A stretch of DNA of 64,000 bases from Candidatus Nitrotoga sp. CP45 (lineage in GTDB: Bacteria > Pseudomonadota > Gammaproteobacteria > Burkholderiales > Gallionellaceae), in contig QFXJ01000023.1 in assembly GCA_003402375.1 (NCBI GenBank), positions 1 through 64,000 on the forward strand, in the 5' to 3' direction. Below the pieces are notes generated by a model. The model had not been told where the DNA came from. It made no database searches and saw only the letters and a list, made by a program, of their open reading frames with translations. Position numbers and translations under genes: made by a program. Shown here in pieces: positions 1 through 64,000 of the stretch. Position 1 is the stretch's first letter, and the number at the start of each line of letters is the position of its first letter.

Positions 1-12
1 CTCATGGGGTTA

Positions 13-31
13 CTCCTTTGCGCTTACGCGC
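13..31 (-). promoter_or_regulatory. GNRA-tetraloop hairpin abutting the ribosome binding site
   Basis: On the minus strand GCGC (31-28), GUAA (27-24) and GCGC (23-20) form a four-base-pair hairpin closed by a GNRA-type loop. The AAAGGAG ribosome binding site follows at once at 19-13. Such a stable cap next to the site could tune translation of the gene starting at position 5. The structure is visible in the sequence; the regulatory role is inference. Confidence 0.35.
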
Positions 32-69
32 TTTGGTTGATAAAGATTCGCACCTCTATCAAACCGGGT

Positions 70-250
70 AACCCCACCCTTTGGCAAGACCTTACTGTCA
101 GATTAAGTCTGAACCACTACACTTCAGCACGGCACAACGCAACAGTGTTGTTCTCATTCCTCAAGCGGGATGCCTAATATGGCTCACCAATGTCGCCAAC
201 GTTATCCGGAACCTGCTCAGAGGCGAGCACAAAGCACTCGTACCTCAGTT
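70..250 (-). ncRNA. Candidate bridge RNA / structured leader
   Basis: On the minus strand the region opens with a hairpin at 246-220: GAGG, bulged TA, CGAG, a nine-base loop, then CTCG and CCTC. Further hairpins follow: a TGGC/GCCA pair near 197-179, ACAAC/GTTGT near 151-134, and TCAGA-CTTAA-TCTGA at 112-98. Known IS110 bridge RNAs are about 180 nt, are encoded just upstream of the recombinase, start with a 5' stem-loop and then carry two internal loops that pair with target and donor. The geometry here is compatible, but loop-target pairing could not be tested because the element's other end is outside the window. The limits given are approximate. Confidence 0.33.
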
Positions 251-361
251 TTTACTGGCTTGGCATTCCAATGATAGCTAGAATCCCCTCATTACTTGCT
301 GTTTCCTGCTCACCCCTTTCCCTCGCGCATCCGCAGCTTATTTAACTTAGAAGGAAACGGA

Positions 362-2251
362 TTATTTATTTTCCTCAGCAGAAAAAGATTTCATGGTAAT
401 ACCAACGTGTTTTTTGGTATCCGCAAGATATGCTTGAAACGCTTCATCACCAGTTATTTGGCGAAGTTGCTGCATATAACGCGCACGCTTGGTATCGTCG
501 GTGCCAGTAATGTCTTTAATTGCATCTATACGAACCAATACATAGCCATTCTGTTCATTTTCGACACCCATATATACCGGAAGAACAGCCGCGTTTGCCT
601 GAAATACTTGACGAGCCAGACTATTATCAAGCTCAGCATGCTGTTCACGCGTTACTACAGTCGGTACTGTCCATTCCACGTTAACCTTTTCACCACGTTG
701 CAACTTCGCCAACACTAATTTCCCCTGTTTGACCGCAAGCTCTAACGCTTGCTTGCGCAGTAGTTTCTGGCGAATACTTGCATTTACCTCCTTAAACGGA
801 AGTGTGCTAGCTGGCTTATATTCCAGCAACCGTGCCGCGAACAAAGTATTAGGCGCGATCTCGATAGCAGCGCTATTACGCTTCTTGTTCGTTACATCTT
901 CCGCAAACACAGCCTGTAACGCTTTATCCGTCCAAGGTAATGGTCCAACCTGTTTTTTGTGCAACCAACCGCTTTGCTGTAGCGGCATTTTAACCAATTC
1001 TGCAGCTGGTTTGAGAGCATCACTCTGCTCATACACAATATTGCTAAATTTCTCTGCCAATTCGGCAAACTTATCATTTGCTTTCTGCAATTTCAACCTC
1101 TGCGTAATAACACTCTGTGCCTCATCCAGCGGAAGCACTTTAGCAGGATTCACTGCCAGCAGCTTGATAATATGATAGCCAAAATCGCTTTGTACCAAAT
1201 CGCTAATTTCGCCTACCTTAAGCTTGAATACGGCCTCTTCGAATGGCTTGACCATCATCCCGGGGCCAAACTGACCAAGATCACCTCCACTAGCAGCGGA
1301 GCCAGGATCCTGCGAATATTGTTTAGCTAATTCGGCGAATTTATCTGGTGACTGTTTAACTTGCTGCAATACCTGCGCTGCTTTAGCCTTGGCAGCCAGC
1401 TTATCTGCATCTGCTGCCTGCGCGGCCACCGCAATCAGAATATGTGCAGCCTTGCGCTGTTCTGGTGAACCAAATTCATTCTGATGCTCATCGTAATATT
1501 TTTTAATATCAGTTTTATCCACTGCCACTTGTGATTGCAATGCATCGGCCGAGAATGTCACATACTCCACCCGCACCTGCTCATCCGTCTGAAATTCCTT
1601 CAAATTCATATCATAATAACTTTGTACCGCAGTTTCATCTACTTTCGCCTGTTTTAGATATGTTTCAAAAGAAATTTTTGCTACAGCAACAACACGTTGC
1701 TGTTCATTTAAGCGTATTAAATTATCCGTAATAATATTTGATGCATAACCATTCCGCATATATGCGTCAATCAACTGGTGCATATATAGTTCTCGTGCTA
1801 CGTTTGACTCAAATGTCATCGGCGTCAGTTTCTCACGACGCAAGACTGACTCATAAAGCTGCTTATCGAATTTTCCATCTTTTTGAAACGCTTCGATACC
1901 AGCTATACTCTGAGCCAAATATTTCTCATTTACAGTTAATCCAATGGAACGCGCCTGCGAAATCAACAAACGTTGGCTAACTAGACTTTCCAGGATCGCA
2001 CGTTTTGTTTCAGGCTTATCAAACATAGTTTGATCATAGTTGCTACCCATCATTTTACGCATTCTCTCTTGCTGCTGACGCACAGCTTGATCGAACTCTG
2101 CTTGGTTGATTTTTTCACCATTCACTGTAGCTAAAGCTTCGCTATGGGAGGACTTATTGTAGGAATCCACGCCCCAAAATGTAAACGTAAGAATAATGAG
2201 CAACAACACGATTTGTACAAATCGTCGATTCCCATGCACAAAATCAAACAT
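362..2251 (-). CDS. ppiD: Peptidyl-prolyl cis-trans isomerase D (SurA/PpiD family periplasmic chaperone)
   Basis: A 629-residue protein anchored in the inner membrane by one N-terminal segment (about residues 12-30) with the bulk in the periplasm, where PpiD assists folding of newly exported outer-membrane proteins. After the anchor comes a SurA-like N-terminal chaperone domain, and a single parvulin PpiC domain lies near residues 260-365, ending in the typical FGYHIIKL stretch. Length matches the family (about 620-640). The start is ATG at 2251. Position after tig-clpP-clpX-lon and tRNA-Val/tRNA-Asp is the common betaproteobacterial order. Only about 30 bases separate the start from a tRNA terminator, so transcription may depend partly on read-through. 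Confidence 0.95.
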
Positions 2252-2282
2252 AATAACCGCCCGATAAAATTTATTTAAAATA

Positions 2283-2313
2283 AATAAAAAAAGGCGAACT
2301 TTCGTTCGCCTTA
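2283..2313 (-). terminator. Rho-independent terminator of the tRNA-Val/tRNA-Asp unit
   Basis: Perfect nine-base stem AAGGCGAAC / GTTCGCCTT with a four-base loop at 2313-2292, followed on the minus strand by a T-rich tract (2291-2283). It lies directly after the CCA end of tRNA-Asp and before ppiD. Confidence 0.85.
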
Positions 2314-2316
2314 ATG

Positions 2317-2393
2317 TGGCGGAGTGGACGGGACTCGAACCCGCGACCCCCGGCGTGACAGGCCGGTATTCTAACCAACTGAACTACCACTCC
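2317..2393 (-). tRNA. tRNA-Asp (anticodon GTC)
   Basis: A complete 77-base cloverleaf on the minus strand: acceptor GGAGTGG pairing with CCACTCC, anticodon loop CTGTCAC with GTC, T-arm GGGTTCGAGTCCC, and an encoded 3' CCA. It lies 13 bases downstream of tRNA-Val, so both are probably cut from one transcript. Confidence 0.97.
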
Positions 2394-2406
2394 AAATTTA
2401 AGCAGC

Positions 2407-2482
2407 TGGTGGGTGCTGAGGGGTTCGAACCCCCGACATTCGCCTTGTAAGGGCGACGCTCTACCAGCTGAGCTAAGCACCC
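2407..2482 (-). tRNA. tRNA-Val (anticodon TAC)
   Basis: A complete 76-base cloverleaf on the minus strand: acceptor GGGTGCT pairing with AGCACCC, D-arm AGCTCAGCTGGTAGAGC, anticodon loop CTTACAA with TAC, T-arm GGGGGTTCGAACCCC, and encoded CCA. It precedes tRNA-Asp. The 231 bases between it and lon hold no gene; a hupB gene often found at this place in betaproteobacteria is absent. Confidence 0.97.
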
Positions 2483-2713
2483 AATCAAAGTATTATTCTA
2501 CAACATTCCTCAGACCTTTACCAGTGCAGTATTTCGATACTTTCACTGCTTTAATCAAGGTCAACCCACCAACACTAAAATTTCAAACATGCAACGCGCC
2601 ACAACCAAAGAAAAATCTACAATAGTTTTATATCAAGGAGTTCTAGCACCATCAAATAAATTAGCACATTATTATACACTTACAATGGCTTTTAGAAATT
2701 TGCGCATATTTCA

Positions 2714-5125
2714 TCAATGTTTGATCACAGTAGCGCGACTTTCATCCGCCACCAAAATCGGATTGACTACTGGCGCAGCCTCAGGCAGTGGTTCTGGCTT
2801 ACGTTCCAGAGCCATTTCCAACACCTGTTCAATCCATTTAACTGGATGAATTTCAAGTTTATTTTTTACGTTATCAGGAATTTCAACAAGATCCTTAGTA
2901 TTTTCTTCTGGAATCAAAACAACTTTAATGCCACCACGTTGAGCTGCCAGTAACTTCTCTTTTAATCCACCAATCGGCAACACCTCGCCACGTAGCGTAA
3001 TTTCCCCGGTCATCGCCACATCAGCACGCACCGGGATACCAGTTAACGCCGATACTATCGACGTACAAATACCGACACCAGCACTCGGCCCATCTTTTGG
3101 TGTAGCGCCTTCAGGTAAGTGGATATGTAAATCAGTTTTTTGGTAAAATTCGTCAGAAATACCCAAGCTACGGGCGCGGCTACGCACTACGCTAAGTGCA
3201 GCTTGAATCGACTCTTTCATAACTTCGCCTAATTTGCCAGTGGGGGTGATATTACCTTTGCCTGGTAATACTGCAGTTTCAATGGTTAGTAATTCACCGC
3301 CAACTTCTGTCCACGCTAATCCAGTTACTTGTCCAACCTGATTATGTTTCTCTGCGATTCCATAGCTATAACGCCGCACTCCAAGATATTTGTCCAAGTT
3401 ACGAGCGTTTACCATTACCTTGCTATCGCGCCCTTTGAGCAATAATGCTTTCACCACTTTACGGCAAATCTTGGAAAGCTCGCGATCCAAGCTCCGCACA
3501 CCCGCTTCACGGGTGTAATAACGCAATATGTCACGAATTGCGCTTTCTGAAATACCAATTTCTTCAAGCTTCAATCCATTGTTCTTAAGTGCTTTTGGAA
3601 TTAAATAATGCATCGCAATATTTACTTTTTCGTCTTCGGTATAACTTGATACATGAATAATTTCCATACGATCCAAAAGCGGAGCAGGGATATTCATGGT
3701 ATTTGCGGTCGCAACAAACATTACATCAGACAAGTCGTATTCGACTTCGACATAATGATCAACAAAAGTATGGTTCTGCTCTGGATCAAGCACCTCAAGC
3801 AGCGCCGATGAAGGGTCGCCACGAAAATCCATACCCATCTTATCTACTTCATCGAGTAAGAATAACGGATTTTTCACGCCAACTTTGGTCATGTTCTGCA
3901 AAATTTTACCAGGCATAGAACCAATATAAGTGCGACGATGACCCCGAATTTCTGACTCATCACGCACTCCACCTAGCGACATGCGAATAAATTTACGGCC
4001 TGTAGCTCGTGCAATAGACTGACCAAGCGAAGTCTTACCAACACCTGGCGGCCCAACTAAACACAAGATAGGTGCTTTCATCTTGTCGACGCGTTGCTGC
4101 ACAGCAAGATACTCCACAATACGTTCTTTCACCTTCTCCAATCCATAATGATCTGCTTCCAAAATTTCTTCAGCTGATTTCAACTTATTATTAATCTTCG
4201 TTTTCTTTTTCCACGGCAAAGCCACCAACACATCAATGTAGTTGCGCACCACAGTCGCCTCGGCAGACATGGGGGACATTAAACGCAATTTTTTCATTTC
4301 GGCTTCGGCCTTGGCGCGCGCTTCCTTAGGCAAATGCGCAGCCTTTATTTTTTTTGCCAACTCCTCGAAATCTGCACCATCTTCACCTTCTCCCAACTCC
4401 TTCTGTATCGCTTTTACTTGCTCATTCAAGTAATACTCGCGTTGGCTTTTTTCCATCTGCCGCTTGACTCGTCCGCGAATCCGTTTTTCTACTTGCAATA
4501 TGTCAAGCTCAGCTTCCAATAGACCCAACAAATGATCAAAACGCTTTCGAACATCAAAGATTTCCAGTATTTCCTGCTTTTGCTCTAATTTGAGTGGTAA
4601 GTGCGCTGCTATGGTATCCGCTAATCGCCCGGAATCATCCATACCAGCCAAAGACGTCAGTGTTTCCGGCGGAATTCTCTTGTTTAGCTTAACATATTGG
4701 TCAAATTGATTAATTAAGGCACGACGCATAGCTTCTGCTTCACTACCCAAACTGTCGCCAACTAAAACTGGATCAATATCAGCATCAAAATGACTTTTTT
4801 CATCTAATACGTGCAATATTGTTGCACGTTGCGTACCCTCCACAAGAACCTTAACGGTACCATCAGGCAACTTAAGCATCTGCAAAATATTAGCAATGCT
4901 ACCAACGCGATACAAATCCTCTGCGGCAGGCTCATCTTTAGCGGCAGTTTTTTGCGCCACCAGCACAATGCTCTTACCCGCTTCCATAGCAGATTCCAAC
5001 GCCTTAATCGATTTCGCGCGTCCAACAAACAATGGAATTACCATATGCGGAAACACCACTACATCACGTAAAGGAAGTAATGGGAAAAAACTGGAAACAA
5101 GTGCATTAGTATCATGCTCAGTCAT
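2714..5125 (-). CDS. lon: ATP-dependent Lon protease
   Basis: A cytoplasmic AAA+ serine protease of 803 residues that degrades misfolded and short-lived regulatory proteins. The N-terminal substrate-binding domain (about 12-205) is followed by a coiled region, the AAA+ module with Walker A GPPGVGKT at 358-365, and the C-terminal protease domain with the Ser-Lys dyad at Ser681 (in DGPSAG) and Lys722 (in GGLKEK). Length and spacing match the bacterial LonA family. ATG at 5125 is preceded by GAGGAG. It follows clpX with a 118-base gap that carries a heat-shock type promoter, so it can be transcribed separately from clpX. Confidence 0.97.
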
Positions 5126-5162
5126 GGCAGGAAACTCCTCTATGGATTAACTTGACAGTTAG

Positions 5163-5188
5163 ATGGGGGCGCGGCGAAATAATTCAAG
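5163..5188 (-). promoter_or_regulatory. Sigma-32 (heat-shock) type promoter for lon
   Basis: On the minus strand CTTGAA (5188-5183) is separated by 14 bases from CCCCAT (5168-5163), followed by CTA. This matches the RpoH consensus CTTGAA-N13-17-CCCCATnT closely. It lies about 40 bases upstream of the lon start, the expected place for a protease of the heat-shock regulon. Confidence 0.72.
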
Positions 5189-5243
5189 TGACAATACAAA
5201 TCACCGCACATCAACTTAATGTAGGGTGCTACTATAAATATAA

Positions 5244-6500
5244 TTAAGCTGCCCTGGAAGTATCCGCGTATATCACAATTGGTTTAATTTCGTCATTTGT
5301 GCTGCTTACATCCAGCACCACCTTGCTCACATTATCCATCGAAGGCAGGTCGTACATAATATCGAGCAAAGAATGTTCCAGAATAGAACGCAAGCCACGT
5401 GCACCCGTCTTACGTTCCAGCGCTTTTTTGGCGATAGCCTGTAATACGCCCTCATGAAATTCCATATCCACGCCTTCCATCGCGAACAATTTATGGTATT
5501 GTTTGGTCAAGGCATTTTTAGGTTCTGTCAAAATTTGAATTAATGCCGTTTCATCCAACTCTTCCAGTGTAGCAACCACTGGCAGGCGTCCAACGAATTC
5601 TGGGATCAAACCAAACTTGATCAAGTCTTCTGGCTCCAAATTACGCAGCACTGTGCCCACACTCTTCTTGTCGCCATGTTTGGCGAGGCTTGCGCCAAAA
5701 CCAATACCGGTTTTCTCTGAGCGATTGAGTATAACCTTCTCCATGCCATCGAACGCCCCACCGCATATAAAAAGAATATTAGTAGTGTCCACCTGCAAAA
5801 ACTCGGTATTAGGATGTTTGCGGCCACCCTGGGGCGGAACAGACGCCTTGGTACCCTCGATCAACTTGAGTAGCGCCTGTTGCACCCCTTCACCAGAAAC
5901 ATCACGAGTGATAGAAGGATTGTCTGATTTGCGAGAAATCTTATCAATTTCGTCAATATAAATAATACCGCGCTGCGCGCGCTCCACGTCATAGTCACAC
6001 GCTTGTAATAGCTTCAGAATAATGTTCTCGACATCTTCCCCAACATACCCCGCTTCGGTGAGCGTAGTAGCATCGGCCATCACAAACGGCACGTCAAGTA
6101 AACGCGCCAAGGTTTGCGCCAGCAAGGTTTTTCCAGAACCAGTCGGACCGAGAAGTAAAATATTACTCTTGGCCAGCTCCACACCATCCTTACTAGTACT
6201 TCTCAAGCGCTTATAATGGTTATACACTGCCACAGACAAAATTTTCTTAGCATGTTCCTGACCGATCACATACTCGTCAAGACGTGCACGAATTTCATGC
6301 GGTACAAGCAGGTCAGCCTTGTCCGTCTTGCCGGACACAACACTATTAACTTCTTCACGAATAATGTCATTACAAAGCTCGACACATTCGTCGCATACGA
6401 ATACAGAAGGCCCCGCAATCAGTTTGCGAACTTCATGCTGGCTCTTGCCGCAAAACGAACAGTACAATAATTTGTCGCCCTTGCTTTTATCCAGCACCAT
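5244..6500 (-). CDS. clpX: ATP-dependent Clp protease ATP-binding subunit ClpX
   Basis: An AAA+ unfoldase of 418 residues that recognises tagged substrates and feeds them to ClpP. It begins with the four-cysteine zinc-binding domain (Cys14, 17, 36, 39). Walker A GPTGSGKT lies at 118-125, Walker [11 protein letters not shown] and the [16 protein letters not shown] pore/sensor region follow, and the FVGRLP element near residue 300 is present. Length is normal for ClpX. It lies 63 bases downstream of clpP in the same direction, forming the usual tig-clpP-clpX set. Confidence 0.97.
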
Positions 6501-6563
6501 TCATATCCCCTGTTTTGTTTATCACCACTATTTATTATCTATCAATTAAGCCTATGCAGTTGT

Positions 6564-7190
6564 TTAAGCGCGCTTGTCCAGCACTTTATCTACCAAGCCA
6601 TAATCGACTGCTTCAGTCGCATTTAAGAATTTATCGCGCTCGCTATCACGGGCAATTTCCTCGACATCGCGACCTGTGTGCTGCGCCATCAGGGCATACA
6701 GGCGCTCACGCAGACTCAGAATATATCTAGCATGAATCTCGATATCCGTTGCCTGCCCCTGAAATCCTCCCAACGGCTGATGAATCATTACCGAAGAATT
6801 AGGCAGAACAAATCGCTTTCCCTTTGCACCGGCCTGCAACAAAAAAGCGCCCATAGATGCCGCCATGCCGATGCACAACGTAGAAACATCTGGTTTTATG
6901 AATTGCATAGTGTCGTAAATCGCCATGCCTGCCGAAATAGAGCCGCCAGGCGAATTGATATAAAGATGAATCTCCTTATCTGGATTTTCAGACTCAAGGA
7001 ATAACAATTGTGCTACCACCAAGTTAGCGGTCATATCATTGATGTTGCCAACCAAAAATATTACGCGTTCCTTGAGCAAACGTGAATAAATGTCGTATGC
7101 ACGTTCTCCACGCCCGCTGGTTTCTATCACCATCGGAATCATACCGATATTTTGCGGGTCCTCATTATTTTGAGGTATTTCGCTATACAT
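6564..7190 (-). CDS. clpP: ATP-dependent Clp protease proteolytic subunit ClpP
   Basis: A serine peptidase of 208 residues that forms the proteolytic barrel of ClpXP. Catalytic Ser112 lies in GMAASMGA and His137 in MIHQPLGG, with the family's acidic residue downstream. I chose ATG at 7190, which overlaps the tig stop by one base (TGATG) and so allows translational coupling. An upstream GTG at 7193 would add one residue. The short N-terminal stretch before IPMVIE is of normal length for the family's propeptide. Confidence 0.96.
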
Positions 7191-8500
7191 CACGCGGCAT
7201 TCTCCATCAACTCGTTAAATTCCATCACCCTCTCTGTCACCTTAACAGCATCCGTCACCCAAACCACCACGTTATCCTCCAGCACCAAATTTTCCGCGTC
7301 TTGCAAGCGTGTCGGATCATTATAGTGCCACTGCACCACTTCTTCTGGGTTGTCATAACTTTGTGCATAATCCTGAACCAGCGCCTTAATCTGCTCAGGT
7401 TTAGCGTGTAAATCATATTTATCTACCAACTCTGTCAAGATCAGGCTCAACTTGACACGCTTTTGCGCACGTTCCGTAAACAGTTCAAGTGGTAACGATT
7501 CCTCCCCCTTCGGCATTTCCATTCCGCGCTTTTTCATATCGCGCATAGTTTGCTGCATCAAGCTCTGCGCTTCAGCATCCAATAGTGCCTTGGGTATCTC
7601 CAGTTGAGTAACTTTCAGCAAGGTCGCCATTGCGCTGTCTTTGTTACGCACCATTAAACGACGCTTGATTTCGCGCTCTAGATTATCGCGGACTTCAGTC
7701 TTTAGTTTATTCACATCGCCATCTTCTATACCAAGTAACTTGGCAAATTTAGCGTCAATCTCTGGCAAATGCTGCTCTTCTACCTTGTGCAAGGTAATCG
7801 TAAAAGCTGCTGACTTGCCAGCCACTTTCTCAGCCTGATAGTCTGGAGGGAAAGTCATATCGAAAGATTTTTTTTCTCCAGCCTTCATGCCGATGATGGC
7901 ATTTTCAAAATCCGGCAATAAACGCCCGGCACCCAGCAACACAGCTAAATTCCTGGCCTCACCACCTTCAAATATTTTGCCTTCCAGTAAGCCACTAAAA
8001 TCAATATGCACCCTGTCTCCATTTTGCGCCGCACGATCAACCACTTCGAATGTCGCGTGTTGCTTACGTAGAGTAGCAATCGTGGTATCAACATCGGCAT
8101 CGCTCAGGGTATAAACCGCTTGCTCCATGCTTTCAGCGCTAATATCACCCAATACGACTTCAGGATAAACCTCAAAAGTCGCACTATATTCGATCCACAC
8201 GGCATCCGGGTCGGTGGTCTTGACCTCAAAAGTTGGATAACCAACCACTTTCAATTGGTTCTCCTGCACTTCTTTGGCAAAGGACTGCCGTAAAGCATCT
8301 TGCAACACTTCCTGCTGTATTTTCGCACCGTGTTTTTGCTCCAAAATCTTGAACGGCACCTTGCCCGGCCTGAAACCAGGCACCTCAGCGGTACGTGCCA
8401 GATTCTTCAGGCGCGCTTCCATTTCACTGCCAATCAGTTGCAGAGGGATGGATGCATTAAGGCGGCGCTCCAACCCGCTCATGATTTCTATACTCGACAT
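7190..8500 (-). CDS. tig: Trigger factor (ribosome-associated chaperone/isomerase)
   Basis: A 436-residue chaperone that binds the ribosome exit tunnel and nascent chains. The N-terminal ribosome-binding domain carries the signature GFRPGKVP near residue 42. An FKBP-type isomerase domain sits around 160-245 ([22 protein letters not shown]), and the helical C-terminal domain completes the protein. Length is typical. ATG at 8500 has AAGGAA upstream. The gene heads tig-clpP-clpX and lies 37 bases after tRNA-Leu, so it may share that transcript. Confidence 0.97.
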
Positions 8501-8537
8501 GCTAACTTTCCTTAGGTAAATAAGTGAATTCTTCAGT

Positions 8538-8979
<442 letters not shown>

Positions 8980-10428
8980 TCATATATGAATCGTGCGTTT
9001 AGCGACTGCCAGAGCCGCTTCATGCATCACTTCAGACAATGACGGATGTGCATGAATGGTGCGCGCCAAATCTTCACTACTAGCCGAGAACGCCATCGCC
9101 AGCACTGCCTGCTGAATGAGCTCAGATGCCATCGGACCTATGATATGCACGCCGAGGATACGATCTGTATTAGCATCGGCGATGATTTTAATAAATCCCG
9201 TCGTGTCACCCAAGGCGCGGGCACGTCCATTAGCAAGAAAGGGGAACTGACCAGCCTTGTAAGCGACGCCCGCTGCCTTAAGCTGCTGTTCAGTCTTACC
9301 CACCCAAGCGATTTCAGGAGCGGTATACATTACATTTGGCACCAAATTCAAGTCGCAGCATCCCATCTGCCCGACGATCAATTCCGCCACCATCACGCCC
9401 TCCTCCGACGCCTTGTGCGCCAGCATCGGCCCCCGCACCACATCGCCCACCGCATACACATTCGGTAGGCTGGTACGGCAATGTTCATCCACTTCAATGC
9501 GCCCTGCGGGGCCCAGCTTGAGCTCGACCGCTTCTGCGCTCAGACCTTGCGTATTTGGCACACGCCCTACTGCAACGATCAACTTGTCCGCAACCAATTC
9601 CTGCACGGCGCCCTGTATATCGCGCCAATTAATATTTACTGCCTCAGCAGACTGAATGACACCATCAATCTGTGCGCCCAAGTGAATAGTCAGCTTCTGC
9701 TTGGTAAAAGTACGTAACGCTTCTTTCGCCACTTGCTCATCAGCGGCAGGAAGGAATACCGACGAGGCTTCCAGTAGCGTCACCTCAGCCCCCAATCTGC
9801 GCCACACACTGCCGAGTTCCAGTCCAATAACCCCTGCGCCGATGATCGCGAGGCGCTTGGGCGTCTCGCTAAAACTCAAAGCGCCTACATTGTCCACAAC
9901 CTGCACCCCATCCAGCGGGGCTTGCTGCAAAATACGCGACGTTGAGCCAGTGGCAATGATAATATGTTTCGCAGTCACCTCCTCCTCTCCATCCGTAATT
10001 CCGACACGCCATACATCACCATCCCGACCCAGAAGTTGAGCCCTGCCATGCAGTGAACTCACTTTATTTTTCTTGAATAACTGACTAATGCCCAGGGTGA
10101 AATCGGACACAATCTTATTCTTTCGCGCAATCATTTTCGGCACATCCACGCGCGCATTTTCGGCACATATGCCGTGCGCATTTTCGGCACATATGCCGTG
10201 CGCAGCAAAATCATGCGTCAGATGCTCGAATTTTTCCGAAGACTCCAGCAAAGCTTTGGATGGAATACAGCCTACATTAAGACAAGTCCCGCCTAAACTG
10301 GGCTTGCCTTGCGCGCTTTTCCAATCGTCGATGCAGACTGTGTTCAGACCTAATTGAGCACAGCGTATCGCCGCCACATAACCTCCGGGGCCGGCACCGA
10401 TAACTACAACATCAAATGATTTCGACAT
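8980..10428 (-). CDS. lpdA: Dihydrolipoyl dehydrogenase (E3)
   Basis: An FAD flavoenzyme of 482 residues that reoxidises the lipoyl groups of the 2-oxoglutarate dehydrogenase complex with NAD+. The N-terminal FAD fingerprint is GAGPGG at 11-16, the redox disulfide is Cys49/Cys54 in GGTCLNVGC, the NAD-binding GAGVIGLE lies near 195, and the C-terminal HAHPSLSE carries the catalytic His-Glu pair. It is the last gene of the odhA-odhB-lpdA unit, 77 bases after odhB. Residues 76-91 are two copies of the same eight residues, caused by a 24-base tandem duplication in a surface region before the first FAD-domain helix; the frame is kept. Confidence 0.97.
   Translation of the reverse strand: MSKSFDVVVIGAGPGGYVAAIRCAQLGLNTVCIDDWKSAQGKPSLGGTCLNVGCIPSKALLESSEKFEHLTHDFAAHGICAENAHGICAENARVDVPKMIARKNKIVSDFTLGISQLFKKNKVSSLHGRAQLLGRDGDVWRVGITDGEEEVTAKHIIIATGSTSRILQQAPLDGVQVVDNVGALSFSETPKRLAIIGAGVIGLELGSVWRRLGAEVTLLEASSVFLPAADEQVAKEALRTFTKQKLTIHLGAQIDGVIQSAEAVNINWRDIQGAVQELVADKLIVAVGRVPNTQGLSAEAVELKLGPAGRIEVDEHCRTSLPNVYAVGDVVRGPMLAHKASEEGVMVAELIVGQMGCCDLNLVPNVMYTAPEIAWVGKTEQQLKAAGVAYKAGQFPFLANGRARALGDTTGFIKIIADANTDRILGVHIIGPMASELIQQAVLAMAFSASSEDLARTIHAHPSLSEVMHEAALAVAKRTIHI
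10152..10199 (-). repeat. Perfect 24-base tandem duplication inside lpdA
   Basis: Two identical 24-base units at 10152-10175 and 10176-10199, followed by five bases of a partial third unit. On the coding strand each encodes AHGICAEN, so the enzyme gains eight residues without a frameshift. Strand slippage is the simplest origin. Confidence 0.95.
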
Positions 10429-10505
10429 AATGAAATCCTTTTATTCAGTTCTGAACTCGTAAGAAATTCTTCATTTCATTCTGGCCAGGATCGGCAAAAG
10501 CGTAG

Positions 10506-11666
10506 TTACAAATCCAGCAACACTCGTCCAGGATATTCCAACGCCTCTTTGATAGTGGCGAGAAATAATACGGCATCACGCCCATCAACGATGCGGTGAT
10601 CATATGACAGCGCGAGGTAGTTCATCGGGCGAATGACGACTTGACCATTTTCAGCCACTGGTCTGTCTTTGGTGGCGTGAATACCGAGGATGGCGCTCTG
10701 TGGCGGGTTGATAATCGGGGTAGAGAGCATGGAGCCGAACACGCCACCGTTAGAAATAGAGAAGGTACCGCCAGTCAACTCTTCCAGCGTAATCTTGCCG
10801 TCCTTGGCACGTGCACCGAAGTCAATGATTTGTCTTTCGATGTCGGCTAGCGAAAGTTTGTCAGCATCGCGGATGACAGGCACCACCAAACCGCGCTCGC
10901 TGCCGATTGCCACGCCGATGTCGTAATAGCCGTGGTAGATGATATCCGTGCCATCCACCGATGCATTCACCACCGGGAATTTATGCAACGCAAGCACCGT
11001 GGCCTTGATGAAAAATGACATGAAACCAAGCTTTACGCCATGCTTCTTTTCAAAAGCATCCTTATAGTGATTGCGCAACTCAATCACTGGCAGCATATTC
11101 ACTTCATTAAAAGTAGTGAGAATTGCGGCATTCTGTTGCGATTGCAGCAAGCGTTCGGCGATGCGCTGACGGATGCGAGTCATTGGCACGCGCTGTTCCA
11201 CACGCCCACCCGCTGTTGGTTGCGGAACTGCGGTAGCTGGCACAGCCGCTTTTTCCTGCATCGCAATCAGCACATCTTCCTTGATGACGCGCCCGCCACG
11301 TCCGCTACCGCTAATCGCAGTAGTGTCAATTTTATTTTCTGCCGCGATCTTCTGCGCTGCAGGCATCACGGCAGCTTGCTCCTTGGCCGTCACATCTGGT
11401 TGCGCGGCTCTGCTCACTTCAGGTTTGGAATCGGTATCCAGTAGGGCAATCACCTCACTGCTGGTCACCTTGTCACCATTCTGCTTGAGAATTTTGGTCA
11501 GCACTCCAGATTTGATCGCGGGTAACTCTAAAACCACCTTGTCGGTCTCAATATCGATCAGATTCTCACCTTCAGCCACAGCTTCACCCGGCTGCTTGTG
11601 CCAAGACACCAGAGTGGCTTCGGAAACCGATTCAGAAAGCTGCGGCACTTTCACTTCAATTTGCAT
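10506..11666 (-). CDS. odhB: Dihydrolipoyllysine-residue succinyltransferase (E2 of 2-oxoglutarate dehydrogenase)
   Basis: A 386-residue core protein of the 2-oxoglutarate dehydrogenase complex that transfers succinyl groups to CoA. A single lipoyl domain (1-75) has the modified lysine in ETDKVVLE near residue 43. A peripheral E3/E1-binding domain follows (about 105-140, [11 protein letters not shown]), joined by Ala/Pro-rich linkers. The catalytic domain ends with the active-site DHRIVDG. The start ATG at 11666 lies inside the end of odhA (11-base overlap), so translation is probably coupled. Confidence 0.97.
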
Positions 11667-14544
11667 GGTGTCTTGCTCCTGATTTAATGTCGAGATCGCA
11701 GCGGAATGCGGCGTCTATCACCGCCTTCTGTTGTTCATTATGCACTGCCAAATATCCTGCTGCGGGCGATGCCGAAGAAGATCGCAACGCATAAGCAAGC
11801 CTCATCCCATCACGCAGATGGCGCAGCAGATAGTGCTGGATGCGATGCCACGCGCCCTGATTACCCGGCTCTTCTTGGCACCACAGCAATTCCATCGCAT
11901 TTGGATAATTGGCAATCTGTGCCTCGAAAGCATCATGCGGAAAAGGATAAAGTTGTTCCAGCCGGATAATCGCCACTTCTTCCGGAGACAAGGACTTCGG
12001 CAAGGCATTTTGAATGCCGCGTTCGCGTCGCGCGGCCTTAAGCTCATAATAAATTTTTCCGCTGCACACGATAATACGCCGCACCTTGGCAGCTTCCAGC
12101 GCATCCACCTCTCCAATCACTGGCTGAAATGAACCCTGAGCCAAGTCATTCAGCGGCGAAGATGCGTCCTTGCTGCGCAACATGCTTTTAGGCGTAAATA
12201 CAATGAGCGGCTTGCGTATCGGGCGCAACATCTGGCGACGCAGCAAATGGAACATCTGAGCTGGAGTGGAAGGAATACATACTTGAATATTGTAATCTGC
12301 ACACAGCTGTAAATAGCGCTCAATGCGCCCAGACGAATGTTCCGGCCCCTGCCCTTCATAACCATGTGGCAAAAACATCACCAGCCCACACATGCGTCCC
12401 CACTTGGCCTCCCCCGACGAGATGAATTGATCGATTACCACTTGAGCACCATTAGCGAAATCGCCGAACTGCCCCTCCCATATAACCAGCGAATTGGGTT
12501 CAGCGCTAGCATAACCATACTCAAATGCCAGCACCGCCTCTTCCGAAAGAATGGAATCAATCACGATGAAATCGGCCTGATTCGGCGCAATATTTTGCAA
12601 GGGAATGTGATAGCCCTTGTCCCACTGCACGCGATTTTGGTCGTGCAGCACGGCATGACGATGGAAAAAGGTGCCGCGCGCGCTGTCTTCCCCAGACAAA
12701 CGAACTGGAATACCCTCAGCTACCAAGCTGGCATAGGCCAGGTTTTCTGCCATGCCCCAATCCAAAGCCAGTTCGCCATTACCCATGGCGCGGCGATCGG
12801 TGATAATTTTTTCCACGCGCGAATGAAGCTTGAAATCTGTCGGGACTTCCGTCAGCCGCTGAGCCAATTTTTGCAACTGTTCGTGCGGAATGGCAGTATT
12901 CACCGCTACGACCCAAGGCACACCACTCCTGAATTTTGACCAATTTACTGCGTATTCCTTATTAAAATCATTCAGCACGGGTTGAATCGGATTAATGCCC
13001 TCATCCATCGCGCGACGATAGGCCGCAATCATCGCCTCCGGCTCCCCTTCCGCCACCACGGTTTGTTCTAACAAACGTTTAGCATATAACGCACGTGTGC
13101 CTGGATGCTGATTAATATAACGGTACATGAACGGCTGCGTAACCAGCGGCTCATCCTGCTCGTTATGACCCAGCTTGCGGAAACACACCATATCAATTAC
13201 GACATCCCTTTTGAAGGTCATGCGGTAATCCAGTGCAATTTCGGTAATTAACAATACCGCTTCAGGATCATCTCCATTCACATGAAAAATCGGGGCTTCT
13301 ATCATCTTCGCTACATCGGTACAGTGCAAAGAAGATCGGGCATCACGTTTGTCCGAAGTAGTAAAACCGATCTGGTTGTTGATAATGATATGTACTGTAC
13401 CGCCCGTGTGATAACCGCGCGTTTGTGACAGACTGAACGTTTCCATGATCACGCCTTGTCCGGCGAAAGCCGCATCACCATGCAGCAATACCGGCAGTAC
13501 CTCGCGCCCTTCCTTGTCGCCGCGACGATGCTGGCGCGCGCGCACCGAGCCTTCTACCACCGGATTAACGATTTCAAGGTGTGAAGGATTAAACGCTAAA
13601 GCCAAGTGCATCGCACCGCCCGGCGTAGGAATATCCGAGGAAAAACCTTGGTGATATTTCACATCGCCGGAAGTCAGCTGTTCACTGTGCTTACCTTCAA
13701 ATTCAGCGAATAAATCACGCGGCAGCTTGCCTAGCGTGTTCACTACCACATTCAAGCGCCCACGATGCGCCATGCCGATAACTGTCTCGCGCACTCCCTG
13801 TGTGCCTGCACGTTGCAATAAATGTTCGAGCATCGGAATAAGCGATTCACCGCCCTCCAGCGAAAAACGTTTCTGGCCGACATACTTGGTATGCAGATAG
13901 CGCTCCAACGTTTCGGCAGCAGTCAGCCGCTCTAGGATACGGTGCTGCATTTCAGCACTGTAATTTGGCTGGCCGCGCACGCTCTCCAGACGATTTTGAA
14001 TCCAGCGCTTCTGCACAACATCATTGATGTACATATACTCTGCGCCTATGCTGCCGCAATAGGTCTGACGCACCAGCCGCAGAATTTCCCGCAGCATCAT
14101 ACGTGGCGAACCCACTAGAGAGCCTGTCTCGAATGTGATATCCATGTCCGCCTCAGTGAGACCGTGAAAGGCTGGATCCAATTCAGGCACTTCGAGCTTG
14201 AGATGCCGGTTAAGCGGATCGAGGCTGGCGCGGCGCACCCCGAGGAAACGATGGGCATTGATAAGTTGCAGTACTGCCACCTGCTTGCGCGCCATATCAG
14301 CATCTTGAATTGCGCCTTGCACACCCGTTAACGGCAAGGCAGCAAAAGCACGCACTACCGGACTATGCGCCAAATCTTGCAGCACAGCGCTTGGCATATT
14401 TTGCAAGTTATCGAAGTAAGCACGCCACTCATCGGAAACCAAATCGGGGGCGCTCAAATACGCCTCATACAGACCTTCAATATACGGCGCATTGGCACCA
14501 AACAAGATAGAGTTGCCTAGCATGGTTTGCATTACCGACGTCAT
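11656..14544 (-). CDS. odhA: 2-oxoglutarate dehydrogenase E1 component
   Basis: A thiamine-diphosphate decarboxylase of 962 residues that commits 2-oxoglutarate to succinyl-CoA. The N-terminal segment carries the [14 protein letters not shown]-like start of the family, [11 protein letters not shown] marks the first ThDP region, and [10 protein letters not shown] with the following NNQIGFTT forms the ThDP/Mg2+ motif. The transketolase-like central domain and C-terminal domain are complete, and length is normal. It lies 161 bases after gltA within the TCA-cycle operon and overlaps odhB. Confidence 0.97.
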
Positions 14545-14705
14545 GTATGTTTACCCATCTATTTATGTCGCGATGTCTTTGCGTTTCATTACTTCATCAA
14601 ACTTCCGCACCTGTACATCAAATGAATTCAATGTGGTATGACATCAGAACGCATAAACACCCTCCAGCCTCTATTTTTCCATGTGTGAGTTTTTGCGATC
14701 CGACT

Positions 14706-15992
14706 TTAGCGCTGGGCAAGCGGTATAAAATCCCGCTGCGTCGCACCCTGATATAACTGACGTGGACGACCAATCTTACGCTCGCTGTCAGCAATCATTT
14801 CATTCCACTGCGACACCCAACCTATGGTGCGTGCCACAGCAAAGATTACTGTGAACATATTGCTCGGGATACCCAACGCACGCAGCACGATTCCGGAATA
14901 AAAGTCCACGTTGGGATACAGCTTGCGCTCTATGAAGTATTCGTCCCGCAGCGCAATCTGCTCAAGTTCTAGCGCCATTAAAAATAGTGGATCCTTCTCC
15001 AGCTTCAACTCTTCAAGCACCTCATAGCAAGTAGCGCGCATCACTTTTGCGCGCGGGTCCATGTTTTTGTATACCCGGTGGCCAAAGCCCATCAGACGGT
15101 ATTTTTTTTCCTTTACACCCTGTATAAAATCCGCCACGCGCGACACATCACCTATCTCTTCCAGCATCTTTAACACTGCCTCATTCGCACCGCCGTGCGC
15201 TGGCCCCCACAGTGCCGCAATACCAGAGGACACGCACGCGAATGGATTCGCCCCACTGGAACCGGCCAGCCGAACAGTCGAAGTCGAGGCGTTCTGTTCG
15301 TGATCAGCGTGCAGTATAAAAATACGCTCCAGTGCACGCACCAGTTTCTGGTTCGGCACATAGTCTTCTGCCGGAGTAGCGAACATCATGTACATGAAAT
15401 TTTCCACGTAGCTAAATTCATTCTTTGGGAACATAAATGGAAAACCGATGTAGTATTTATAGGTCATTGCGGCGATTGTCGGTACCTTGGCCAGCAGGCG
15501 TAACGCCGAAATTTCGCGATGTTCCTGGTTATTGATATCAAGCGAATCATGATAAAAAGCCGACAGCGCACCCACCACCCCAACCATTACCGCCATCGGA
15601 TGAGCGTCACGGCGGAAGCCGTTAAAAAAACGGGCAAGTTGATCATGCACCATGGTGTGCTGCATAACCTTTCCCTTGAACTCGCGTTTCTGTACTGCAT
15701 TCGGTAATTCCCCGTGCAGCAGCAAGTAGCACACCTCGAGGAAATTCGACTTTTCCGCCAGTTGTTCGATGGGATAACCGCGGTAATACAGTAATCCAGC
15801 GTCACCATCAATAAAAGTGATACTGGAAGAACAACTGGCGGTGGAGACGAAAGCCGGATCGTAAGTAAACATGCCGAGCTTACCCAATTCGCGGATGTCG
15901 ATCACATCAGGACCCAGAGTGCCAGACAATATCGGCAACTCGATACTACGGCCATCATCCAGCATCAGTGTTGCAACGCGTTTTTCTTTCAT
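14706..15992 (-). CDS. gltA: Citrate synthase (type II)
   Basis: A 428-residue enzyme that condenses oxaloacetate with acetyl-CoA. Features of the Gram-negative, NADH-sensitive type II family are the N-terminal strand-rich extension, the active-site region [11 protein letters not shown], the second catalytic His in [17 protein letters not shown], and the C-terminal [12 protein letters not shown] at 15992 is preceded by GAGG at good spacing. The gene sits 52 bases after sdhE and before odhA. Confidence 0.97.
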
Positions 15993-16044
15993 TTTGCCTC
16001 CTATTTTTACATCTTTCTGTCACAACAGATCACGCTGTTAAAGC

Positions 16045-16281
16045 TCAAACTGCCTGAAGCAATTCAAGCACCGCACGCTGCTCATTTTGTAGCGACGAAG
16101 ACTGTGTGTCGGCAATCATATCCCAGAGTATCGGATCGGGCATATCCAGCAACCTATCAAATGCAACCTGCTGCGCCTTATTCAAACTTGCATAATGCTG
16201 CTCGATGAATCGGCCCAGCACGATGTCAAGTTCCAACAGGCCGCGTCGACAGCGCCAGCGCACGCGTTCCAATTCTTTCAT
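16045..16281 (-). CDS. sdhE: FAD assembly factor SdhE
   Basis: A 78-residue cytoplasmic protein that helps attach FAD covalently to SdhA. It shows the family signature RRGLLELD near residue 15 and the helical bundle typical of the YgfY/Sdh5 family. Its start codon overlaps the sdhB stop (ATGA at 16281-16278), indicating coupled translation with the enzyme it helps mature. Confidence 0.93.
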   Translation of the reverse strand: MKELERVRWRCRRGLLELDIVLGRFIEQHYASLNKAQQVAFDRLLDMPDPILWDMIADTQSSSLQNEQRAVLELLQAV

Positions 16282-16973
16282 ACTGCACGCTTCACCATTA
16301 ACGCTTTAATTTTTCCTATAGCTGCCGTAGGATTCAAACCTTTGGGGCATACATCCACACAATTCATAATAGTGTGGCATCGAAACAGCCGATACGGGTC
16401 TTCCAGATTATCTAGCCGCTCGCTCGTTGCCTGATCACGGCTATCAACGATAAAACGATAGGCTTGCAGTAAACCAGCGGGACCTACAAATTTATCCGGA
16501 TTCCACCAAAATGATGGGCAAGCAGTTGTACAACAGGCACACAAGATGCATTCATACAAACCATCCAGCTCGGCGCGCTGCGCTTGCGACTGTAAGCGCT
16601 CAGTTTCCGGAGGCGGGTCGTTATTCACCAAATAAGGCTTGATCGAATGGTACTGCTTGAAAAACTGTGTCATGTCCACGATTAGGTCACGTATAACTGG
16701 CAGGCCGGGCAACGGACGCAATTCAATTGGTTGTTTCAAACTGGACAGCTGCGTGATGCAAGCTAAGCCATTGCGCCCATTAATATTCATGGCATCCGAA
16801 CCGCACACTCCTTCGCGACAAGATTTGCGCAAGCTCAGACTGTCGTCCTGCTCCCTGATAAGAAGCAGTGCATCTAGCAACATCATATCGCCCGCTTCTA
16901 TGTCCAGCTCATAATTGCGCATATATGGCTGCTCATCAGTTTCAGGGTTATACCGGTAAATTTTGAATTGCAT
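16278..16973 (-). CDS. sdhB: Succinate dehydrogenase iron-sulfur subunit
   Basis: A 231-residue electron-transfer subunit linking SdhA flavin to the quinone site. The N-terminal ferredoxin domain holds the [2Fe-2S] cysteines in CREGVCGSD and the later NGLAC. The C-terminal domain carries CILCACCTTACP and CVDVCPKG for the [4Fe-4S] and [3Fe-4S] clusters. Length is normal. It is separated from sdhA by a DUF262 gene and decayed DNA (16974-18544), unlike the usual tight sdhA-sdhB junction; no obvious new promoter is seen before it. Confidence 0.97.
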   Translation of the reverse strand: MQFKIYRYNPETDEQPYMRNYELDIEAGDMMLLDALLLIREQDDSLSLRKSCREGVCGSDAMNINGRNGLACITQLSSLKQPIELRPLPGLPVIRDLIVDMTQFFKQYHSIKPYLVNNDPPPETERLQSQAQRAELDGLYECILCACCTTACPSFWWNPDKFVGPAGLLQAYRFIVDSRDQATSERLDNLEDPYRLFRCHTIMNCVDVCPKGLNPTAAIGKIKALMVKRAV

Positions 16974-17036
16974 AGTTCCATTCCTCTGCTAACCGCGTCG
17001 AGCCATTTACCTCCGCCATCCCCGCATCTCGTCCAA

Positions 17037-17198
17037 TCACACCTCAAAATAATTACGAGTCCGCAGCCTTTCTAACGACACTCCAACAAGGTACCCCCTA
17101 CCACTAGTTTGATTTAATGACAGAGCATACTTTACGTTAAAGCCAGCACTTTCAAAATCGTAATCATTTCCTGATACCTATTTTTCCAACCTACACAG
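17037..17198 (-). pseudogene. Decayed DUF1524/HNH remnant of a GmrSD-like gene
   Basis: Reading the minus strand in a shifted frame from 17198 gives LCRLEK, a stop, then NDYDFESAGFNVKYAL and more until a stop at 17037. In DUF262-DUF1524 proteins the helical region ends in a stretch of the type LEK...DYDFES followed by the HNH start IEHILP. Here that motif appears as VKYALS. It therefore looks like the continuation of the adjacent DUF262 gene, shifted in frame and degraded, with the nuclease motif lost. The identification is by pattern and should be tested by alignment. Confidence 0.55.
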
Positions 17199-18529
17199 CG
17201 GGAAGTAGTAGCGCTAATTTTTTTATCAGAAAATGCGCTACGAAATTCATCATCGCTAGGATAAATAAATTGCATGGCCTCCAATACAGCTGTCGCAGTG
17301 CTCATATCGCCACGTGAAATTTTTTGTGCCACCAAATAATAAATGCTCTCTTGTTTGTTCGTCGGCTGACTGCCAATTACAATGTAGCGAAACGCAATCG
17401 CTATACAATTACGCAGCACACGCTCAAAGTCACTGGCAGACAGCATTCGATGAGCCGCTAAAAGCAATGGAAAAGGCTGGCGCACTCTAAGCATATGCAA
17501 GTCCTGAATAGACTCCTTGAGATCCACAGGCCATTGTGATGACTCCACCTGGGTAAGCGCCAGATAGGTTTTTATATCCTCTTCCATACCCTGCAGCAGC
17601 TTGAAAACTTCTTCACGGCTTGTTACTTTGGAGAGTATGGTTTTAAAAAGTTCAGATTGCCTGACAAAAGTATGGCGGCTAATCCAGTGCACTAGTAAAA
17701 AATCGGGGAAACTCTCGCTACCCAAACAAATAACCATTGCTTCCCAGCGGTCTTCCAGAGTTTTCATTTCATGCAAATAATCCTTATTGCCATACAGAAC
17801 AGACAAGAGATGATTTTTCAGCAAATCCACTGAGGATAGCCGTATGCCACGTGCATTAAACATTTCAAATACTTTATAGGCATTAAGCTCATCAGTAACA
17901 CTGATCACCGTAAAAAATAGCCTGTCACTAATTGACTCCACCAGACTTGCCAGCGTTATTCCTTCGTCCCCGCCAGAATTTTTTGTATATTCATTTATTT
18001 TGATCGCAAACCATTCCAATGCTTTGCACAACCTGCGCTCAGATTCCTTACAGCCACTTTGCAATAAATAATCCAGTGGGATCAAATAATTTTGAAAATA
18101 AATATCGTTATTGCGATTGAGCGTGAGCTTGGTTTGTGACACCAACGTTACCGGATCAAGATAAGCAATATAGGTTTGACGAATTTGATTCATCCGTTGC
18201 TGATTAACCTCCGGATTACTTTTTTCTGCGATCAATTGCGTTAAATTCTTGAGTGCCGCTAAAATAATCAGCATGAGGGTCGTCAAGCGCTGCTGCCCTT
18301 CAATCACATCGAATATCCTGTTATCTTTCGATTGCAATACAAGGTAGCCCATATAGTGCGCTGGTTCGCCGTCGGCCTGAATCACCCCCATAATATCCGC
18401 CCACAAATCTCCCCATTCATTTTCCGTCCAGCTATAGTCCGGCTGAAAATGAGGAATACGGTAACTCAAGCCACCACTGATCAATTTGCGATAAGTATTA
18501 TTTTCCGTTTTAAAATTGGCTGCCGACAC
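17132..18529 (-). CDS. DUF262 (GmrS-like) protein, C-terminally truncated, inside the sdh operon
   Basis: A 465-residue protein with the DUF262/ParB-like N-terminal domain of GmrSD-type (type IV) restriction enzymes: FQPDYSW at the start and VIEGQQRLTTL near residue 75, the family's nucleotide-binding signature with Glu for the usual Asp. The helical middle region is present, but the reading frame leaves the family pattern near residue 435, just before the HNH nuclease (DUF1524) would begin, and ends at 17132. It starts 15 bases after sdhA, so it should be co-transcribed with the sdh genes. Base composition looks more AT-rich than its neighbours, suggesting acquisition. Without the HNH part a nuclease role is unlikely; it may be a decaying gene. 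Confidence 0.8.
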   Translation of the reverse strand: MSAANFKTENNTYRKLISGGLSYRIPHFQPDYSWTENEWGDLWADIMGVIQADGEPAHYMGYLVLQSKDNRIFDVIEGQQRLTTLMLIILAALKNLTQLIAEKSNPEVNQQRMNQIRQTYIAYLDPVTLVSQTKLTLNRNNDIYFQNYLIPLDYLLQSGCKESERRLCKALEWFAIKINEYTKNSGGDEGITLASLVESISDRLFFTVISVTDELNAYKVFEMFNARGIRLSSVDLLKNHLLSVLYGNKDYLHEMKTLEDRWEAMVICLGSESFPDFLLVHWISRHTFVRQSELFKTILSKVTSREEVFKLLQGMEEDIKTYLALTQVESSQWPVDLKESIQDLHMLRVRQPFPLLLAAHRMLSASDFERVLRNCIAIAFRYIVIGSQPTNKQESIYYLVAQKISRGDMSTATAVLEAMQFIYPSDDEFRSAFSDKKISATTSRCVGWKNRYQEMITILKVLALT

Positions 18530-18544
18530 GCTTCTATCTCCTGA

Positions 18545-20308
18545 TTAGTACACCCGCGCCTTAAGCGGAAATGATTCCACAGTCAACGGCTTCAGCCGAA
18601 CCGGCTTGTAATCCAGTTTTTGCCCTTCGCTAAAATACAGTGAATGCTTCAGCCAGTGGTCGTCGTCACGTTCCGGGAAATCATTACGCGCGTGGCCGCC
18701 ACGACTTTCTTGTCTCGCCGCGGCAGAAACCATGGTGGCTTGCGCTACTTCGATTAGATTATCAAGCTCCAATGCCTCCACGCATGCAGTATTAAACACC
18801 CTACTTTGATCATTAATCATGGTATTTTTAACGCGCTCGGCTACTGTGCGAATCTTTCCCACGCCTTGAGTCAGCAAATCAGGAAACCGAAATACACCAC
18901 AATGATTTTGCATCACGCGCCGCATTTCTGCTCCCACTTCGGCCACACTCTCACCATTTTTTTGTGACTTCAGCCTTGCAAGGCGCGCCAGCGGACGTTC
19001 AGCGGCATCGTGCGGCAATGGTTTTGGATGCGGATTACGCTGCAAGTCCTCGATAATCTGCCGCGCCACCTCACGCCCGAACACCAGCAAATCCAACAAT
19101 GAATTACAGCCCAGCCGGTTAGCGCCATGCACCGACACGCAAGCGCATTCACCCACCGCATAGAACCCCTGCACCACCTCTTCTGGCCCTGTTTTGTACG
19201 GGGCAACCACTTGTCCATGATAATTAGTGGGAATGCCACCCATCATATAATGCGCAGTGGGCACCACCGGAATGGGGTTCAGGGCCGGGTCAACATGCGC
19301 AAATTTTAGGGAAATCTCGCGGATACCGGGCAGGCGTTGGCGAATGACAGCATCACCAATGTGGTCAACTTTCAACAAAACATGATCGCCATGTTTGCCG
19401 CAACCGCGCCCTTCCTTGATCTCAGTGGCAATGGCGCGTGACACCACGTCGCGGCTGGCGAGATCTTGGGCGTTTGGCGCATAGCGCAACATAAAGCGCT
19501 CACCGTCTTTGTTGATGAGATAGCCGCCCTCCCCGCGTACACCTTCTGAAATCAGCACGCCCGCGCCGTATACGCCAGTAGGATGAAACTGAAAAAATTC
19601 CATGTCCTCCAGCGGAATGCCGGCACGGGCTGCCATGCCAAGGCCGTCACCGGTATTAATGTAAGCATTAGTGCTGGCCTGAAAAATGCGCGCTGCCCCC
19701 CCGGTGGCAAACAGCGTGGCACGTGCCTGCAAAATCATCACTTCACTGGTTTCAATTTCCATTGCCACCACGCCAAGCACATCCCCATCTTCGTCGCGGA
19801 TTAAATCCAGAGCCATCCACTCCACGAAAAAAATGGTATTGGACTGCATGTTTTTTTGATACAGCGTATGCAACAAGGCATGGCCAGTTCGATCAGCGGC
19901 GGCACAGGCGCGCTGCACCGGGGTCTTGCCATAGTCTTGCATGTGGCCGCCGAATGAGCGCTGATAAATTTTACCATTTTCCAAACGATCGAATGGCATG
20001 CCGAAGTGTTCCAGTTCGTACACCACTTCCGGCGCGGCGCGACACATGAATTCAATGGCATCTTGATCGCCCAGATAATCCGAACCTTTCACCGTGTCGT
20101 ACATATGCCAATGCCAATTGTCCTCGCTGATATTACCCAACGATGCCGCAATACCGCCTTGGGCCGCTACCGTGTGCGAGCGTGTGGGAAAAACCTTGGA
20201 CAATACCGCCACCTTCAAACCGGCCTCAGACAATGCCAGAGCCGCACGCATCCCCGCGCCACCCGCCCCCACGATTACAACGTCAAATGTGCGTTTCGCC
20301 ACTGCCAT
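18545..20308 (-). CDS. sdhA: Succinate dehydrogenase flavoprotein subunit
   Basis: A 587-residue subunit that oxidises succinate to fumarate. It has the N-terminal FAD fingerprint [10 protein letters not shown], the covalent-FAD histidine in the [11 protein letters not shown] stretch, and the substrate-site motif HPTGVYGAG with a later [14 protein letters not shown]. The ATG at 20308 overlaps the sdhD stop (TGATG) and has GGGGAA upstream; an upstream in-frame ATG at 20338 would lie within sdhD and lacks support. Its stop is followed after 15 bases by the DUF262 gene instead of sdhB. Confidence 0.97.
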
Positions 20309-20679
20309 CACATTCCCCACAAAATTTGTACTGCCCACATCGAATACAGCAACAGCGCCATGATCACCAATACATAGATAACCAGGCGTATTCTTGCCGA
20401 TTTGACATAATCCATGACTATGTCACGCACACCAATCCATGCGTGGTAAAAAACGGCAAACAGAAACAGTAATGAGAACGAACGCATCACCAAATTCGAA
20501 AACAACCCCGTCCAGGTGTTGTAATCAAGACCAATCCAAGCATTGCTTTCAAAACGGGAATGCAGCAGCACATAGCCCGCAATAAACAACGTATAAGCCA
20601 CCATCAAAACAGCGGTAACACGCTGCACCAGCCAATCCCGCAATCCATAATGCGCGCCGGTTACGATGCGATCTACCAT
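20308..20679 (-). CDS. sdhD: Succinate dehydrogenase membrane anchor subunit
   Basis: A 123-residue membrane protein with three predicted transmembrane helices that, with SdhC, binds heme b and ubiquinone. It begins [16 protein letters not shown], the usual beta/gammaproteobacterial start. AGGAG lies seven bases before this ATG, while an ATG six bases upstream is too close to the site. The conserved heme-ligand His lies in the [11 protein letters not shown] stretch. It overlaps sdhC by a few bases and sdhA by one. Confidence 0.93.
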
Positions 20680-21047
20680 AGCCATGCTCCTATTAGCAAG
20701 GTTAAGCCGATACTCACGAACAACACCCACTTGCTGCTGGCACGTGCCTGCGCTAGCCCTACTCCAATATGCATATCTATCGCGAGATAGCGTATTCCAG
20801 CGCAAAGGTGGTGTAAAAATGCCCACAGCAGGCTAATTAAAATTAATTTACTCAAAGGATGCCGTAGCGTAGCGGCCAATTGAGTATATGTCTCGATAGA
20901 AAACAGGCTGCACTGCAACATCCTCAAAAACAACGGCAAAACTAAAAACAACAATAACCCGCTTGCACGATGCAAAATAGATACAAAGCCCGGCAAGGGC
21001 AGTTTGATCAAACGCAAGTCAAGATGTATAGGACGATTTTTATTCAT
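20673..21047 (-). CDS. sdhC: Succinate dehydrogenase cytochrome b556 subunit
   Basis: A 124-residue membrane anchor with three hydrophobic helices. It begins MNKNRPIHLDL and carries the family motif LPGFVSILHRASG, where Ser and Arg line the quinone site; the second signature, HLCAGIRYLAID, supplies the heme-ligand His. I start at ATG 21047, which gives the family length; longer in-frame starts add unrelated residues. First gene of the sdh-gltA-odh operon, with a plausible promoter 40-70 bases upstream. Confidence 0.93.
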   Translation of the reverse strand: MNKNRPIHLDLRLIKLPLPGFVSILHRASGLLLFLVLPLFLRMLQCSLFSIETYTQLAATLRHPLSKLILISLLWAFLHHLCAGIRYLAIDMHIGVGLAQARASSKWVLFVSIGLTLLIGAWLW

Positions 21048-21087
21048 TGGCGCACACGAAGTGGAGTAATAAACCAACGTTTGTAAT

Positions 21088-21116
21088 TTTACACATGATG
21101 GGTAATGAATTATCAA
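21088..21116 (-). promoter_or_regulatory. Sigma-70 type promoter of the sdh operon
   Basis: On the minus strand TTGATA (21116-21111) and TGTAAA (21093-21088) are separated by exactly 17 bases. The implied start of transcription is about 35 bases upstream of sdhC. Five and four of six positions match consensus. Confidence 0.5.
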
Positions 21117-21641
21117 TCAAAGAATAATTTGAATTATTAACCCGGTCCATTGAACTTCAAAGTTTTCATATTGCATATTCCACACGAAAATCCTGAAAGT
21201 AATTTTTAACCCGCTTCTGTATACGCCCTGTTATTACGGTCTTCAGGCTTATCTAAGCGCGGACAAAAATCTTTGCATAAATGGCCCGCTTCACACCAGC
21301 GTTAAATCGTATTTTCGGGTTCAGTTCTGAACCGTAACTAAACCAATAAAAGCATTCTGTTTCTTTCCAACCAAACCGTACTGGTTTACTGTGGTGCACT
21401 TTCAAATTATGTTCCGTGGAACAACATATTTTTTAGAGATAGCCTAGTAACAGACATGGCTATCTTTTAAAAATTTTTGTAAAAACCATATAAAAATCGC
21501 TTGAACGTACCCATCACCTTAAAGTATCTCAGTAACCTGCCGTAAAACAACTATCTTAAAAGCATGTGGTGCGAGAGGTGAACTGTTTAAGTTCATCATT
21601 AAAACATAGGCCATGTTGCGGTTGCGACTTAACCTAAACTT
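21117..21641. other. Intergenic region between sdhC and the lytic transglycosylase gene
   Basis: About 525 AT-rich bases between divergent genes. No gene is evident. Visible elements are a 14-base near-palindrome at 21410-21423 (TGTTCC, two bases, GGAACA) that could be an operator, and an eight-base stem at 21437-21444/21458-21465 with a 13-base loop followed by T-rich sequence, which could end a short plus-strand transcript. Confidence 0.4.
21410..21423. promoter_or_regulatory. Operator-like palindrome TGTTCC-GT-GGAACA
   Basis: Six-base arms around a two-base centre, extended by partial symmetry (AT...AT) outside. It lies in the long gap between sdhC and the downstream gene. No regulator family can be named from this alone. 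Confidence 0.25.
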
Positions 21642-22244
21642 ATGCGACCAATTCAAAAATATTATTCAGCTTACATTAAGCTACACTTGCTGGCGGCGGG
21701 ATTGCTATTCGCCCACGCAACACACGGCAGCGCGCAAACTTACCAGCCTCTATCCGCCAGCGTGCAAATTTCGTTTAACCATTTCATTTCGGATCAAGCA
21801 TCACCCAAACTGACATTCGCAGCGCAACGTGAGTACGACACTTGGTTGAATAATACATCGCGCCGCTTGGAGAAACACATTCCAGACGCGAGTGACCGCG
21901 TAGATTTCCTCAGAACTGTCTATTACGAAGCCACGCGTGCCGGATTAGATCCACAATTGGTATTAGGATTAATTCAAGTAGAAAGTGGTTTCAAGAAATA
22001 TGCCGTCTCCAGCGTGGGAGCAAGAGGATACATGCAAGTCATGCCGTTTTGGCTGAATCTCATCGGTCAACGCGAGGGTAATTTGTTTCACCTACGCACT
22101 AACCTGCGGTATGGTTGTATCATTTTGCGCCACTACCTCGACATGGAGAAAGGTAACCTTTACCGCGCTCTGGGGCGCTATAACGGCAGTTTAGGCAATC
22201 CGGAATACCCCAACTTGGTCAATGCCGCATGGCACAAACGCTGA
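21642..22244 (+). CDS. Periplasmic lytic transglycosylase (SLT domain)
   Basis: A 200-residue exported murein hydrolase. The first 32 residues form a signal peptide (hydrophobic HLLAAGLLFAHA, cleavage near GSAQ). The SLT domain fills the C-terminal half with catalytic Glu in GLIQVESGF, then SSVGARGYMQVMP and the ALGRYNGS motif of family 1 lytic transglycosylases. The short N-terminal part has no known domain. ATG at 21642 lacks a strong ribosome site. It stands alone, facing away from the sdh operon; role in cell-wall turnover is inferred from the domain. Confidence 0.88.
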   Translation: MRPIQKYYSAYIKLHLLAAGLLFAHATHGSAQTYQPLSASVQISFNHFISDQASPKLTFAAQREYDTWLNNTSRRLEKHIPDASDRVDFLRTVYYEATRAGLDPQLVLGLIQVESGFKKYAVSSVGARGYMQVMPFWLNLIGQREGNLFHLRTNLRYGCIILRHYLDMEKGNLYRALGRYNGSLGNPEYPNLVNAAWHKR

Positions 22245-22640
22245 AATCTGTCACACCACATAGCCAGTCCCTAAAATTAACAACGGTTCCAATTAAATAT
22301 TAGTCCCATTATTAATACTCAACTCCATTCCATCTGACAGGCCCCGAAAAACACCTCAAACCTTAAATAACCAAGAGTTTTACCGTCTTGCCATCCGGTC
22401 ATCAAACTGGATCGTAAACCGATTTAGTGCCGCTTTTTAATTGCGAAACATATCGCTTATGTCTTGCTAGTATCATAGATTACCCCAATCCCCTGATTGC
22501 CTAAACTCACATTTACAATACAATTATTTACCCCTGTTGCTCTACTCTCTTTTCAAGACATCCTGCTTTCGGACGTAACATAAGGGATATGAAACCCATT
22601 ATCCCTAAATGTTTTCTCAATCTGATTAAAGTTAATCATT
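22245..22640. other. Intergenic stretch left of the IS30 element
   Basis: About 396 bases with no convincing gene, RNA or terminator. It runs from the transglycosylase stop to the left end of the IS30-family element, whose insertion may have displaced a former neighbour of fur. Confidence 0.4.
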
Positions 22641-22641
22641 A

Positions 22642-22666
22642 GGCGGATTCAAGTTCGAAGTGCAAC
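22642..22666 (+). repeat. Left terminal inverted repeat of the IS30 element
   Basis: Begins GGCGGATTCAAG and ends GAAGTGCAAC. It matches the solo repeat at 23789-23814 (inverted) more closely than the element's own right repeat. Confidence 0.85.
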
Positions 22667-22668
22667 AG

Positions 22669-23643
22669 CTATGCTGGCTTGGTGTAGCGCATCTCCACCC
22701 CGAATAATACTTCATGCGGTGATCTGAAACCCAGCACTTTGCGTGGCCGGTGGTTGAGTCGTTCTACCGCTCGCTGCACTTGCTCCTCGGTAACGTCAAT
22801 CAACTCCATACCTTTGGGGAAGTACTGCCGGATTAGCCCATTACTGTTCTCGTTCAGACCTCGCTCCCAGGAACGGTAGGGGTGCGCGAAATAGATCGCA
22901 GCCTGAAGTTCTGCTGCGATGCTTTCATGCCCTGCAAACTCTTTGCCGTTATCGAATGTAATGGTGTGGCATTTGTCCTTATGGGGACTCAGCAAACTCG
23001 TTGTCACAGCCGTTACACCCTCGGCATGTTTGCTGCGTATGTGCCCCGCCAACACATAGCGCGACTTCCTTTAAGCCAGTGTAACCAGCCCACCTTTGTG
23101 ATTCTTGCCGATAACGGTATCACCCTCCCAATCACCCATACGCGTCTTTTGATCAACGATTGCCGGACGTTCATCAATACTGACACGGTTCTTGATAATG
23201 CCTCGCCGTTCTTGCCCACTTGCATATCGCTTACGGCGTGGTTTCTGGCAACGCAAATGCTGGTACAGGTCACTTCCATCCCGTTTGTCTGCATAGACAT
23301 GCCGGTAAATCGCCTCATGGCTGATCTGCAATTCGCCTTCCAGCTCAAGCTGACTGGCGGCTTGTTCTAGGCTGAGGTCTTCCCGGATCAACCTCTCGAC
23401 TTCCGCCCAGCTATCCGATGAGAATTGCTTGTCATTGATACAGGCTTGCTTGCGCTCATCACGTAACAATTGCGCCTGTTTTGGCCGCCAGCCGCGTTGA
23501 TCTTTGTTTCGCCTAAACTCTCGTGAAATCGTCGATTTGTCCACGCCCATCTTTTGGGCAATCCGAGTTTGATTCAAACCCGCTTGTTTCAATCCGTAAA
23601 TCTGATATCGTTGCCCGCTGGTGAGCTGCTTATATTTCTTCAT
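22669..23643 (-). pseudogene. IS30-family transposase with an in-frame stop
   Basis: Read from ATG at 23643 on the minus strand the frame gives a 324-residue IS30-type transposase. The N-terminal helix-turn-helix (QRYQIYGLKQAGLNQTRIA) and a second one are followed by the DDE catalytic core (MGDWEGDTVIG, TFDNGKEF, HPYRSWERGLNENSNG). At 23073-23071 a single TAA replaces the Glu expected in the family stretch VTLxERKSR; both sides are in the same frame and otherwise intact, so one substitution explains the break. The first Asp is on the N-terminal part and the second Asp and Glu on the C-terminal part, so neither fragment could be active alone. Confidence 0.9.
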
Positions 23644-23716
23644 CTGTGCTCCTTTTACTTGGTCGTTTAAGTGGTTCGATATTAACGTAGCTCGCCACCT
23701 AAATTTACTTACAAAA

Positions 23717-23741
23717 GTTGCACTTCAGAGTTGAATCCGCC
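23717..23741 (-). repeat. Right terminal inverted repeat of the IS30 element
   Basis: Inverted relative to 22642-22666 with the same outer 11 and inner 10 bases and a different four-base centre (CTCT against GTTC). Confidence 0.8.
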
Positions 23742-23788
23742 AATTACTATCCAAAGTGAAGAAGGGTTACACTAAATTAGCATTAGTT

Positions 23789-23814
23789 ATTGCACTTCGA
23801 ACTTGAATCCGTCC
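23789..23814 (-). repeat. Solo copy of the IS30 terminal repeat
   Basis: On the minus strand it reads GGACGGATTC AAGTTCGAAG and on, matching the left repeat at all but about two positions, including the GTTC centre. It lies outside the element as bounded here. It may be the end of an older copy or a target, since IS30 elements are known to insert next to sequences resembling their own ends. Confidence 0.7.
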
Positions 23815-23934
23815 ATCAAGAAAGGCCTGACAGGCAACCATTTCTGGCATGATACAAATATGAATGGCAAAATATTCGCGCAACGCACTTCTCAAAGAAT
23901 GAAGCTAGACTAAATAATTTTAAAGGACAACCTT

Positions 23935-24360
23935 ATGACTACGCCAAACCACCTCAAGACTGTCGGCCTCAAAACTACGCTACCGCGCCTGAAAATCCTC
24001 AACCTGTTCGAAAATGCCGAGGTACGGCACTTAAGCGCCGAAGATGTTTATAAAATGCTTATCGGAGAAGGGCTCGATGTTGGTCTGGCAACGGTATATC
24101 GTGTACTTACACAATTCGAGCAAGCGGGACTACTTGTCCGTCACCACTTTGAAACTGGCAAAGCGGTATTCGAACTTAATAAAGGTGAGCACCATGACCA
24201 TTTAATATGTCTGCAATGTGGCCGGGTTGAAGAGTTCCACGACTCCGCAATCGAAAAACGCCAAATAAAAATTGCCGATGAACTTGGTTTCACGATCCGT
24301 GACCACGCGCTTTACCTTTATGCTGACTGTACTAAAGTCAATTGCCCAAACAAGGCATGA
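23935..24360 (+). CDS. fur: Ferric uptake regulator Fur
   Basis: A 141-residue iron-responsive repressor. The N-terminal winged helix (about 10-85, [24 protein letters not shown]) precedes the metal-binding and dimerisation domain with [11 protein letters not shown] and the second cysteine pair region CTKVNC near the C-terminus. AAAGGA lies just before ATG at 23935. The gene stands next to the ferric importer fbpABC, whose promoter has a Fur box. Iron-bound Fur should repress that operon. The IS30 element ends about 190 bases upstream. Confidence 0.95.
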
Positions 24361-24430
24361 GCGCAAAGTAAGCATTGAATTAAGCGTGGCTCAAATCCGC
24401 TGCCCACCTAAATGCAAGAACAAGCTTGCT

Positions 24431-25516
24431 TCATGATGCGGCATTTTTAATTTTGGGAAAAACCACCACATGATCCACCTCCAAACGGATCCCGATCCAC
24501 TCACCAATGGCATGGTTATGGTGGCTCGGTACCAGGGAAAGCACGCGGTTGCCGCCAGGCAGGCGCAAGGTATAAAGAATATCCGCACCGCGAAACGCTT
24601 TGTGCTCAACTTGGGCTAACAGGGAACTTGCGTCGTCATGGATAATATCGTCCGGGCGTAGCAATACCTCCACCTCACACCCCTTTCTGTTGCTACCATC
24701 GTGACAATCTACCGTAGAGTAAGCACCAGGAATTTTGCTATACAGTGAACCCAACTCGATTTCAACCTGGTTAGCGTTAAGTAACTTCCCGGGCAGAAAA
24801 ACGCCTTTACCAACGAAATCCGCAACGAAACGGTTCTTAGGCAGATGATACAAATTGTAGGCTTTGTCCCACTGCTGAATCTCGCCATCATGCATTACGC
24901 CTATCATGTCGCCCATGGCGAAGGCTTCATGCTGATCGTGAGTGACGATAATAGCGGTAGCGCCCTGCTGCTTGAGTATATCGCGCACCTCTAGCGAAAG
25001 TCGTTCGCGTAGCTCAACATCCAGATTGGAAAATGGCTCGTCCATCAACAATAGGTTTGGGCAAGGCGCTAGCGCGCGAGCCAATGCCACGCGTTGCTGC
25101 TGGCCACCGGAAAGTTCATGCGGATAAGCTTGGCCACTCCCTTCCAGACCTACTGTTTGCAACAATTCTTCCACACGCTTATTGCGTTCGGTGCGGGATT
25201 GCCCATGCAAGCCAAAGCTCACGTTGGCGGCTACATTCAAATGCGGAAACAGGGCATAGTCCTGGAATACCATGCCTATACGACGCTTCTCGGCAGGAAT
25301 AATAAAACCGGGTGCACTCACCCGCTCACCATTAAGCACAATTTCACCACCCGTAATAGGCTCGAATCCGGCGATAGCGCGGAGCACAGTGGTCTTGCCA
25401 CACCCTGACGGGCCAAGCAGACAACCTATATCGCCAGTATTAAGCGCAAAGGAGAGGTCGCGCAATACTCTGCGTGCAGCGTAGGACTGACTGACATGTT
25501 TAAGTTCAAGCAGCAT
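24431..25516 (-). CDS. fbpC: Ferric iron ABC transporter, ATP-binding protein
   Basis: A 361-residue ATPase that powers ferric iron import. Walker A GPSGCGKTT lies near residue 35, the signature LSGGQQQRVALARAL near 135, and Walker B LLLMDEPFSNLD follows. The C-terminal third is a TOBE-type regulatory domain. Length fits the FbpC/FutC group. It follows fbpB after 165 non-coding bases, so it may be partly uncoupled from it, and faces fur tail to tail. Confidence 0.9.
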   Translation of the reverse strand: MLLELKHVSQSYAARRVLRDLSFALNTGDIGCLLGPSGCGKTTVLRAIAGFEPITGGEIVLNGERVSAPGFIIPAEKRRIGMVFQDYALFPHLNVAANVSFGLHGQSRTERNKRVEELLQTVGLEGSGQAYPHELSGGQQQRVALARALAPCPNLLLMDEPFSNLDVELRERLSLEVRDILKQQGATAIIVTHDQHEAFAMGDMIGVMHDGEIQQWDKAYNLYHLPKNRFVADFVGKGVFLPGKLLNANQVEIELGSLYSKIPGAYSTVDCHDGSNRKGCEVEVLLRPDDIIHDDASSLLAQVEHKAFRGADILYTLRLPGGNRVLSLVPSHHNHAIGEWIGIRLEVDHVVVFPKIKNAAS

Positions 25517-25681
25517 GATAAGTAGTCTTCAATTTTCTTTTGTATTTATTCAACCAGATAGCCATAAACTCAGAACCCCCCCCCAAGAATCGAGAACATT
25601 AAAAATTTCCTCTAACCTTGTTTTATGGAATCAAGATGCCTTGCCCTGCCTTTGTTTAAACCTAAACTCAACACACAGGAA

Positions 25682-27328
25682 TTATTTTGAACGATATTTA
25701 GTCAGCACAACGACTGGTGCCAGCCCAGCCAGTACCAGCGCCACAGCGGGTAGTGCAGCTCGGTTCCACTCGCCTCCCGAGGTCATCTCGAACACCCGCA
25801 CTGCCAGCGTATCCCATCCAAACGGTCGAGTCATCAGCGTAATCGGCATTTCTTTCATCACGTCCACAAATACCAGCGCCGCCGCCGTTAAAAGGCCGCC
25901 ACGCAACATTGGTAAATGCACCCGGGCAATTAAGTTGACACCAGATACGCCCAGGCTCCGCGCTGCCTCATCCACGCTACGGGTAATACGATGCATTTGA
26001 CTTTCTATTGGACTGTGGGCCACCGCCAAAAAGCGGACTAGATATGCCAGAAGCATTACCATCAAAGAACCTTGCAACAGCGGCGACTGCACCCAACCCG
26101 CAGCCACGAATTGATTATCCAGCCACGCCACCGGAATAAAAACGCCCACCGCTAGCACCGCCCCCGGTAGCGCATAACCAATAGTGGCGATACGTGCCGT
26201 CACACGCAACAACAAACCAGGGTGCTGGCGCGCGCTATAGCTCAATAATAAGGCAACTGCTCCTGCCAATAGTGCAGCAAAACCGGCCAACGCCAATGAA
26301 TGCCAGAAAAAATCCAGGTAGCGTGCATCTAAATCTTGCTCCACCACTTCTGACGCCCACAGCAGTAACTGAGTGACCGGTATGATAAATCCGAGTGCCA
26401 GCACTGCCAGGCAAAAACCGGCAGCCAACCAAGCCCGAGCACCCGTAAGCAGAATGCGAGCCTGGACGCTGTGTTTGCCAGTCTGAGTATAGTGCATGCG
26501 TGTGCGGGTCTGCTGCTCTGCCAATAACACCACCAACACGAACACAATTAGCAGTGAAGCTAGTTGCGAAGCGGCTTGGAGCGAAAACAGCGAGAACCAC
26601 GCTTTATAGATAGCGGTGGTGAACGTGTCGTAGTTGAACACCGCCACGGTGCCAAAATCCGCCAAGGTTTCCATCAGGGCCAACATCACGCCGCCAACAA
26701 TCCAAGGCCGCGCCATCGGCAAGGCCACCCGAAAAAATCCGACTTCAGGCGACAGTCCAAGGGACTGTGCCACCTCCAGTGCGTGTTTACCTTGGGTGAG
26801 AAAGGCATTTCTAGCAATCAGATAAACATAGGGGTAGAGCGCCAATGTCATCACCGCGATAACGCCACCGCTCGAGCGGATCGGCGGAAACTCAATCGGC
26901 CCCCACCATTCTCGCGCCAGGGTTTGTACCGGCCCGGTAAAGTCAAGCAAACCGATAGCGACAAATGCCGTCACATAGGCAGGAATCGCCAGCGGCAATA
27001 ATAGTGCCCAAGAAAACTGCCTGCGTCCTGGAAACTCACATACAGCCGTGAGCCACGCTAGGGAAACCCCAATTATCGCCACACCCAATCCCACCCCCAA
27101 TACTAGCCAAAAGGTATTGGTAAGCAATTGCGGTAATTGGTATTCCACCAGATGCGTCCAGATTTCCCGTTCCAGTGTTAGCAATGAACTAAGCACTACA
27201 ACAACCGGAACCAAGGTGAGCATAGCAATTAGCAGTGCCGCTAGAACCCAACCACTGGACAAGCGGAACTTAAAAATAAAAGCGCCCGCTATGGGCGCTT
27301 TTTCAAAAGACATAGGCAATCGCTGCAT
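25682..27328 (-). CDS. fbpB: Ferric iron ABC transporter, permease protein
   Basis: A 548-residue inner-membrane protein with about 12 transmembrane helices in two homologous halves, each with a binding-protein-dependent transport (EAA) loop (EVAQSLGLSPEVGFFRVALP and the later EAARSLGVSGVNLIARVHLP). This two-in-one arrangement is typical of FbpB. ATG at 27328 lies eight bases after fbpA. A terminator-like hairpin covers codons about 10-17, so the true start could lie a little downstream, or transcription may be attenuated here. Confidence 0.92.
   Translation of the reverse strand: MQRLPMSFEKAPIAGAFIFKFRLSSGWVLAALLIAMLTLVPVVVVLSSLLTLEREIWTHLVEYQLPQLLTNTFWLVLGVGLGVAIIGVSLAWLTAVCEFPGRRQFSWALLLPLAIPAYVTAFVAIGLLDFTGPVQTLAREWWGPIEFPPIRSSGGVIAVMTLALYPYVYLIARNAFLTQGKHALEVAQSLGLSPEVGFFRVALPMARPWIVGGVMLALMETLADFGTVAVFNYDTFTTAIYKAWFSLFSLQAASQLASLLIVFVLVVLLAEQQTRTRMHYTQTGKHSVQARILLTGARAWLAAGFCLAVLALGFIIPVTQLLLWASEVVEQDLDARYLDFFWHSLALAGFAALLAGAVALLLSYSARQHPGLLLRVTARIATIGYALPGAVLAVGVFIPVAWLDNQFVAAGWVQSPLLQGSLMVMLLAYLVRFLAVAHSPIESQMHRITRSVDEAARSLGVSGVNLIARVHLPMLRGGLLTAAALVFVDVMKEMPITLMTRPFGWDTLAVRVFEMTSGGEWNRAALPAVALVLAGLAPVVVLTKYRSK
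27271..27301 (-). terminator. Intra-operon terminator-like hairpin at the 5' end of fbpB
   Basis: On the minus strand a perfect nine-base stem AAAGCGCCC / GGGCGCTTT with a five-base loop (27301-27279) is followed by TATTTTTAA (27278-27270). It has all features of a Rho-independent terminator, yet lies about 36 bases past the fbpA stop and within the assigned fbpB coding region. It could lower fbpBC expression relative to the binding protein FbpA. Confidence 0.65.
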
Positions 27329-27336
27329 TTAGCTAT

Positions 27337-28365
27337 TTATTTATAATTGGCACGATCCATTAATTTAACTGCAGCGGCTTGCAACTCACCTGCTTTAACC
27401 ACGTTAAGGGGGTTTTGCTTAAATTCACCCCAGGCCGCAACCGTAGCATCAGGCTTCACCTTGGGGTTGACCGGATACTCCATGTTTATATCAGCAAACA
27501 GATTCTGCGCTTTTTCCGAGGACAGCCACTCAAGGAACTTAACCGCCTCCGCTTGATGTTTAGCATGGCGAGTAATGCCTGCGCCGGAAATATTCACGTG
27601 CACCCCACTGCCTTTCGTATCCTGATTTGGCCAGAAAATCGCAAGCGGAAGATTAGGTTTTTTCTTCGTCAGACCGCCAAAATAGTAAGTGTTAACCACC
27701 GTTATATCGCACTGGCCGGCGGCCACTGCGGCCATCGCTCGGGCATCGTCGGATATAGGAGAGGTGGCGAGGTTAGCCACCCAAGATTTTATGATCTGCT
27801 CAGTTTTAGGCTCACCATATTCCTGAATCATCATCGCCACCAACGATTGGTTATACACCGTCTTCGAAGTGCGCAAACATAAGCGCCCTTTCCACTTTGG
27901 ATTACCCAAATCTTCATAGGTAGAAAGAGCAACTGGTTTCACTTTATCCTTGTTGTAAATGATGGTGCGGGCTCGCACCGACAAACCGAACCACTGGTTA
28001 GCCGGGTCACGCAGATGGGCGGGAACATTATCTAACAGCGTCTTGGATTGCACTGGCTGCAACAACCCCAAATTGGTTGCTTGCCACAGGTTACCGGCAT
28101 CTACCGTAATCAGCATATCGGCAGGAGTATTAGCCCCCTCCGCTTTGAGCTTTTGTAATAACGCTCCTTCCTTGTCAGTGAGGAACTTGATGCTGGTGCC
28201 GGTTTCTTTAGTGTAGGCGTCGAATAGCGGCTTGATGAGCTGCTCGTTACGGGCCGTATAAACTACAATTTCATTAGCCGCGTAAGTAGTCATTGCCACT
28301 GTTAGCATGGTAGTAGCAGCAAGAATGCAGAGAAAACGATGCAAAAACGACAGGCGTTTGTCCAT
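27337..28365 (-). CDS. fbpA: Ferric iron ABC transporter, periplasmic iron-binding protein
   Basis: A 342-residue periplasmic protein that hands ferric iron to FbpBC. The first 29 residues form a signal peptide (CILAATTMLTVAMTTYAA). The mature part starts NEIVVYTARNEQL, and the tandem tyrosines that bind iron in this family appear as NTYYFGG near residue 225. Length fits FbpA/FutA. First gene of fbpABC; a Fur box lies 78-92 bases upstream. Confidence 0.94.
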   Translation of the reverse strand: MDKRLSFLHRFLCILAATTMLTVAMTTYAANEIVVYTARNEQLIKPLFDAYTKETGTSIKFLTDKEGALLQKLKAEGANTPADMLITVDAGNLWQATNLGLLQPVQSKTLLDNVPAHLRDPANQWFGLSVRARTIIYNKDKVKPVALSTYEDLGNPKWKGRLCLRTSKTVYNQSLVAMMIQEYGEPKTEQIIKSWVANLATSPISDDARAMAAVAAGQCDITVVNTYYFGGLTKKKPNLPLAIFWPNQDTKGSGVHVNISGAGITRHAKHQAEAVKFLEWLSSEKAQNLFADINMEYPVNPKVKPDATVAAWGEFKQNPLNVVKAGELQAAAVKLMDRANYK

Positions 28366-28442
28366 TTTTATAAACTCCGAAGTGTCAATTAGACAAATTA
28401 CTAAAGATAAAAAATACCGAGTAAGCGCTAGTTAACCATAAA

Positions 28443-28457
28443 TGATAATAATTATCA
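28443..28457 (-). promoter_or_regulatory. Fur box upstream of fbpA
   Basis: A perfect 7-1-7 palindrome TGATAAT-A-ATTATCA, matching the Fur consensus. On the minus strand its TTGATA could act as a -35 element with TTAACT 17 bases downstream as -10, so Fur binding would block RNA polymerase. The neighbouring fur gene supplies the regulator. Confidence 0.85.
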
Positions 28458-28504
28458 AACGCGATAAAAACATATTTCTTGTTATGGGTCCTTAATCATA
28501 GCTG

Positions 28505-28640
28505 GGTACACGGCGCTCGCAATGAAAGTCTTTAATTACACCTTCTGTTGCAACAAGTTCTTGATAAAAAGAAAGCGTGCTTTCCTCACACGCTTACGGT
28601 CTTGCACAGCTTTAGAAACGTTTTGAAGTGCTGAAACAAT
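28505..28640 (-). pseudogene. Relic of an IS481-type transposase (N-terminal part)
   Basis: The minus strand reads ALQNVSKA, then degenerate codons and RFLFIKNLLQQ, and after a frameshift a stretch resembling ERRVPS. This follows the helix-turn-helix and linker of IS481-family transposases. The DNA aligns with the second relic near 38630-38690, sharing AGTTCTTGAT, AAAGCGT, TCTTGCA and ACGTT at the same spacing. Too short and broken to function. Confidence 0.5.
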
Positions 28641-28647
28641 GGGCATA

Positions 28648-28667
28648 CCACGCTATATTTAGCGTGG
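28648..28667. repeat. Perfect hairpin downstream of rppH
   Basis: CCACGCTA-TATT-TAGCGTGG, an eight-base perfect stem. It lies about 110 bases after the rppH stop and has no clear T tract on either strand, so a terminator role is uncertain. Confidence 0.35.
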
Positions 28668-28774
28668 CTTCTTAATATTGTGATCGATCAATCCACTATT
28701 GGGAATGAACGCTCAATGGAATTGATTCTCAACCTGTCACTTGGCGCGCAACACTTCGAAAGTAGGTTGGTAAC

Positions 28775-29299
28775 TCAAAATTTATTAGCGATTTTTTTAG
28801 CCGCACCCCAACCAGAAAAATTATTAGCTGGCGGCAAATAACGTACTAACTCATTCAATGCCAAACGATAGACATCCCTTTTAAACTCGATCACACTTTC
28901 CATCTCAACCCAGTAATCGTTCCAACGCCAAGCATCAAACTCGGGGTGAACGGAAGCGCGCAAACAGACATCACAATCGCGTCCAACCAGCCGCAGCAAA
29001 AACCATATTTGCTTCTGCCCCTTGTAACTACCACGCCACTCACGTTTAACCCAATGTTGCGGCACCTCATAACGTATCCACTCACGCGTACGGCCAAGTA
29101 TTTGAACATGACAAGACTGCAAACCTACCTCTTCCTGCAATTCGCGATACATCGCTTGTTCCGGTGTTTCACCACACTGAATGCCACCTTGCGGGAATTG
29201 CCACGCATGCTGCCTGATGCGCTTACCCCAGAATACCTGATTCTTAGCGTTGGACAGAATGATGCCGACGTTGGGGCGATAACCATCCCGATCAATCAT
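28775..29299 (-). CDS. rppH: RNA pyrophosphohydrolase RppH
   Basis: A 174-residue Nudix hydrolase that removes pyrophosphate from the 5' end of mRNA and so starts RNase E-dependent decay. The start [14 protein letters not shown] is the family's usual N-terminus, with AGGTGG upstream of ATG 29299; a longer in-frame start adds unrelated residues. The Nudix box runs through [17 protein letters not shown] and QEEVGL (about residues 37-59). It is divergent from proS, an arrangement common in this class. Confidence 0.93.
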
Positions 29300-29450
29300 C
29301 TTCGCCACCTGTTTAATTAATTTACATAGGGTAGATTTTTTCACATTTCACACCATATTGAAAGCCGTCTCATCACAATCGGTACAGCATGCTTACTTCG
29401 TTCGCTGTAAAATCAACACTCTGATAATTCGATTTGGCAAACATACCATC

Positions 29451-31163
29451 ATGCGCGTTTCACAATTTTTCATCTCCACTCAGAAAGAAGCTCCCTCCGA
29501 AGCCGAACTAGTCAGTCATCGTTTGATGTTACGTGCTGGCTACATCAAGAAACTAGCCAGCGGCCTGTACACTTGGATGCCGTTGGGTCTACGCGTGTTG
29601 CGAAAAGTGGAAGCCGTGGTACGCGAGGAAATGAATAATGGGGGCGGCATTGAGCTGCTAATGCCCGCCGTACAGCCAGCCGAACTTTGGCAAGAAACTG
29701 GACGGTGGGAAATATTTGGGCCGCAAATGCTCAAAATTAAAGATCGCCATGACAATCTATTTTGTTTTGGCCCCACTCACGAAGAAGTTATTACTGACAT
29801 TGCACGCCGTGAAATAAAAAGTTACCGTCAGTTACCCGTAAATTTCTACCAAATCCAGACCAAGTTCCGGGATGAGGTGCGTCCCCGTTTTGGTGTGATG
29901 CGTGCACGCGAATTTGTAATGAAAGATGCTTATTCATTCCATGCCAGCTTCAGCAGCCTAGAACAAACCTACCAAGTAATGTATGACACATACAGCCGCA
30001 TTTTCACCCGTCTTGGCCTCCAATTCCGGGCCGTTGCGGCGGATACAGGCGCCATTGGCGGCAGTGGCTCGCATGAATTCCATGTGTTAGCCGATTCAGG
30101 CGAAGACGGGTTAGCATTCTGTCCCACTTCCGATTATGCCGCCAATGTGGAACTGGCTGAGGCCATCGCACCAAGCACTTTACGCGCGACTGCTAGCGAA
30201 ACATTACAAAAAGTCATTACACCCGGACAAAAATCCATCGAAAGCGTCGCCACTTTCTTGAATGTGACGCCGCAACAAGTACTAAAGGCAATCGCCGTGA
30301 TGGATGCCGGTAGCAACTTTACCCTGCTTCTGCTGCGCGGAGACCATATGCTGAACGAAATCAAGACAACCAAGATCCTAGGCGAATTCCGTTTCGCCAG
30401 CGACGATGAAATCCATCAGAACATGGGCTGCCGTACCGGTTACATCGGCCCGGTCAATGCGGTCGTGCGAATCTTGGCTGATCATGCTGCTGCTGCCATG
30501 AGTAATTTTGTATGCGGGGCCAATGACGACGGCTTTCACTACATTCACGCAAACTTTGGACGCGACATCAGCTTGGACGAAACCAATGTGCATGACCTCC
30601 GCAACGTGGTTACCGGTGACCCCAGCCCCGATGGAAAAGGCACGCTGGAACTCTGTCGCGGTATCGAAGTTGGCCACATTTTCCAGTTGCGCACCACGTA
30701 TTCCGAAGCGCTCAATGCTAATTACCTTGATGAAAACGGCAAATCTCAACCTATTGAAATGGGTTGTTATGGTATCGGAGTTTCGCGCATCGTCGCTGCC
30801 GCAATAGAGCAGAATTATGACGATCGTGGAATTACTCTGCCTGCTGCCATGGCTCCGTTCCAAGTGGCACTTGCCCCAATCGGCATCAATAAGAGCGAAG
30901 CCGTGCGCCTAGCGACAGAGCAACTTTATGCTGATATTGGCGCGGCAGGGATTGAGGTATTGCTTGACGACCGTAACGAACGCCCAGGCGTAATGTTTGC
31001 TGATATAGAACTCATCGGTATCCCACATCGTATCGTAATTGGAGATCGCGGTCTTAGCCAAGAAGTGCCTATGGTTGAGTACAAGGGACGGCGCGATGAA
31101 GAAGCGCAACAAATCCCGTTGCAAGATATTGTTAAATTCGTGCAATTAACCTCACTTCAATAA
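29451..31163 (+). CDS. proS: Prolyl-tRNA synthetase (bacterial type)
   Basis: A 570-residue class II synthetase that charges tRNA-Pro. It begins [19 protein letters not shown], the family's N-terminus, so I start at 29451 and not at upstream in-frame codons. Class II motif 2 [17 protein letters not shown] and motif 3 GCYGIGVSR are present, with the editing insertion (INS) domain between them (about 225-385), followed by the anticodon-binding domain. Length is normal. Confidence 0.96.
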
Positions 31164-31193
31164 AATTACTATTTAATACAAATGGAGATAGAT

Positions 31194-31919
31194 ATGAAAC
31201 AGTCAAGATTCGTTATTGTCATTGTCGTACTGGCGTTGTCGGCATGCGGAAATAAAAGCGAACAGGAGCCCGCAGCGGTTCCAGTATCGCCACCGTTAAC
31301 TGAGCACAAAACTACCGTTACTCCCGACTTGCCAACGGCCACCCCTACGGGGGACAAAATATCGGGAATGGCATTACCAGCGTCAACGACCGTTACGCCA
31401 ATTGCTCCTGAAATAACAGGCAAACCACCGAAGGCAAATGATGGCGTAAAGGACGAGCTGCTTAGCCATCAAAAAAGCCCGAGCGTAAAACAAAACCCCC
31501 CAATAATCACCGGGCAACCAATGCCCTCACCTACAAAAGAAACGATATCAGAAAAAGCAGTGCTAGAACCAGCTGTCCCCAAACCCGCATCTCCGGCGAA
31601 GGCCGAAATACCAGTTACGGCCAATAACAGCAAGAATAGCGGAGCACAGAGTCACGAGGAAGGACTGGCTTTAGCTAATAAAAGCGGCTGTTTAGCCTGC
31701 CACAAGATCGAAACCAAGTTAGTTGGCCCTGCATGGCGCGACGTAAGTAAACGCTACAAGGGAGATCCTGACGCTAAGGCGCATCTGATTGCAAAGGTGA
31801 AGGCTGGTGGCAAAGGCAATTGGACAGATGTAACTGGTGGAATCGCTATGCCCCCTTATTCTCCTCGGGTATCAGATGAAAATATCGAGAAGCTGGTGAC
31901 ATTTGTGCTGTCCCAATAA
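31194..31919 (+). CDS. Lipoprotein c-type cytochrome with Pro/Ala-rich linker
   Basis: A 241-residue exported protein. A lipoprotein signal ends in the lipobox LSAC, so the mature protein should be anchored to a membrane. A long Pro/Thr/Ala-rich, probably unstructured linker (about 25-150) leads to a monoheme domain like cytochrome c551: heme site CLACH with Cys166 and axial Met219 in AMPPYS. It probably carries electrons in the periplasm; the partner is unknown. GGAG is seven bases before ATG 31194. It stands between proS and a DUF475 gene. Confidence 0.85.
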   Translation: MKQSRFVIVIVVLALSACGNKSEQEPAAVPVSPPLTEHKTTVTPDLPTATPTGDKISGMALPASTTVTPIAPEITGKPPKANDGVKDELLSHQKSPSVKQNPPIITGQPMPSPTKETISEKAVLEPAVPKPASPAKAEIPVTANNSKNSGAQSHEEGLALANKSGCLACHKIETKLVGPAWRDVSKRYKGDPDAKAHLIAKVKAGGKGNWTDVTGGIAMPPYSPRVSDENIEKLVTFVLSQ

Positions 31920-32006
31920 GCAATTTAAGTGCAAATAGCCTTCGGTATAACTGTATTTACTCATTCATTGGCAGTTACACCGCGATTTATAATTTGAAAG
32001 GACGGT

Positions 32007-33044
32007 ATGCGCTATTTTAGAATTTCATTTCTTATTGCTTTTGTAGGCCTTGGGATTGCAGCATGGTGGGGTTATAGCCGTGGTGGTTGGGTGGTCGCGC
32101 TTGAAGCCCTTGGAATTGCCGCTATTCTCTGTGTTATGGAGGTATCACTTTCCTTCGACAATGCCGTCGTCAATGCTTCTGTACTGAAAAGCTGGAACAA
32201 ATTCTGGCAGGACATCTTTCTGACAATCGGAATGTTGATCGCCGTGTTTGGCATGCGATTGTTTTTTCCGCTTGTGATTGTTGCGCTCGCGGCTGACCTC
32301 GGATTAATTGAGGTGTGGAATATGGGGCTAAACAATCCCGATGAATATGCGCTTCACTTGGTCAATCATCATGCTGAAGTAGCCGCGTTTGGAGGAGTTT
32401 TTCTATTGATGGTATTCCTCAATTTTCTACTGGATGCAAAAAAAGAATTGCATTGGCTTGGTCATATTGAGGAAAAAATCGCCACCTTTGGTAAGGTGGC
32501 ATCAATTTCGGTCATGATTGCGCTAGGCACGCTATTGGCCAGTTTATCCATGGTTGAGGAGAGCAAGCAACTGGTGGTACTAGTCGCCGGCCTTTGGGGG
32601 GTGTTGTCCTACGTGGGTGTAGACATGCTGAGCAGCCTTCTTGAAAAAGAAGAAGATGACGCAAAAATCGGTGATGTTATTAAGCGCGGCGGGATAGGTG
32701 GCTTTCTTTATCTTGAGGTACTGGATGCTTCTTTCTCTTTTGATGGAGTGATCGGGGCATTTGCCATTACCAAGGATATCGTCATCATTATGATTGGCCT
32801 GGGTATTGGCGCGATGTTTGTACGCTCAATGACTGTATTTCTGGTACGTAAAGAAACACTTGATGCGTATGTGTACCTTGAGCATGGTGCGCATTATGCG
32901 ATCGGAATTCTGGCTGTCATTATGCTTGCTAGTATGAAATTCCATATCCCTGAGATTTTCACTGGTTTCGTAGGTGTAGTTTTTATTGCCGCCTCTCTAT
33001 GGTCTTCATTGCGCTACAGGCGTATCAAACAACAACATAAATAG
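32007..33044 (+). CDS. DUF475 family integral membrane protein (TerC-like)
   Basis: A 345-residue protein with about nine hydrophobic helices. The two family hallmarks are SLSFDNAVVNA near residue 48 and the related repeat DASFSFDGVIGAFA near 240, the inverted-repeat pair with buried Asp residues also seen in TerC-type transporters. The TerC superfamily includes metal-ion exporters, so metal export is a reasonable guess but not shown here. A good ribosome site (AAAGGA) precedes ATG 32007. Confidence 0.85.
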   Translation: MRYFRISFLIAFVGLGIAAWWGYSRGGWVVALEALGIAAILCVMEVSLSFDNAVVNASVLKSWNKFWQDIFLTIGMLIAVFGMRLFFPLVIVALAADLGLIEVWNMGLNNPDEYALHLVNHHAEVAAFGGVFLLMVFLNFLLDAKKELHWLGHIEEKIATFGKVASISVMIALGTLLASLSMVEESKQLVVLVAGLWGVLSYVGVDMLSSLLEKEEDDAKIGDVIKRGGIGGFLYLEVLDASFSFDGVIGAFAITKDIVIIMIGLGIGAMFVRSMTVFLVRKETLDAYVYLEHGAHYAIGILAVIMLASMKFHIPEIFTGFVGVVFIAASLWSSLRYRRIKQQHK

Positions 33045-33145
33045 CCACCGCAACAAAAAGTCCCTCCGCTAAAGCGGATTATTTACGTTGCGATATGTTG
33101 GCCTGCCCAGTTTGGGATTCATAGGCCGTATCCGTCAAACTACCA

Positions 33146-33598
33146 TCAATGCTTACCGGTGCTACCGAAGCCGTCACTTCCGCGCTGACTAATGGGGAAA
33201 TCCTTGACAATATTGAGCTGCATTTGCAGTACCGGCACGACAACCAGTTGTGCCATACGTTCCAGGGGCATTAACGTGAACGGGTGCTGCCCACGGTTCC
33301 AGATAGAAACAAATATTTGTCCTTGATAGTCGGAATCGATTAATCCGACCAAATTGCCCAGTACAATCCCATGCTTATGCCCAAGCCCGGAACGCGGCAA
33401 GATCATTGCGGCACACTGTGGATCGGCTAGGTGGACTGCAATACCGCTCGGGATAAGTTCACATTGGCCGGGCTGAATAATCATGCTCTGGTCAATACAA
33501 GCGCGCAGATCTATCCCTGCTGATCCAGGCGTGGCGTAAGCGGGCGGGTGCTCATGCAAGCGTGGGTCGAGAATTTTCACATCCACAGTTTTTTTCAT
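33146..33598 (-). CDS. dut: Deoxyuridine 5'-triphosphate nucleotidohydrolase
   Basis: A 150-residue trimeric dUTPase that makes dUMP and keeps uracil out of DNA. All five family motifs are visible: [39 protein letters not shown], and the C-terminal [10 protein letters not shown]. The start overlaps the coaBC stop (ATGA at 33598-33595), a common bacterial pairing. Confidence 0.96.
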
Positions 33599-34794
33599 AA
33601 TTCATTTCCTTGCCGGTAAAGTTTGACTACATGCCGCAACAAAGCGCGCGCAACTGTGAGTTTATCCGTACGCGGCAAGACATGCTCGCCCGCATCGTCA
33701 AATAAAATCAACTCGTTATGATCTGCCCCAATTGCTTGCTGCGCTAAATTGGCTGCGATTAGTGAAATTTTTTTTGTTTTGCGCTTCGTTGCAGCGTATT
33801 CGTGCAGATTATGGCTTTCGGCCGCGAAACCCACGCAAAATGGTGGTTTTGGAAGCCCGGCAACATATCCCAGAATATCTGGATTGGGTAATAGTTCCAG
33901 TGTTAATCCGCCAGTACTTTTCTTGATTTTCTGTGCGGTTGGTTGTGCTACGCGATAATCGGCAACGGCTGCCACGCCAATGAAAATATCGGCATCTGCG
34001 ACATGTTTTTTGACTACCTCGAACATTTCCGCCGCGCTGGTGACATTCACCAAAACAGCACCATGAGGGCTGGATAAGGCTGTAGGACCGGAAATCAATG
34101 TCACCTCCGCACCCAGCTCCAGCGCAGCTTGCGCGATGGCATAGCCCATCTTGCCGGAACTGCGATTAGTAATGCCGCGTACTGCGTCTATTGCTTCGTA
34201 GGTTGGCCCGGCAGTCAGCAGAACTTTCACGCCGGATAGTAATTTTGGCTGAAAGAACGTGAGCACAGCGCGTGCTAAATCTGCGGGTTCCAACATGCGT
34301 CCCATTCCTTCCTCGCCACATGCTTGCACACCGCTGACAGGACCTAAAATGGTTACACCATCCGCAATAAGTTGCCGGATATTACGTTGCGTGGCTGGGC
34401 TTTCCCACATTTGTCGATTCATTGCAGGGGCAACCAGCAATGGACAATTGCGAGCCAAACACAAAGTGGAAAGCAGGTCATCGGCCAAGCCATACGCCAG
34501 CTTGGCAATAAAATCAGCTGTGGCTGGTGCGATTATGATGGCATCGGTGGCACGACTTAGATTGATGTGTGCCATATGATTAGTTGCATGTTCGCCCCAC
34601 TGATTGGTGAATACCGGCTTGCCGGATAAGGCCTGCATGGTGATCGGCGTGATGAAATGGCACGCAGCTTCAGTCATCGCAACCTGTACCTGTATGTCCT
34701 GATTGACCAACAGGCGAGTTAATTCGGCGCCTTTATAGGCGGCAATACCTCCGGTAAGGCCAAGCACAATACGCTTTGTTTGAATTTGTTCCAT
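33595..34794 (-). CDS. coaBC: Bifunctional phosphopantothenoylcysteine decarboxylase / phosphopantothenate-cysteine ligase
   Basis: A 399-residue enzyme catalysing two successive steps of coenzyme A synthesis. The N-terminal FMN-dependent CoaC half has [11 protein letters not shown], catalytic His in NHMAHINL, and the PAMNRQMW motif. The C-terminal CoaB half starts near [19 protein letters not shown], with NPDILGYV further on. ATG at 34794 ([15 protein letters not shown]) fits the family; an ATG 12 bases upstream is also possible. Divergent from radC and translationally coupled to dut. Confidence 0.95.
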
Positions 34795-34864
34795 AATGCT
34801 ATGCATCTTAGCAAAAACTGTTGTTCCATATCAAAAAACCACCACGCTTAGGCAAAGGAGAGCA

Positions 34865-35539
34865 ATGGGAATTAATAATTGGCCTGAGGGAGAACGACCG
34901 CGGGAAAAGTTAATTCAGCGCGGTGCAACCTCACTCTCGGATGCCGAACTGCTGGCAATATTTCTGCGTACTGGTGTAATAGGCAAAAGTGCGGTGGATT
35001 TGGCGCGTGACCTGCTTACCCAGTTTGGCACACTTACCCGTTTATTCGCAGCTAGCCAAGAAGAGTTTTGCACCATATATGGCATGGGGCAGGCTAAATA
35101 TGTTCAGTTGCAGGCCGTGCTGGAAATGTCGCAGCGTGCGTTGCAAGAGGTAATGCGCATGGGCGATGCGCTAAACTCACCGGGCGCGGTACGTGATTAT
35201 CTTCGCTTGTTGTTGCATAGCCGCGAACAAGAAGTGTTCCTGGTTGTCTTCCTCACCGCACAAAACCGTGTGATTGCATCAGAGGAAATGTTCCACGGCA
35301 CACTCACCCAAACCAGCGTGTATCCACGCGAAGTGGTTAAACGCGCGTTATATCACAACGCGGCGGGGGTCATCTTGGCACATAATCACCCTTCAGGCGT
35401 GACTGAACCCAGTCAGTCCGATCGCTTGCTTACCGACACGCTTAAACAGGCACTCGCGCTGGTGGATGTGCGTGTGCTAGATCACTTCATCGTGGCAGGA
35501 ACCGGGGGTTTATCATTTGCAGAGAGAGGAATACTGTAA
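34865..35539 (+). CDS. radC: RadC family protein (JAB/MPN domain)
   Basis: A 224-residue protein. An N-terminal helix-hairpin-helix region ([19 protein letters not shown]) is followed by a JAB/MPN metal-binding domain with HNHPSG and the downstream Asp ([13 protein letters not shown]). Despite its name the cellular role is unsettled. AAAGGAG precedes ATG 34865; an upstream in-frame start adds residues not seen in the family. Confidence 0.94.
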
Positions 35540-36045
35540 TGGATTCTTTAGTCAATTGTTAACCAACCCTCAACTCGTTTCCCCTAACCCACACACCAAT
35601 AATTTCAGCTAATTTTCATTCTTTCAGCTTCTCAAAAGCCTCATTTTAGTGGAGCTCCCATTTTCTCGTTTTTTTGCAAATTTCTAGCGTACTACTAACA
35701 GCCGCTTCAGTCTGACGTAACGGTAATTAACTGCTATGTGCCAGAAATAACCGGCTCACCAATTTTTGGTCGCGATGTCGCTTTTTTAGAAAATTGTTAT
35801 TACGCTATTGCTTGCGCCTGAAGTTCCAAACGAACTTTTTGTCAAAATGGAGTCCAACGGTCAAATTATCTTTCGCAACAAAAGCGAAACAAAAGTAATG
35901 ATAACGGGGGTTGAGTATAAAAATACTAATATGCCAGTAAATATGTTGTAGCAAAGAAAAATATTAGCGCCAAACTGGATATACTCCTTGCAGTTTTGTT
36001 AGGCGAATATAACAATGCGTCCCAATTTTTTAAAATGGAGATTCC
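35540..36045. other. Intergenic region upstream of the SUMF1-like pair
   Basis: About 506 AT-rich bases. The only hint of coding is an open plus-strand frame of 47 codons from TTG 35808 to TAG 35951; it has no ribosome site and no recognisable family, so I did not call it. The right end (AATGGAG before 36046) holds the ribosome site of the next gene. Confidence 0.4.
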
Positions 36046-37035
36046 ATGAAATCAATTTATATTTTATTCCTGCTAATGATGCCTCTCACGGTATCTGTTA
36101 ACGCGCATGCAGCCGGATCCGTGTTGAGCGTCAATTGCAAAGGTGATGATGAAGGGGCAGAAGTGTTGGTTAACGGCAAATTTAAAGGCGAATGTCCGTT
36201 AGACATAAAGGTGCCGGTGGGTAAATTGAAGTTGAAGGTGCAAAAGAAAGTTGATTCTTTTAGTGATCGAATATTCGAGCAAGAAATTCGTATAGGTGAT
36301 GACGTAGTAAAAAAGATCGATGTGATATTGGGCGCGGCGCAGCTTAATGCCAAAGGCAAACGGCAGAAACCTAAGAAGCTAGCCCTGGAAGATAAGGTAA
36401 AAAAATTACAGGAAGAAAATAAAAAATGTGTTGAATGTCCCGAGATGGTACCGATTCCAGGCACCAATTTCGCCATGGCAAAATACACTGTCACCTTCCA
36501 AGACTGGGATGCCTGCGTGGTTGACGGTGGCTGTAATGGTTATCGTCCCTCGGATAAGGAATGGGGGCGTGACACACGTCCTGTGATTAATGTAAGCTGG
36601 AATGATGCTCAGGCTTATATTCAATGGCTATCGAACAAAACCGGTAAACCTTACCGTCTACCGACTGAACAGGAATGGGAAATCGCCGCGCGGGCTGGCA
36701 CTACTACCGAATATTATTGGGGCATTTTTCCTTTTGGAGATTCGGCCTCTAGCGCTAATGCTAACTGTAATGCTTGTGGAAGCAAGTGGGACAACAGGAC
36801 AACCGCACCAGTTGGCAGTTTCAAGCCAAACGGTTTCGGCCTATACGACATGTCTGGTAATGTTTGGCAATGGACAGATAGTTGTTGGGAGGGGGACTGC
36901 AAGAAGCGAGTGCTTCGTGGCGGCTCTTGGAATGACACCACGTCAAACATTCGCATCGCTACCCGCTTTAAGGATGATATAACTGAACGTTACCATATCA
37001 GCGGATTTAGACTTGCCATGACACTGAAAAAATAG
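36046..37035 (+). CDS. Secreted SUMF1/FGE-like protein with PEGA-like N-terminus (copy 1)
   Basis: A 329-residue exported protein with a 22-residue signal peptide. Residues about 30-95 resemble a PEGA domain ([21 protein letters not shown]). A charged linker follows, then a formylglycine-generating-enzyme-like sulfatase-modifying domain (about 137-327) with [29 protein letters not shown] and RGGSW. The cysteine pair that binds copper in true FGE (CHxxYCxR type) is missing, the site reading IRIATRFKD, so an enzymatic FGE role is unlikely. It has several other cysteines that could form disulfides. It forms a tandem pair with the next gene. Confidence 0.82.
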
Positions 37036-37155
37036 AAAACTCCGGGTTAGTAATTTTTATCCCCCATAAATGGGTATATGAAAGATAGTCATTTAATAAA
37101 TAACTTCGGCAACCAGGATAGTTTGAGTCTAAACCCATAGTTAAAACCTTATGCA

Positions 37156-37179
37156 TTTAATAAGGAAAACCTTATTAAA
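37156..37179. repeat. Perfect AT-rich inverted repeat between the SUMF1-like paralogues
   Basis: TTTAATAAGG-AAAA-CCTTATTAAA, a ten-base perfect stem with a four-base loop, 56 bases before the second paralogue. It could be a terminator for the first gene on the plus strand (weak T tract), or an operator. Confidence 0.45.
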
Positions 37180-37234
37180 ATAGCTTAAAAATGCTTTGAG
37201 CATCTGCCCATTTTTTATTTTTAACGGAGATTTC

Positions 37235-38212
37235 ATGAAATCAATTTATTTTTTATTCTTGTTAGTTCTGGCGGCATCATCCGCTAACGTTTACGCGGCT
37301 GGCTCCGTACTGAGTGTTGTGTGTAAAGGTGATGACGTGGGTGCCGAAGTTTTGGTTAATGGGAAATTTAAAGGCGAATGCCCGTTAGATATAAAAGTGC
37401 CTATTGGCACGCTTAAACTGAAGGTACAAAAGAAAGTCGATGCCTCCAGTGACCGCATATTTGAACAAGAAATCCGCGTGGGCGATGGCGTAGTAAAAAG
37501 GGTCGAAGTGCTGTTGAGCGCGCCAAAACTTAGCGCCGAAGGCAAACGGGCCAAACCTGAGCGATCGAAAGCTGCCAAGACTGAAGAGAAGAACACAGAA
37601 GAAAAGCTTACAACATGCACTGTCTGCCCTGAAATGGTGCCGATTCCAGGCTCAGATTTTGAGATTGGAAAATATACTGTCACATTCGATGAATGGGATG
37701 CCTGCGTGGAAGACGGTGGTTGTAATGGTTACAAACCATTAGATGAAGAATGGGGACGTGGCAAACAACCCGTGGTTAATGTGAACTGGAATGATGTTCA
37801 GAGCTATCTTGAATGGCTATCCCACAAGACTGGTAAAACCTACCGTCTACCGAGCGAACACGAATGGGAAATTGCCACGCGAGCCGGTACTACCACTCAG
37901 TATTACTGGGGGGATGAACTCGGCTTTCAGAATGCCAATTGCCATGGTTGTGGTAACAGATATGAGAAAAAAAAGTCCGCCCCAATGCCAGTGGGAAGTT
38001 TCAAACCTAATCCCTATGGTCTGTATGACATGCTGGGCAACGTCTGGCAATGGACTGATGGTTGCAGGGAAGGCGATTGTGCGAGACTGGTTCTTCGAGG
38101 TGGGTCTTTTGAATACGATTCAGAGTATCTAAATGTAAGCTACCGTGAGGGGATTGAAGCTACAGAACGCGTTAACAACCTTGGTTTTCGCGTTGCCAGG
38201 ACACTACCGTAA
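37235..38212 (+). CDS. Secreted SUMF1/FGE-like protein with PEGA-like N-terminus (copy 2)
   Basis: A 325-residue paralogue of the preceding gene, clearly homologous along its whole length: signal peptide, PEGA-like domain, linker and SUMF1-like domain (VVNVNWNDVQSY, RLPSEHEWE, GNVWQWT, RGGSF). The linker is more Lys/Glu-rich. The FGE copper cysteines are again absent (LNVSYREG). I start at ATG 37235, preceded by ACGGAGA. Divergence between the copies, mostly at synonymous and linker positions, indicates an old duplication. Likely a periplasmic or surface structural or binding protein. Confidence 0.82.
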   Translation: MKSIYFLFLLVLAASSANVYAAGSVLSVVCKGDDVGAEVLVNGKFKGECPLDIKVPIGTLKLKVQKKVDASSDRIFEQEIRVGDGVVKRVEVLLSAPKLSAEGKRAKPERSKAAKTEEKNTEEKLTTCTVCPEMVPIPGSDFEIGKYTVTFDEWDACVEDGGCNGYKPLDEEWGRGKQPVVNVNWNDVQSYLEWLSHKTGKTYRLPSEHEWEIATRAGTTTQYYWGDELGFQNANCHGCGNRYEKKKSAPMPVGSFKPNPYGLYDMLGNVWQWTDGCREGDCARLVLRGGSFEYDSEYLNVSYREGIEATERVNNLGFRVARTLP

Positions 38213-38289
38213 TTGTATTAACCCAAACCTGATCTGACAGTTACCGAATTTCTAGTGCCTGTCAGATATCGGCATAAAAAATTTACAGC

Positions 38290-38700
38290 ATGGGAGCGGG
38301 CATCACTGCCTGAAACAAACACACCGCGTTTACGTCATTTATTACTGGTGCGGGCGGATTATTGACCATGTGCAGGAAAACCTGCTGTGTAGCTGATAAC
38401 AGTCTGTTCTGTGTCTACATCAGTAGGATTTTTAAGATTGAATACATGGCGCTCGCGATTAATGAACGCTTCTAAGGAAATGTCGATTAAAATTCGTTCA
38501 GGCTGAACTTGTCGAAGCCTTTGCTAACATGCTGATTTATATAGACAGCATTTCGACGAGCTCAATGCGAACGAATTTTTAATTCGGCGGCTTCCCTAAG
38601 TTTTAGGTTTTAACGAGTTCTTGATCGCGATAAAGCGTACCTGTCGACATGCTTATCCTCTTGCAGGCTTCAGAGACGTTCTGGAAGCAAGATTGGCGAA
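38290..38700 (-). pseudogene. Relic of an IS481-type transposase, split by a palindromic element
   Basis: The minus strand reads, in pieces: FQNVSEACKRISMSTGTLY and RDQELVKT (about 38685-38605), then after the inserted palindrome EAFINRERHVFNLKNPTD (about 38480-38425), AHGQ, a stop, and RKRGVFVSGSDARS (about 38335-38295). These follow the order of an IS481-family N-terminus: helix-turn-helix, linker, YGQ, and RKRGV. Stops and frameshifts show it is dead. The catalytic core is missing. A second, shorter relic of the same type lies near 28505-28640. Confidence 0.62.
38486..38583. repeat. Palindromic MITE/REP-like element inside the IS481 relic
   Basis: Arms at about 38486-38516 (TTCGTTCAGGCTGAACTTGT CGAA) and 38551-38583 (TTCGACGAGCTCAATGCGAA CG) are imperfect inverted repeats, with about 34 bases between. 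The core GCTTCGACAAGTTCAGC-GAACG type resembles dispersed palindromes known from many proteobacterial genomes. It interrupts the transposase relic between two adjacent family motifs, which shows it was inserted. Confidence 0.6.
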
Positions 38701-38724
38701 TTCGCCTGTGGAATAACCTGCTGC

Positions 38725-39222
38725 TTATAATATTATTGGCTTATTTGGCAATTCATTCACCGAAGTAGATTTCTTCGGGAAATGCTGCTGCAAATGGCTG
38801 CTCACTGCATGAATTCCCTTAATTACCCCAGCTTCAAACTTGCCCAGCCGAAATGCCGATTCCATTTCAAGACAAATTTCTTCCCAGCCAGCCTTGCCAA
38901 GCTTAACATTTATGCCACGGTCAGCGACAATTTCCACGTCACGATCAGCGAGTAGTAAATAAATCAACACTCCATTGTTGTGCTCGGTATCCCATACTCT
39001 CAATTGCGAAAACATATCAATAGCCCGCTCACATGCAGTCTGGTTAAGCCACAGGGCGGTGAAATCGAGCGATGCTTCAACCGCAAAGCGGATCTGCCCG
39101 GCATGTTTGGCTTCGGCTTCATGAATTGCCTGCTCGATGGCATGCAGCGCATGCGCAGGAAACGCAGCCCTCACCGCTGAGCTGCCCGTCATTAAATGCT
39201 TAATGATACGTTTAATAGCCAT
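38725..39222 (-). CDS. TPM domain protein without signal peptide
   Basis: A 165-residue protein with a TPM (TLP18.3/Psb32/MOLO-1) domain: HAGQIRFAVEA, then VLIYLLLADRDVEIVADRGI and CLEMESAFRLGKFEAGVIKGI. Unlike its neighbour it has neither a signal peptide nor a Gly-rich tail, so it is predicted to stay in the cytoplasm or bind the inner membrane peripherally. It immediately follows the secreted TPM gene and forms a cluster with lemA, as in many betaproteobacteria. Function of the cluster is unknown. Confidence 0.85.
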   Translation of the reverse strand: MAIKRIIKHLMTGSSAVRAAFPAHALHAIEQAIHEAEAKHAGQIRFAVEASLDFTALWLNQTACERAIDMFSQLRVWDTEHNNGVLIYLLLADRDVEIVADRGINVKLGKAGWEEICLEMESAFRLGKFEAGVIKGIHAVSSHLQQHFPKKSTSVNELPNKPIIL

Positions 39223-40062
39223 TCACCATCGCCCCGATGCACCACCGCCGCCAAAACCACCGCCACCACCACCAAATCCCCCCCCGCCAAACCCTCCTTG
39301 GCCAAAGCTACCGCCTCCTAAAGTGCCGTGCCCACCACCAACCAAAGTAAAGATAAACGCGATAATGCCCACAATCCCCGCTATTAAAATGGGCGCGATT
39401 ATGAGCCAAGCGAGCACAGCTGTAGCAAAGCCAATAACAATCGCTGCGGGAAGCCGTCCTAACAATTTGCGCAGTACGCCACCCACCACAATCACCAGCA
39501 TAAAACCGATGAATAAAAACGGCTCCAGATTTTGAAAACTTCCTGACATTGCGCTACGCTCACGTGGTGGCGGTAACGATTCGCCTTCAATAACCGCCAG
39601 CAGTTGTTCGATCCCGGTTGAAATACCCGCATAGTAATTTCCGCCCTTAAAGTGCGGAGTTATTGTCTCGGCAATAATACGCTTCGCAACAGCATCGGGC
39701 AGCACACCTTCCAGACCGTAGCCGACTTCAATGCGCAACGTGCGATCATCTTTGGCAATGAGCAGCAATACACCATCATTAATTCCTTTACGCCCAAGCT
39801 TCCACGCTTCCACAACCCGAATACCGTATTGTTCAATCGCTTCTGGTTGGGTAGTTGGAACCAGCAGTACAGCAATTTGCGCGCCTTTTTTCGCTTCAAA
39901 TTGGGCGAGGCGTGTTTCAAGTTGTTGCTTTTGGGCCGCATCGAGAGTACTGGTCAAATCGGTTACACGTGCGCTTAGTGGCGGCACCGCCACTTCGGCG
40001 TGTACTAAACCGCTTAACCATAACAATGCAAACAGCAGGGCTGACGCCCAGACACGCATCAT
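39223..40062 (-). CDS. YgcG-type TPM domain membrane protein with Gly-rich tail
   Basis: A 279-residue exported protein. The signal peptide (WASALLFALLWLSGLVHA) is followed by a TPM domain (about 22-165: LPDAVAKRIIAETITPHF, GGNYYAGISTGI), two transmembrane segments (about 185-245), and a Gly/Phe-rich C-terminus. I start at ATG 40062, which lies two bases inside the end of lemA's stop region; ATG 40059 is an alternative. Start codons further upstream lie within lemA and add residues unlike a signal peptide. Confidence 0.88.
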   Translation of the reverse strand: MMRVWASALLFALLWLSGLVHAEVAVPPLSARVTDLTSTLDAAQKQQLETRLAQFEAKKGAQIAVLLVPTTQPEAIEQYGIRVVEAWKLGRKGINDGVLLLIAKDDRTLRIEVGYGLEGVLPDAVAKRIIAETITPHFKGGNYYAGISTGIEQLLAVIEGESLPPPRERSAMSGSFQNLEPFLFIGFMLVIVVGGVLRKLLGRLPAAIVIGFATAVLAWLIIAPILIAGIVGIIAFIFTLVGGGHGTLGGGSFGQGGFGGGGFGGGGGGFGGGGASGRW

Positions 40063-40063
40063 G

Positions 40064-40678
40064 TCACTTAGCAGGCAATAGCTGGCCAGGCGCGCTGAAA
40101 TCAACTGTCGGCGGCTTGGCAATTTCTTTTTCGTTTTCGACCGTAAACGAAGGCTTCACCTTGAATCCGAACATCATCGCGGTTAAATTGCTGGGGAAAG
40201 AGCGCACAACAATATTGTAATCCTGCACTGTTTTAATGTACCGGTTGCGCGCCACTGTAATACGATTCTCCGTGCCCTCAAGCTGCGCTTGCAAATCGCG
40301 AAAGTTGGCGTCGGATTTCAACTGCGGATAATTCTCGCTTACTACCAGCAAGCGGCTTAATGCCGAAGTCAGTTCACTCTGGGCAGCTTGAAATTTGGCA
40401 AAAGCTTGTTCGTCATTGATGAGCCCCGGTGTAGCCTGGACGCTGCCGACCTTGGCCCGCGCATTGGTTACGCCCAGTAACACTGCTTGCTCCTGTGCGG
40501 CAAAACCTTTGACGGTATTAACCAGATTGGGCACCAAGTCGGTGCGGCGCTGGTATTGGTTTAATACTTCAGCCCAACTTGCCTTGATTTGCTCGTCGGT
40601 GGATTGCAGTGTGTTGTAACCACAACCGCTTAAAGCCAGTGTGGAAAGAAAAGTCAAGAATAATAGCCCAATACGCAT
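40064..40678 (-). CDS. lemA: LemA family lipoprotein
   Basis: A 204-residue, mostly helical protein with a lipoprotein-type signal ending in LSGC. The LemA signature is clear: LNQYQRRTDLVPNLVNTVKG near residue 40, and FRDLQAQLEGTENRITVARNRY near 130. It heads the lemA-TPM-TPM cluster, with GAGGAG upstream of ATG 40678. The biochemical role of LemA proteins is not established. Confidence 0.92.
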   Translation of the reverse strand: MRIGLLFLTFLSTLALSGCGYNTLQSTDEQIKASWAEVLNQYQRRTDLVPNLVNTVKGFAAQEQAVLLGVTNARAKVGSVQATPGLINDEQAFAKFQAAQSELTSALSRLLVVSENYPQLKSDANFRDLQAQLEGTENRITVARNRYIKTVQDYNIVVRSFPSNLTAMMFGFKVKPSFTVENEKEIAKPPTVDFSAPGQLLPAK

Positions 40679-40959
40679 GAAATTCTCCTCATCAAAAAAT
40701 TATGGAAAAACAATTTCCAACTATCTAATCCCAGTGTGGCACATATTACGCTACTGATGGCAATACGTCTGGATCAAGATACAGCCGTTGACGGCTGAAA
40801 TGTGAAGTAACGTTATTGGCTCTAGCAGCCTGTCGGGCTACCCGTTAGTTTTGCCAGCTCCCTGGTATTACCAGGTAGATTTAATCGTAATTCCATAAAC
40901 CAAAACCAATAACAGGGAAGCATATCGTGAGCAGGGGGCGGATGCAGCGGTCATCCAAA
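40679..40959. other. Intergenic stretch upstream of lemA
   Basis: About 280 bases between the lemA start and the integrase relic. No gene seen. The right part may be further decayed remains of the integrase gene; the left part should carry the lemA promoter. Confidence 0.35.
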
Positions 40960-41240
40960 CCAGAAATGCCTAAAACGAAGTCAGGCATACAAACATCCAA
41001 TGAAGACAGGGGTACGTTACCACAGGCTATACCAAACAAGGCACATGTATGCCTCAATCATGCTCTCGGTCAGAGGTATCCGATGTGGGTGGCTGAACAG
41101 ATGGAACATGCTGACTGAACCAAGATTGCCAGAGTGTATGGGGAACGAACAGCGACCACCTAGCCGGACGTTTGGAATAAACCTGTTGCAGTCTTTGGTA
41201 AGACTGCAACGAGTACCCAACCTATTTGTTCAATATCTAT
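40960..41240 (+). pseudogene. Decayed phage-type tyrosine recombinase (C-terminal part)
   Basis: One plus-strand frame reads TGVRYHRLYQTRHMYASIML (about 41002-41062). The next frame continues PMWVAEQMEHAD, a stop, TKIARVYG, then ERTATT, a stop and PDVWNKPVAVFGK to about 41205. In intact integrases this is the continuous catalytic C-terminus with the Arg in YQTRHTYA, MWVAxQMGH and the Tyr nucleophile in ARVYG. Two frame changes or stops show it is dead. The N-terminal part is not visible upstream. It marks a former integrated element. Confidence 0.65.
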
Positions 41241-41281
41241 TCAACGGGCCAGTGATATGGGTGGGGGCAAGCAGGCCAACG

Positions 41282-41719
41282 TTATTTTACGGTCACATTA
41301 ATCGTGCTACGCATTTTTTCACCATAAGAAACATGCGCGCCATTTGCGAATTGTAATGTCAGCGTATGCATCCCTGGAGCTAATTTGATCATGGTTTCTG
41401 TTTGACCTTTACCAAAATGGCGATACTGGTCATTTCCAACCGGAACAGCTTCCCCGGCATTCAGCTGCTGTTGCACGTTTATCAGTAAATGATGGTGCCC
41501 AGTGTTATCTACTACGGCGCCAGCGGGCTTGATCTCCATGCCTTCTACACCCATCACAACTTTAACTTCGTTGCCGACTATTGCGCCATCTTTGGGCTCA
41601 ACAAAATAAACTCGCTGTCCCGGCGATTTTATTGAATAGTAATCGTTCGCCAATACATTGTGGGCGTACCCGATTGATGACAACAACATAAACATCGGCA
41701 ACGCTAGCTTTGATCTCAT
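41282..41719 (-). CDS. DUF4399 domain periplasmic protein
   Basis: A 145-residue exported protein. The signal peptide (LALPMFMLLSSIGYAHNVLA) is followed by one DUF4399 domain with VYFVEPKDGAIVGNEVKV, the His-rich NTGHHHLLINV and HFGKGQTET. The clustered histidines could bind metal, but no function is established. AGGAGA precedes ATG 41719. A Fur-box-like sequence lies about 80-95 bases upstream, suggesting iron control. Confidence 0.85.
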   Translation of the reverse strand: MRSKLALPMFMLLSSIGYAHNVLANDYYSIKSPGQRVYFVEPKDGAIVGNEVKVVMGVEGMEIKPAGAVVDNTGHHHLLINVQQQLNAGEAVPVGNDQYRHFGKGQTETMIKLAPGMHTLTLQFANGAHVSYGEKMRSTINVTVK

Positions 41720-41797
41720 TATTTTGTCTCCTAAGTTAAGTATATCCAGCGGCACAATTTTAACCCGTAAATTAATTTCCACAAGAAATAACTGGCA

Positions 41798-41813
41798 CAA
41801 TGATAATTATTGC
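41798..41813 (-). promoter_or_regulatory. Possible Fur box between the DUF4399 gene and nadB
   Basis: CAATGATAATTATTG is close to palindromic and matches the core TGATAAT of the Fur consensus, but its second half diverges from ATTATCA. It lies upstream of the DUF4399 gene and about 100 bases before nadB. Confidence 0.33.
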
Positions 41814-41913
41814 TGAATAACCGATAAGATGTTATTTCATTTACTTTTGCAAGCTATAGTACATAGGGAAAAATAGATGCAGAAACCTTTAAAAATTAAG
41901 CACTACACTAAAT

Positions 41914-43488
41914 ATGCTGCAATTTGATGTTTTAATTATAGGCAGCGGACTGGCAGGGCTTTCATTGGCGTTGAAGCTTGCCGATCAGCGAAAAGTCGCC
42001 ATTATCACCAAGAAATCGCTATTGGAAGGTGCCAGTGTTTGGGCACAGGGCGGAATCGCTGCCGTGTTATCGCAAGAAGACTCTCTGGCTGAGCACATAC
42101 AAGATACATTGACCGCCGGTGCTGGCCTCTGTGACCCAGCCACCGCGCGCTATGTAATCGAGCACGCCAAGCCGGCAATTAACTGGCTCATTGAGCAAGG
42201 TGTGCCGTTCACACGTGATGCCAATACCGATACCGGCTATCATCTGACACGCGAAGGCGGCCACAGCCATCGGCGTATCATTCACGCCGCCGATGCCACT
42301 GGCCATGCCGTACAAGAAACGCTTGCCTCCAAAGCTCTGGCACATCCCAACATTACGCTATTGGAACATTACATTGCCATCGATCTGATTACCGGCAATA
42401 AGCTCGGCCACACTCACAATCATTGCTATGGCGCTTACGCACTCAACAGCCTGAGCGACGAAGTCAACACCATCGCTGCCCATGACACAATTCTGGCCAC
42501 CGGCGGTGCTGGCAAGGTATATCTTTACACCACCAATCCAGACACCGCCACTGGCGATGGCATTGCCATGGGTTGGCGTGCCGGTTGCCGGGTGGCCAAC
42601 ATGGAATTCATTCAATTCCATCCGACCTGCCTATATCACCCACACGCCAAGTCTTTCCTCATCTCTGAAGCGGTTCGTGGTGAGGGCGGCATCTTGAAAC
42701 TGCCTGACGGCACACGATTCATGCCTGCCCATGATGAGCGCGCCGAACTCGCACCGCGCGACATCGTCGCGCGCGCTATCGATTTCGAAATGAAAAAGCG
42801 TGGTTTAGATTGCGTGTATCTCGATATTTCACATCGGCCGATAGAATTTCTGCAAGCGCATTTTCCTACCATTTACGCGCGCTGCCTATCGCTAGGTATC
42901 GATATTGCGCACCAGCCTATACCAGTGGTACCCGCAGCGCACTATACCTGCGGTGGCATCGTTACTGACCTGCATGGACGCACCGACCTCGCTAATCTCT
43001 ACGCCGTTGGCGAAACTGCACATACCGGTTTGCACGGAGCCAACCGCCTAGCAAGCAATTCGCTGCTGGAGTGCATGGTATTTGCCGAGGCTGCCGCACG
43101 CGACATCCTGTCCACGCCGCAAAGGCCGTTCATTCCCCTACCGCAATGGGATGAGAGCCGGGTGACCGATGCCGACGAAGAAATTATTATCTCGCACAAC
43201 TGGGCAGAGTTACGCCAATTCATGTGGGATTATGTCGGAATTGTACGCACCACCAAAAGACTGCAACGCGCACAACACCGCATTCGATTATTACACGAAG
43301 AAATTAACGAGTATTACGCCAATTTTCATGTTACAGCCGATTTACTGGAATTACGCAACCTCGTATTAACGGCCGATCTTATCGTGCAAAGTGCATTATC
43401 TCGGCATGAAAGCCGCGGATTACACTACAGCAAGGACTACCCCGATACCTTGCCACTAGCCGTACCGACCATGCTCACTCCATCTTGA
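41914..43488 (+). CDS. nadB: L-aspartate oxidase
   Basis: An FAD enzyme of 524 residues that oxidises L-aspartate to iminoaspartate, the first step of de novo NAD synthesis. It has the FAD fingerprint [11 protein letters not shown] near residue 10, the active-site region [12 protein letters not shown], and the fumarate reductase-like motifs QFHPTCLY and [15 protein letters not shown] that distinguish NadB. Length is normal. No nadA or nadC is adjacent; it stands alone before the polysaccharide region. Confidence 0.95.
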
Positions 43489-43805
43489 TAGCGGAGTCTT
43501 TTTAAAACATTAAATCTTACGTGATCAACCAGTTGTGAAATTTCTTGGTAATTTAACTGAACTAGTCTCAGTCTAATATGACAGTGCATCGCTCAGAATA
43601 GCTAACTGCCGGATCAAGTTTGAACTACTGCAAACGAATAATCATAACCACAAGTTTGACACTCTGCTAAACTTCACGGCGGTTCATTTTCTTTTCAAGA
43701 TTATTGGTTATGCGGCACCGTGTTAATCGCGTGGCTTTAGGCGAATAGCCTGATGCAACCGTTAATGGTAGTGCAGATCTATTGTGTAAATCTCGAGTTC
43801 GCCCT
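43489..43805. other. Intergenic region before the polysaccharide genes
   Basis: About 317 bases with no gene seen. It marks the boundary between housekeeping genes and the polysaccharide region and should hold the promoter of the HAD-UbiA operon, which I could not place. Confidence 0.4.
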
Positions 43806-45272
43806 GTGAATCAACCCCCCACGCTACTTGCCAATACTAGGAGTGAATATACCCCTCTAGTTGTTGACTTGGACGGAACTTTAACGCCAACGGATACGCT
43901 AATTGAGTCAATTATTCAATTAGTCAAGCACAATCCCCTAGAGATGCTTAGTCTTCCATTTTGGATGCTAAGCGGTCGTGCTGTTTTTAAGTCGAATATC
44001 GCTACACGAGTTAGTTTTTCAGTTGGAAACCTACCCTATCGGCAGCCACTTGTGGATTACTTACGCAGCGAGAAGGACAAAGGTCGACGGATTATCCTTG
44101 CCACGGCGGCTCATCGGAGTATTGCTGAATCTGTAGCGGAGCACCTTGGGATGTTCGATAGCGTGCTTGCAAGCGATGGGGAACGAAATCTAAAAGGAAG
44201 GGTTAAGCTCGAGGCCATCCGCGAAACGGTCGGTGAAAGGTTTGTCTACGCGGGTGATAGCGCGGCCGATTTACCTATCTGGAAGGCGGCCGAGGCTGCG
44301 ATATTGGTGGGGACGTCCCCCCGAGTTTCAAACGCCGCTCGGCGCATTACTCCAATTGAGCGGGAGTTTCCGCAAATAAATCCAGGCGGAATTGTTTGGC
44401 TTCGTGCGTTACGGATTCATCAATGGCTAAAAAACCTTCTATTATTCGTCCCGTTATTAACCGCTTTTTCCTTTTTCGATGCCAGTAAACTGACGACAAT
44501 GATTGTCGCATTTTTCGCCTTCTCACTTGCTGCATCTGCAACCTATGTGGTGAATGACCTATGGGATCTTGAAAATGACAGGTCGCATCCTCGAAAGCGT
44601 AATCGCCCATTTGCTAATGCCAGCATAACGATTCCGACTGGCATCACAGTTGCCGCTGGCGCGCTGATGGTAGCGCTCATGTTGGCGGCCTTCATTTCGC
44701 ATGGTTTTCTCCTGATGCTTGTTCTCTATATTACACTTACCAGCGCGTACAGCTGGGTACTCAAAGAGTATGTACTGATTGATGTACTGATGCTCTCATT
44801 ACTTTACACACTACGCATCCTTGCAGGAGCGGTTGCTATCAGCATACCAACCAGTTCTTGGTTGCTCGCATTTTCAGTATTCATTTTTTTCAGCCTTGCT
44901 TTAGTAAAGCGCTGTTCCGAGCTTGTTTCTCTCCGGCAGATAGGGGGGGAGGCAGCGCGTGGGCGCGATTATCGTGTAACTGATCTGATCGTGCTTTGGC
45001 CATTGGGGATTGGCGCTGCCCTTTGCGCTGTGGTTGTATTTGGCTTGTTTATCAGTGCTGCGGAAACCCAGGCAAGATATGTTAGTGCCCAACTTTTATG
45101 GTTCGTTGCTATCGGCTTAATTTATTGGCTTGCGCGTCTATGGATCAAGACTGCCCGGGGTGAAATGCATGACGACCCACTGGTTTTTGCGCTCAAGGAT
45201 TTAGGTAGCCGTATGACGATTCTGGCGATGCTCCTCGCGACTCTCGTCGCTCATTTCATACATATTGGGTAG
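43806..45272 (+). CDS. HAD phosphatase-UbiA prenyltransferase fusion (phosphoribosyltransferase-like)
   Basis: A 488-residue fusion. The N-terminal HAD domain (about 18-205) has DLDGTLT, a Thr motif in LATAAH and GDSAADLP. The C-terminal part (about 215-488) is a UbiA-type membrane enzyme with eight or nine helices and the motif NDLWDLENDRSHPRKRNRP. That motif is typical of decaprenyl-phosphate phosphoribosyltransferases, which transfer phosphoribose from PRPP to a polyprenyl phosphate; the HAD part could then dephosphorylate the product. This two-step role is inference. The start is uncertain: GTG 43806 or TTG 43782. It leads a three-gene run with the next two genes. Confidence 0.85.
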   Translation: MNQPPTLLANTRSEYTPLVVDLDGTLTPTDTLIESIIQLVKHNPLEMLSLPFWMLSGRAVFKSNIATRVSFSVGNLPYRQPLVDYLRSEKDKGRRIILATAAHRSIAESVAEHLGMFDSVLASDGERNLKGRVKLEAIRETVGERFVYAGDSAADLPIWKAAEAAILVGTSPRVSNAARRITPIEREFPQINPGGIVWLRALRIHQWLKNLLLFVPLLTAFSFFDASKLTTMIVAFFAFSLAASATYVVNDLWDLENDRSHPRKRNRPFANASITIPTGITVAAGALMVALMLAAFISHGFLLMLVLYITLTSAYSWVLKEYVLIDVLMLSLLYTLRILAGAVAISIPTSSWLLAFSVFIFFSLALVKRCSELVSLRQIGGEAARGRDYRVTDLIVLWPLGIGAALCAVVVFGLFISAAETQARYVSAQLLWFVAIGLIYWLARLWIKTARGEMHDDPLVFALKDLGSRMTILAMLLATLVAHFIHIG

Positions 45273-45275
45273 GTT

Positions 45276-45641
45276 ATGAATACACTAATTATTGCCATGA
45301 CGAGCATTATTCTCTCCGTTGCAGCTCAATTCGCACTAAAAAGTGGTATGTCGAGCATTGAAGTCAAAGAAGCACTATCCCAACCAGCTGCACTGCGTAC
45401 CATTTTTGTAATTCTGACAAACAAATTCGTGATTGGTGGTTTTTTGTTGTATGGACTAGGAGCTGTCGTGTGGCTTGGAGTTCTCTCACGTTGGGATGTG
45501 AGTAAGGCGTATCCACTAGTCGGAATGGGATTTGGATTAACTGTCATTGTAGGGTTGCTGTTAGGTGAACAAATCACAATGCCACGCGCTGTTGGAGTAG
45601 CGCTCATTTGTGCGGGCGTTTTCTTGGTCAGCCGGAGTTGA
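45276..45641 (+). CDS. Small DMT/EamA-type membrane transporter
   Basis: A 121-residue protein with four hydrophobic helices, the size of SMR/ArnE-like members of the drug/metabolite transporter superfamily. It has LSVAAQFALKSGM near the start and SRWDVSKAYPLVG in the third helix, typical of EamA-like proteins. Such small carriers in glycan loci often flip lipid-linked sugars. It lies four bases after the HAD-UbiA gene, so flipping of that enzyme's product is a fair guess. Confidence 0.8.
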   Translation: MNTLIIAMTSIILSVAAQFALKSGMSSIEVKEALSQPAALRTIFVILTNKFVIGGFLLYGLGAVVWLGVLSRWDVSKAYPLVGMGFGLTVIVGLLLGEQITMPRAVGVALICAGVFLVSRS

Positions 45642-45643
45642 CA

Positions 45644-47272
45644 TTGCGAACAGCTCTGCTACCGATTCTCGCTGTTGTAGCCATCAGCATCTTAATGGTT
45701 GCACATCTATTTTTTCGCGCACCCATTTTTCCATTCTCTCCAGATAGCGCTAACTATATTGAACAGGCTCGAAGCCTAATTCAAAACGGTTTAATGTTTA
45801 GCATTCCCTCTGGCGCAAATGGAATGGATAAAACACCGAGTCCTTTGTTTCCAATAGGATTCCCTATAATATTGGCATTCTTCAGTATTTTCGGCTTTGA
45901 TGCACAAGAGGCATCCATTGCGGTAGGGTGGCTGTCTGCAATTTTATTTCCTGCGCTGTTGTACATTTGTTTCCAAAAACAAATAGGTCCGTTATACGCA
46001 GCAATATTGGCTGGCCTGAGTGCGCTCTCACCGGGAGTACTCACGTATGCTCCAATCGGTTTAACCGATATATTTTCCCTGATACTTGCTGTTGGTGCCA
46101 TTGGATTAGTGTTGAACTCCCGTTCAACCATTTTTTTCTTTGTGGGTGGTGTAGTTGCAGGATTGGCGTACGCAGTAAGGAATGCGCATATAGCCTTACT
46201 CGCAGCACTCGCCATGTATTTTTTATACCTGTGGGTTAGCAATCCAGCACAGCGCGCTCAAACAATAAAACAGGCTATAGTTTTTGTAGTAGGTGCATCG
46301 ACCATCGTATTGCCATTATTGCTACGCAATTTAATGATCTTTGGTGCGCTGAATCCTTATGAAATGCCACTATCCACCGTGAGCGCCGTACACAATATAC
46401 GTGTTTATATTCAAGAATTTGTATATGACTTAACGGCCTTGCGTAGCCTTGGGATTTTCGTTGGATGGTCTACTCAAGGATTAGTTTTTCTCTTAGCGTT
46501 GGTGATTGGCGTAAGCGGGACGCTGATGATTGTATGGAGAGGACAATTAACGGAAAAAAAGAAGAAAACAATATTTTTGTGTGCCACATACTCAATAATT
46601 GGTACATGCGTTGTAATTGCCGCACGTTCACGTTATGAGTGGGGGGAAATGATCAATATACGGCATACCTTGCAATACACGCCGTTCTTTTTAGCGGCGT
46701 TACTTGCTGCCATTCCTAATGCGAATAGTGATGCTGCTTTATCTTTTGCGCGAAAAACCGGACTAACCTTAATGTTTTTTCTTGGCATTTTTCACACACT
46801 CTATGCATATAAATTAGGGGCAGAATATCAACAAAGCATGCGCAGAAGTTTAGATGCCATGAATGCGTATCAGAATGGAAAAAACCATTTGTGTGTTTCT
46901 GAAGAAAATACCTTGCTTGTGTCGAATTGGGAATATGTGTTTAGTATTCAATGCGCCGCACGTGCCCAGAATATGGAGCCTGTTAATCTCCGGTGTGATG
47001 GACAGGCACCTTTGGCTATTAATAAGGCTGAGAGGTGTCATACATTAGTTAATGGAATATTGAGCTTGTCAGATAAGTTGGCGGGAAGATCAATACGAGC
47101 CGGCTTCTTTCCTGGTCGCTCTGGGATAAATTTTAATAATCTACCACTTCCTGAAGCGGATATTTTAAGTTTGCAAAATTCCGGGTGGGACATTGTTCAG
47201 AACAATACTAGTGGACTGTTATTATCATATCAATCAAACAGCACCAAAGATTCCGGCTATTTAAACAGATAA
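45644..47272 (+). CDS. Multi-span membrane protein, probably a GT-C (GT39-like) glycosyltransferase
   Basis: A 542-residue protein with about 10-11 transmembrane helices and a C-terminal soluble domain. The first periplasmic loop carries FSPDSANYIEQARSL, where Asp residues match the catalytic Asp of GT-C enzymes that use polyprenyl-phosphate sugars. No clear family member can be named. The start TTG 45644 has CCGGAG six bases upstream; TTG 45638 or 45608 are alternatives. It follows the DMT-type gene immediately and would be a logical user of the sugar made by the HAD-UbiA protein. Confidence 0.7.
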   Translation: MRTALLPILAVVAISILMVAHLFFRAPIFPFSPDSANYIEQARSLIQNGLMFSIPSGANGMDKTPSPLFPIGFPIILAFFSIFGFDAQEASIAVGWLSAILFPALLYICFQKQIGPLYAAILAGLSALSPGVLTYAPIGLTDIFSLILAVGAIGLVLNSRSTIFFFVGGVVAGLAYAVRNAHIALLAALAMYFLYLWVSNPAQRAQTIKQAIVFVVGASTIVLPLLLRNLMIFGALNPYEMPLSTVSAVHNIRVYIQEFVYDLTALRSLGIFVGWSTQGLVFLLALVIGVSGTLMIVWRGQLTEKKKKTIFLCATYSIIGTCVVIAARSRYEWGEMINIRHTLQYTPFFLAALLAAIPNANSDAALSFARKTGLTLMFFLGIFHTLYAYKLGAEYQQSMRRSLDAMNAYQNGKNHLCVSEENTLLVSNWEYVFSIQCAARAQNMEPVNLRCDGQAPLAINKAERCHTLVNGILSLSDKLAGRSIRAGFFPGRSGINFNNLPLPEADILSLQNSGWDIVQNNTSGLLLSYQSNSTKDSGYLNR

Positions 47273-47392
47273 CCATCATATTCTGCAGCGTATCTTGAAA
47301 CACCAAACGCCCATCCAGTCATTGCAAAAATGACGCGCGGTGAAGCCAGATTTATTCATCAACCTTGCTCATAAGTAGGCAGAGCTTGGCAC

Positions 47393-48595
47393 TTATTGCA
47401 CCAACCCTTCGAGCTGAGAAATTTCCACAGATCGCTCTAACCTATATTTCACGCCATCTTGACGGATAGCCAACAAATGGGCATTAATATTTTCTGGCGT
47501 CAACGCCACGCCAAAATCAGCCTCACCCGTTCCTGATAGGCGTGCCAATATCTGATGCCCCAACTCTTTCTTGAAGTGCCCTGCTTCCCAATAATCAGGC
47601 ACAACAGTCTGTTTATCGCCAACAGGTGGGACACTCTCGCCTGCGTAACGGTGATAGCCACTAAAGTCCCAAAGGGTTGCCTGATTGTGGCTATGAGTAG
47701 CGACTCGCAATGTCAGTTCCCGTTTCCAATCTTCAAAGATATCCCAACAATTAGTGATACGAAAAATCTCCAGTAAATGGGCATGATATGGATAAATAAC
47801 CACCTTAACTTGGATTCCATGGGCATGAGCCGCATCCAGAATGGCGGTCACGTCCTCAAAAGCAGGAGAGGTATGAGTGCCACGGGAAAACAAATTGTTT
47901 GGACGCTTCTGATAGACGCGCATATTCTCGATATCCCGTTGCCGGAATAAATTGAAATACCCCTCATTGCGCGCAATCCGCGAGTAATCATGCATGGGAT
48001 TAAATCCAGCTGCAGTTAGATGTGCAACCTCTGTCTTGCCGTGCATTCGCACGGTATCTATGCTATGCAACACAGCATTCAGGGAAGCCAGAGTGATGGC
48101 ACCATCGAGCATCATCTGTAACCAACGTTTATTATTGATCTGCCCATCTGGCGTAATTAAAAGCCGATGAATAATTTCTGGTTCCCATTTATTACTTACA
48201 TCGGGTGATACCAGAAAATCCATGAAATCCACCCCCAGCACGATTGTTTTTGGGGGATGGACTGCCAAGACATGTTCAAAGAGACGACGGGCAACACGGG
48301 TACCCGTGCCCGGCAGTGCCAAATTGTATATGGGTTGAGCTGATTCGGGCCAAGCCGTATCTTCGGGGTCGAAGCCCACTTCAGCCCGTGAGTTACCTAA
48401 AATAAGTGTGCGCGGCGAATGTTTCAATACCAGGTAAGGCTTAACCAATTCGCCTTGTGCAGCACCATTAGGCTTCCAGCCACCTTCGCTATATGGCCGA
48501 TAAAGTCCATAGGGATCGACCCAGTAATTTAGTGCCACAGCCCCTATCAACAAAATCAGTAAGACAAGAAACCAGATGCGTAAGTAAGTTGCCAT
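47393..48595 (-). CDS. SGNH/AlgJ-like protein paired with MBOAT (pair 1)
   Basis: A 400-residue protein with one N-terminal membrane helix (about 5-27) and a periplasmic domain. ILGNSRAEVGFD near residue 70 resembles block I of SGNH hydrolases, and a late Asp/His stretch (PDYWEAGHFKKELG) near 345 resembles the catalytic DxxH. Such proteins work with MBOAT partners to acylate extracellular polysaccharide. ATG 48595 lies two bases after the MBOAT stop, so they form one operon. In-frame starts further upstream lie inside the MBOAT gene. Confidence 0.75.
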   Translation of the reverse strand: MATYLRIWFLVLLILLIGAVALNYWVDPYGLYRPYSEGGWKPNGAAQGELVKPYLVLKHSPRTLILGNSRAEVGFDPEDTAWPESAQPIYNLALPGTGTRVARRLFEHVLAVHPPKTIVLGVDFMDFLVSPDVSNKWEPEIIHRLLITPDGQINNKRWLQMMLDGAITLASLNAVLHSIDTVRMHGKTEVAHLTAAGFNPMHDYSRIARNEGYFNLFRQRDIENMRVYQKRPNNLFSRGTHTSPAFEDVTAILDAAHAHGIQVKVVIYPYHAHLLEIFRITNCWDIFEDWKRELTLRVATHSHNQATLWDFSGYHRYAGESVPPVGDKQTVVPDYWEAGHFKKELGHQILARLSGTGEADFGVALTPENINAHLLAIRQDGVKYRLERSVEISQLEGLVQ

Positions 48596-48597
48596 AA

Positions 48598-50154
48598 TCA
48601 GAACTGGTAATAGAGGAATTGCGTAGCCTGGGACAGCGAAAGTACGCCAGCTACTGCAAGTATTGCCATCGCCACCCCCCAAGCAAAGGTTGCTCTCCAT
48701 TCCAATCGTGCTGTAATTGCTTCTGGATCGAAATCGAGCCCAGGGGAATGGCGGCGCATTAGCTCCTGGGTATTCGGCAGAAACAGAGCGATGGTTAACA
48801 GGCAGATAACCCATCCCCAAGTAAGTATGAAACGGCTACCGCCTCCAAGAGAAAAATGTATGTGCATACTTTCCAGTATGCCAGCTGCACCACCTAACTT
48901 CGATTGAAATACTGTCGGCAAGCTGATGCCATGCAATCCGATCATGCCGGAAAGCATGTTCAACGCACCTTCAAGCGTGGTTGCACGAAAGAATACCCAT
49001 GCCACTACAACGGCAATAAAAGTGAAGGCCCATGCCATCAGTTTGCCCCAAATCCCCGTATCTCCGAGACCTGAAAAATATTTTTTGCATAGGGAACGCC
49101 AACCATGATTGATCGCCAGATACAAACCGTGCAGTCCACCCCATAACACAAAATTCCAGGACGCTCCATGCCACAAACCGCCCAGAAGCATGGTAACCAT
49201 CAGATTAATCTGCCGCCGCATAGGTCCCTTGCGATTGCCTCCCAAGGGGATATATAGATAATCCCGCAAAAAACGTGACAGGGTCATATGCCAACGGCGC
49301 CAAAAATCAATAATATTGGTTGCCTTGTAGGGCGAATTGAAATTCAGCGGTAGCACGATGCCAAACATCCTTGAAAGCCCAATGGCCATGTCTGAATAGC
49401 CGGAAAAATCGAAGTACAGCTGTACGGTATAAGCCAATGCACCACCCCATGAGGCCAGCAAATCCAGCTTTTCTCCCATATCGGCAGCATGAAAGGCAAC
49501 ATTGGCATAGGGTGATACGCCATCGGCCAATACAGATTTTTTGAACAAGCCTATCGTGAAGATAGTCAGGCCGATGGTCATATTGTCCCAGGAAAAACGA
49601 TATGTCTCGGGGCGGGCGAATTGGGGCATCATTTCTTTGTGATGCAGCACCGGGCCGGCAATCAAATGTGGGAAATAAGTGACAAACAATAAGTAGTGGA
49701 TGAAGTTGTATTCCCGTGCTTTGCCCGACCAAGCATCCACCAAAAAAGCTATTTGTGTAAAAGTGAAAAATGAAATACCCAATGGCAAGAGTATGTCTTG
49801 CAAAGTCCAGCCCGTATCTAAAATACGGTTGGTCGTATCAAGAAAGAAATTGGCGTACTTGTAATAGCCCAATAGCAGCAAGTCAGCAACAATACCGGCC
49901 GTTAGAATAAAATTCTTACGTCGATTCCGATCCGTCTCATGTTCCCGGGCAAGAGCGTAACCTATCCCATAATTGAAGAAGATTGAAGCCAGTAGCAATC
50001 CTACATAGGCGGGGTTCCAATACCCATAAAAAAACAGGGAAGCGGCACCCAACCAAGCAGCAGCAAGCTGTTGGCTATAGGCACCTAAACGGAAAAAACC
50101 AATCGCCGTCACAGGCAAAAACAGCAGCAAGAATGAATAGGAATTGAATAGCAT
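48598..50154 (-). CDS. MBOAT family O-acyltransferase (AlgI-like, pair 1)
   Basis: A 518-residue inner-membrane protein with about 12 helices. It shows the AlgI-type motifs FDFSGYSDMAIGLSRMFGI, FWRRWHMTLSRFLRDYLYIPLGGN and the catalytic His region LLGGLWHGASWNFVLWG. These proteins pass an acyl group across the membrane onto polysaccharide via an SGNH partner. ATG 50154 begins MLFNSYSFLLLFLP, the usual start. It is transcribed with the SGNH gene that follows. Confidence 0.93.
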   Translation of the reverse strand: MLFNSYSFLLLFLPVTAIGFFRLGAYSQQLAAAWLGAASLFFYGYWNPAYVGLLLASIFFNYGIGYALAREHETDRNRRKNFILTAGIVADLLLLGYYKYANFFLDTTNRILDTGWTLQDILLPLGISFFTFTQIAFLVDAWSGKAREYNFIHYLLFVTYFPHLIAGPVLHHKEMMPQFARPETYRFSWDNMTIGLTIFTIGLFKKSVLADGVSPYANVAFHAADMGEKLDLLASWGGALAYTVQLYFDFSGYSDMAIGLSRMFGIVLPLNFNSPYKATNIIDFWRRWHMTLSRFLRDYLYIPLGGNRKGPMRRQINLMVTMLLGGLWHGASWNFVLWGGLHGLYLAINHGWRSLCKKYFSGLGDTGIWGKLMAWAFTFIAVVVAWVFFRATTLEGALNMLSGMIGLHGISLPTVFQSKLGGAAGILESMHIHFSLGGGSRFILTWGWVICLLTIALFLPNTQELMRRHSPGLDFDPEAITARLEWRATFAWGVAMAILAVAGVLSLSQATQFLYYQF

Positions 50155-50354
50155 CGTTAATATCGGGAAATGCTATTTATGTTCGTATGCCCAAACCCCA
50201 TCTACCGGGAGTCGTATCTTTTTAGCATCAGGCATCTCGTTTCGTACCGGCCATTTAGCGAACCAACATGATCGATTTTAATTCGTCGCTCTTAATGCGA
50301 CAGAACCGTCTTTTAGGTCTAGCTGCCATAATTGTGAAATGTAGAACAAATCCC

Positions 50355-52199
50355 CTATTTTTCATGATGCTGCAACCATTGCTCGAGCATCATCAGGACC
50401 CAAATCATAACGCCGTAATAAGCTGCATGTCCCGAGCGGTGTTGTTCAATCAACGCGTCCAGGTATTCTGGCCTAATATAACCGCGTCCTCGCAATGACT
50501 TCAAACTGTCATAGGTCAACTCTTGCAGTGGACGATAGGTTTGCATCCAGACGCCAAAAGGCAAACCAAATCCTTGCTTGCTCTTGGTGAGCGTTTCTTG
50601 GGGCAAAAAATCTTTAAGCGCTTCCTTAAAAAAGTATCTGAGCTTCAATCCTTTTACTTTAAGGGAAGGAGGAAGTTGCGCTGCAAACGTGACAATATCC
50701 TCATCCAACAGAGGGTAATGAACTGCTACACCCGCCAATTCGCACATTCGGTTAACTTTGCGCAAATCGTTGTCCGCCAAGGTGAATTTTAAATCCAGAT
50801 TAAGGAGGCGATTGATAGAGGAAGTAGAATCGGTACGGCCATATTCTGCCCGTAGCATTGCGTTCGGTTCTTGGTGATTCACTTGGGCCAGAAAGTCAGC
50901 AGTGAATATCTCGGTCGGTGAAGTGCGATGTAAAAAATTATAAGTTTCCAGCCGATCCGGTAATGGAATTCGGGCTTGCGCGATATAGCTTTTTAATTTT
51001 CTCAATAATGGAATATGTTCTATGCCCGGTATACCAGACATAACAGGCTCTAATAGGCCATGCCGTAGCATTGCAGGTACGAGAGAATAAGCTTCGAATA
51101 TTTTTTGTTTGGCATAGCGCGCGTTTCCGCCAAAAATTTCGTCCCCGCCGTCCCCCGCCAGCATTAGCCGAATACCTTGTTCTTTGGCTAATTTGGCACA
51201 ACAGTACGTAGGGACTGCTGATGCATTGCCAAAGGGCTCGTCGTAGGCTTGGGCAATCAGCGGGATCGTATCAACGACATCTTGTGCCGTAACATAATAT
51301 TCGTGGGCATGGGTACCAAAATGTTTGCTCGTAATCCGTGCAAACTCCATTTCATCGTAGCCTTCGGCTGCAAATCCAATAGAAAAGGTATTTGCCGGCT
51401 TAGTGGATGATTGGGCGAGTACCCCTGCAATAGTAGAACTGTCCGTACCACCACTTAGAAAAGCGCCTACTTGCTCATCAGTGACTGACCTTTTCAGGGC
51501 GGCTTGCAGCAATTTCTTAAGGGTTTCTTGGCGTTGTATAAAGTGGCTTTGGCCCGAATCAGCATACTTCAGATGCCAATAAAAATTCGTTTCAATTTTC
51601 CCATTTTGGAATAGCGCATACTGTCCAGGCAATAACTTGCGTACATTTTTATAAATACTTCCTGGAGCAGGGACTGAGTGAAAAAACAAATAATTAAATA
51701 TCGCTTGAGGATCAATCACCCGCTCCATATCAGGATGAGCGACGACCCCGTTTGTGCTGGTCGCAAAAATAAAATGGTTGCGTGGTGCAGCATAACAAAT
51801 GGAATAAATACCCAATCGATCAATGGCAACAAGGGCCGTACCTTCCTGTGCGTTAATAACAGCAACGCAGAAAGCTCCATGCATATCCTCAAGAAATGCC
51901 TTCCCTGATCTTGAATAGGCTTTAGCTACCGCAGCGGCTGAAGTTTGCTCTTGCGCAAGTTCATTTAATTCATCGTTTCCCCAATATACATTGCCGACAA
52001 CCGCTACCTTAAGCAAGCCCTCTTCATGACAACTTGCCTGGTCAATTTTTGACCAACCCGCTACGCCCTCACTACAACCGTAAAGCGACCGTATGGGATC
52101 GACTTTTTTATCAGTCATAACATCAATCATGGCATCGGTTATTTCCTTGGCAAGAATGGAATTCCTCTCGCCACCGAACCAACCACACATTCCATTCAT
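50355..52199 (-). CDS. asnB: Asparagine synthase-like glutamine amidotransferase
   Basis: A 614-residue enzyme with an N-terminal class II glutaminase domain (about 1-215) and a C-terminal asparagine synthase domain with the ATP-binding SGGTDSS near 248. In this family the nucleophile is Cys2, exposed after Met removal. Here the sequence is MNGMCGWFGG: the best ribosome site (AAGGAG) fits ATG 52199, leaving Cys at position 5, while ATG 52190 would give the classical MCGW. Genes of this type are frequent in polysaccharide loci and may amidate a sugar acid. True asparagine synthesis is also possible. Confidence 0.88.
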   Translation of the reverse strand: MNGMCGWFGGERNSILAKEITDAMIDVMTDKKVDPIRSLYGCSEGVAGWSKIDQASCHEEGLLKVAVVGNVYWGNDELNELAQEQTSAAAVAKAYSRSGKAFLEDMHGAFCVAVINAQEGTALVAIDRLGIYSICYAAPRNHFIFATSTNGVVAHPDMERVIDPQAIFNYLFFHSVPAPGSIYKNVRKLLPGQYALFQNGKIETNFYWHLKYADSGQSHFIQRQETLKKLLQAALKRSVTDEQVGAFLSGGTDSSTIAGVLAQSSTKPANTFSIGFAAEGYDEMEFARITSKHFGTHAHEYYVTAQDVVDTIPLIAQAYDEPFGNASAVPTYCCAKLAKEQGIRLMLAGDGGDEIFGGNARYAKQKIFEAYSLVPAMLRHGLLEPVMSGIPGIEHIPLLRKLKSYIAQARIPLPDRLETYNFLHRTSPTEIFTADFLAQVNHQEPNAMLRAEYGRTDSTSSINRLLNLDLKFTLADNDLRKVNRMCELAGVAVHYPLLDEDIVTFAAQLPPSLKVKGLKLRYFFKEALKDFLPQETLTKSKQGFGLPFGVWMQTYRPLQELTYDSLKSLRGRGYIRPEYLDALIEQHRSGHAAYYGVMIWVLMMLEQWLQHHEK

Positions 52200-52501
52200 G
52201 CAATCTTCTCCTTGTTAAGGCCCGCGATAAAATCTAACATATCAACGCAATCACCCTGTATTTCTCCCATGTATTTCTTTTGTTACTTATTTCTGCATGC
52301 CAGCATGTTACTTTATAATATTTAATCGTGGGAAACGTCGATTGATAATGTTAAAAAGCTACAGGGTATTATTTAAATGCGGCAATCTTTTCCATCATCT
52401 TTCGGTAAAGAAACTTAATAATAAAGGCGTACGCTTTGCGCATCCTTTCCAGTTTAGGTTCGGTCTGATGATAAATCATAAACATTTTTGAAAGATTTCA
52501 A
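52200..52501. other. Divergent promoter region between asnB and the sulfotransferase gene
   Basis: About 302 AT-rich bases between divergent genes. No gene seen. It should hold promoters for both operons, but I could not identify convincing elements. Confidence 0.4.
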
Positions 52502-53425
52502 TTGAGTGAATTCTGGATAAAAGTCGATAAAACGCTTCGCTATCATGGGCGGCAGGTTTTACGTTCAGCACGCGATGCGTGGTGGGGCATACGCCATTTA
52601 CCTGTGGAACGCCCTATTTTCGTCATCGGCTGTAGCCGAGCGGGCACCACCTTGGTGTACAAAACATTCTCTGAATCAAAAAGTTTAGGCACGCTTCAGC
52701 GGGAAACGCATGATTTCTGGACGGATATGCATCCACTGGCCAGCAAACACTGGGATACCCATGCATTAAGCGCACAAGACGCCACCCAAAATGACAGGGA
52801 TACTGTAGCCCGCTATTTTTATACCCATACTGGTAAAACAAGGTTTATCGACAAAAATAACCAGAATGGCTTATGTGTATCCTATTTATATTCCTTATTT
52901 CCTGATGCCCATTTCGTTTACGTAAAACGCAACCCCGGTGACAACATCAACTCCCTAATCGAGGGTTGGAACAAACCAAGGGAATTCGCCACCTGGTCAA
53001 ATTTATTACCGGAACAAATCACTGTCGAAAATGGACGGCATACGCAATGGTGTTTCTTCCTGGCCAATGGCTGGCGTGACTATATCAATGCATCTGTCGA
53101 GGAGGTCTGTGCATTCCAATACAACGCGATCAACCAGGCTATCCTCGATGCCCAGCGCATTATTCCAACGGCACAATGGAGCGAAATTTTCTACGAAGAT
53201 ATAGTGCGTCACCCAACAGAAAGTTTCCGCAAGCTATTCGAAGCTAGCGGCTTACCTTTTGATGCGCTACTACAAGCGCATTGCGAGAATGTGTTAGACA
53301 CTCCTTACAACGCCTTCTCCGAAATCCGCTTGGATAAATGGAAGGATGGCCGCAATCGCGAAAAAATTGAACGAGTACTGGCTAAAGTTGAAGCGACCGC
53401 CTGTGCCATGGGATATAAACTTTGA
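52502..53425 (+). CDS. Sulfotransferase family protein
   Basis: A 307-residue cytoplasmic protein. The PAPS 5'-phosphosulfate loop reads FVIGCSRAGTTLV (about 40-52), and the 3'-phosphate motif VYVKRNPGDNINS (about 138-150) has the expected Arg and Ser. It probably sulfates a sugar of the polysaccharide made by this locus. The start TTG 52502 gives a normal N-terminus but has only a weak ribosome site. It overlaps the next gene by four bases. Confidence 0.85.
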   Translation: MSEFWIKVDKTLRYHGRQVLRSARDAWWGIRHLPVERPIFVIGCSRAGTTLVYKTFSESKSLGTLQRETHDFWTDMHPLASKHWDTHALSAQDATQNDRDTVARYFYTHTGKTRFIDKNNQNGLCVSYLYSLFPDAHFVYVKRNPGDNINSLIEGWNKPREFATWSNLLPEQITVENGRHTQWCFFLANGWRDYINASVEEVCAFQYNAINQAILDAQRIIPTAQWSEIFYEDIVRHPTESFRKLFEASGLPFDALLQAHCENVLDTPYNAFSEIRLDKWKDGRNREKIERVLAKVEATACAMGYKL

Positions 53426-54444
53426 GTCGTATCACCCGGGTATTCCATTTATTCGGCTGGGGCAGTGTAATCGGCTTATTATTGCTGGGGTTGGTAGAAG
53501 CCTGGCTACACACAGACGACTTCATGTATCGCTACCGTTCAGTGTTCGCCACGGGACGCGCCATGGGTAAGCTACATTACGTAAAAGCACATAATCCAAC
53601 ACTGCTGATATTGGGAAATAGCCGGATAGATAATGGTTTTATCCCAAAGATCTTGTTGGAAGATGGTGCGGCAAATGTCTCCGGTTTCAATATGGGTATG
53701 CCGGGCGCTAACGCGGGCATTCTTTACGGCGTAGTCAAACGTTTGGCGGATGATGGCAACCTGGGCACAAAAGGCATACGCACTGTAATTATCGGTCTGG
53801 ACGAACATCTGTTACAAGCCGAGGATAGTCTAGGGTATGGTGTGTTTTACAGTGACCCCGCATGGCTATGGCGCAATCGCGATTGGCGTGGAATGCTGGC
53901 GCACAACTTACGCCTATGGGGTTTCTCCGCTAATCTGAAGCAATTGCGGGAGCCGGGCAAAGCACTGGGATTTTTTCAGGCAAGTTTTACCAATACCGAA
54001 CCTATCGGTGGTGGTGCAGCAATGTACTTAGGCTATCGGGCTGGTTTTGGTGGCTTGCAGGATGCAGGACAGATACGCCGGCAGCAGGAAAGTTTTGATG
54101 CGCCCCCCGACGGGGTTCAGATCGACGCGCTATTCGCCACAATTGCCCTGTTGCGACAGTATGGCGTACAGGTGGCAGTGGTATATCCTCCACTACTAAA
54201 TCGTGAACTTTTGTACCTCACGCCGCAGCTACCGGCGGCGCGCCCCTATATCGCCGTGGCTGAGCGTTTGAATGCCCAGGGTGTTCCGCAATTGACACTA
54301 GAGACAGGTATACAGCGCAACCCAGCAATGTTTATCAATTCCGGTCATTTGAATGATCACGGCGCGCAATATCACAGTCGCTTACTGGCCCGGCAATTGC
54401 GGGCCATCTGGCCAAGCTTGTTTGTCAAAGGGAGGGGCGCATGA
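53422..54444 (+). CDS. SGNH/AlgJ-like protein paired with MBOAT (pair 2)
   Basis: A 340-residue protein with one N-terminal helix (about 12-28) and a periplasmic SGNH-like domain. LLILGNSRIDNGF near residue 61 is block I; MFINSGHLNDHGAQYHSRLL near 305 carries the Asp-x-x-His-like end motif. Same architecture as the protein at 47393-48595 but clearly divergent. Its TTG start at 53422 overlaps the sulfotransferase stop, and its stop overlaps the MBOAT start (ATGA), so the three are translated together. Confidence 0.75.
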   Translation: MSRITRVFHLFGWGSVIGLLLLGLVEAWLHTDDFMYRYRSVFATGRAMGKLHYVKAHNPTLLILGNSRIDNGFIPKILLEDGAANVSGFNMGMPGANAGILYGVVKRLADDGNLGTKGIRTVIIGLDEHLLQAEDSLGYGVFYSDPAWLWRNRDWRGMLAHNLRLWGFSANLKQLREPGKALGFFQASFTNTEPIGGGAAMYLGYRAGFGGLQDAGQIRRQQESFDAPPDGVQIDALFATIALLRQYGVQVAVVYPPLLNRELLYLTPQLPAARPYIAVAERLNAQGVPQLTLETGIQRNPAMFINSGHLNDHGAQYHSRLLARQLRAIWPSLFVKGRGA

Positions 54445-55880
54445 TTTTCAGCAGCATGAGCTTCATAATGTTTCTGATAGCGGTGTTATTCCTCTATGCC
54501 GCCACCGATAACTACCGCCAGCGTGCCGCTATCATTCTGGTAGCGAGCTTGGTGTTTTATGGGTCGTGGAAACCCTCCTACCTGCTTTTGCTGATAGCCT
54601 CGCTTACCCTCAACTATGGCTTTTACCGCATCCTCCAACATAGCCCCTCCCGCGCCTGGCTCAGCCTGGCTTTAGTGATTAATCTTGGCGTACTGGTTTT
54701 TTTCAAATATCTGGGGCTGTTTTTCCAGACCCTCATCACCATGGGTGGCTATTTCCAATTCCCCGTACCTGTCGAATCACCCAGTTGGGCACAATGGGCA
54801 CTGCCACTGGGAGTTAGTTTTTATACTTTCCATATGCTCTCGGTGATGATAGACGTGTACCGGGGCGATTGGGTACGCCCGATCAGCTTCCGCGCCTGGA
54901 GCATGTATGTCACCTTTTTTCCACATATGATTGCCGGCCCTATTCTACGTGCCAGCGAATTGGTGGAACAACTGGAAAAACTCGAACCACTAAAATTGGA
55001 TGCGGTACGGCTGGGTGCGCTAATTTTTATCGGCGGACTTATCAAAAAAACACTTTTGGCTGACAATCTAGCGGGGCTTGTGGAGCCACTATATGCTCAC
55101 CCGGAGCAGTTAAATTTTTTCACTTCTTGGCTCGCCACACTGGCCTTCGCCTTGCAGATTTATTTCGATTTTTCCGGGTACAGCGAAATGGCCGTTGGTC
55201 TCGCCCGCATGTTTGGTGTTACCCTGCCACGCAACTTTCTCTACCCTTACATCAGCCGCAGCGTGAAGGAATTCTGGCAACGCTGGCACATTACTCTGTC
55301 GCGTTGGCTCAGGGATTACCTCTATATTTCATTGGGCGGTTCACATTGCTCCTTTCCACGCAACATGGGCAATCTCATGATTACCATGTTATTGGGTGGT
55401 TTATGGCACGGCGCGGGCTGGAATTTTGTGTTCTGGGGTTTCTTGCATGGAAGTTATCTGGTAGGGCATCGTTTGTTACTGCATGCTTACACTTGGGCCG
55501 GCGTCACGGCAGGTTCTATTACTGATCGCACCCTGTCTTGGCTGGGCTGGCCCCTTACCTTCATTTTAGTATGTTTTACCTGGGTATTTTTCCGCGCCAA
55601 CACCTTCCCCGATGCTTGGCACATTAGTGCAACTATGCTGGGTCTGACCCAGCCCAGTGGGGCAATTCATGTTATTCGCCTCTCGGAACAAATGATCATC
55701 GCTGCAGCCCTATTGGTGGCACTGCTGGAACCACATATCGTGGCGTGGTTTCAACGGCAAGGCCCCCTCAATTGGTGGCGGGTAGCCAGTCCTGTGCGTG
55801 GTTTTGCATATGCGGCGCTGGTACTGGCACTAGTAGTGTTTGGCGGCGACACCCAGAAATTCATCTATTTTGATTTCTAA
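54441..55880 (+). CDS. MBOAT family O-acyltransferase (AlgI-like, pair 2)
   Basis: A 479-residue membrane protein with about 11-12 helices. AlgI-type motifs are FDFSGYSEMAVGLARMFGV, FWQRWHITLSRWLRDYLYISLGGS, and LLGGLWHGAGWNFVFWG with the catalytic His. It is a homologue of the MBOAT at 48598-50154. Coupled by overlap to the SGNH gene before it. Two complete pairs in one locus suggest two different acyl decorations or acceptor sites. Confidence 0.93.
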   Translation: MIFSSMSFIMFLIAVLFLYAATDNYRQRAAIILVASLVFYGSWKPSYLLLLIASLTLNYGFYRILQHSPSRAWLSLALVINLGVLVFFKYLGLFFQTLITMGGYFQFPVPVESPSWAQWALPLGVSFYTFHMLSVMIDVYRGDWVRPISFRAWSMYVTFFPHMIAGPILRASELVEQLEKLEPLKLDAVRLGALIFIGGLIKKTLLADNLAGLVEPLYAHPEQLNFFTSWLATLAFALQIYFDFSGYSEMAVGLARMFGVTLPRNFLYPYISRSVKEFWQRWHITLSRWLRDYLYISLGGSHCSFPRNMGNLMITMLLGGLWHGAGWNFVFWGFLHGSYLVGHRLLLHAYTWAGVTAGSITDRTLSWLGWPLTFILVCFTWVFFRANTFPDAWHISATMLGLTQPSGAIHVIRLSEQMIIAAALLVALLEPHIVAWFQRQGPLNWWRVASPVRGFAYAALVLALVVFGGDTQKFIYFDF

Positions 55881-55887
55881 GATTACG

Positions 55888-57096
55888 ATGCAAACTTGGC
55901 TGTATGGAGTAAGTATCGTTTGGCTGTTAGCCCAAGTAGGGTTGCTTTTCGTCTATCGCCATACGCTGGCCGCTTATTGGCGGGAGCCGGTGTTACGTTA
56001 TCCAGTACTGGTTTTTGAAAGTGACGATTGGGGTGCGGGGCCACTAGAACAGGCACAAGCGCTCGATGCGCTGCGACAGATACTAAAAAGCCACCGGGAT
56101 CAGTCTGACCATTATCCGGTAATGACTTTGGGTCTTATTCTGAGCATCGCGGATACTCAGGCCATGTCTACGGCAAAAAACCCCGATTACATTCGGATCA
56201 CTCTCGACCATGCCCACTTCGGACCCGTGTTGGTTGCACTGCACGCGGGGATAGATGAGGGCGTATTTGCCCCACAATTGCATGGCTTAGAGCACTATTG
56301 GCCACCCTCAGTCATAGCGGCGGCAAGGGCGGACGCACCCGTAGCTGCGTGGCTAAAAACAAATGGCTTAGCGTATAGCGAAGACTTGCCTTCCCGCTTA
56401 CAAAGCCGCTGGATTGACGCCACATCACTTCCCTCTCAGCCACTTTCTGAAACAGACATTTATGCTGCTGTAGCGGAAGAGGTTAAAGTTTATATGCAAA
56501 TTTTCGGCGCAAAACCTGCAATTGCGGTACCCACCACTTTTATTTGGAGCGACGAAGTAGAGCGTGCCTGGGCCGCCCATGGCGTGCGCTGCGTGATTAC
56601 TCCCGGCACCCGTTACGAAAGCCGCGATATGCAAGGCCGCCCAAGCGGAGACGGCAAGGTAATCCTGAACGGTGAACACGGGCAAGGAAATGTGATGTAC
56701 CTGGTACGCAACAATTATTTCGAACCTAAACTCGGTCATCTTGCCGAAAAAGGACTGGCCGGCCTATCATTGCAAACACAATGTGGGCGCCCAACTTTGC
56801 TGGAAACACACCGTTTTAATTTTCTGGGTAATCCGGCCCAATCCAAGGCGGCCCTGGCAGAACTGAACCGGCTGCTAACGGAAGCACGGGCACGTTATAG
56901 CGAACTGCGATTCTTATCCACGCAAGACATTGCCGATGCGATTGCGGATCAGGATACGTCGCTGATCGCAACCACACCGCGCGCCCGGATACACGCTTGG
57001 CTCGCGCGCATCAGTCAAATATCACGCTTTTGGAAACTTGCGCGGCTCACTGGATTGGCGGTACCACTATGGTTGTTAAAAAAATGGGCAGCCTGA
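55888..57096 (+). CDS. Membrane-anchored polysaccharide deacetylase-like protein
   Basis: A 402-residue protein with an N-terminal membrane helix (about 4-22). VFESDDWGAG near residue 42 places the double Asp of the NodB/CE4 metal site, PTTFIWSDEVERAW near 215 gives the barrel core, and ETHRFNFLG near 312 supplies a late His. This matches divergent carbohydrate esterase 4-like proteins of exopolysaccharide loci. Deacetylation of an amino sugar is inferred. I start at ATG 55888; an upstream start at 55840 would overlap the MBOAT gene by 41 bases. Confidence 0.72.
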   Translation: MQTWLYGVSIVWLLAQVGLLFVYRHTLAAYWREPVLRYPVLVFESDDWGAGPLEQAQALDALRQILKSHRDQSDHYPVMTLGLILSIADTQAMSTAKNPDYIRITLDHAHFGPVLVALHAGIDEGVFAPQLHGLEHYWPPSVIAAARADAPVAAWLKTNGLAYSEDLPSRLQSRWIDATSLPSQPLSETDIYAAVAEEVKVYMQIFGAKPAIAVPTTFIWSDEVERAWAAHGVRCVITPGTRYESRDMQGRPSGDGKVILNGEHGQGNVMYLVRNNYFEPKLGHLAEKGLAGLSLQTQCGRPTLLETHRFNFLGNPAQSKAALAELNRLLTEARARYSELRFLSTQDIADAIADQDTSLIATTPRARIHAWLARISQISRFWKLARLTGLAVPLWLLKKWAA

Positions 57097-58022
57097 GCGC
57101 GCCGCGTTTTTCTGTCATTATTCCTGCTTACAATGCAGCAGGCACTCTGGCACGTGCACTTGATTCAGTACTAACCCAAACTTGGGCAGCATTTGAAGTT
57201 ATCGTGATTGATGATGGCTCCGTTGATAATACGGCGGCAGTAGCCGCAAGTTATGGGGAAAAAATTCGTTACTTGCGCCAAAACAACGCCGGAGTGTCTG
57301 CCGCACGTAACCATGGCGCACGCATAGCGAGTGGCGACTGGCTGGCTTTTCTTGATGCCGACGACTGGTACTACCCCGACCGGTTGAAATGGCACGGCGA
57401 ATGGATTACGCGCGATCCAATATTGGATTTTCTCACCGGTGATTATGAATATCGTGATATCCATGGCGCACTGCTAAGCTGCTCCATGCAAGGCAAGGCG
57501 TCTGGTCGCGCCATGCTGGCCAAAGCTGCGGGTTGCCGTGAGGTAGTGATGGAAAACGCAGAGTTTGAAACTTTCATTGCCGACCATTTTGGCGATACCC
57601 ATACCTTGAGTTTGCCACGTACCACTTTTCTGGAGTTGGGGGGCTACCCAATGGGATTCAAGGTTTGTGAAGACGTACACCTTCTGACCCGCCTGGTAGC
57701 GCGCAGCCATCGGGTAGGCGTAATTTGCGAACCATTGGCGGTCTATCTCATCCATGCCGCCAGTGCGACCCGTGCTGACCCGGTGCGGGCGCAGTTCGAA
57801 AATGTGCGTACCCTGCTTGCGCTTGGTAAACTCGCAGGCAGTCTGCCACCCGTGGTGCGCCGGGGTTATTTTACCCGGCTGCACCAAGCGCGACTGAATT
57901 TGGGTTACGCGCTAATAAAATCAGGGCGTCATTTTTCTGCCGTGCGCGCCGTGTTACCTTCACTAATCGAAGCGCCAAGCCTGACCAGCATGCGTAATTT
58001 ATTGTCCATCATTAAAGGCTGA
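57069..58022 (+). CDS. Glycosyltransferase family 2
   Basis: A 317-residue GT-A enzyme: FSVIIPAYNAAGTLARALDS, VIVIDDGSVDNTA, SAARNHGA and the metal-binding FLDADDWYYPDR near residue 97. No membrane segments are evident, so it should act on a lipid-linked acceptor from the cytoplasm. It overlaps the deacetylase gene; ATG 57084 is an alternative start. It directly precedes the GT4 gene. Confidence 0.87.
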   Translation: MVVKKMGSLSAPRFSVIIPAYNAAGTLARALDSVLTQTWAAFEVIVIDDGSVDNTAAVAASYGEKIRYLRQNNAGVSAARNHGARIASGDWLAFLDADDWYYPDRLKWHGEWITRDPILDFLTGDYEYRDIHGALLSCSMQGKASGRAMLAKAAGCREVVMENAEFETFIADHFGDTHTLSLPRTTFLELGGYPMGFKVCEDVHLLTRLVARSHRVGVICEPLAVYLIHAASATRADPVRAQFENVRTLLALGKLAGSLPPVVRRGYFTRLHQARLNLGYALIKSGRHFSAVRAVLPSLIEAPSLTSMRNLLSIIKG

Positions 58023-58023
58023 C

Positions 58024-59166
58024 ATGTCGCGTTATCTGGTACTTACCGAGTTATTTTTACCTACCAAAGGCGGTACTGCCGTCTGGTTTGCTGAGGTGTA
58101 CCAACGCCTGTCAGGCAAGGAAACCCACATTGTCACCGCCGATGTACCCGATGCGGCGGCGGTGGATGCGATACATTCCAACACCATACATCGTATCCGC
58201 ATGCGCCGGGTGACTTGGCTCCGGCCGGAATCGTTGGGCATGTACGCTAACCTGCTTATCAAATCCTTATGGTTGGCGCTTACTCACCGCTTCACCGCTA
58301 TCCATGCCGGTCGCGCCCTGCCGGAAGGCATTACCGCCTGGCTAGTAGCACGGTTGACGTTACATCCGGTCGTGATCTACGCCCACGGCGAAGAACTCAC
58401 CACTTGGGGACACGGTGGCAAATATAAGGCAATGCGATTTGCTTTACGGCACGCTGACCAAGTTATTGCGAATAGTGAATTCACCCGCGATACACTCATC
58501 AAAATGGGCGTAAAACCTGCCAACATTACACTCATCCATCCTGGCGTAGACGTGACCCGTTTTCGCCCAGGTTTGGAATGTACAGACTTGCGTCAATTAG
58601 CGGGCGTAACAGATACCGGCAAACTAATCTTGTCGGTAGGACGGTTATCACGGCGTAAAGGGTTTGACCAAGTGATTCAAGCACTCCCCGCACTAATGCA
58701 CGCCGGGCTGGATATACAATACGTACTGATTGGAATTGGCGAAGATTACGATTACTTGTTAAATCTCGCACTTAAACACGGTGTATCTGAACGTGTCCAC
58801 TTATTAGGCCACGTTAGTACTGATGACCTACCGCGTTGGTATAATGCCTGTGACGTATTCATCATGCCTAACCGTGAGATCAATGGTGACACTGAAGGTT
58901 TCGGCATGGTATTTATCGAAGCAGCGGCATGTGGCAAGCCCGCCATTGCCGGACAAACTGGCGGCACTGGTGCAGCGGTAGTGGATGAAGTGACGGGTTT
59001 CAGGGTGGATGGTACAGATGCCGCTGCAATCGCTACTGCATTACAACGCGTCCTGGAAGATAAACAGTATGCCCAGCAGATTGGGAACCATGCATTAGCA
59101 AGAGCGATCAATCAATTTGACTGGTCTATCGTGGCCGAAAAAACCCGACAACTGCAAACGAAATAA
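58024..59166 (+). CDS. Glycosyltransferase family 4
   Basis: A 380-residue GT-B enzyme. The N-terminal half has FLPTKGGTAVWFAEVYQRL and YAHGEEL; the C-terminal nucleotide-sugar domain has SVGRLSRRKGFDQVIQAL and the EX7E motif EGFGMVFIEAAACGKPAI near residue 300. It starts one base after the GT2 stop. Together they would add successive sugars during repeat-unit assembly. Confidence 0.92.
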   Translation: MSRYLVLTELFLPTKGGTAVWFAEVYQRLSGKETHIVTADVPDAAAVDAIHSNTIHRIRMRRVTWLRPESLGMYANLLIKSLWLALTHRFTAIHAGRALPEGITAWLVARLTLHPVVIYAHGEELTTWGHGGKYKAMRFALRHADQVIANSEFTRDTLIKMGVKPANITLIHPGVDVTRFRPGLECTDLRQLAGVTDTGKLILSVGRLSRRKGFDQVIQALPALMHAGLDIQYVLIGIGEDYDYLLNLALKHGVSERVHLLGHVSTDDLPRWYNACDVFIMPNREINGDTEGFGMVFIEAAACGKPAIAGQTGGTGAAVVDEVTGFRVDGTDAAAIATALQRVLEDKQYAQQIGNHALARAINQFDWSIVAEKTRQLQTK

Positions 59167-59215
59167 TACTTGGCCATTGCTGCATTTCAATCGTATTGAA
59201 TACAAGGATAAATCA

Positions 59216-60046
59216 ATGATAAAGCTAATCAAATTATGGATTACATTGCTATTCACAATACTGGCAGTGTTTGGATTGCTTGGAGTAAACCAGGCATCCG
59301 CTGTTGCGGGATATTCCGCGACCACGGCAGAGTTATCCCTACTTCCACCTTTTTGCCAAGCTAAATTAGGTACCAACCCAGCAGACCACAAACTATACTC
59401 CGGAAAAATCGGGCCGGATTGGTTACACATCCACCATTACTGCGTTGGACTCAATTTTACTAATCGGTATAAACGGTCTTTTGGTAACAAAGGGGACCAG
59501 CAATTCTATTTGCAAAGCGCGTTGAGTGAATTTGAATATATGTTTACCCACTCGTCACCCACTTTCTGGATGCGGCCTGAAATGCATGTTCAGAAAGGCA
59601 AATTACTTGCTAGCGCTAAACGCACTGTCGAAGCGGTAAACGAATTTGAAATGGCGCTAAAAGACAATCCAAAATATCTGGAAGCGCATGTTGCACTTAG
59701 TGATCTTTATAAAAATACTGGTCAACCATCAAAATCCATTACGGCATTGGAACAAGCATTGCAGCTTGCGCCAAATAATAAAGCCTTACAAAGGCGATAT
59801 AACGAACTAACAGGTAAAGTCTTTACGCCACCGCCACCGCTACCCACAACAGTCGAGCAGACTGCACCAACCCCTCCTACGCCAATACCTGTTGAGCAAG
59901 CCGCTGCGGTAAGCGGGGTTGATTCGACTACTACGCAACCAGTTCCCGCTTCATCTCCAGTTCCCGCTTCATCACCCGTTGTCGTGCCCGAAAAAATTGG
60001 CACGCCTTCCAACCCATACTGCCGCTTTTGTCCGCCAGAAGAATAA
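59216..60046 (+). CDS. Exported TPR protein with Pro/Ser-rich tail
   Basis: A 276-residue protein with a signal peptide or N-terminal anchor (about 8-30) and two or three tetratricopeptide repeats (about 105-205: EAVNEFEMALKDNPKYLEAH, SKSITALEQALQLAPNN). The Pro/Thr/Ser-rich tail contains two identical six-residue units (PVPASS, 18 bases each). It ends NPYCRFCPPEE, a CxxC that could bind metal or form disulfides. AAGGA precedes ATG 59216. TPR lipoproteins and periplasmic TPR proteins often scaffold polysaccharide export; that role is inferred. Confidence 0.8.
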   Translation: MIKLIKLWITLLFTILAVFGLLGVNQASAVAGYSATTAELSLLPPFCQAKLGTNPADHKLYSGKIGPDWLHIHHYCVGLNFTNRYKRSFGNKGDQQFYLQSALSEFEYMFTHSSPTFWMRPEMHVQKGKLLASAKRTVEAVNEFEMALKDNPKYLEAHVALSDLYKNTGQPSKSITALEQALQLAPNNKALQRRYNELTGKVFTPPPPLPTTVEQTAPTPPTPIPVEQAAAVSGVDSTTTQPVPASSPVPASSPVVVPEKIGTPSNPYCRFCPPEE

Positions 60047-60083
60047 CAATGTCCCATCTGTGCAGTTGAATCTAAAGGATCAT

Positions 60084-63000
60084 TTAATCCAGGCACTCCC
60101 CGACCTTAACGTTTCTTCCCACCCAAGCCAGTAACTGTTGTTTCATGGCTTCTGCCAGTTCAGCTTTATCCGCGATGCGGTTATGCTGGCAGGCGGGGTC
60201 CGTTTCTAAGTCGAACAATTTATATAGTGCACCGCCTACCACAGGTTGGTACACCAGCTTCCAGCGCCCAATACGGATCATTCTGTCCTTGGCCTCAAGC
60301 ACAATATCACGGTATTGCGGTTTGATTACCAGCGCGCCGCTGGCCTTATCGGGAACTTCCAATAGCTCTAATAGATTGGCGTAACGCAAATGGTCTTCGT
60401 GCATACCTGGCAGGTCGGTAATCCAAATACCCGTTTCGTTGAAGGCGGGCAGCCCTAAATCAATTTTTTCACCACGTACGATAGCCGCCAGGGAGACGCC
60501 TTCCATCGTCCCTGGAATGGCGAGCCCGGCCAGTTCCAGCAAGGTCGGCACGATGTCCACACTGCGCACAATTTGTTGTTGTATACCGCTACTGAGAGTA
60601 AGTGGGGCACGGATGATGAGCGGAATGCGGGCGGAAAAATCGCCTACCGCGCTGTTTCCTTGGCCCCAAGTGTCGTGCTCGAAAAACTCCATGCCGTGAT
60701 CAGAATAGACAACAACAATGGTATTGCTTGCCAAGCCACACTCATCGAGGTGGCGCAGCATTTTTCCTACTTCATCATCAAATTCGGCCACGCAGCCATC
60801 ATATAAATCAAAGATTTGATCAAGGTCAAATTCCTCTTTGGGTGCGCCCTGCCGACGGATAATCTCAAATGGGTCAGTCAATCGCGCCATGGCGAACTTG
60901 GATTCACCATCATAGGCTGGATCGGAAAATCGTGCATACCACGGCCATTCGGAGGCAAATGGCGGGTGCGTAGTGGAATAAAAAACATTGAGAAAAAACG
61001 GCTGGACACTATCCGCTAAACGTGAAACTAAACGTCGGGCATATTTACCCATCGGTTGTGTCAGCGGCACGCCTCCCAGATAATAAATTTCTGGCAGCAA
61101 CAGTCGTCCCAACAAATTGTGCGTAAACAGTGACACAAAAAGGCGTAAATCCTTAGGCCCTTGCCGGATCAAATATTTTAGGTTCCACTGGTCTTCTGGC
61201 AGGTCGGTGTAATCGAAACCGAAGGAAAATTTGCCCATATCACCGCCGCACCAATCCGAGATTGCAGCAGTACGGTAGCCCTGCGCCTTAAGCATATGGG
61301 GCAGTGCATCGACTTTCAGTCGGGTAACATCGTCTGCGTTAAAATTATCACGAATGCCGTGGGTGTGTGGCCAAGTGCCTGTCATCAGCGAAATCAAACT
61401 GGGAGCGGTGCGGGCGCAGGGCACATAACAATTGGCAAACAACACCCCCTGCTCGGCCAACTGATCAATATTGGGCGTGAGAGCGCGTCTATATCCCAAC
61501 ATACCCAACCGATCCGCACGCAAAGTGTCTGATCCGATCATTAAAATATTAGGCGGCGCATTGTCCGCGCGCTGGGGTATTCGGCGGATTGGCCGTGCCT
61601 CAGGCAACCAGGCCGCCCAAGTAACTGTGCCCGTAAAAAATAGCGCGGCAGCCCACAACGCAATGAGATCGGCTATTTGATTTTGCTTGGACAATTGCCA
61701 TGATGCGGCGAGCAGCAACAATAGCGTGGCAAAAACACACACAAACTGCATCAGATAAATGCGTTCTGGCGTCACCCAACGCCACAGCCCATAAAAACGG
61801 CTTATACGGTAATGCATGGAGGCGGCAAGCAGCCCCGGATTGAAGCGCAGCTTGCGGATAAATTGCAACATAACCGCACCCAAAATGCCCAGTACTGCCG
61901 CGAATGTTGCAAGACCACCTGACCATTCACCGCCCAAACTTACATTCAACATGTGATACAGCAATACTCCTGCACTGCCAGTAAATAGCATGATAAAAAA
62001 TGCCCAGGCAGATAGCCGAGCCACTGCAAACAGGGTGTAGTGCCGGTAATGGGTGAGCACTTCTTTCTGAATGCGTGGCCCAGTTTGAGAAAAATCCATT
62101 AGCGATTTTGCCAACAGTGCCAACGTACCTACGCCTGCGACAGATAACGCGGGCAACCCACCCGCCCAACCGGCACTGTCGCTGGTAAACCAGGCAATCA
62201 ATCCACAGGTAATAGTGGCAATCGCCAACGCAACAACAAGCAAGATGTGACGGTCAGGGGGGAACGAAAGACTTTTAACCCTATACCCCGATTCCCGACG
62301 GCCTTGCAGCTCCCCCAAGGCGGCGGCGGTCCGCATCCAGAAGAAACGCCGTTTGGCCCATGATCGGCTGAACACGCTGTGAAACCCATATTCCGCCAGT
62401 TTGCGCCACATATACAGGGGTATCCGGCCATTGCCCTGAATGCGCGAGGTAGAACGGGTGCGTTGAAAACTTTTTTTCAACAGGTAGCTGAGTTTCAAGC
62501 GATCAATATCTACATAATGATGCTGAATGATGTTCGGCGCGTATTGGCAACGTACTCCGCGAATCATGGCGCGCAATACATATTCGCTGTCCTCGCCGCC
62601 ACCCAAATCGTGACCGTGCGGCCCAAGCTCGGTTGAAAACTGCCCGGCAAGTGCAAACACATGGCGCCGTACCACAAGATTGCCGCCCCCAGGGATAGGG
62701 CCTTCTTCCGCCGTGATTGTTTTGGGTTGATCGCCCTGGTTATAGCGCGGCACCGGTAGCGGATAAATTCGGTACGGTCCTTCGTCATGCACCCAGCTTG
62801 GTTCAGTTCCATTCCAATCAGGCAAGATGCGGCCACAATACAGTCCCGCATCGGGCCAGCTTTGTGCGGCATGGGCAATTGCAACCAGATAATTTTCGTC
62901 GACCCGATGGTCATCATCGACAAAGGCAGTCAGTTCAGTGTCGATTTCTGGAATGGTCCGATTGAGCGCATGCGACTTACCCGGTGTGGGAACTTCAATC

Positions 63001-63206
63001 AAACGGAGTGGCAGCCAGCTTTTGCTGACCTGTTGGGACTGATACGCCCGCATGCGAGACGCCGTATCATCAGTGCAGGCATTGGCCGCCACCAAAATTT
63101 GTACCGGCATGGCGGGGCGCTGTGCGGCATTGAGTGAGGTCAACGCCAGTTCCAGCAAATCTGCGCGGTTGTGGGTGCAAATTAGGATGGTAAGCGCGTC
63201 ACTCAT
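60084..63206 (-). CDS. GT2 glycosyltransferase-membrane-alkaline phosphatase/sulfatase superfamily fusion
   Basis: A 1,040-residue fusion. A GT2 domain (about 1-235) has TILICTHNRADLLELAL, AFVDDDHRVDENY and GGGEDSEY. About six transmembrane helices (about 315-545) follow, then a sulfatase-like domain (551-1040) with GSDTLRADR, and SDHGMEF near 835. At the nucleophile position the sulfatase motif CxPSR is replaced by TAPSL with Thr600, as in phospho-transferases of the LtaS/EptA type. So it probably moves a phospho group rather than cleaving sulfate. ATG 63206 overlaps the upstream GT2 stop (ATGA). The two genes form an operon facing the rest of the locus. Confidence 0.87.
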   Translation of the reverse strand: MSDALTILICTHNRADLLELALTSLNAAQRPAMPVQILVAANACTDDTASRMRAYQSQQVSKSWLPLRLIEVPTPGKSHALNRTIPEIDTELTAFVDDDHRVDENYLVAIAHAAQSWPDAGLYCGRILPDWNGTEPSWVHDEGPYRIYPLPVPRYNQGDQPKTITAEEGPIPGGGNLVVRRHVFALAGQFSTELGPHGHDLGGGEDSEYVLRAMIRGVRCQYAPNIIQHHYVDIDRLKLSYLLKKSFQRTRSTSRIQGNGRIPLYMWRKLAEYGFHSVFSRSWAKRRFFWMRTAAALGELQGRRESGYRVKSLSFPPDRHILLVVALAIATITCGLIAWFTSDSAGWAGGLPALSVAGVGTLALLAKSLMDFSQTGPRIQKEVLTHYRHYTLFAVARLSAWAFFIMLFTGSAGVLLYHMLNVSLGGEWSGGLATFAAVLGILGAVMLQFIRKLRFNPGLLAASMHYRISRFYGLWRWVTPERIYLMQFVCVFATLLLLLAASWQLSKQNQIADLIALWAAALFFTGTVTWAAWLPEARPIRRIPQRADNAPPNILMIGSDTLRADRLGMLGYRRALTPNIDQLAEQGVLFANCYVPCARTAPSLISLMTGTWPHTHGIRDNFNADDVTRLKVDALPHMLKAQGYRTAAISDWCGGDMGKFSFGFDYTDLPEDQWNLKYLIRQGPKDLRLFVSLFTHNLLGRLLLPEIYYLGGVPLTQPMGKYARRLVSRLADSVQPFFLNVFYSTTHPPFASEWPWYARFSDPAYDGESKFAMARLTDPFEIIRRQGAPKEEFDLDQIFDLYDGCVAEFDDEVGKMLRHLDECGLASNTIVVVYSDHGMEFFEHDTWGQGNSAVGDFSARIPLIIRAPLTLSSGIQQQIVRSVDIVPTLLELAGLAIPGTMEGVSLAAIVRGEKIDLGLPAFNETGIWITDLPGMHEDHLRYANLLELLEVPDKASGALVIKPQYRDIVLEAKDRMIRIGRWKLVYQPVVGGALYKLFDLETDPACQHNRIADKAELAEAMKQQLLAWVGRNVKVGECLD

Positions 63207-64000
63207 GCTGGATCGCGCAACCAACCCCAAAAATACCCAACGAAATACGCTGCGTTCATTTCTTGCCGCAACGAGTGGTGTGCACCTTGTTTAAAACGCT
63301 GCATGAATGCCCGCCCGTACGCTCGCGCTAATTGCGGAATGAGATAAAGCGGCGGAATGCGCGAGGCAGCGCCCCGCTTCCGTGCGCCTTCCATACGTCC
63401 TTGACGAAAGTGTAGTTGCAAAAAATACGTACGGCGCAATTTCCAAGGCTCGATACGGTGATGAATGATTGCTTTAGGCGCCCAGCGCACAGTTTTTTTC
63501 AAATTGATCAAGCGCTGGTAGAGCTCTGTATCCTCACCCCCAGACTGGATATTACCGCGACGCCCCAAATTGCCATCAAATCCACCCGCGTCCAGAATGG
63601 TTTGCCGGTGAAAAACTGCATTGCCAGTGAAAATAGGGGTAGAAATTTGGGTAAGCGCCCGTTCTACAGGACCATAATCCAGCTCACCCAAAAACCCCAA
63701 TAACTCATCTGTCAGCCAATCAGGACGGCTATTGGGCAAAAGTGCGCGTATGCGGCCACCAATGGCAGCAGGATGATAAGAATCAATAATCTGCTCAAGA
63801 TTCACCAACCAGTCAATCTCAGGGGTCTCGTCATCATCCAAAAACACCACGTATTCACCTTTTGCTTCCGCGAGCGCCCGGTTGCGGGCATGGGCCACGC
63901 CCAACCGGTTTTCCTGCACTACCCGGCAGTCGATATCTAACCGCTGCCAGCCACCTTGTGCAAGCCACGCTCCAGTGCCATCTGGGCTAGCATTGTCCAC
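63203..64000 (-). CDS. Glycosyltransferase family 2 (5' end outside the window)
   Basis: The last 265 codons of a GT-A enzyme. The window begins inside the nucleotide-sugar region (DNASPDGTGAWL), with FLDDDETPEIDW as the metal-binding DxD, and GGEDTELYQRL as the acceptor-side ED motif. The C-terminal part is basic and may bind the membrane. The start lies beyond 64000. Its stop overlaps the start of the fusion gene, so the two are coupled. Confidence 0.88.
   Translation of the reverse strand: MDNASPDGTGAWLAQGGWQRLDIDCRVVQENRLGVAHARNRALAEAKGEYVVFLDDDETPEIDWLVNLEQIIDSYHPAAIGGRIRALLPNSRPDWLTDELLGFLGELDYGPVERALTQISTPIFTGNAVFHRQTILDAGGFDGNLGRRGNIQSGGEDTELYQRLINLKKTVRWAPKAIIHHRIEPWKLRRTYFLQLHFRQGRMEGARKRGAASRIPPLYLIPQLARAYGRAFMQRFKQGAHHSLRQEMNAAYFVGYFWGWLRDPA

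Follow-up and report, generated by a model that had tools for sequence, protein, structure and literature searches.

The genes sdhA and sdhB of Candidatus Nitrotoga sp. CP45 enclose a DUF262 frame. The three genes lie in the order sdhA, DUF262 frame, sdhB on the minus strand of the window, the whole stretch of 64,000 nucleotides analysed here (16278..20338, ORF list). A preliminary description of this DNA had placed a GmrS-like gene between sdhA and sdhB, 15 bases after sdhA. Open reading frames and a Pfam match (E 1.1e-30) confirmed the placement. The 15-nt gap between sdhA and the DUF262 gene contains an AGGAG, and the stop codon of the DUF262 gene is separated from sdhB by 158 nt. The locus comprises the following features.

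18545..20338, minus strand: sdhA (ORF and Pfam support)
18538..18542, minus strand: AGGAG, likely ribosome-binding site (sequence; other carriers have a similar stretch)
17132..18529, minus strand: DUF262/GmrS-like coding sequence, 465 aa, GTG start, without nuclease domain (ORF, Pfam, PADLOC)
18440..18442, minus strand: codon 30, Pro replacing the Arg of FQRDY (QR pair) (alignment)
18299..18301, minus strand: codon 77, Glu replacing the Asp of DGQQR (alignment)
17135..17203, minus strand: new tail, codons 443-465, out of the ancestral frame and conserved in the new frame (tblastn, codon positions)
16974..17131, minus strand: decayed HNH (DUF1524-type) nuclease remnant, non-coding spacer before sdhB (tblastn, gaps)
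16278..16973, minus strand: sdhB (ORF and Pfam support)

An sdhC-like ORF lies upstream of sdhA (20673..21116, minus strand) and an sdhE-like ORF downstream of sdhB (16045..16281, minus strand). A downstream gene on the same strand (14706..15992), which we take to be gltA for citrate synthase, served as control gene in the dN/dS analysis. Upstream of the sdh operon lies an apparently broken transposase, spread over frames of 190 aa and 128 aa (22669-23643, minus strand) and assumed to be IS30-like.

The 465-aa protein, hereafter the resident, matches GmrSD_N (PF03235) with residues 15-242, and Pfam returned no match to a C-terminal nuclease domain. The PADLOC profile HEC-06 (Orf5, 569 positions) aligned only with residues 1-443, at profile positions 1-443 (E 7.3e-163). 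The C-terminal fifth of the DUF262-HNH family is absent from the resident frame. An NCBIfam search of the 465-aa protein yielded no family. A scan for promoter-like and terminator-like sites found 3 and 5, respectively, against shuffle means of 8.9 and 6.2, hence no excess. Together with the common strand, the 15-nt gap and the likely ribosome-binding site, this makes co-transcription of the DUF262 gene with sdh plausible.

Distribution in Nitrotoga and the sdhA-sdhB junction

The DUF262 gene is intact between sdhA and sdhB in 10 of 19 Nitrotoga genomes, the window's included, and encodes exactly 465 aa in each. The same gene at the same place in congeners indicates that its placement in the window is not due to chance. 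In genome G013 it is split over two contig ends. These ends (L011 and L026) overlap at residues 231-341 with differing sequences, as if two strains had been mixed in the bin. Two further copies are broken: in G007 the gene is cut to 138 matched residues, followed by a deletion, and in G012 it carries at least six stops. Both genomes have retained intact sdhA and sdhB, and the two losses mark the DUF262 gene as dispensable. The check for an uninterrupted sdhA-sdhB pair, proposed in the preliminary description, succeeded with G004 and G016. In both, a single contig carries the two sdh genes without the DUF262 gene, at gaps of 360 and 229 nt, respectively. Four genomes without a match (G002, G003, G010, G011) cannot be judged, their sdhA and sdhB being on separate contigs or not both found.

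A tree of sdhA, sdhB and gltA from 15 Nitrotoga genomes and one outgroup, with these four left out, unites the 13 carriers of a whole or broken copy in one clade (support 100). G004 and then G016 branch outside. Within the clade, G012 is sister to G001 (support 100), and G007 is placed among G005, G006 and G015. Single-gene trees differ among themselves and from the three-gene tree; G005, G006 and G015 are together in three of the four, as are G014 and G018. The distribution of carriers appears best explained by a single gain and two losses.

Outside Nitrotoga, the end of sdhA and the start of sdhB were found on one contig in at least 102 genomes of the family (G021 not counted). The gap between them exceeds 300 nt in at least 19 and is no longer than 150 nt in at least 82 of these genomes. 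Seventeen of the 19 listed long gaps were read (rows L071-L087, from other genera of the family), with G105:C78 (4344 nt) and G182:C16 (468 nt) outside the reading; the reading of junction contents took 19 gaps, L088 being left out. Seven of the encoded proteins were run against Pfam, one of them without a match, and the others were named by likeness. The gaps contain a PDDEXK_3 gene (G054, G039, G055, G121), a CHASE3-GGDEF gene (G181, G019, G139), a DUF3617-type gene (G126, G142, G113, G059), a NERD gene (G168, G153), an IS200-like transposase (G155), a three-gene insert with a peptidase S11 (G146, G043) or frames of other kinds. The sdhA-sdhB junction of this family thus appears to be a site of varied gene gain. 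Genes have entered it repeatedly, so that the position of the resident says little for a link to succinate dehydrogenase.

In three loci, L037 (G011), L045 (G030) and L047 (G021), no sdhA was present within 1.5 kb upstream of sdhB. G021 and G030 have both genes far apart on one contig (23 kb in G021), the operon being split or heavily interrupted.

Loss of the nuclease and replacement of motif residues

Full-length relatives were collected in one scan of genome contigs. The best 80 of 268 matches were kept and comprise 5 Nitrotoga rows and 75 others, of which the closest are 70% identical. Among these 75 relatives from outside the genus, 73 have 556-581 aa. FQRDY is kept in 74, DGQQR likewise in 74, and the nuclease motif EH(V/I)LP is in frame in 72. 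The misses are L169, whose frame ends after 31 residues, L152, with one unidentified residue and an early end, and L157. The five Nitrotoga rows, flanked by sdhA and sdhB, all have 465 aa, EGQQR and Pro for Arg. None of the 75 others has sdhB nearby within the available DNA, up to 4 kb per side; L163 gave a weak match to the sdhA query (31% identity). Of the 75, many of them on short contigs, 26 have as a neighbour a relative of a DrmD-type helicase (19), of a type-III-like methyltransferase (22) or of a IIG enzyme, and these neighbours suggest an ancestor of the defence type. The Nitrotoga gene descends from a DUF262-HNH enzyme of about 571 aa, probably of this type. Phage and plasmid searches returned 5 and 94 records matching the DUF262 protein, respectively. 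All are below 60% identity and give no pointer to a recent vehicle. In a tree without L169, the residents fall together with 12 sequences, of which 9 carry methanotroph titles. This grouping has a support of just 0.70, so no donor lineage is claimed.

The missing nuclease has left a trace. Searched with the tails of full-length relatives (tblastn), the DNA from about codon 435-442 onwards shows, in a different frame, the linker and nuclease of the ancestor; the best E values are 1.7e-11 for G009 and 5e-9 for the window. The ancestral frame contains a stop within the matched stretch in 6 of 11 copies examined, the window's among them. In G009 it stays open over some distance, overlapping with the new tail. 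Further on, the remnant has many indels and an altered nuclease motif. The spacer past the stop measures 312-344 nt in eight genomes, a size comparable to the missing tail, and is 158 nt in the window and 157 nt in G017. Between species, the spacers of the eight genomes are 72% identical with 86 gap runs, 78 of which are not multiples of 3. The 465-aa gene is 86% identical in the same comparison, with zero gaps. The preliminary description had spoken of a decayed tail running up to sdhB; this holds for the remnant past the stop, whereas the 465-aa frame shows no decay. No trace of an earlier copy was seen in the spacers of G004 and G016, where the best match to the nuclease tail (tblastn, E 4.2) is not meaningful.

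The nuclease is gone in every carrier read. In a search for the DUF1524 family PF07510 alone, a partner in trans is not general in the genus: only G004 and G005 among 16 Nitrotoga genomes had a match above the cut-off, and the match in G005 sits within a separate DUF262 gene. The window's own genome has a sub-threshold PF07510 match only, inside an 805-aa frame.

Motifs were compared between nine of the ten intact residents (G017 left out) and 32 chosen full-length relatives. Up to residue 444, the relatives share 134 invariant positions, 94 of which are unchanged in the nine residents. Arg30 is replaced by Pro and Asp77 by Glu in all nine residents, while all 32 relatives have Arg and Asp. 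The QR pair accordingly reads QP or HP, and DGQQR reads EGQQR with the Arg of the motif retained. Gly18, Gly122, Arg168, Tyr240, Asp320, Pro328, Phe347 and Asn383, likewise invariant in the relatives, are also altered in all nine. Every Nitrotoga copy that covers these positions (12, the G007 stump among them) has Pro30 and EGQQR; G012 is too broken for this comparison. In the FxxxN motif, F221 and N225 are retained in 11 of 11 copies spanning it.

GmrS proteins are reported to have a QR pair, FxxxN, and DGQQR, the last 'in nearly 100 %' of sequences (PMC4619093). The DGQQR aspartate of BrxU was modelled at the gamma-phosphate, and alanine mutants of BrxU Q35 and R38 were still phage-resistant (PMC8565348). 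The Arg of the motif is required for hydrolysis in DndI (PMC11662687) and in SspE (PMC13251355). Judged from the replaced residues, the resident probably hydrolyses NTPs less well or no longer. It may still bind nucleotides to some extent, because Asp to Glu is conservative at residue 77 and the motif Arg is kept. Nucleotide-dependent sensing, put forward in the preliminary description, is doubtful with both Asp77 and Arg30 changed in all nine residents, though the motif Arg is kept.

In the AlphaFold2 model of the full-length relative L096, the nuclease occupies about residues 472-564 after a linker helix (443-461). The resident model (mean pLDDT 75) has the domain and helices of L096 up to residues 426-435, after which pLDDT falls below 50; confidence in the modelled tail is low. 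Comparison of the modelled nuclease start with the resident's end suggests a cut at a domain boundary. DndI was the nearest solved fold (9jfl, E 3.4e-11, TM 0.65 by query length), followed by SspE, and 9jfl was also matched by sequence (E 1.1e-16). Both are phosphorothioate-sensing DUF262-HNH nickases, in which the Arg of DGQQR and the HNH Asn are needed for defence (PMC11662687, PMC13251355); in the resident the HNH domain is missing and the motif Asp is replaced by Glu. With GmrSD type IV restriction enzymes (DUF262 and DUF1524) it shares DUF262, FxxxN and the helical region that follows. It differs from them by the absent nuclease domain, by EGQQR for DGQQR and QP or HP for QR, and by its location in a core metabolic operon. 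Single-domain GmrS homologues that have DUF262 but lack DUF1524 are already known (PMC4619093). The resident differs from these in that its nuclease loss by frameshift has a place on a tree and its new tail is under selection.

Selection on the shortened gene and its possible role

The ten intact DUF262 genes have a median dN/dS of 0.147 at a median dS of 0.485 (45 pairs; pairwise counts, G013 left out). The preliminary description had called for such an analysis of the DUF262 frame, and purifying selection is what it revealed. For the same genomes, dS and dN/dS are 0.458 and 0.027 in sdhA, 0.507 and 0.018 in sdhB, and 0.406 and 0.046 in gltA. The dS of the DUF262 gene equals that of the sdh genes, which points to vertical descent together with the operon. 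Regional dN/dS is 0.163 for codons 2-242, 0.161 for codons 243-442 and 0.092 for codons 443-465. Of the 35 changes inferred for this last region, 27 are at third codon positions in the new frame (p 1.4e-7 versus one third), so the frameshift-born tail of 23 residues is itself maintained as protein. Third positions account for 526 of 859 changes in codons 2-436 and for 723 of 840 in sdhA. Full-length relatives have a median dN/dS of 0.071 in 12 control pairs, which are not all independent (pS 0.1-0.5 among 31 chosen full-length loci). The resident value is about twice as high and indicates looser constraint than in a working enzyme.

By its place, its length in 10 of 19 genomes and the selection on it, the resident can be regarded as an established member of the sdh operon. 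Loss of the nuclease in all carriers read and selection on the remainder support the earlier proposal of a retained non-nuclease role. A probable reading is that the resident derives from a DUF262-HNH defence enzyme, has lost the nuclease and become domesticated, and now has a binding role. Its history is recorded in the sequence. Sequence comparison shows the gene between sdhA and sdhB in one Nitrotoga clade, best explained by a single gain of a full-length gene of about 571 aa. Before the carriers split, a frameshift at about codons 435-442 removed the nuclease and left the new tail instead, and two GmrS motifs lost their Arg30 and Asp77. Purifying selection has acted on the 465-aa protein, tail included, ever since, and two lineages lost the gene later. 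According to the reading, the protein would be translated from the sdh mRNA and fold as DUF262 plus helical module. It would not cut DNA, and its NTP hydrolysis would probably be poor or nil. It may hence act by binding a nucleotide, DNA or a protein partner, with control of mobile DNA still its most likely field and the sdh promoter giving steady expression. This final step, i.e. which ligand and which process, is the weakest of the explanation and is offered tentatively, as one possibility. A former restriction enzyme that serves as a non-cutting DNA- or partner-binding regulator from the sdh operon, tied to the respiratory state of the nitrite oxidiser, is conceivable but unlikely.

In the literature examined, DUF262 proteins have been studied as nucleases of phage defence. 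The sequences of one Nitrotoga lineage record how the nuclease was lost, the nucleotide motifs changed and a new tail arose while selection went on. Natural comparisons exist in the two losses (G007, G012) and in sister lineages that lack the gene (G004, G016), which makes the role of DUF262 without nuclease a directly testable question. No paper on this Nitrotoga gene was found by title or abstract among the matches listed, and a search for Nitrotoga together with DUF262 found none. The Nitrotoga fabula genome paper names a four-subunit succinate dehydrogenase, and the term 'restriction' was not found in the portion of that text at hand (PMC6050957).

Among the alternatives to a domesticated binding protein, interference with incoming enzymes fares best, although it is rather improbable. 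The truncated protein would mix with full-length DUF262-HNH enzymes and disable them, as anti-restriction or as protection from self-cutting. Oligomers are reported for related enzymes: DndI forms a homodimer in the crystal (PMC11662687), BrxU an intertwined dimer (PMC8565348) and SspE a tetramer (PMC13251355). The predicted cut at a domain boundary would suit such a function, and a DUF262/DUF1524 gene has been hypothesised behind a plasmid cost in Pseudomonas (PMC11637435). However, the carriers have no other relative above 38% identity besides the resident, some having distant DUF262 frames, and a long match to the DrmD-type helicase that neighbours some full-length relatives elsewhere was obtained in G017 only among 10 carriers searched. 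Another DUF262 frame of G017 (572 aa) lies about 9 kb from a DrmD-type helicase relative (58%; G017:C6:140124-152389).

A present function of the resident in assembly or regulation of succinate dehydrogenase is less probable still. Its position between sdhA and sdhB is fixed in the carriers, but G007 and G012 lost the gene with sdhA and sdhB intact. Other genera have unrelated genes at this junction, so that little can be concluded from position alone.

Two further readings are both highly improbable, being contradicted by the missense constraint. The first, already considered in the preliminary description, regards the gene as a passenger, a stranded defence gene in slow decay. The lost nuclease, the decayed remnant, the broken copies in G007 and G012 and a dN/dS above the full-length controls would agree with it. 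They are opposed by ten genomes with exactly 465 aa at the same place, the pattern that the preliminary description had itself named as refuting an accident, by the low median dN/dS and by a third-position bias even in the new tail. Moreover, all ten frames stayed open in none of 300 neutral simulations (substitutions only; mean 0.03 of ten open), and G012 with its stops shows how decay looks in the same genus. The second assumes that any translated frame would be retained, just to prevent polar termination before sdhB. It suits the same strand, the 15-nt gap and the likely ribosome-binding site. Such a frame would be preserved in its openness, not in its amino acids, but the changes in codons 2-436 favour third positions, and G007 and G012 lost the frame with sdhB intact.

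A programmed frameshift, by which ribosomes would still produce some full-length nuclease, finds an argument in the open overlap in G009 and is of negligible probability given the ancestral-frame stops in 6 of 11 copies, including the window, and the indel-filled remnant further on with its altered nuclease motif.
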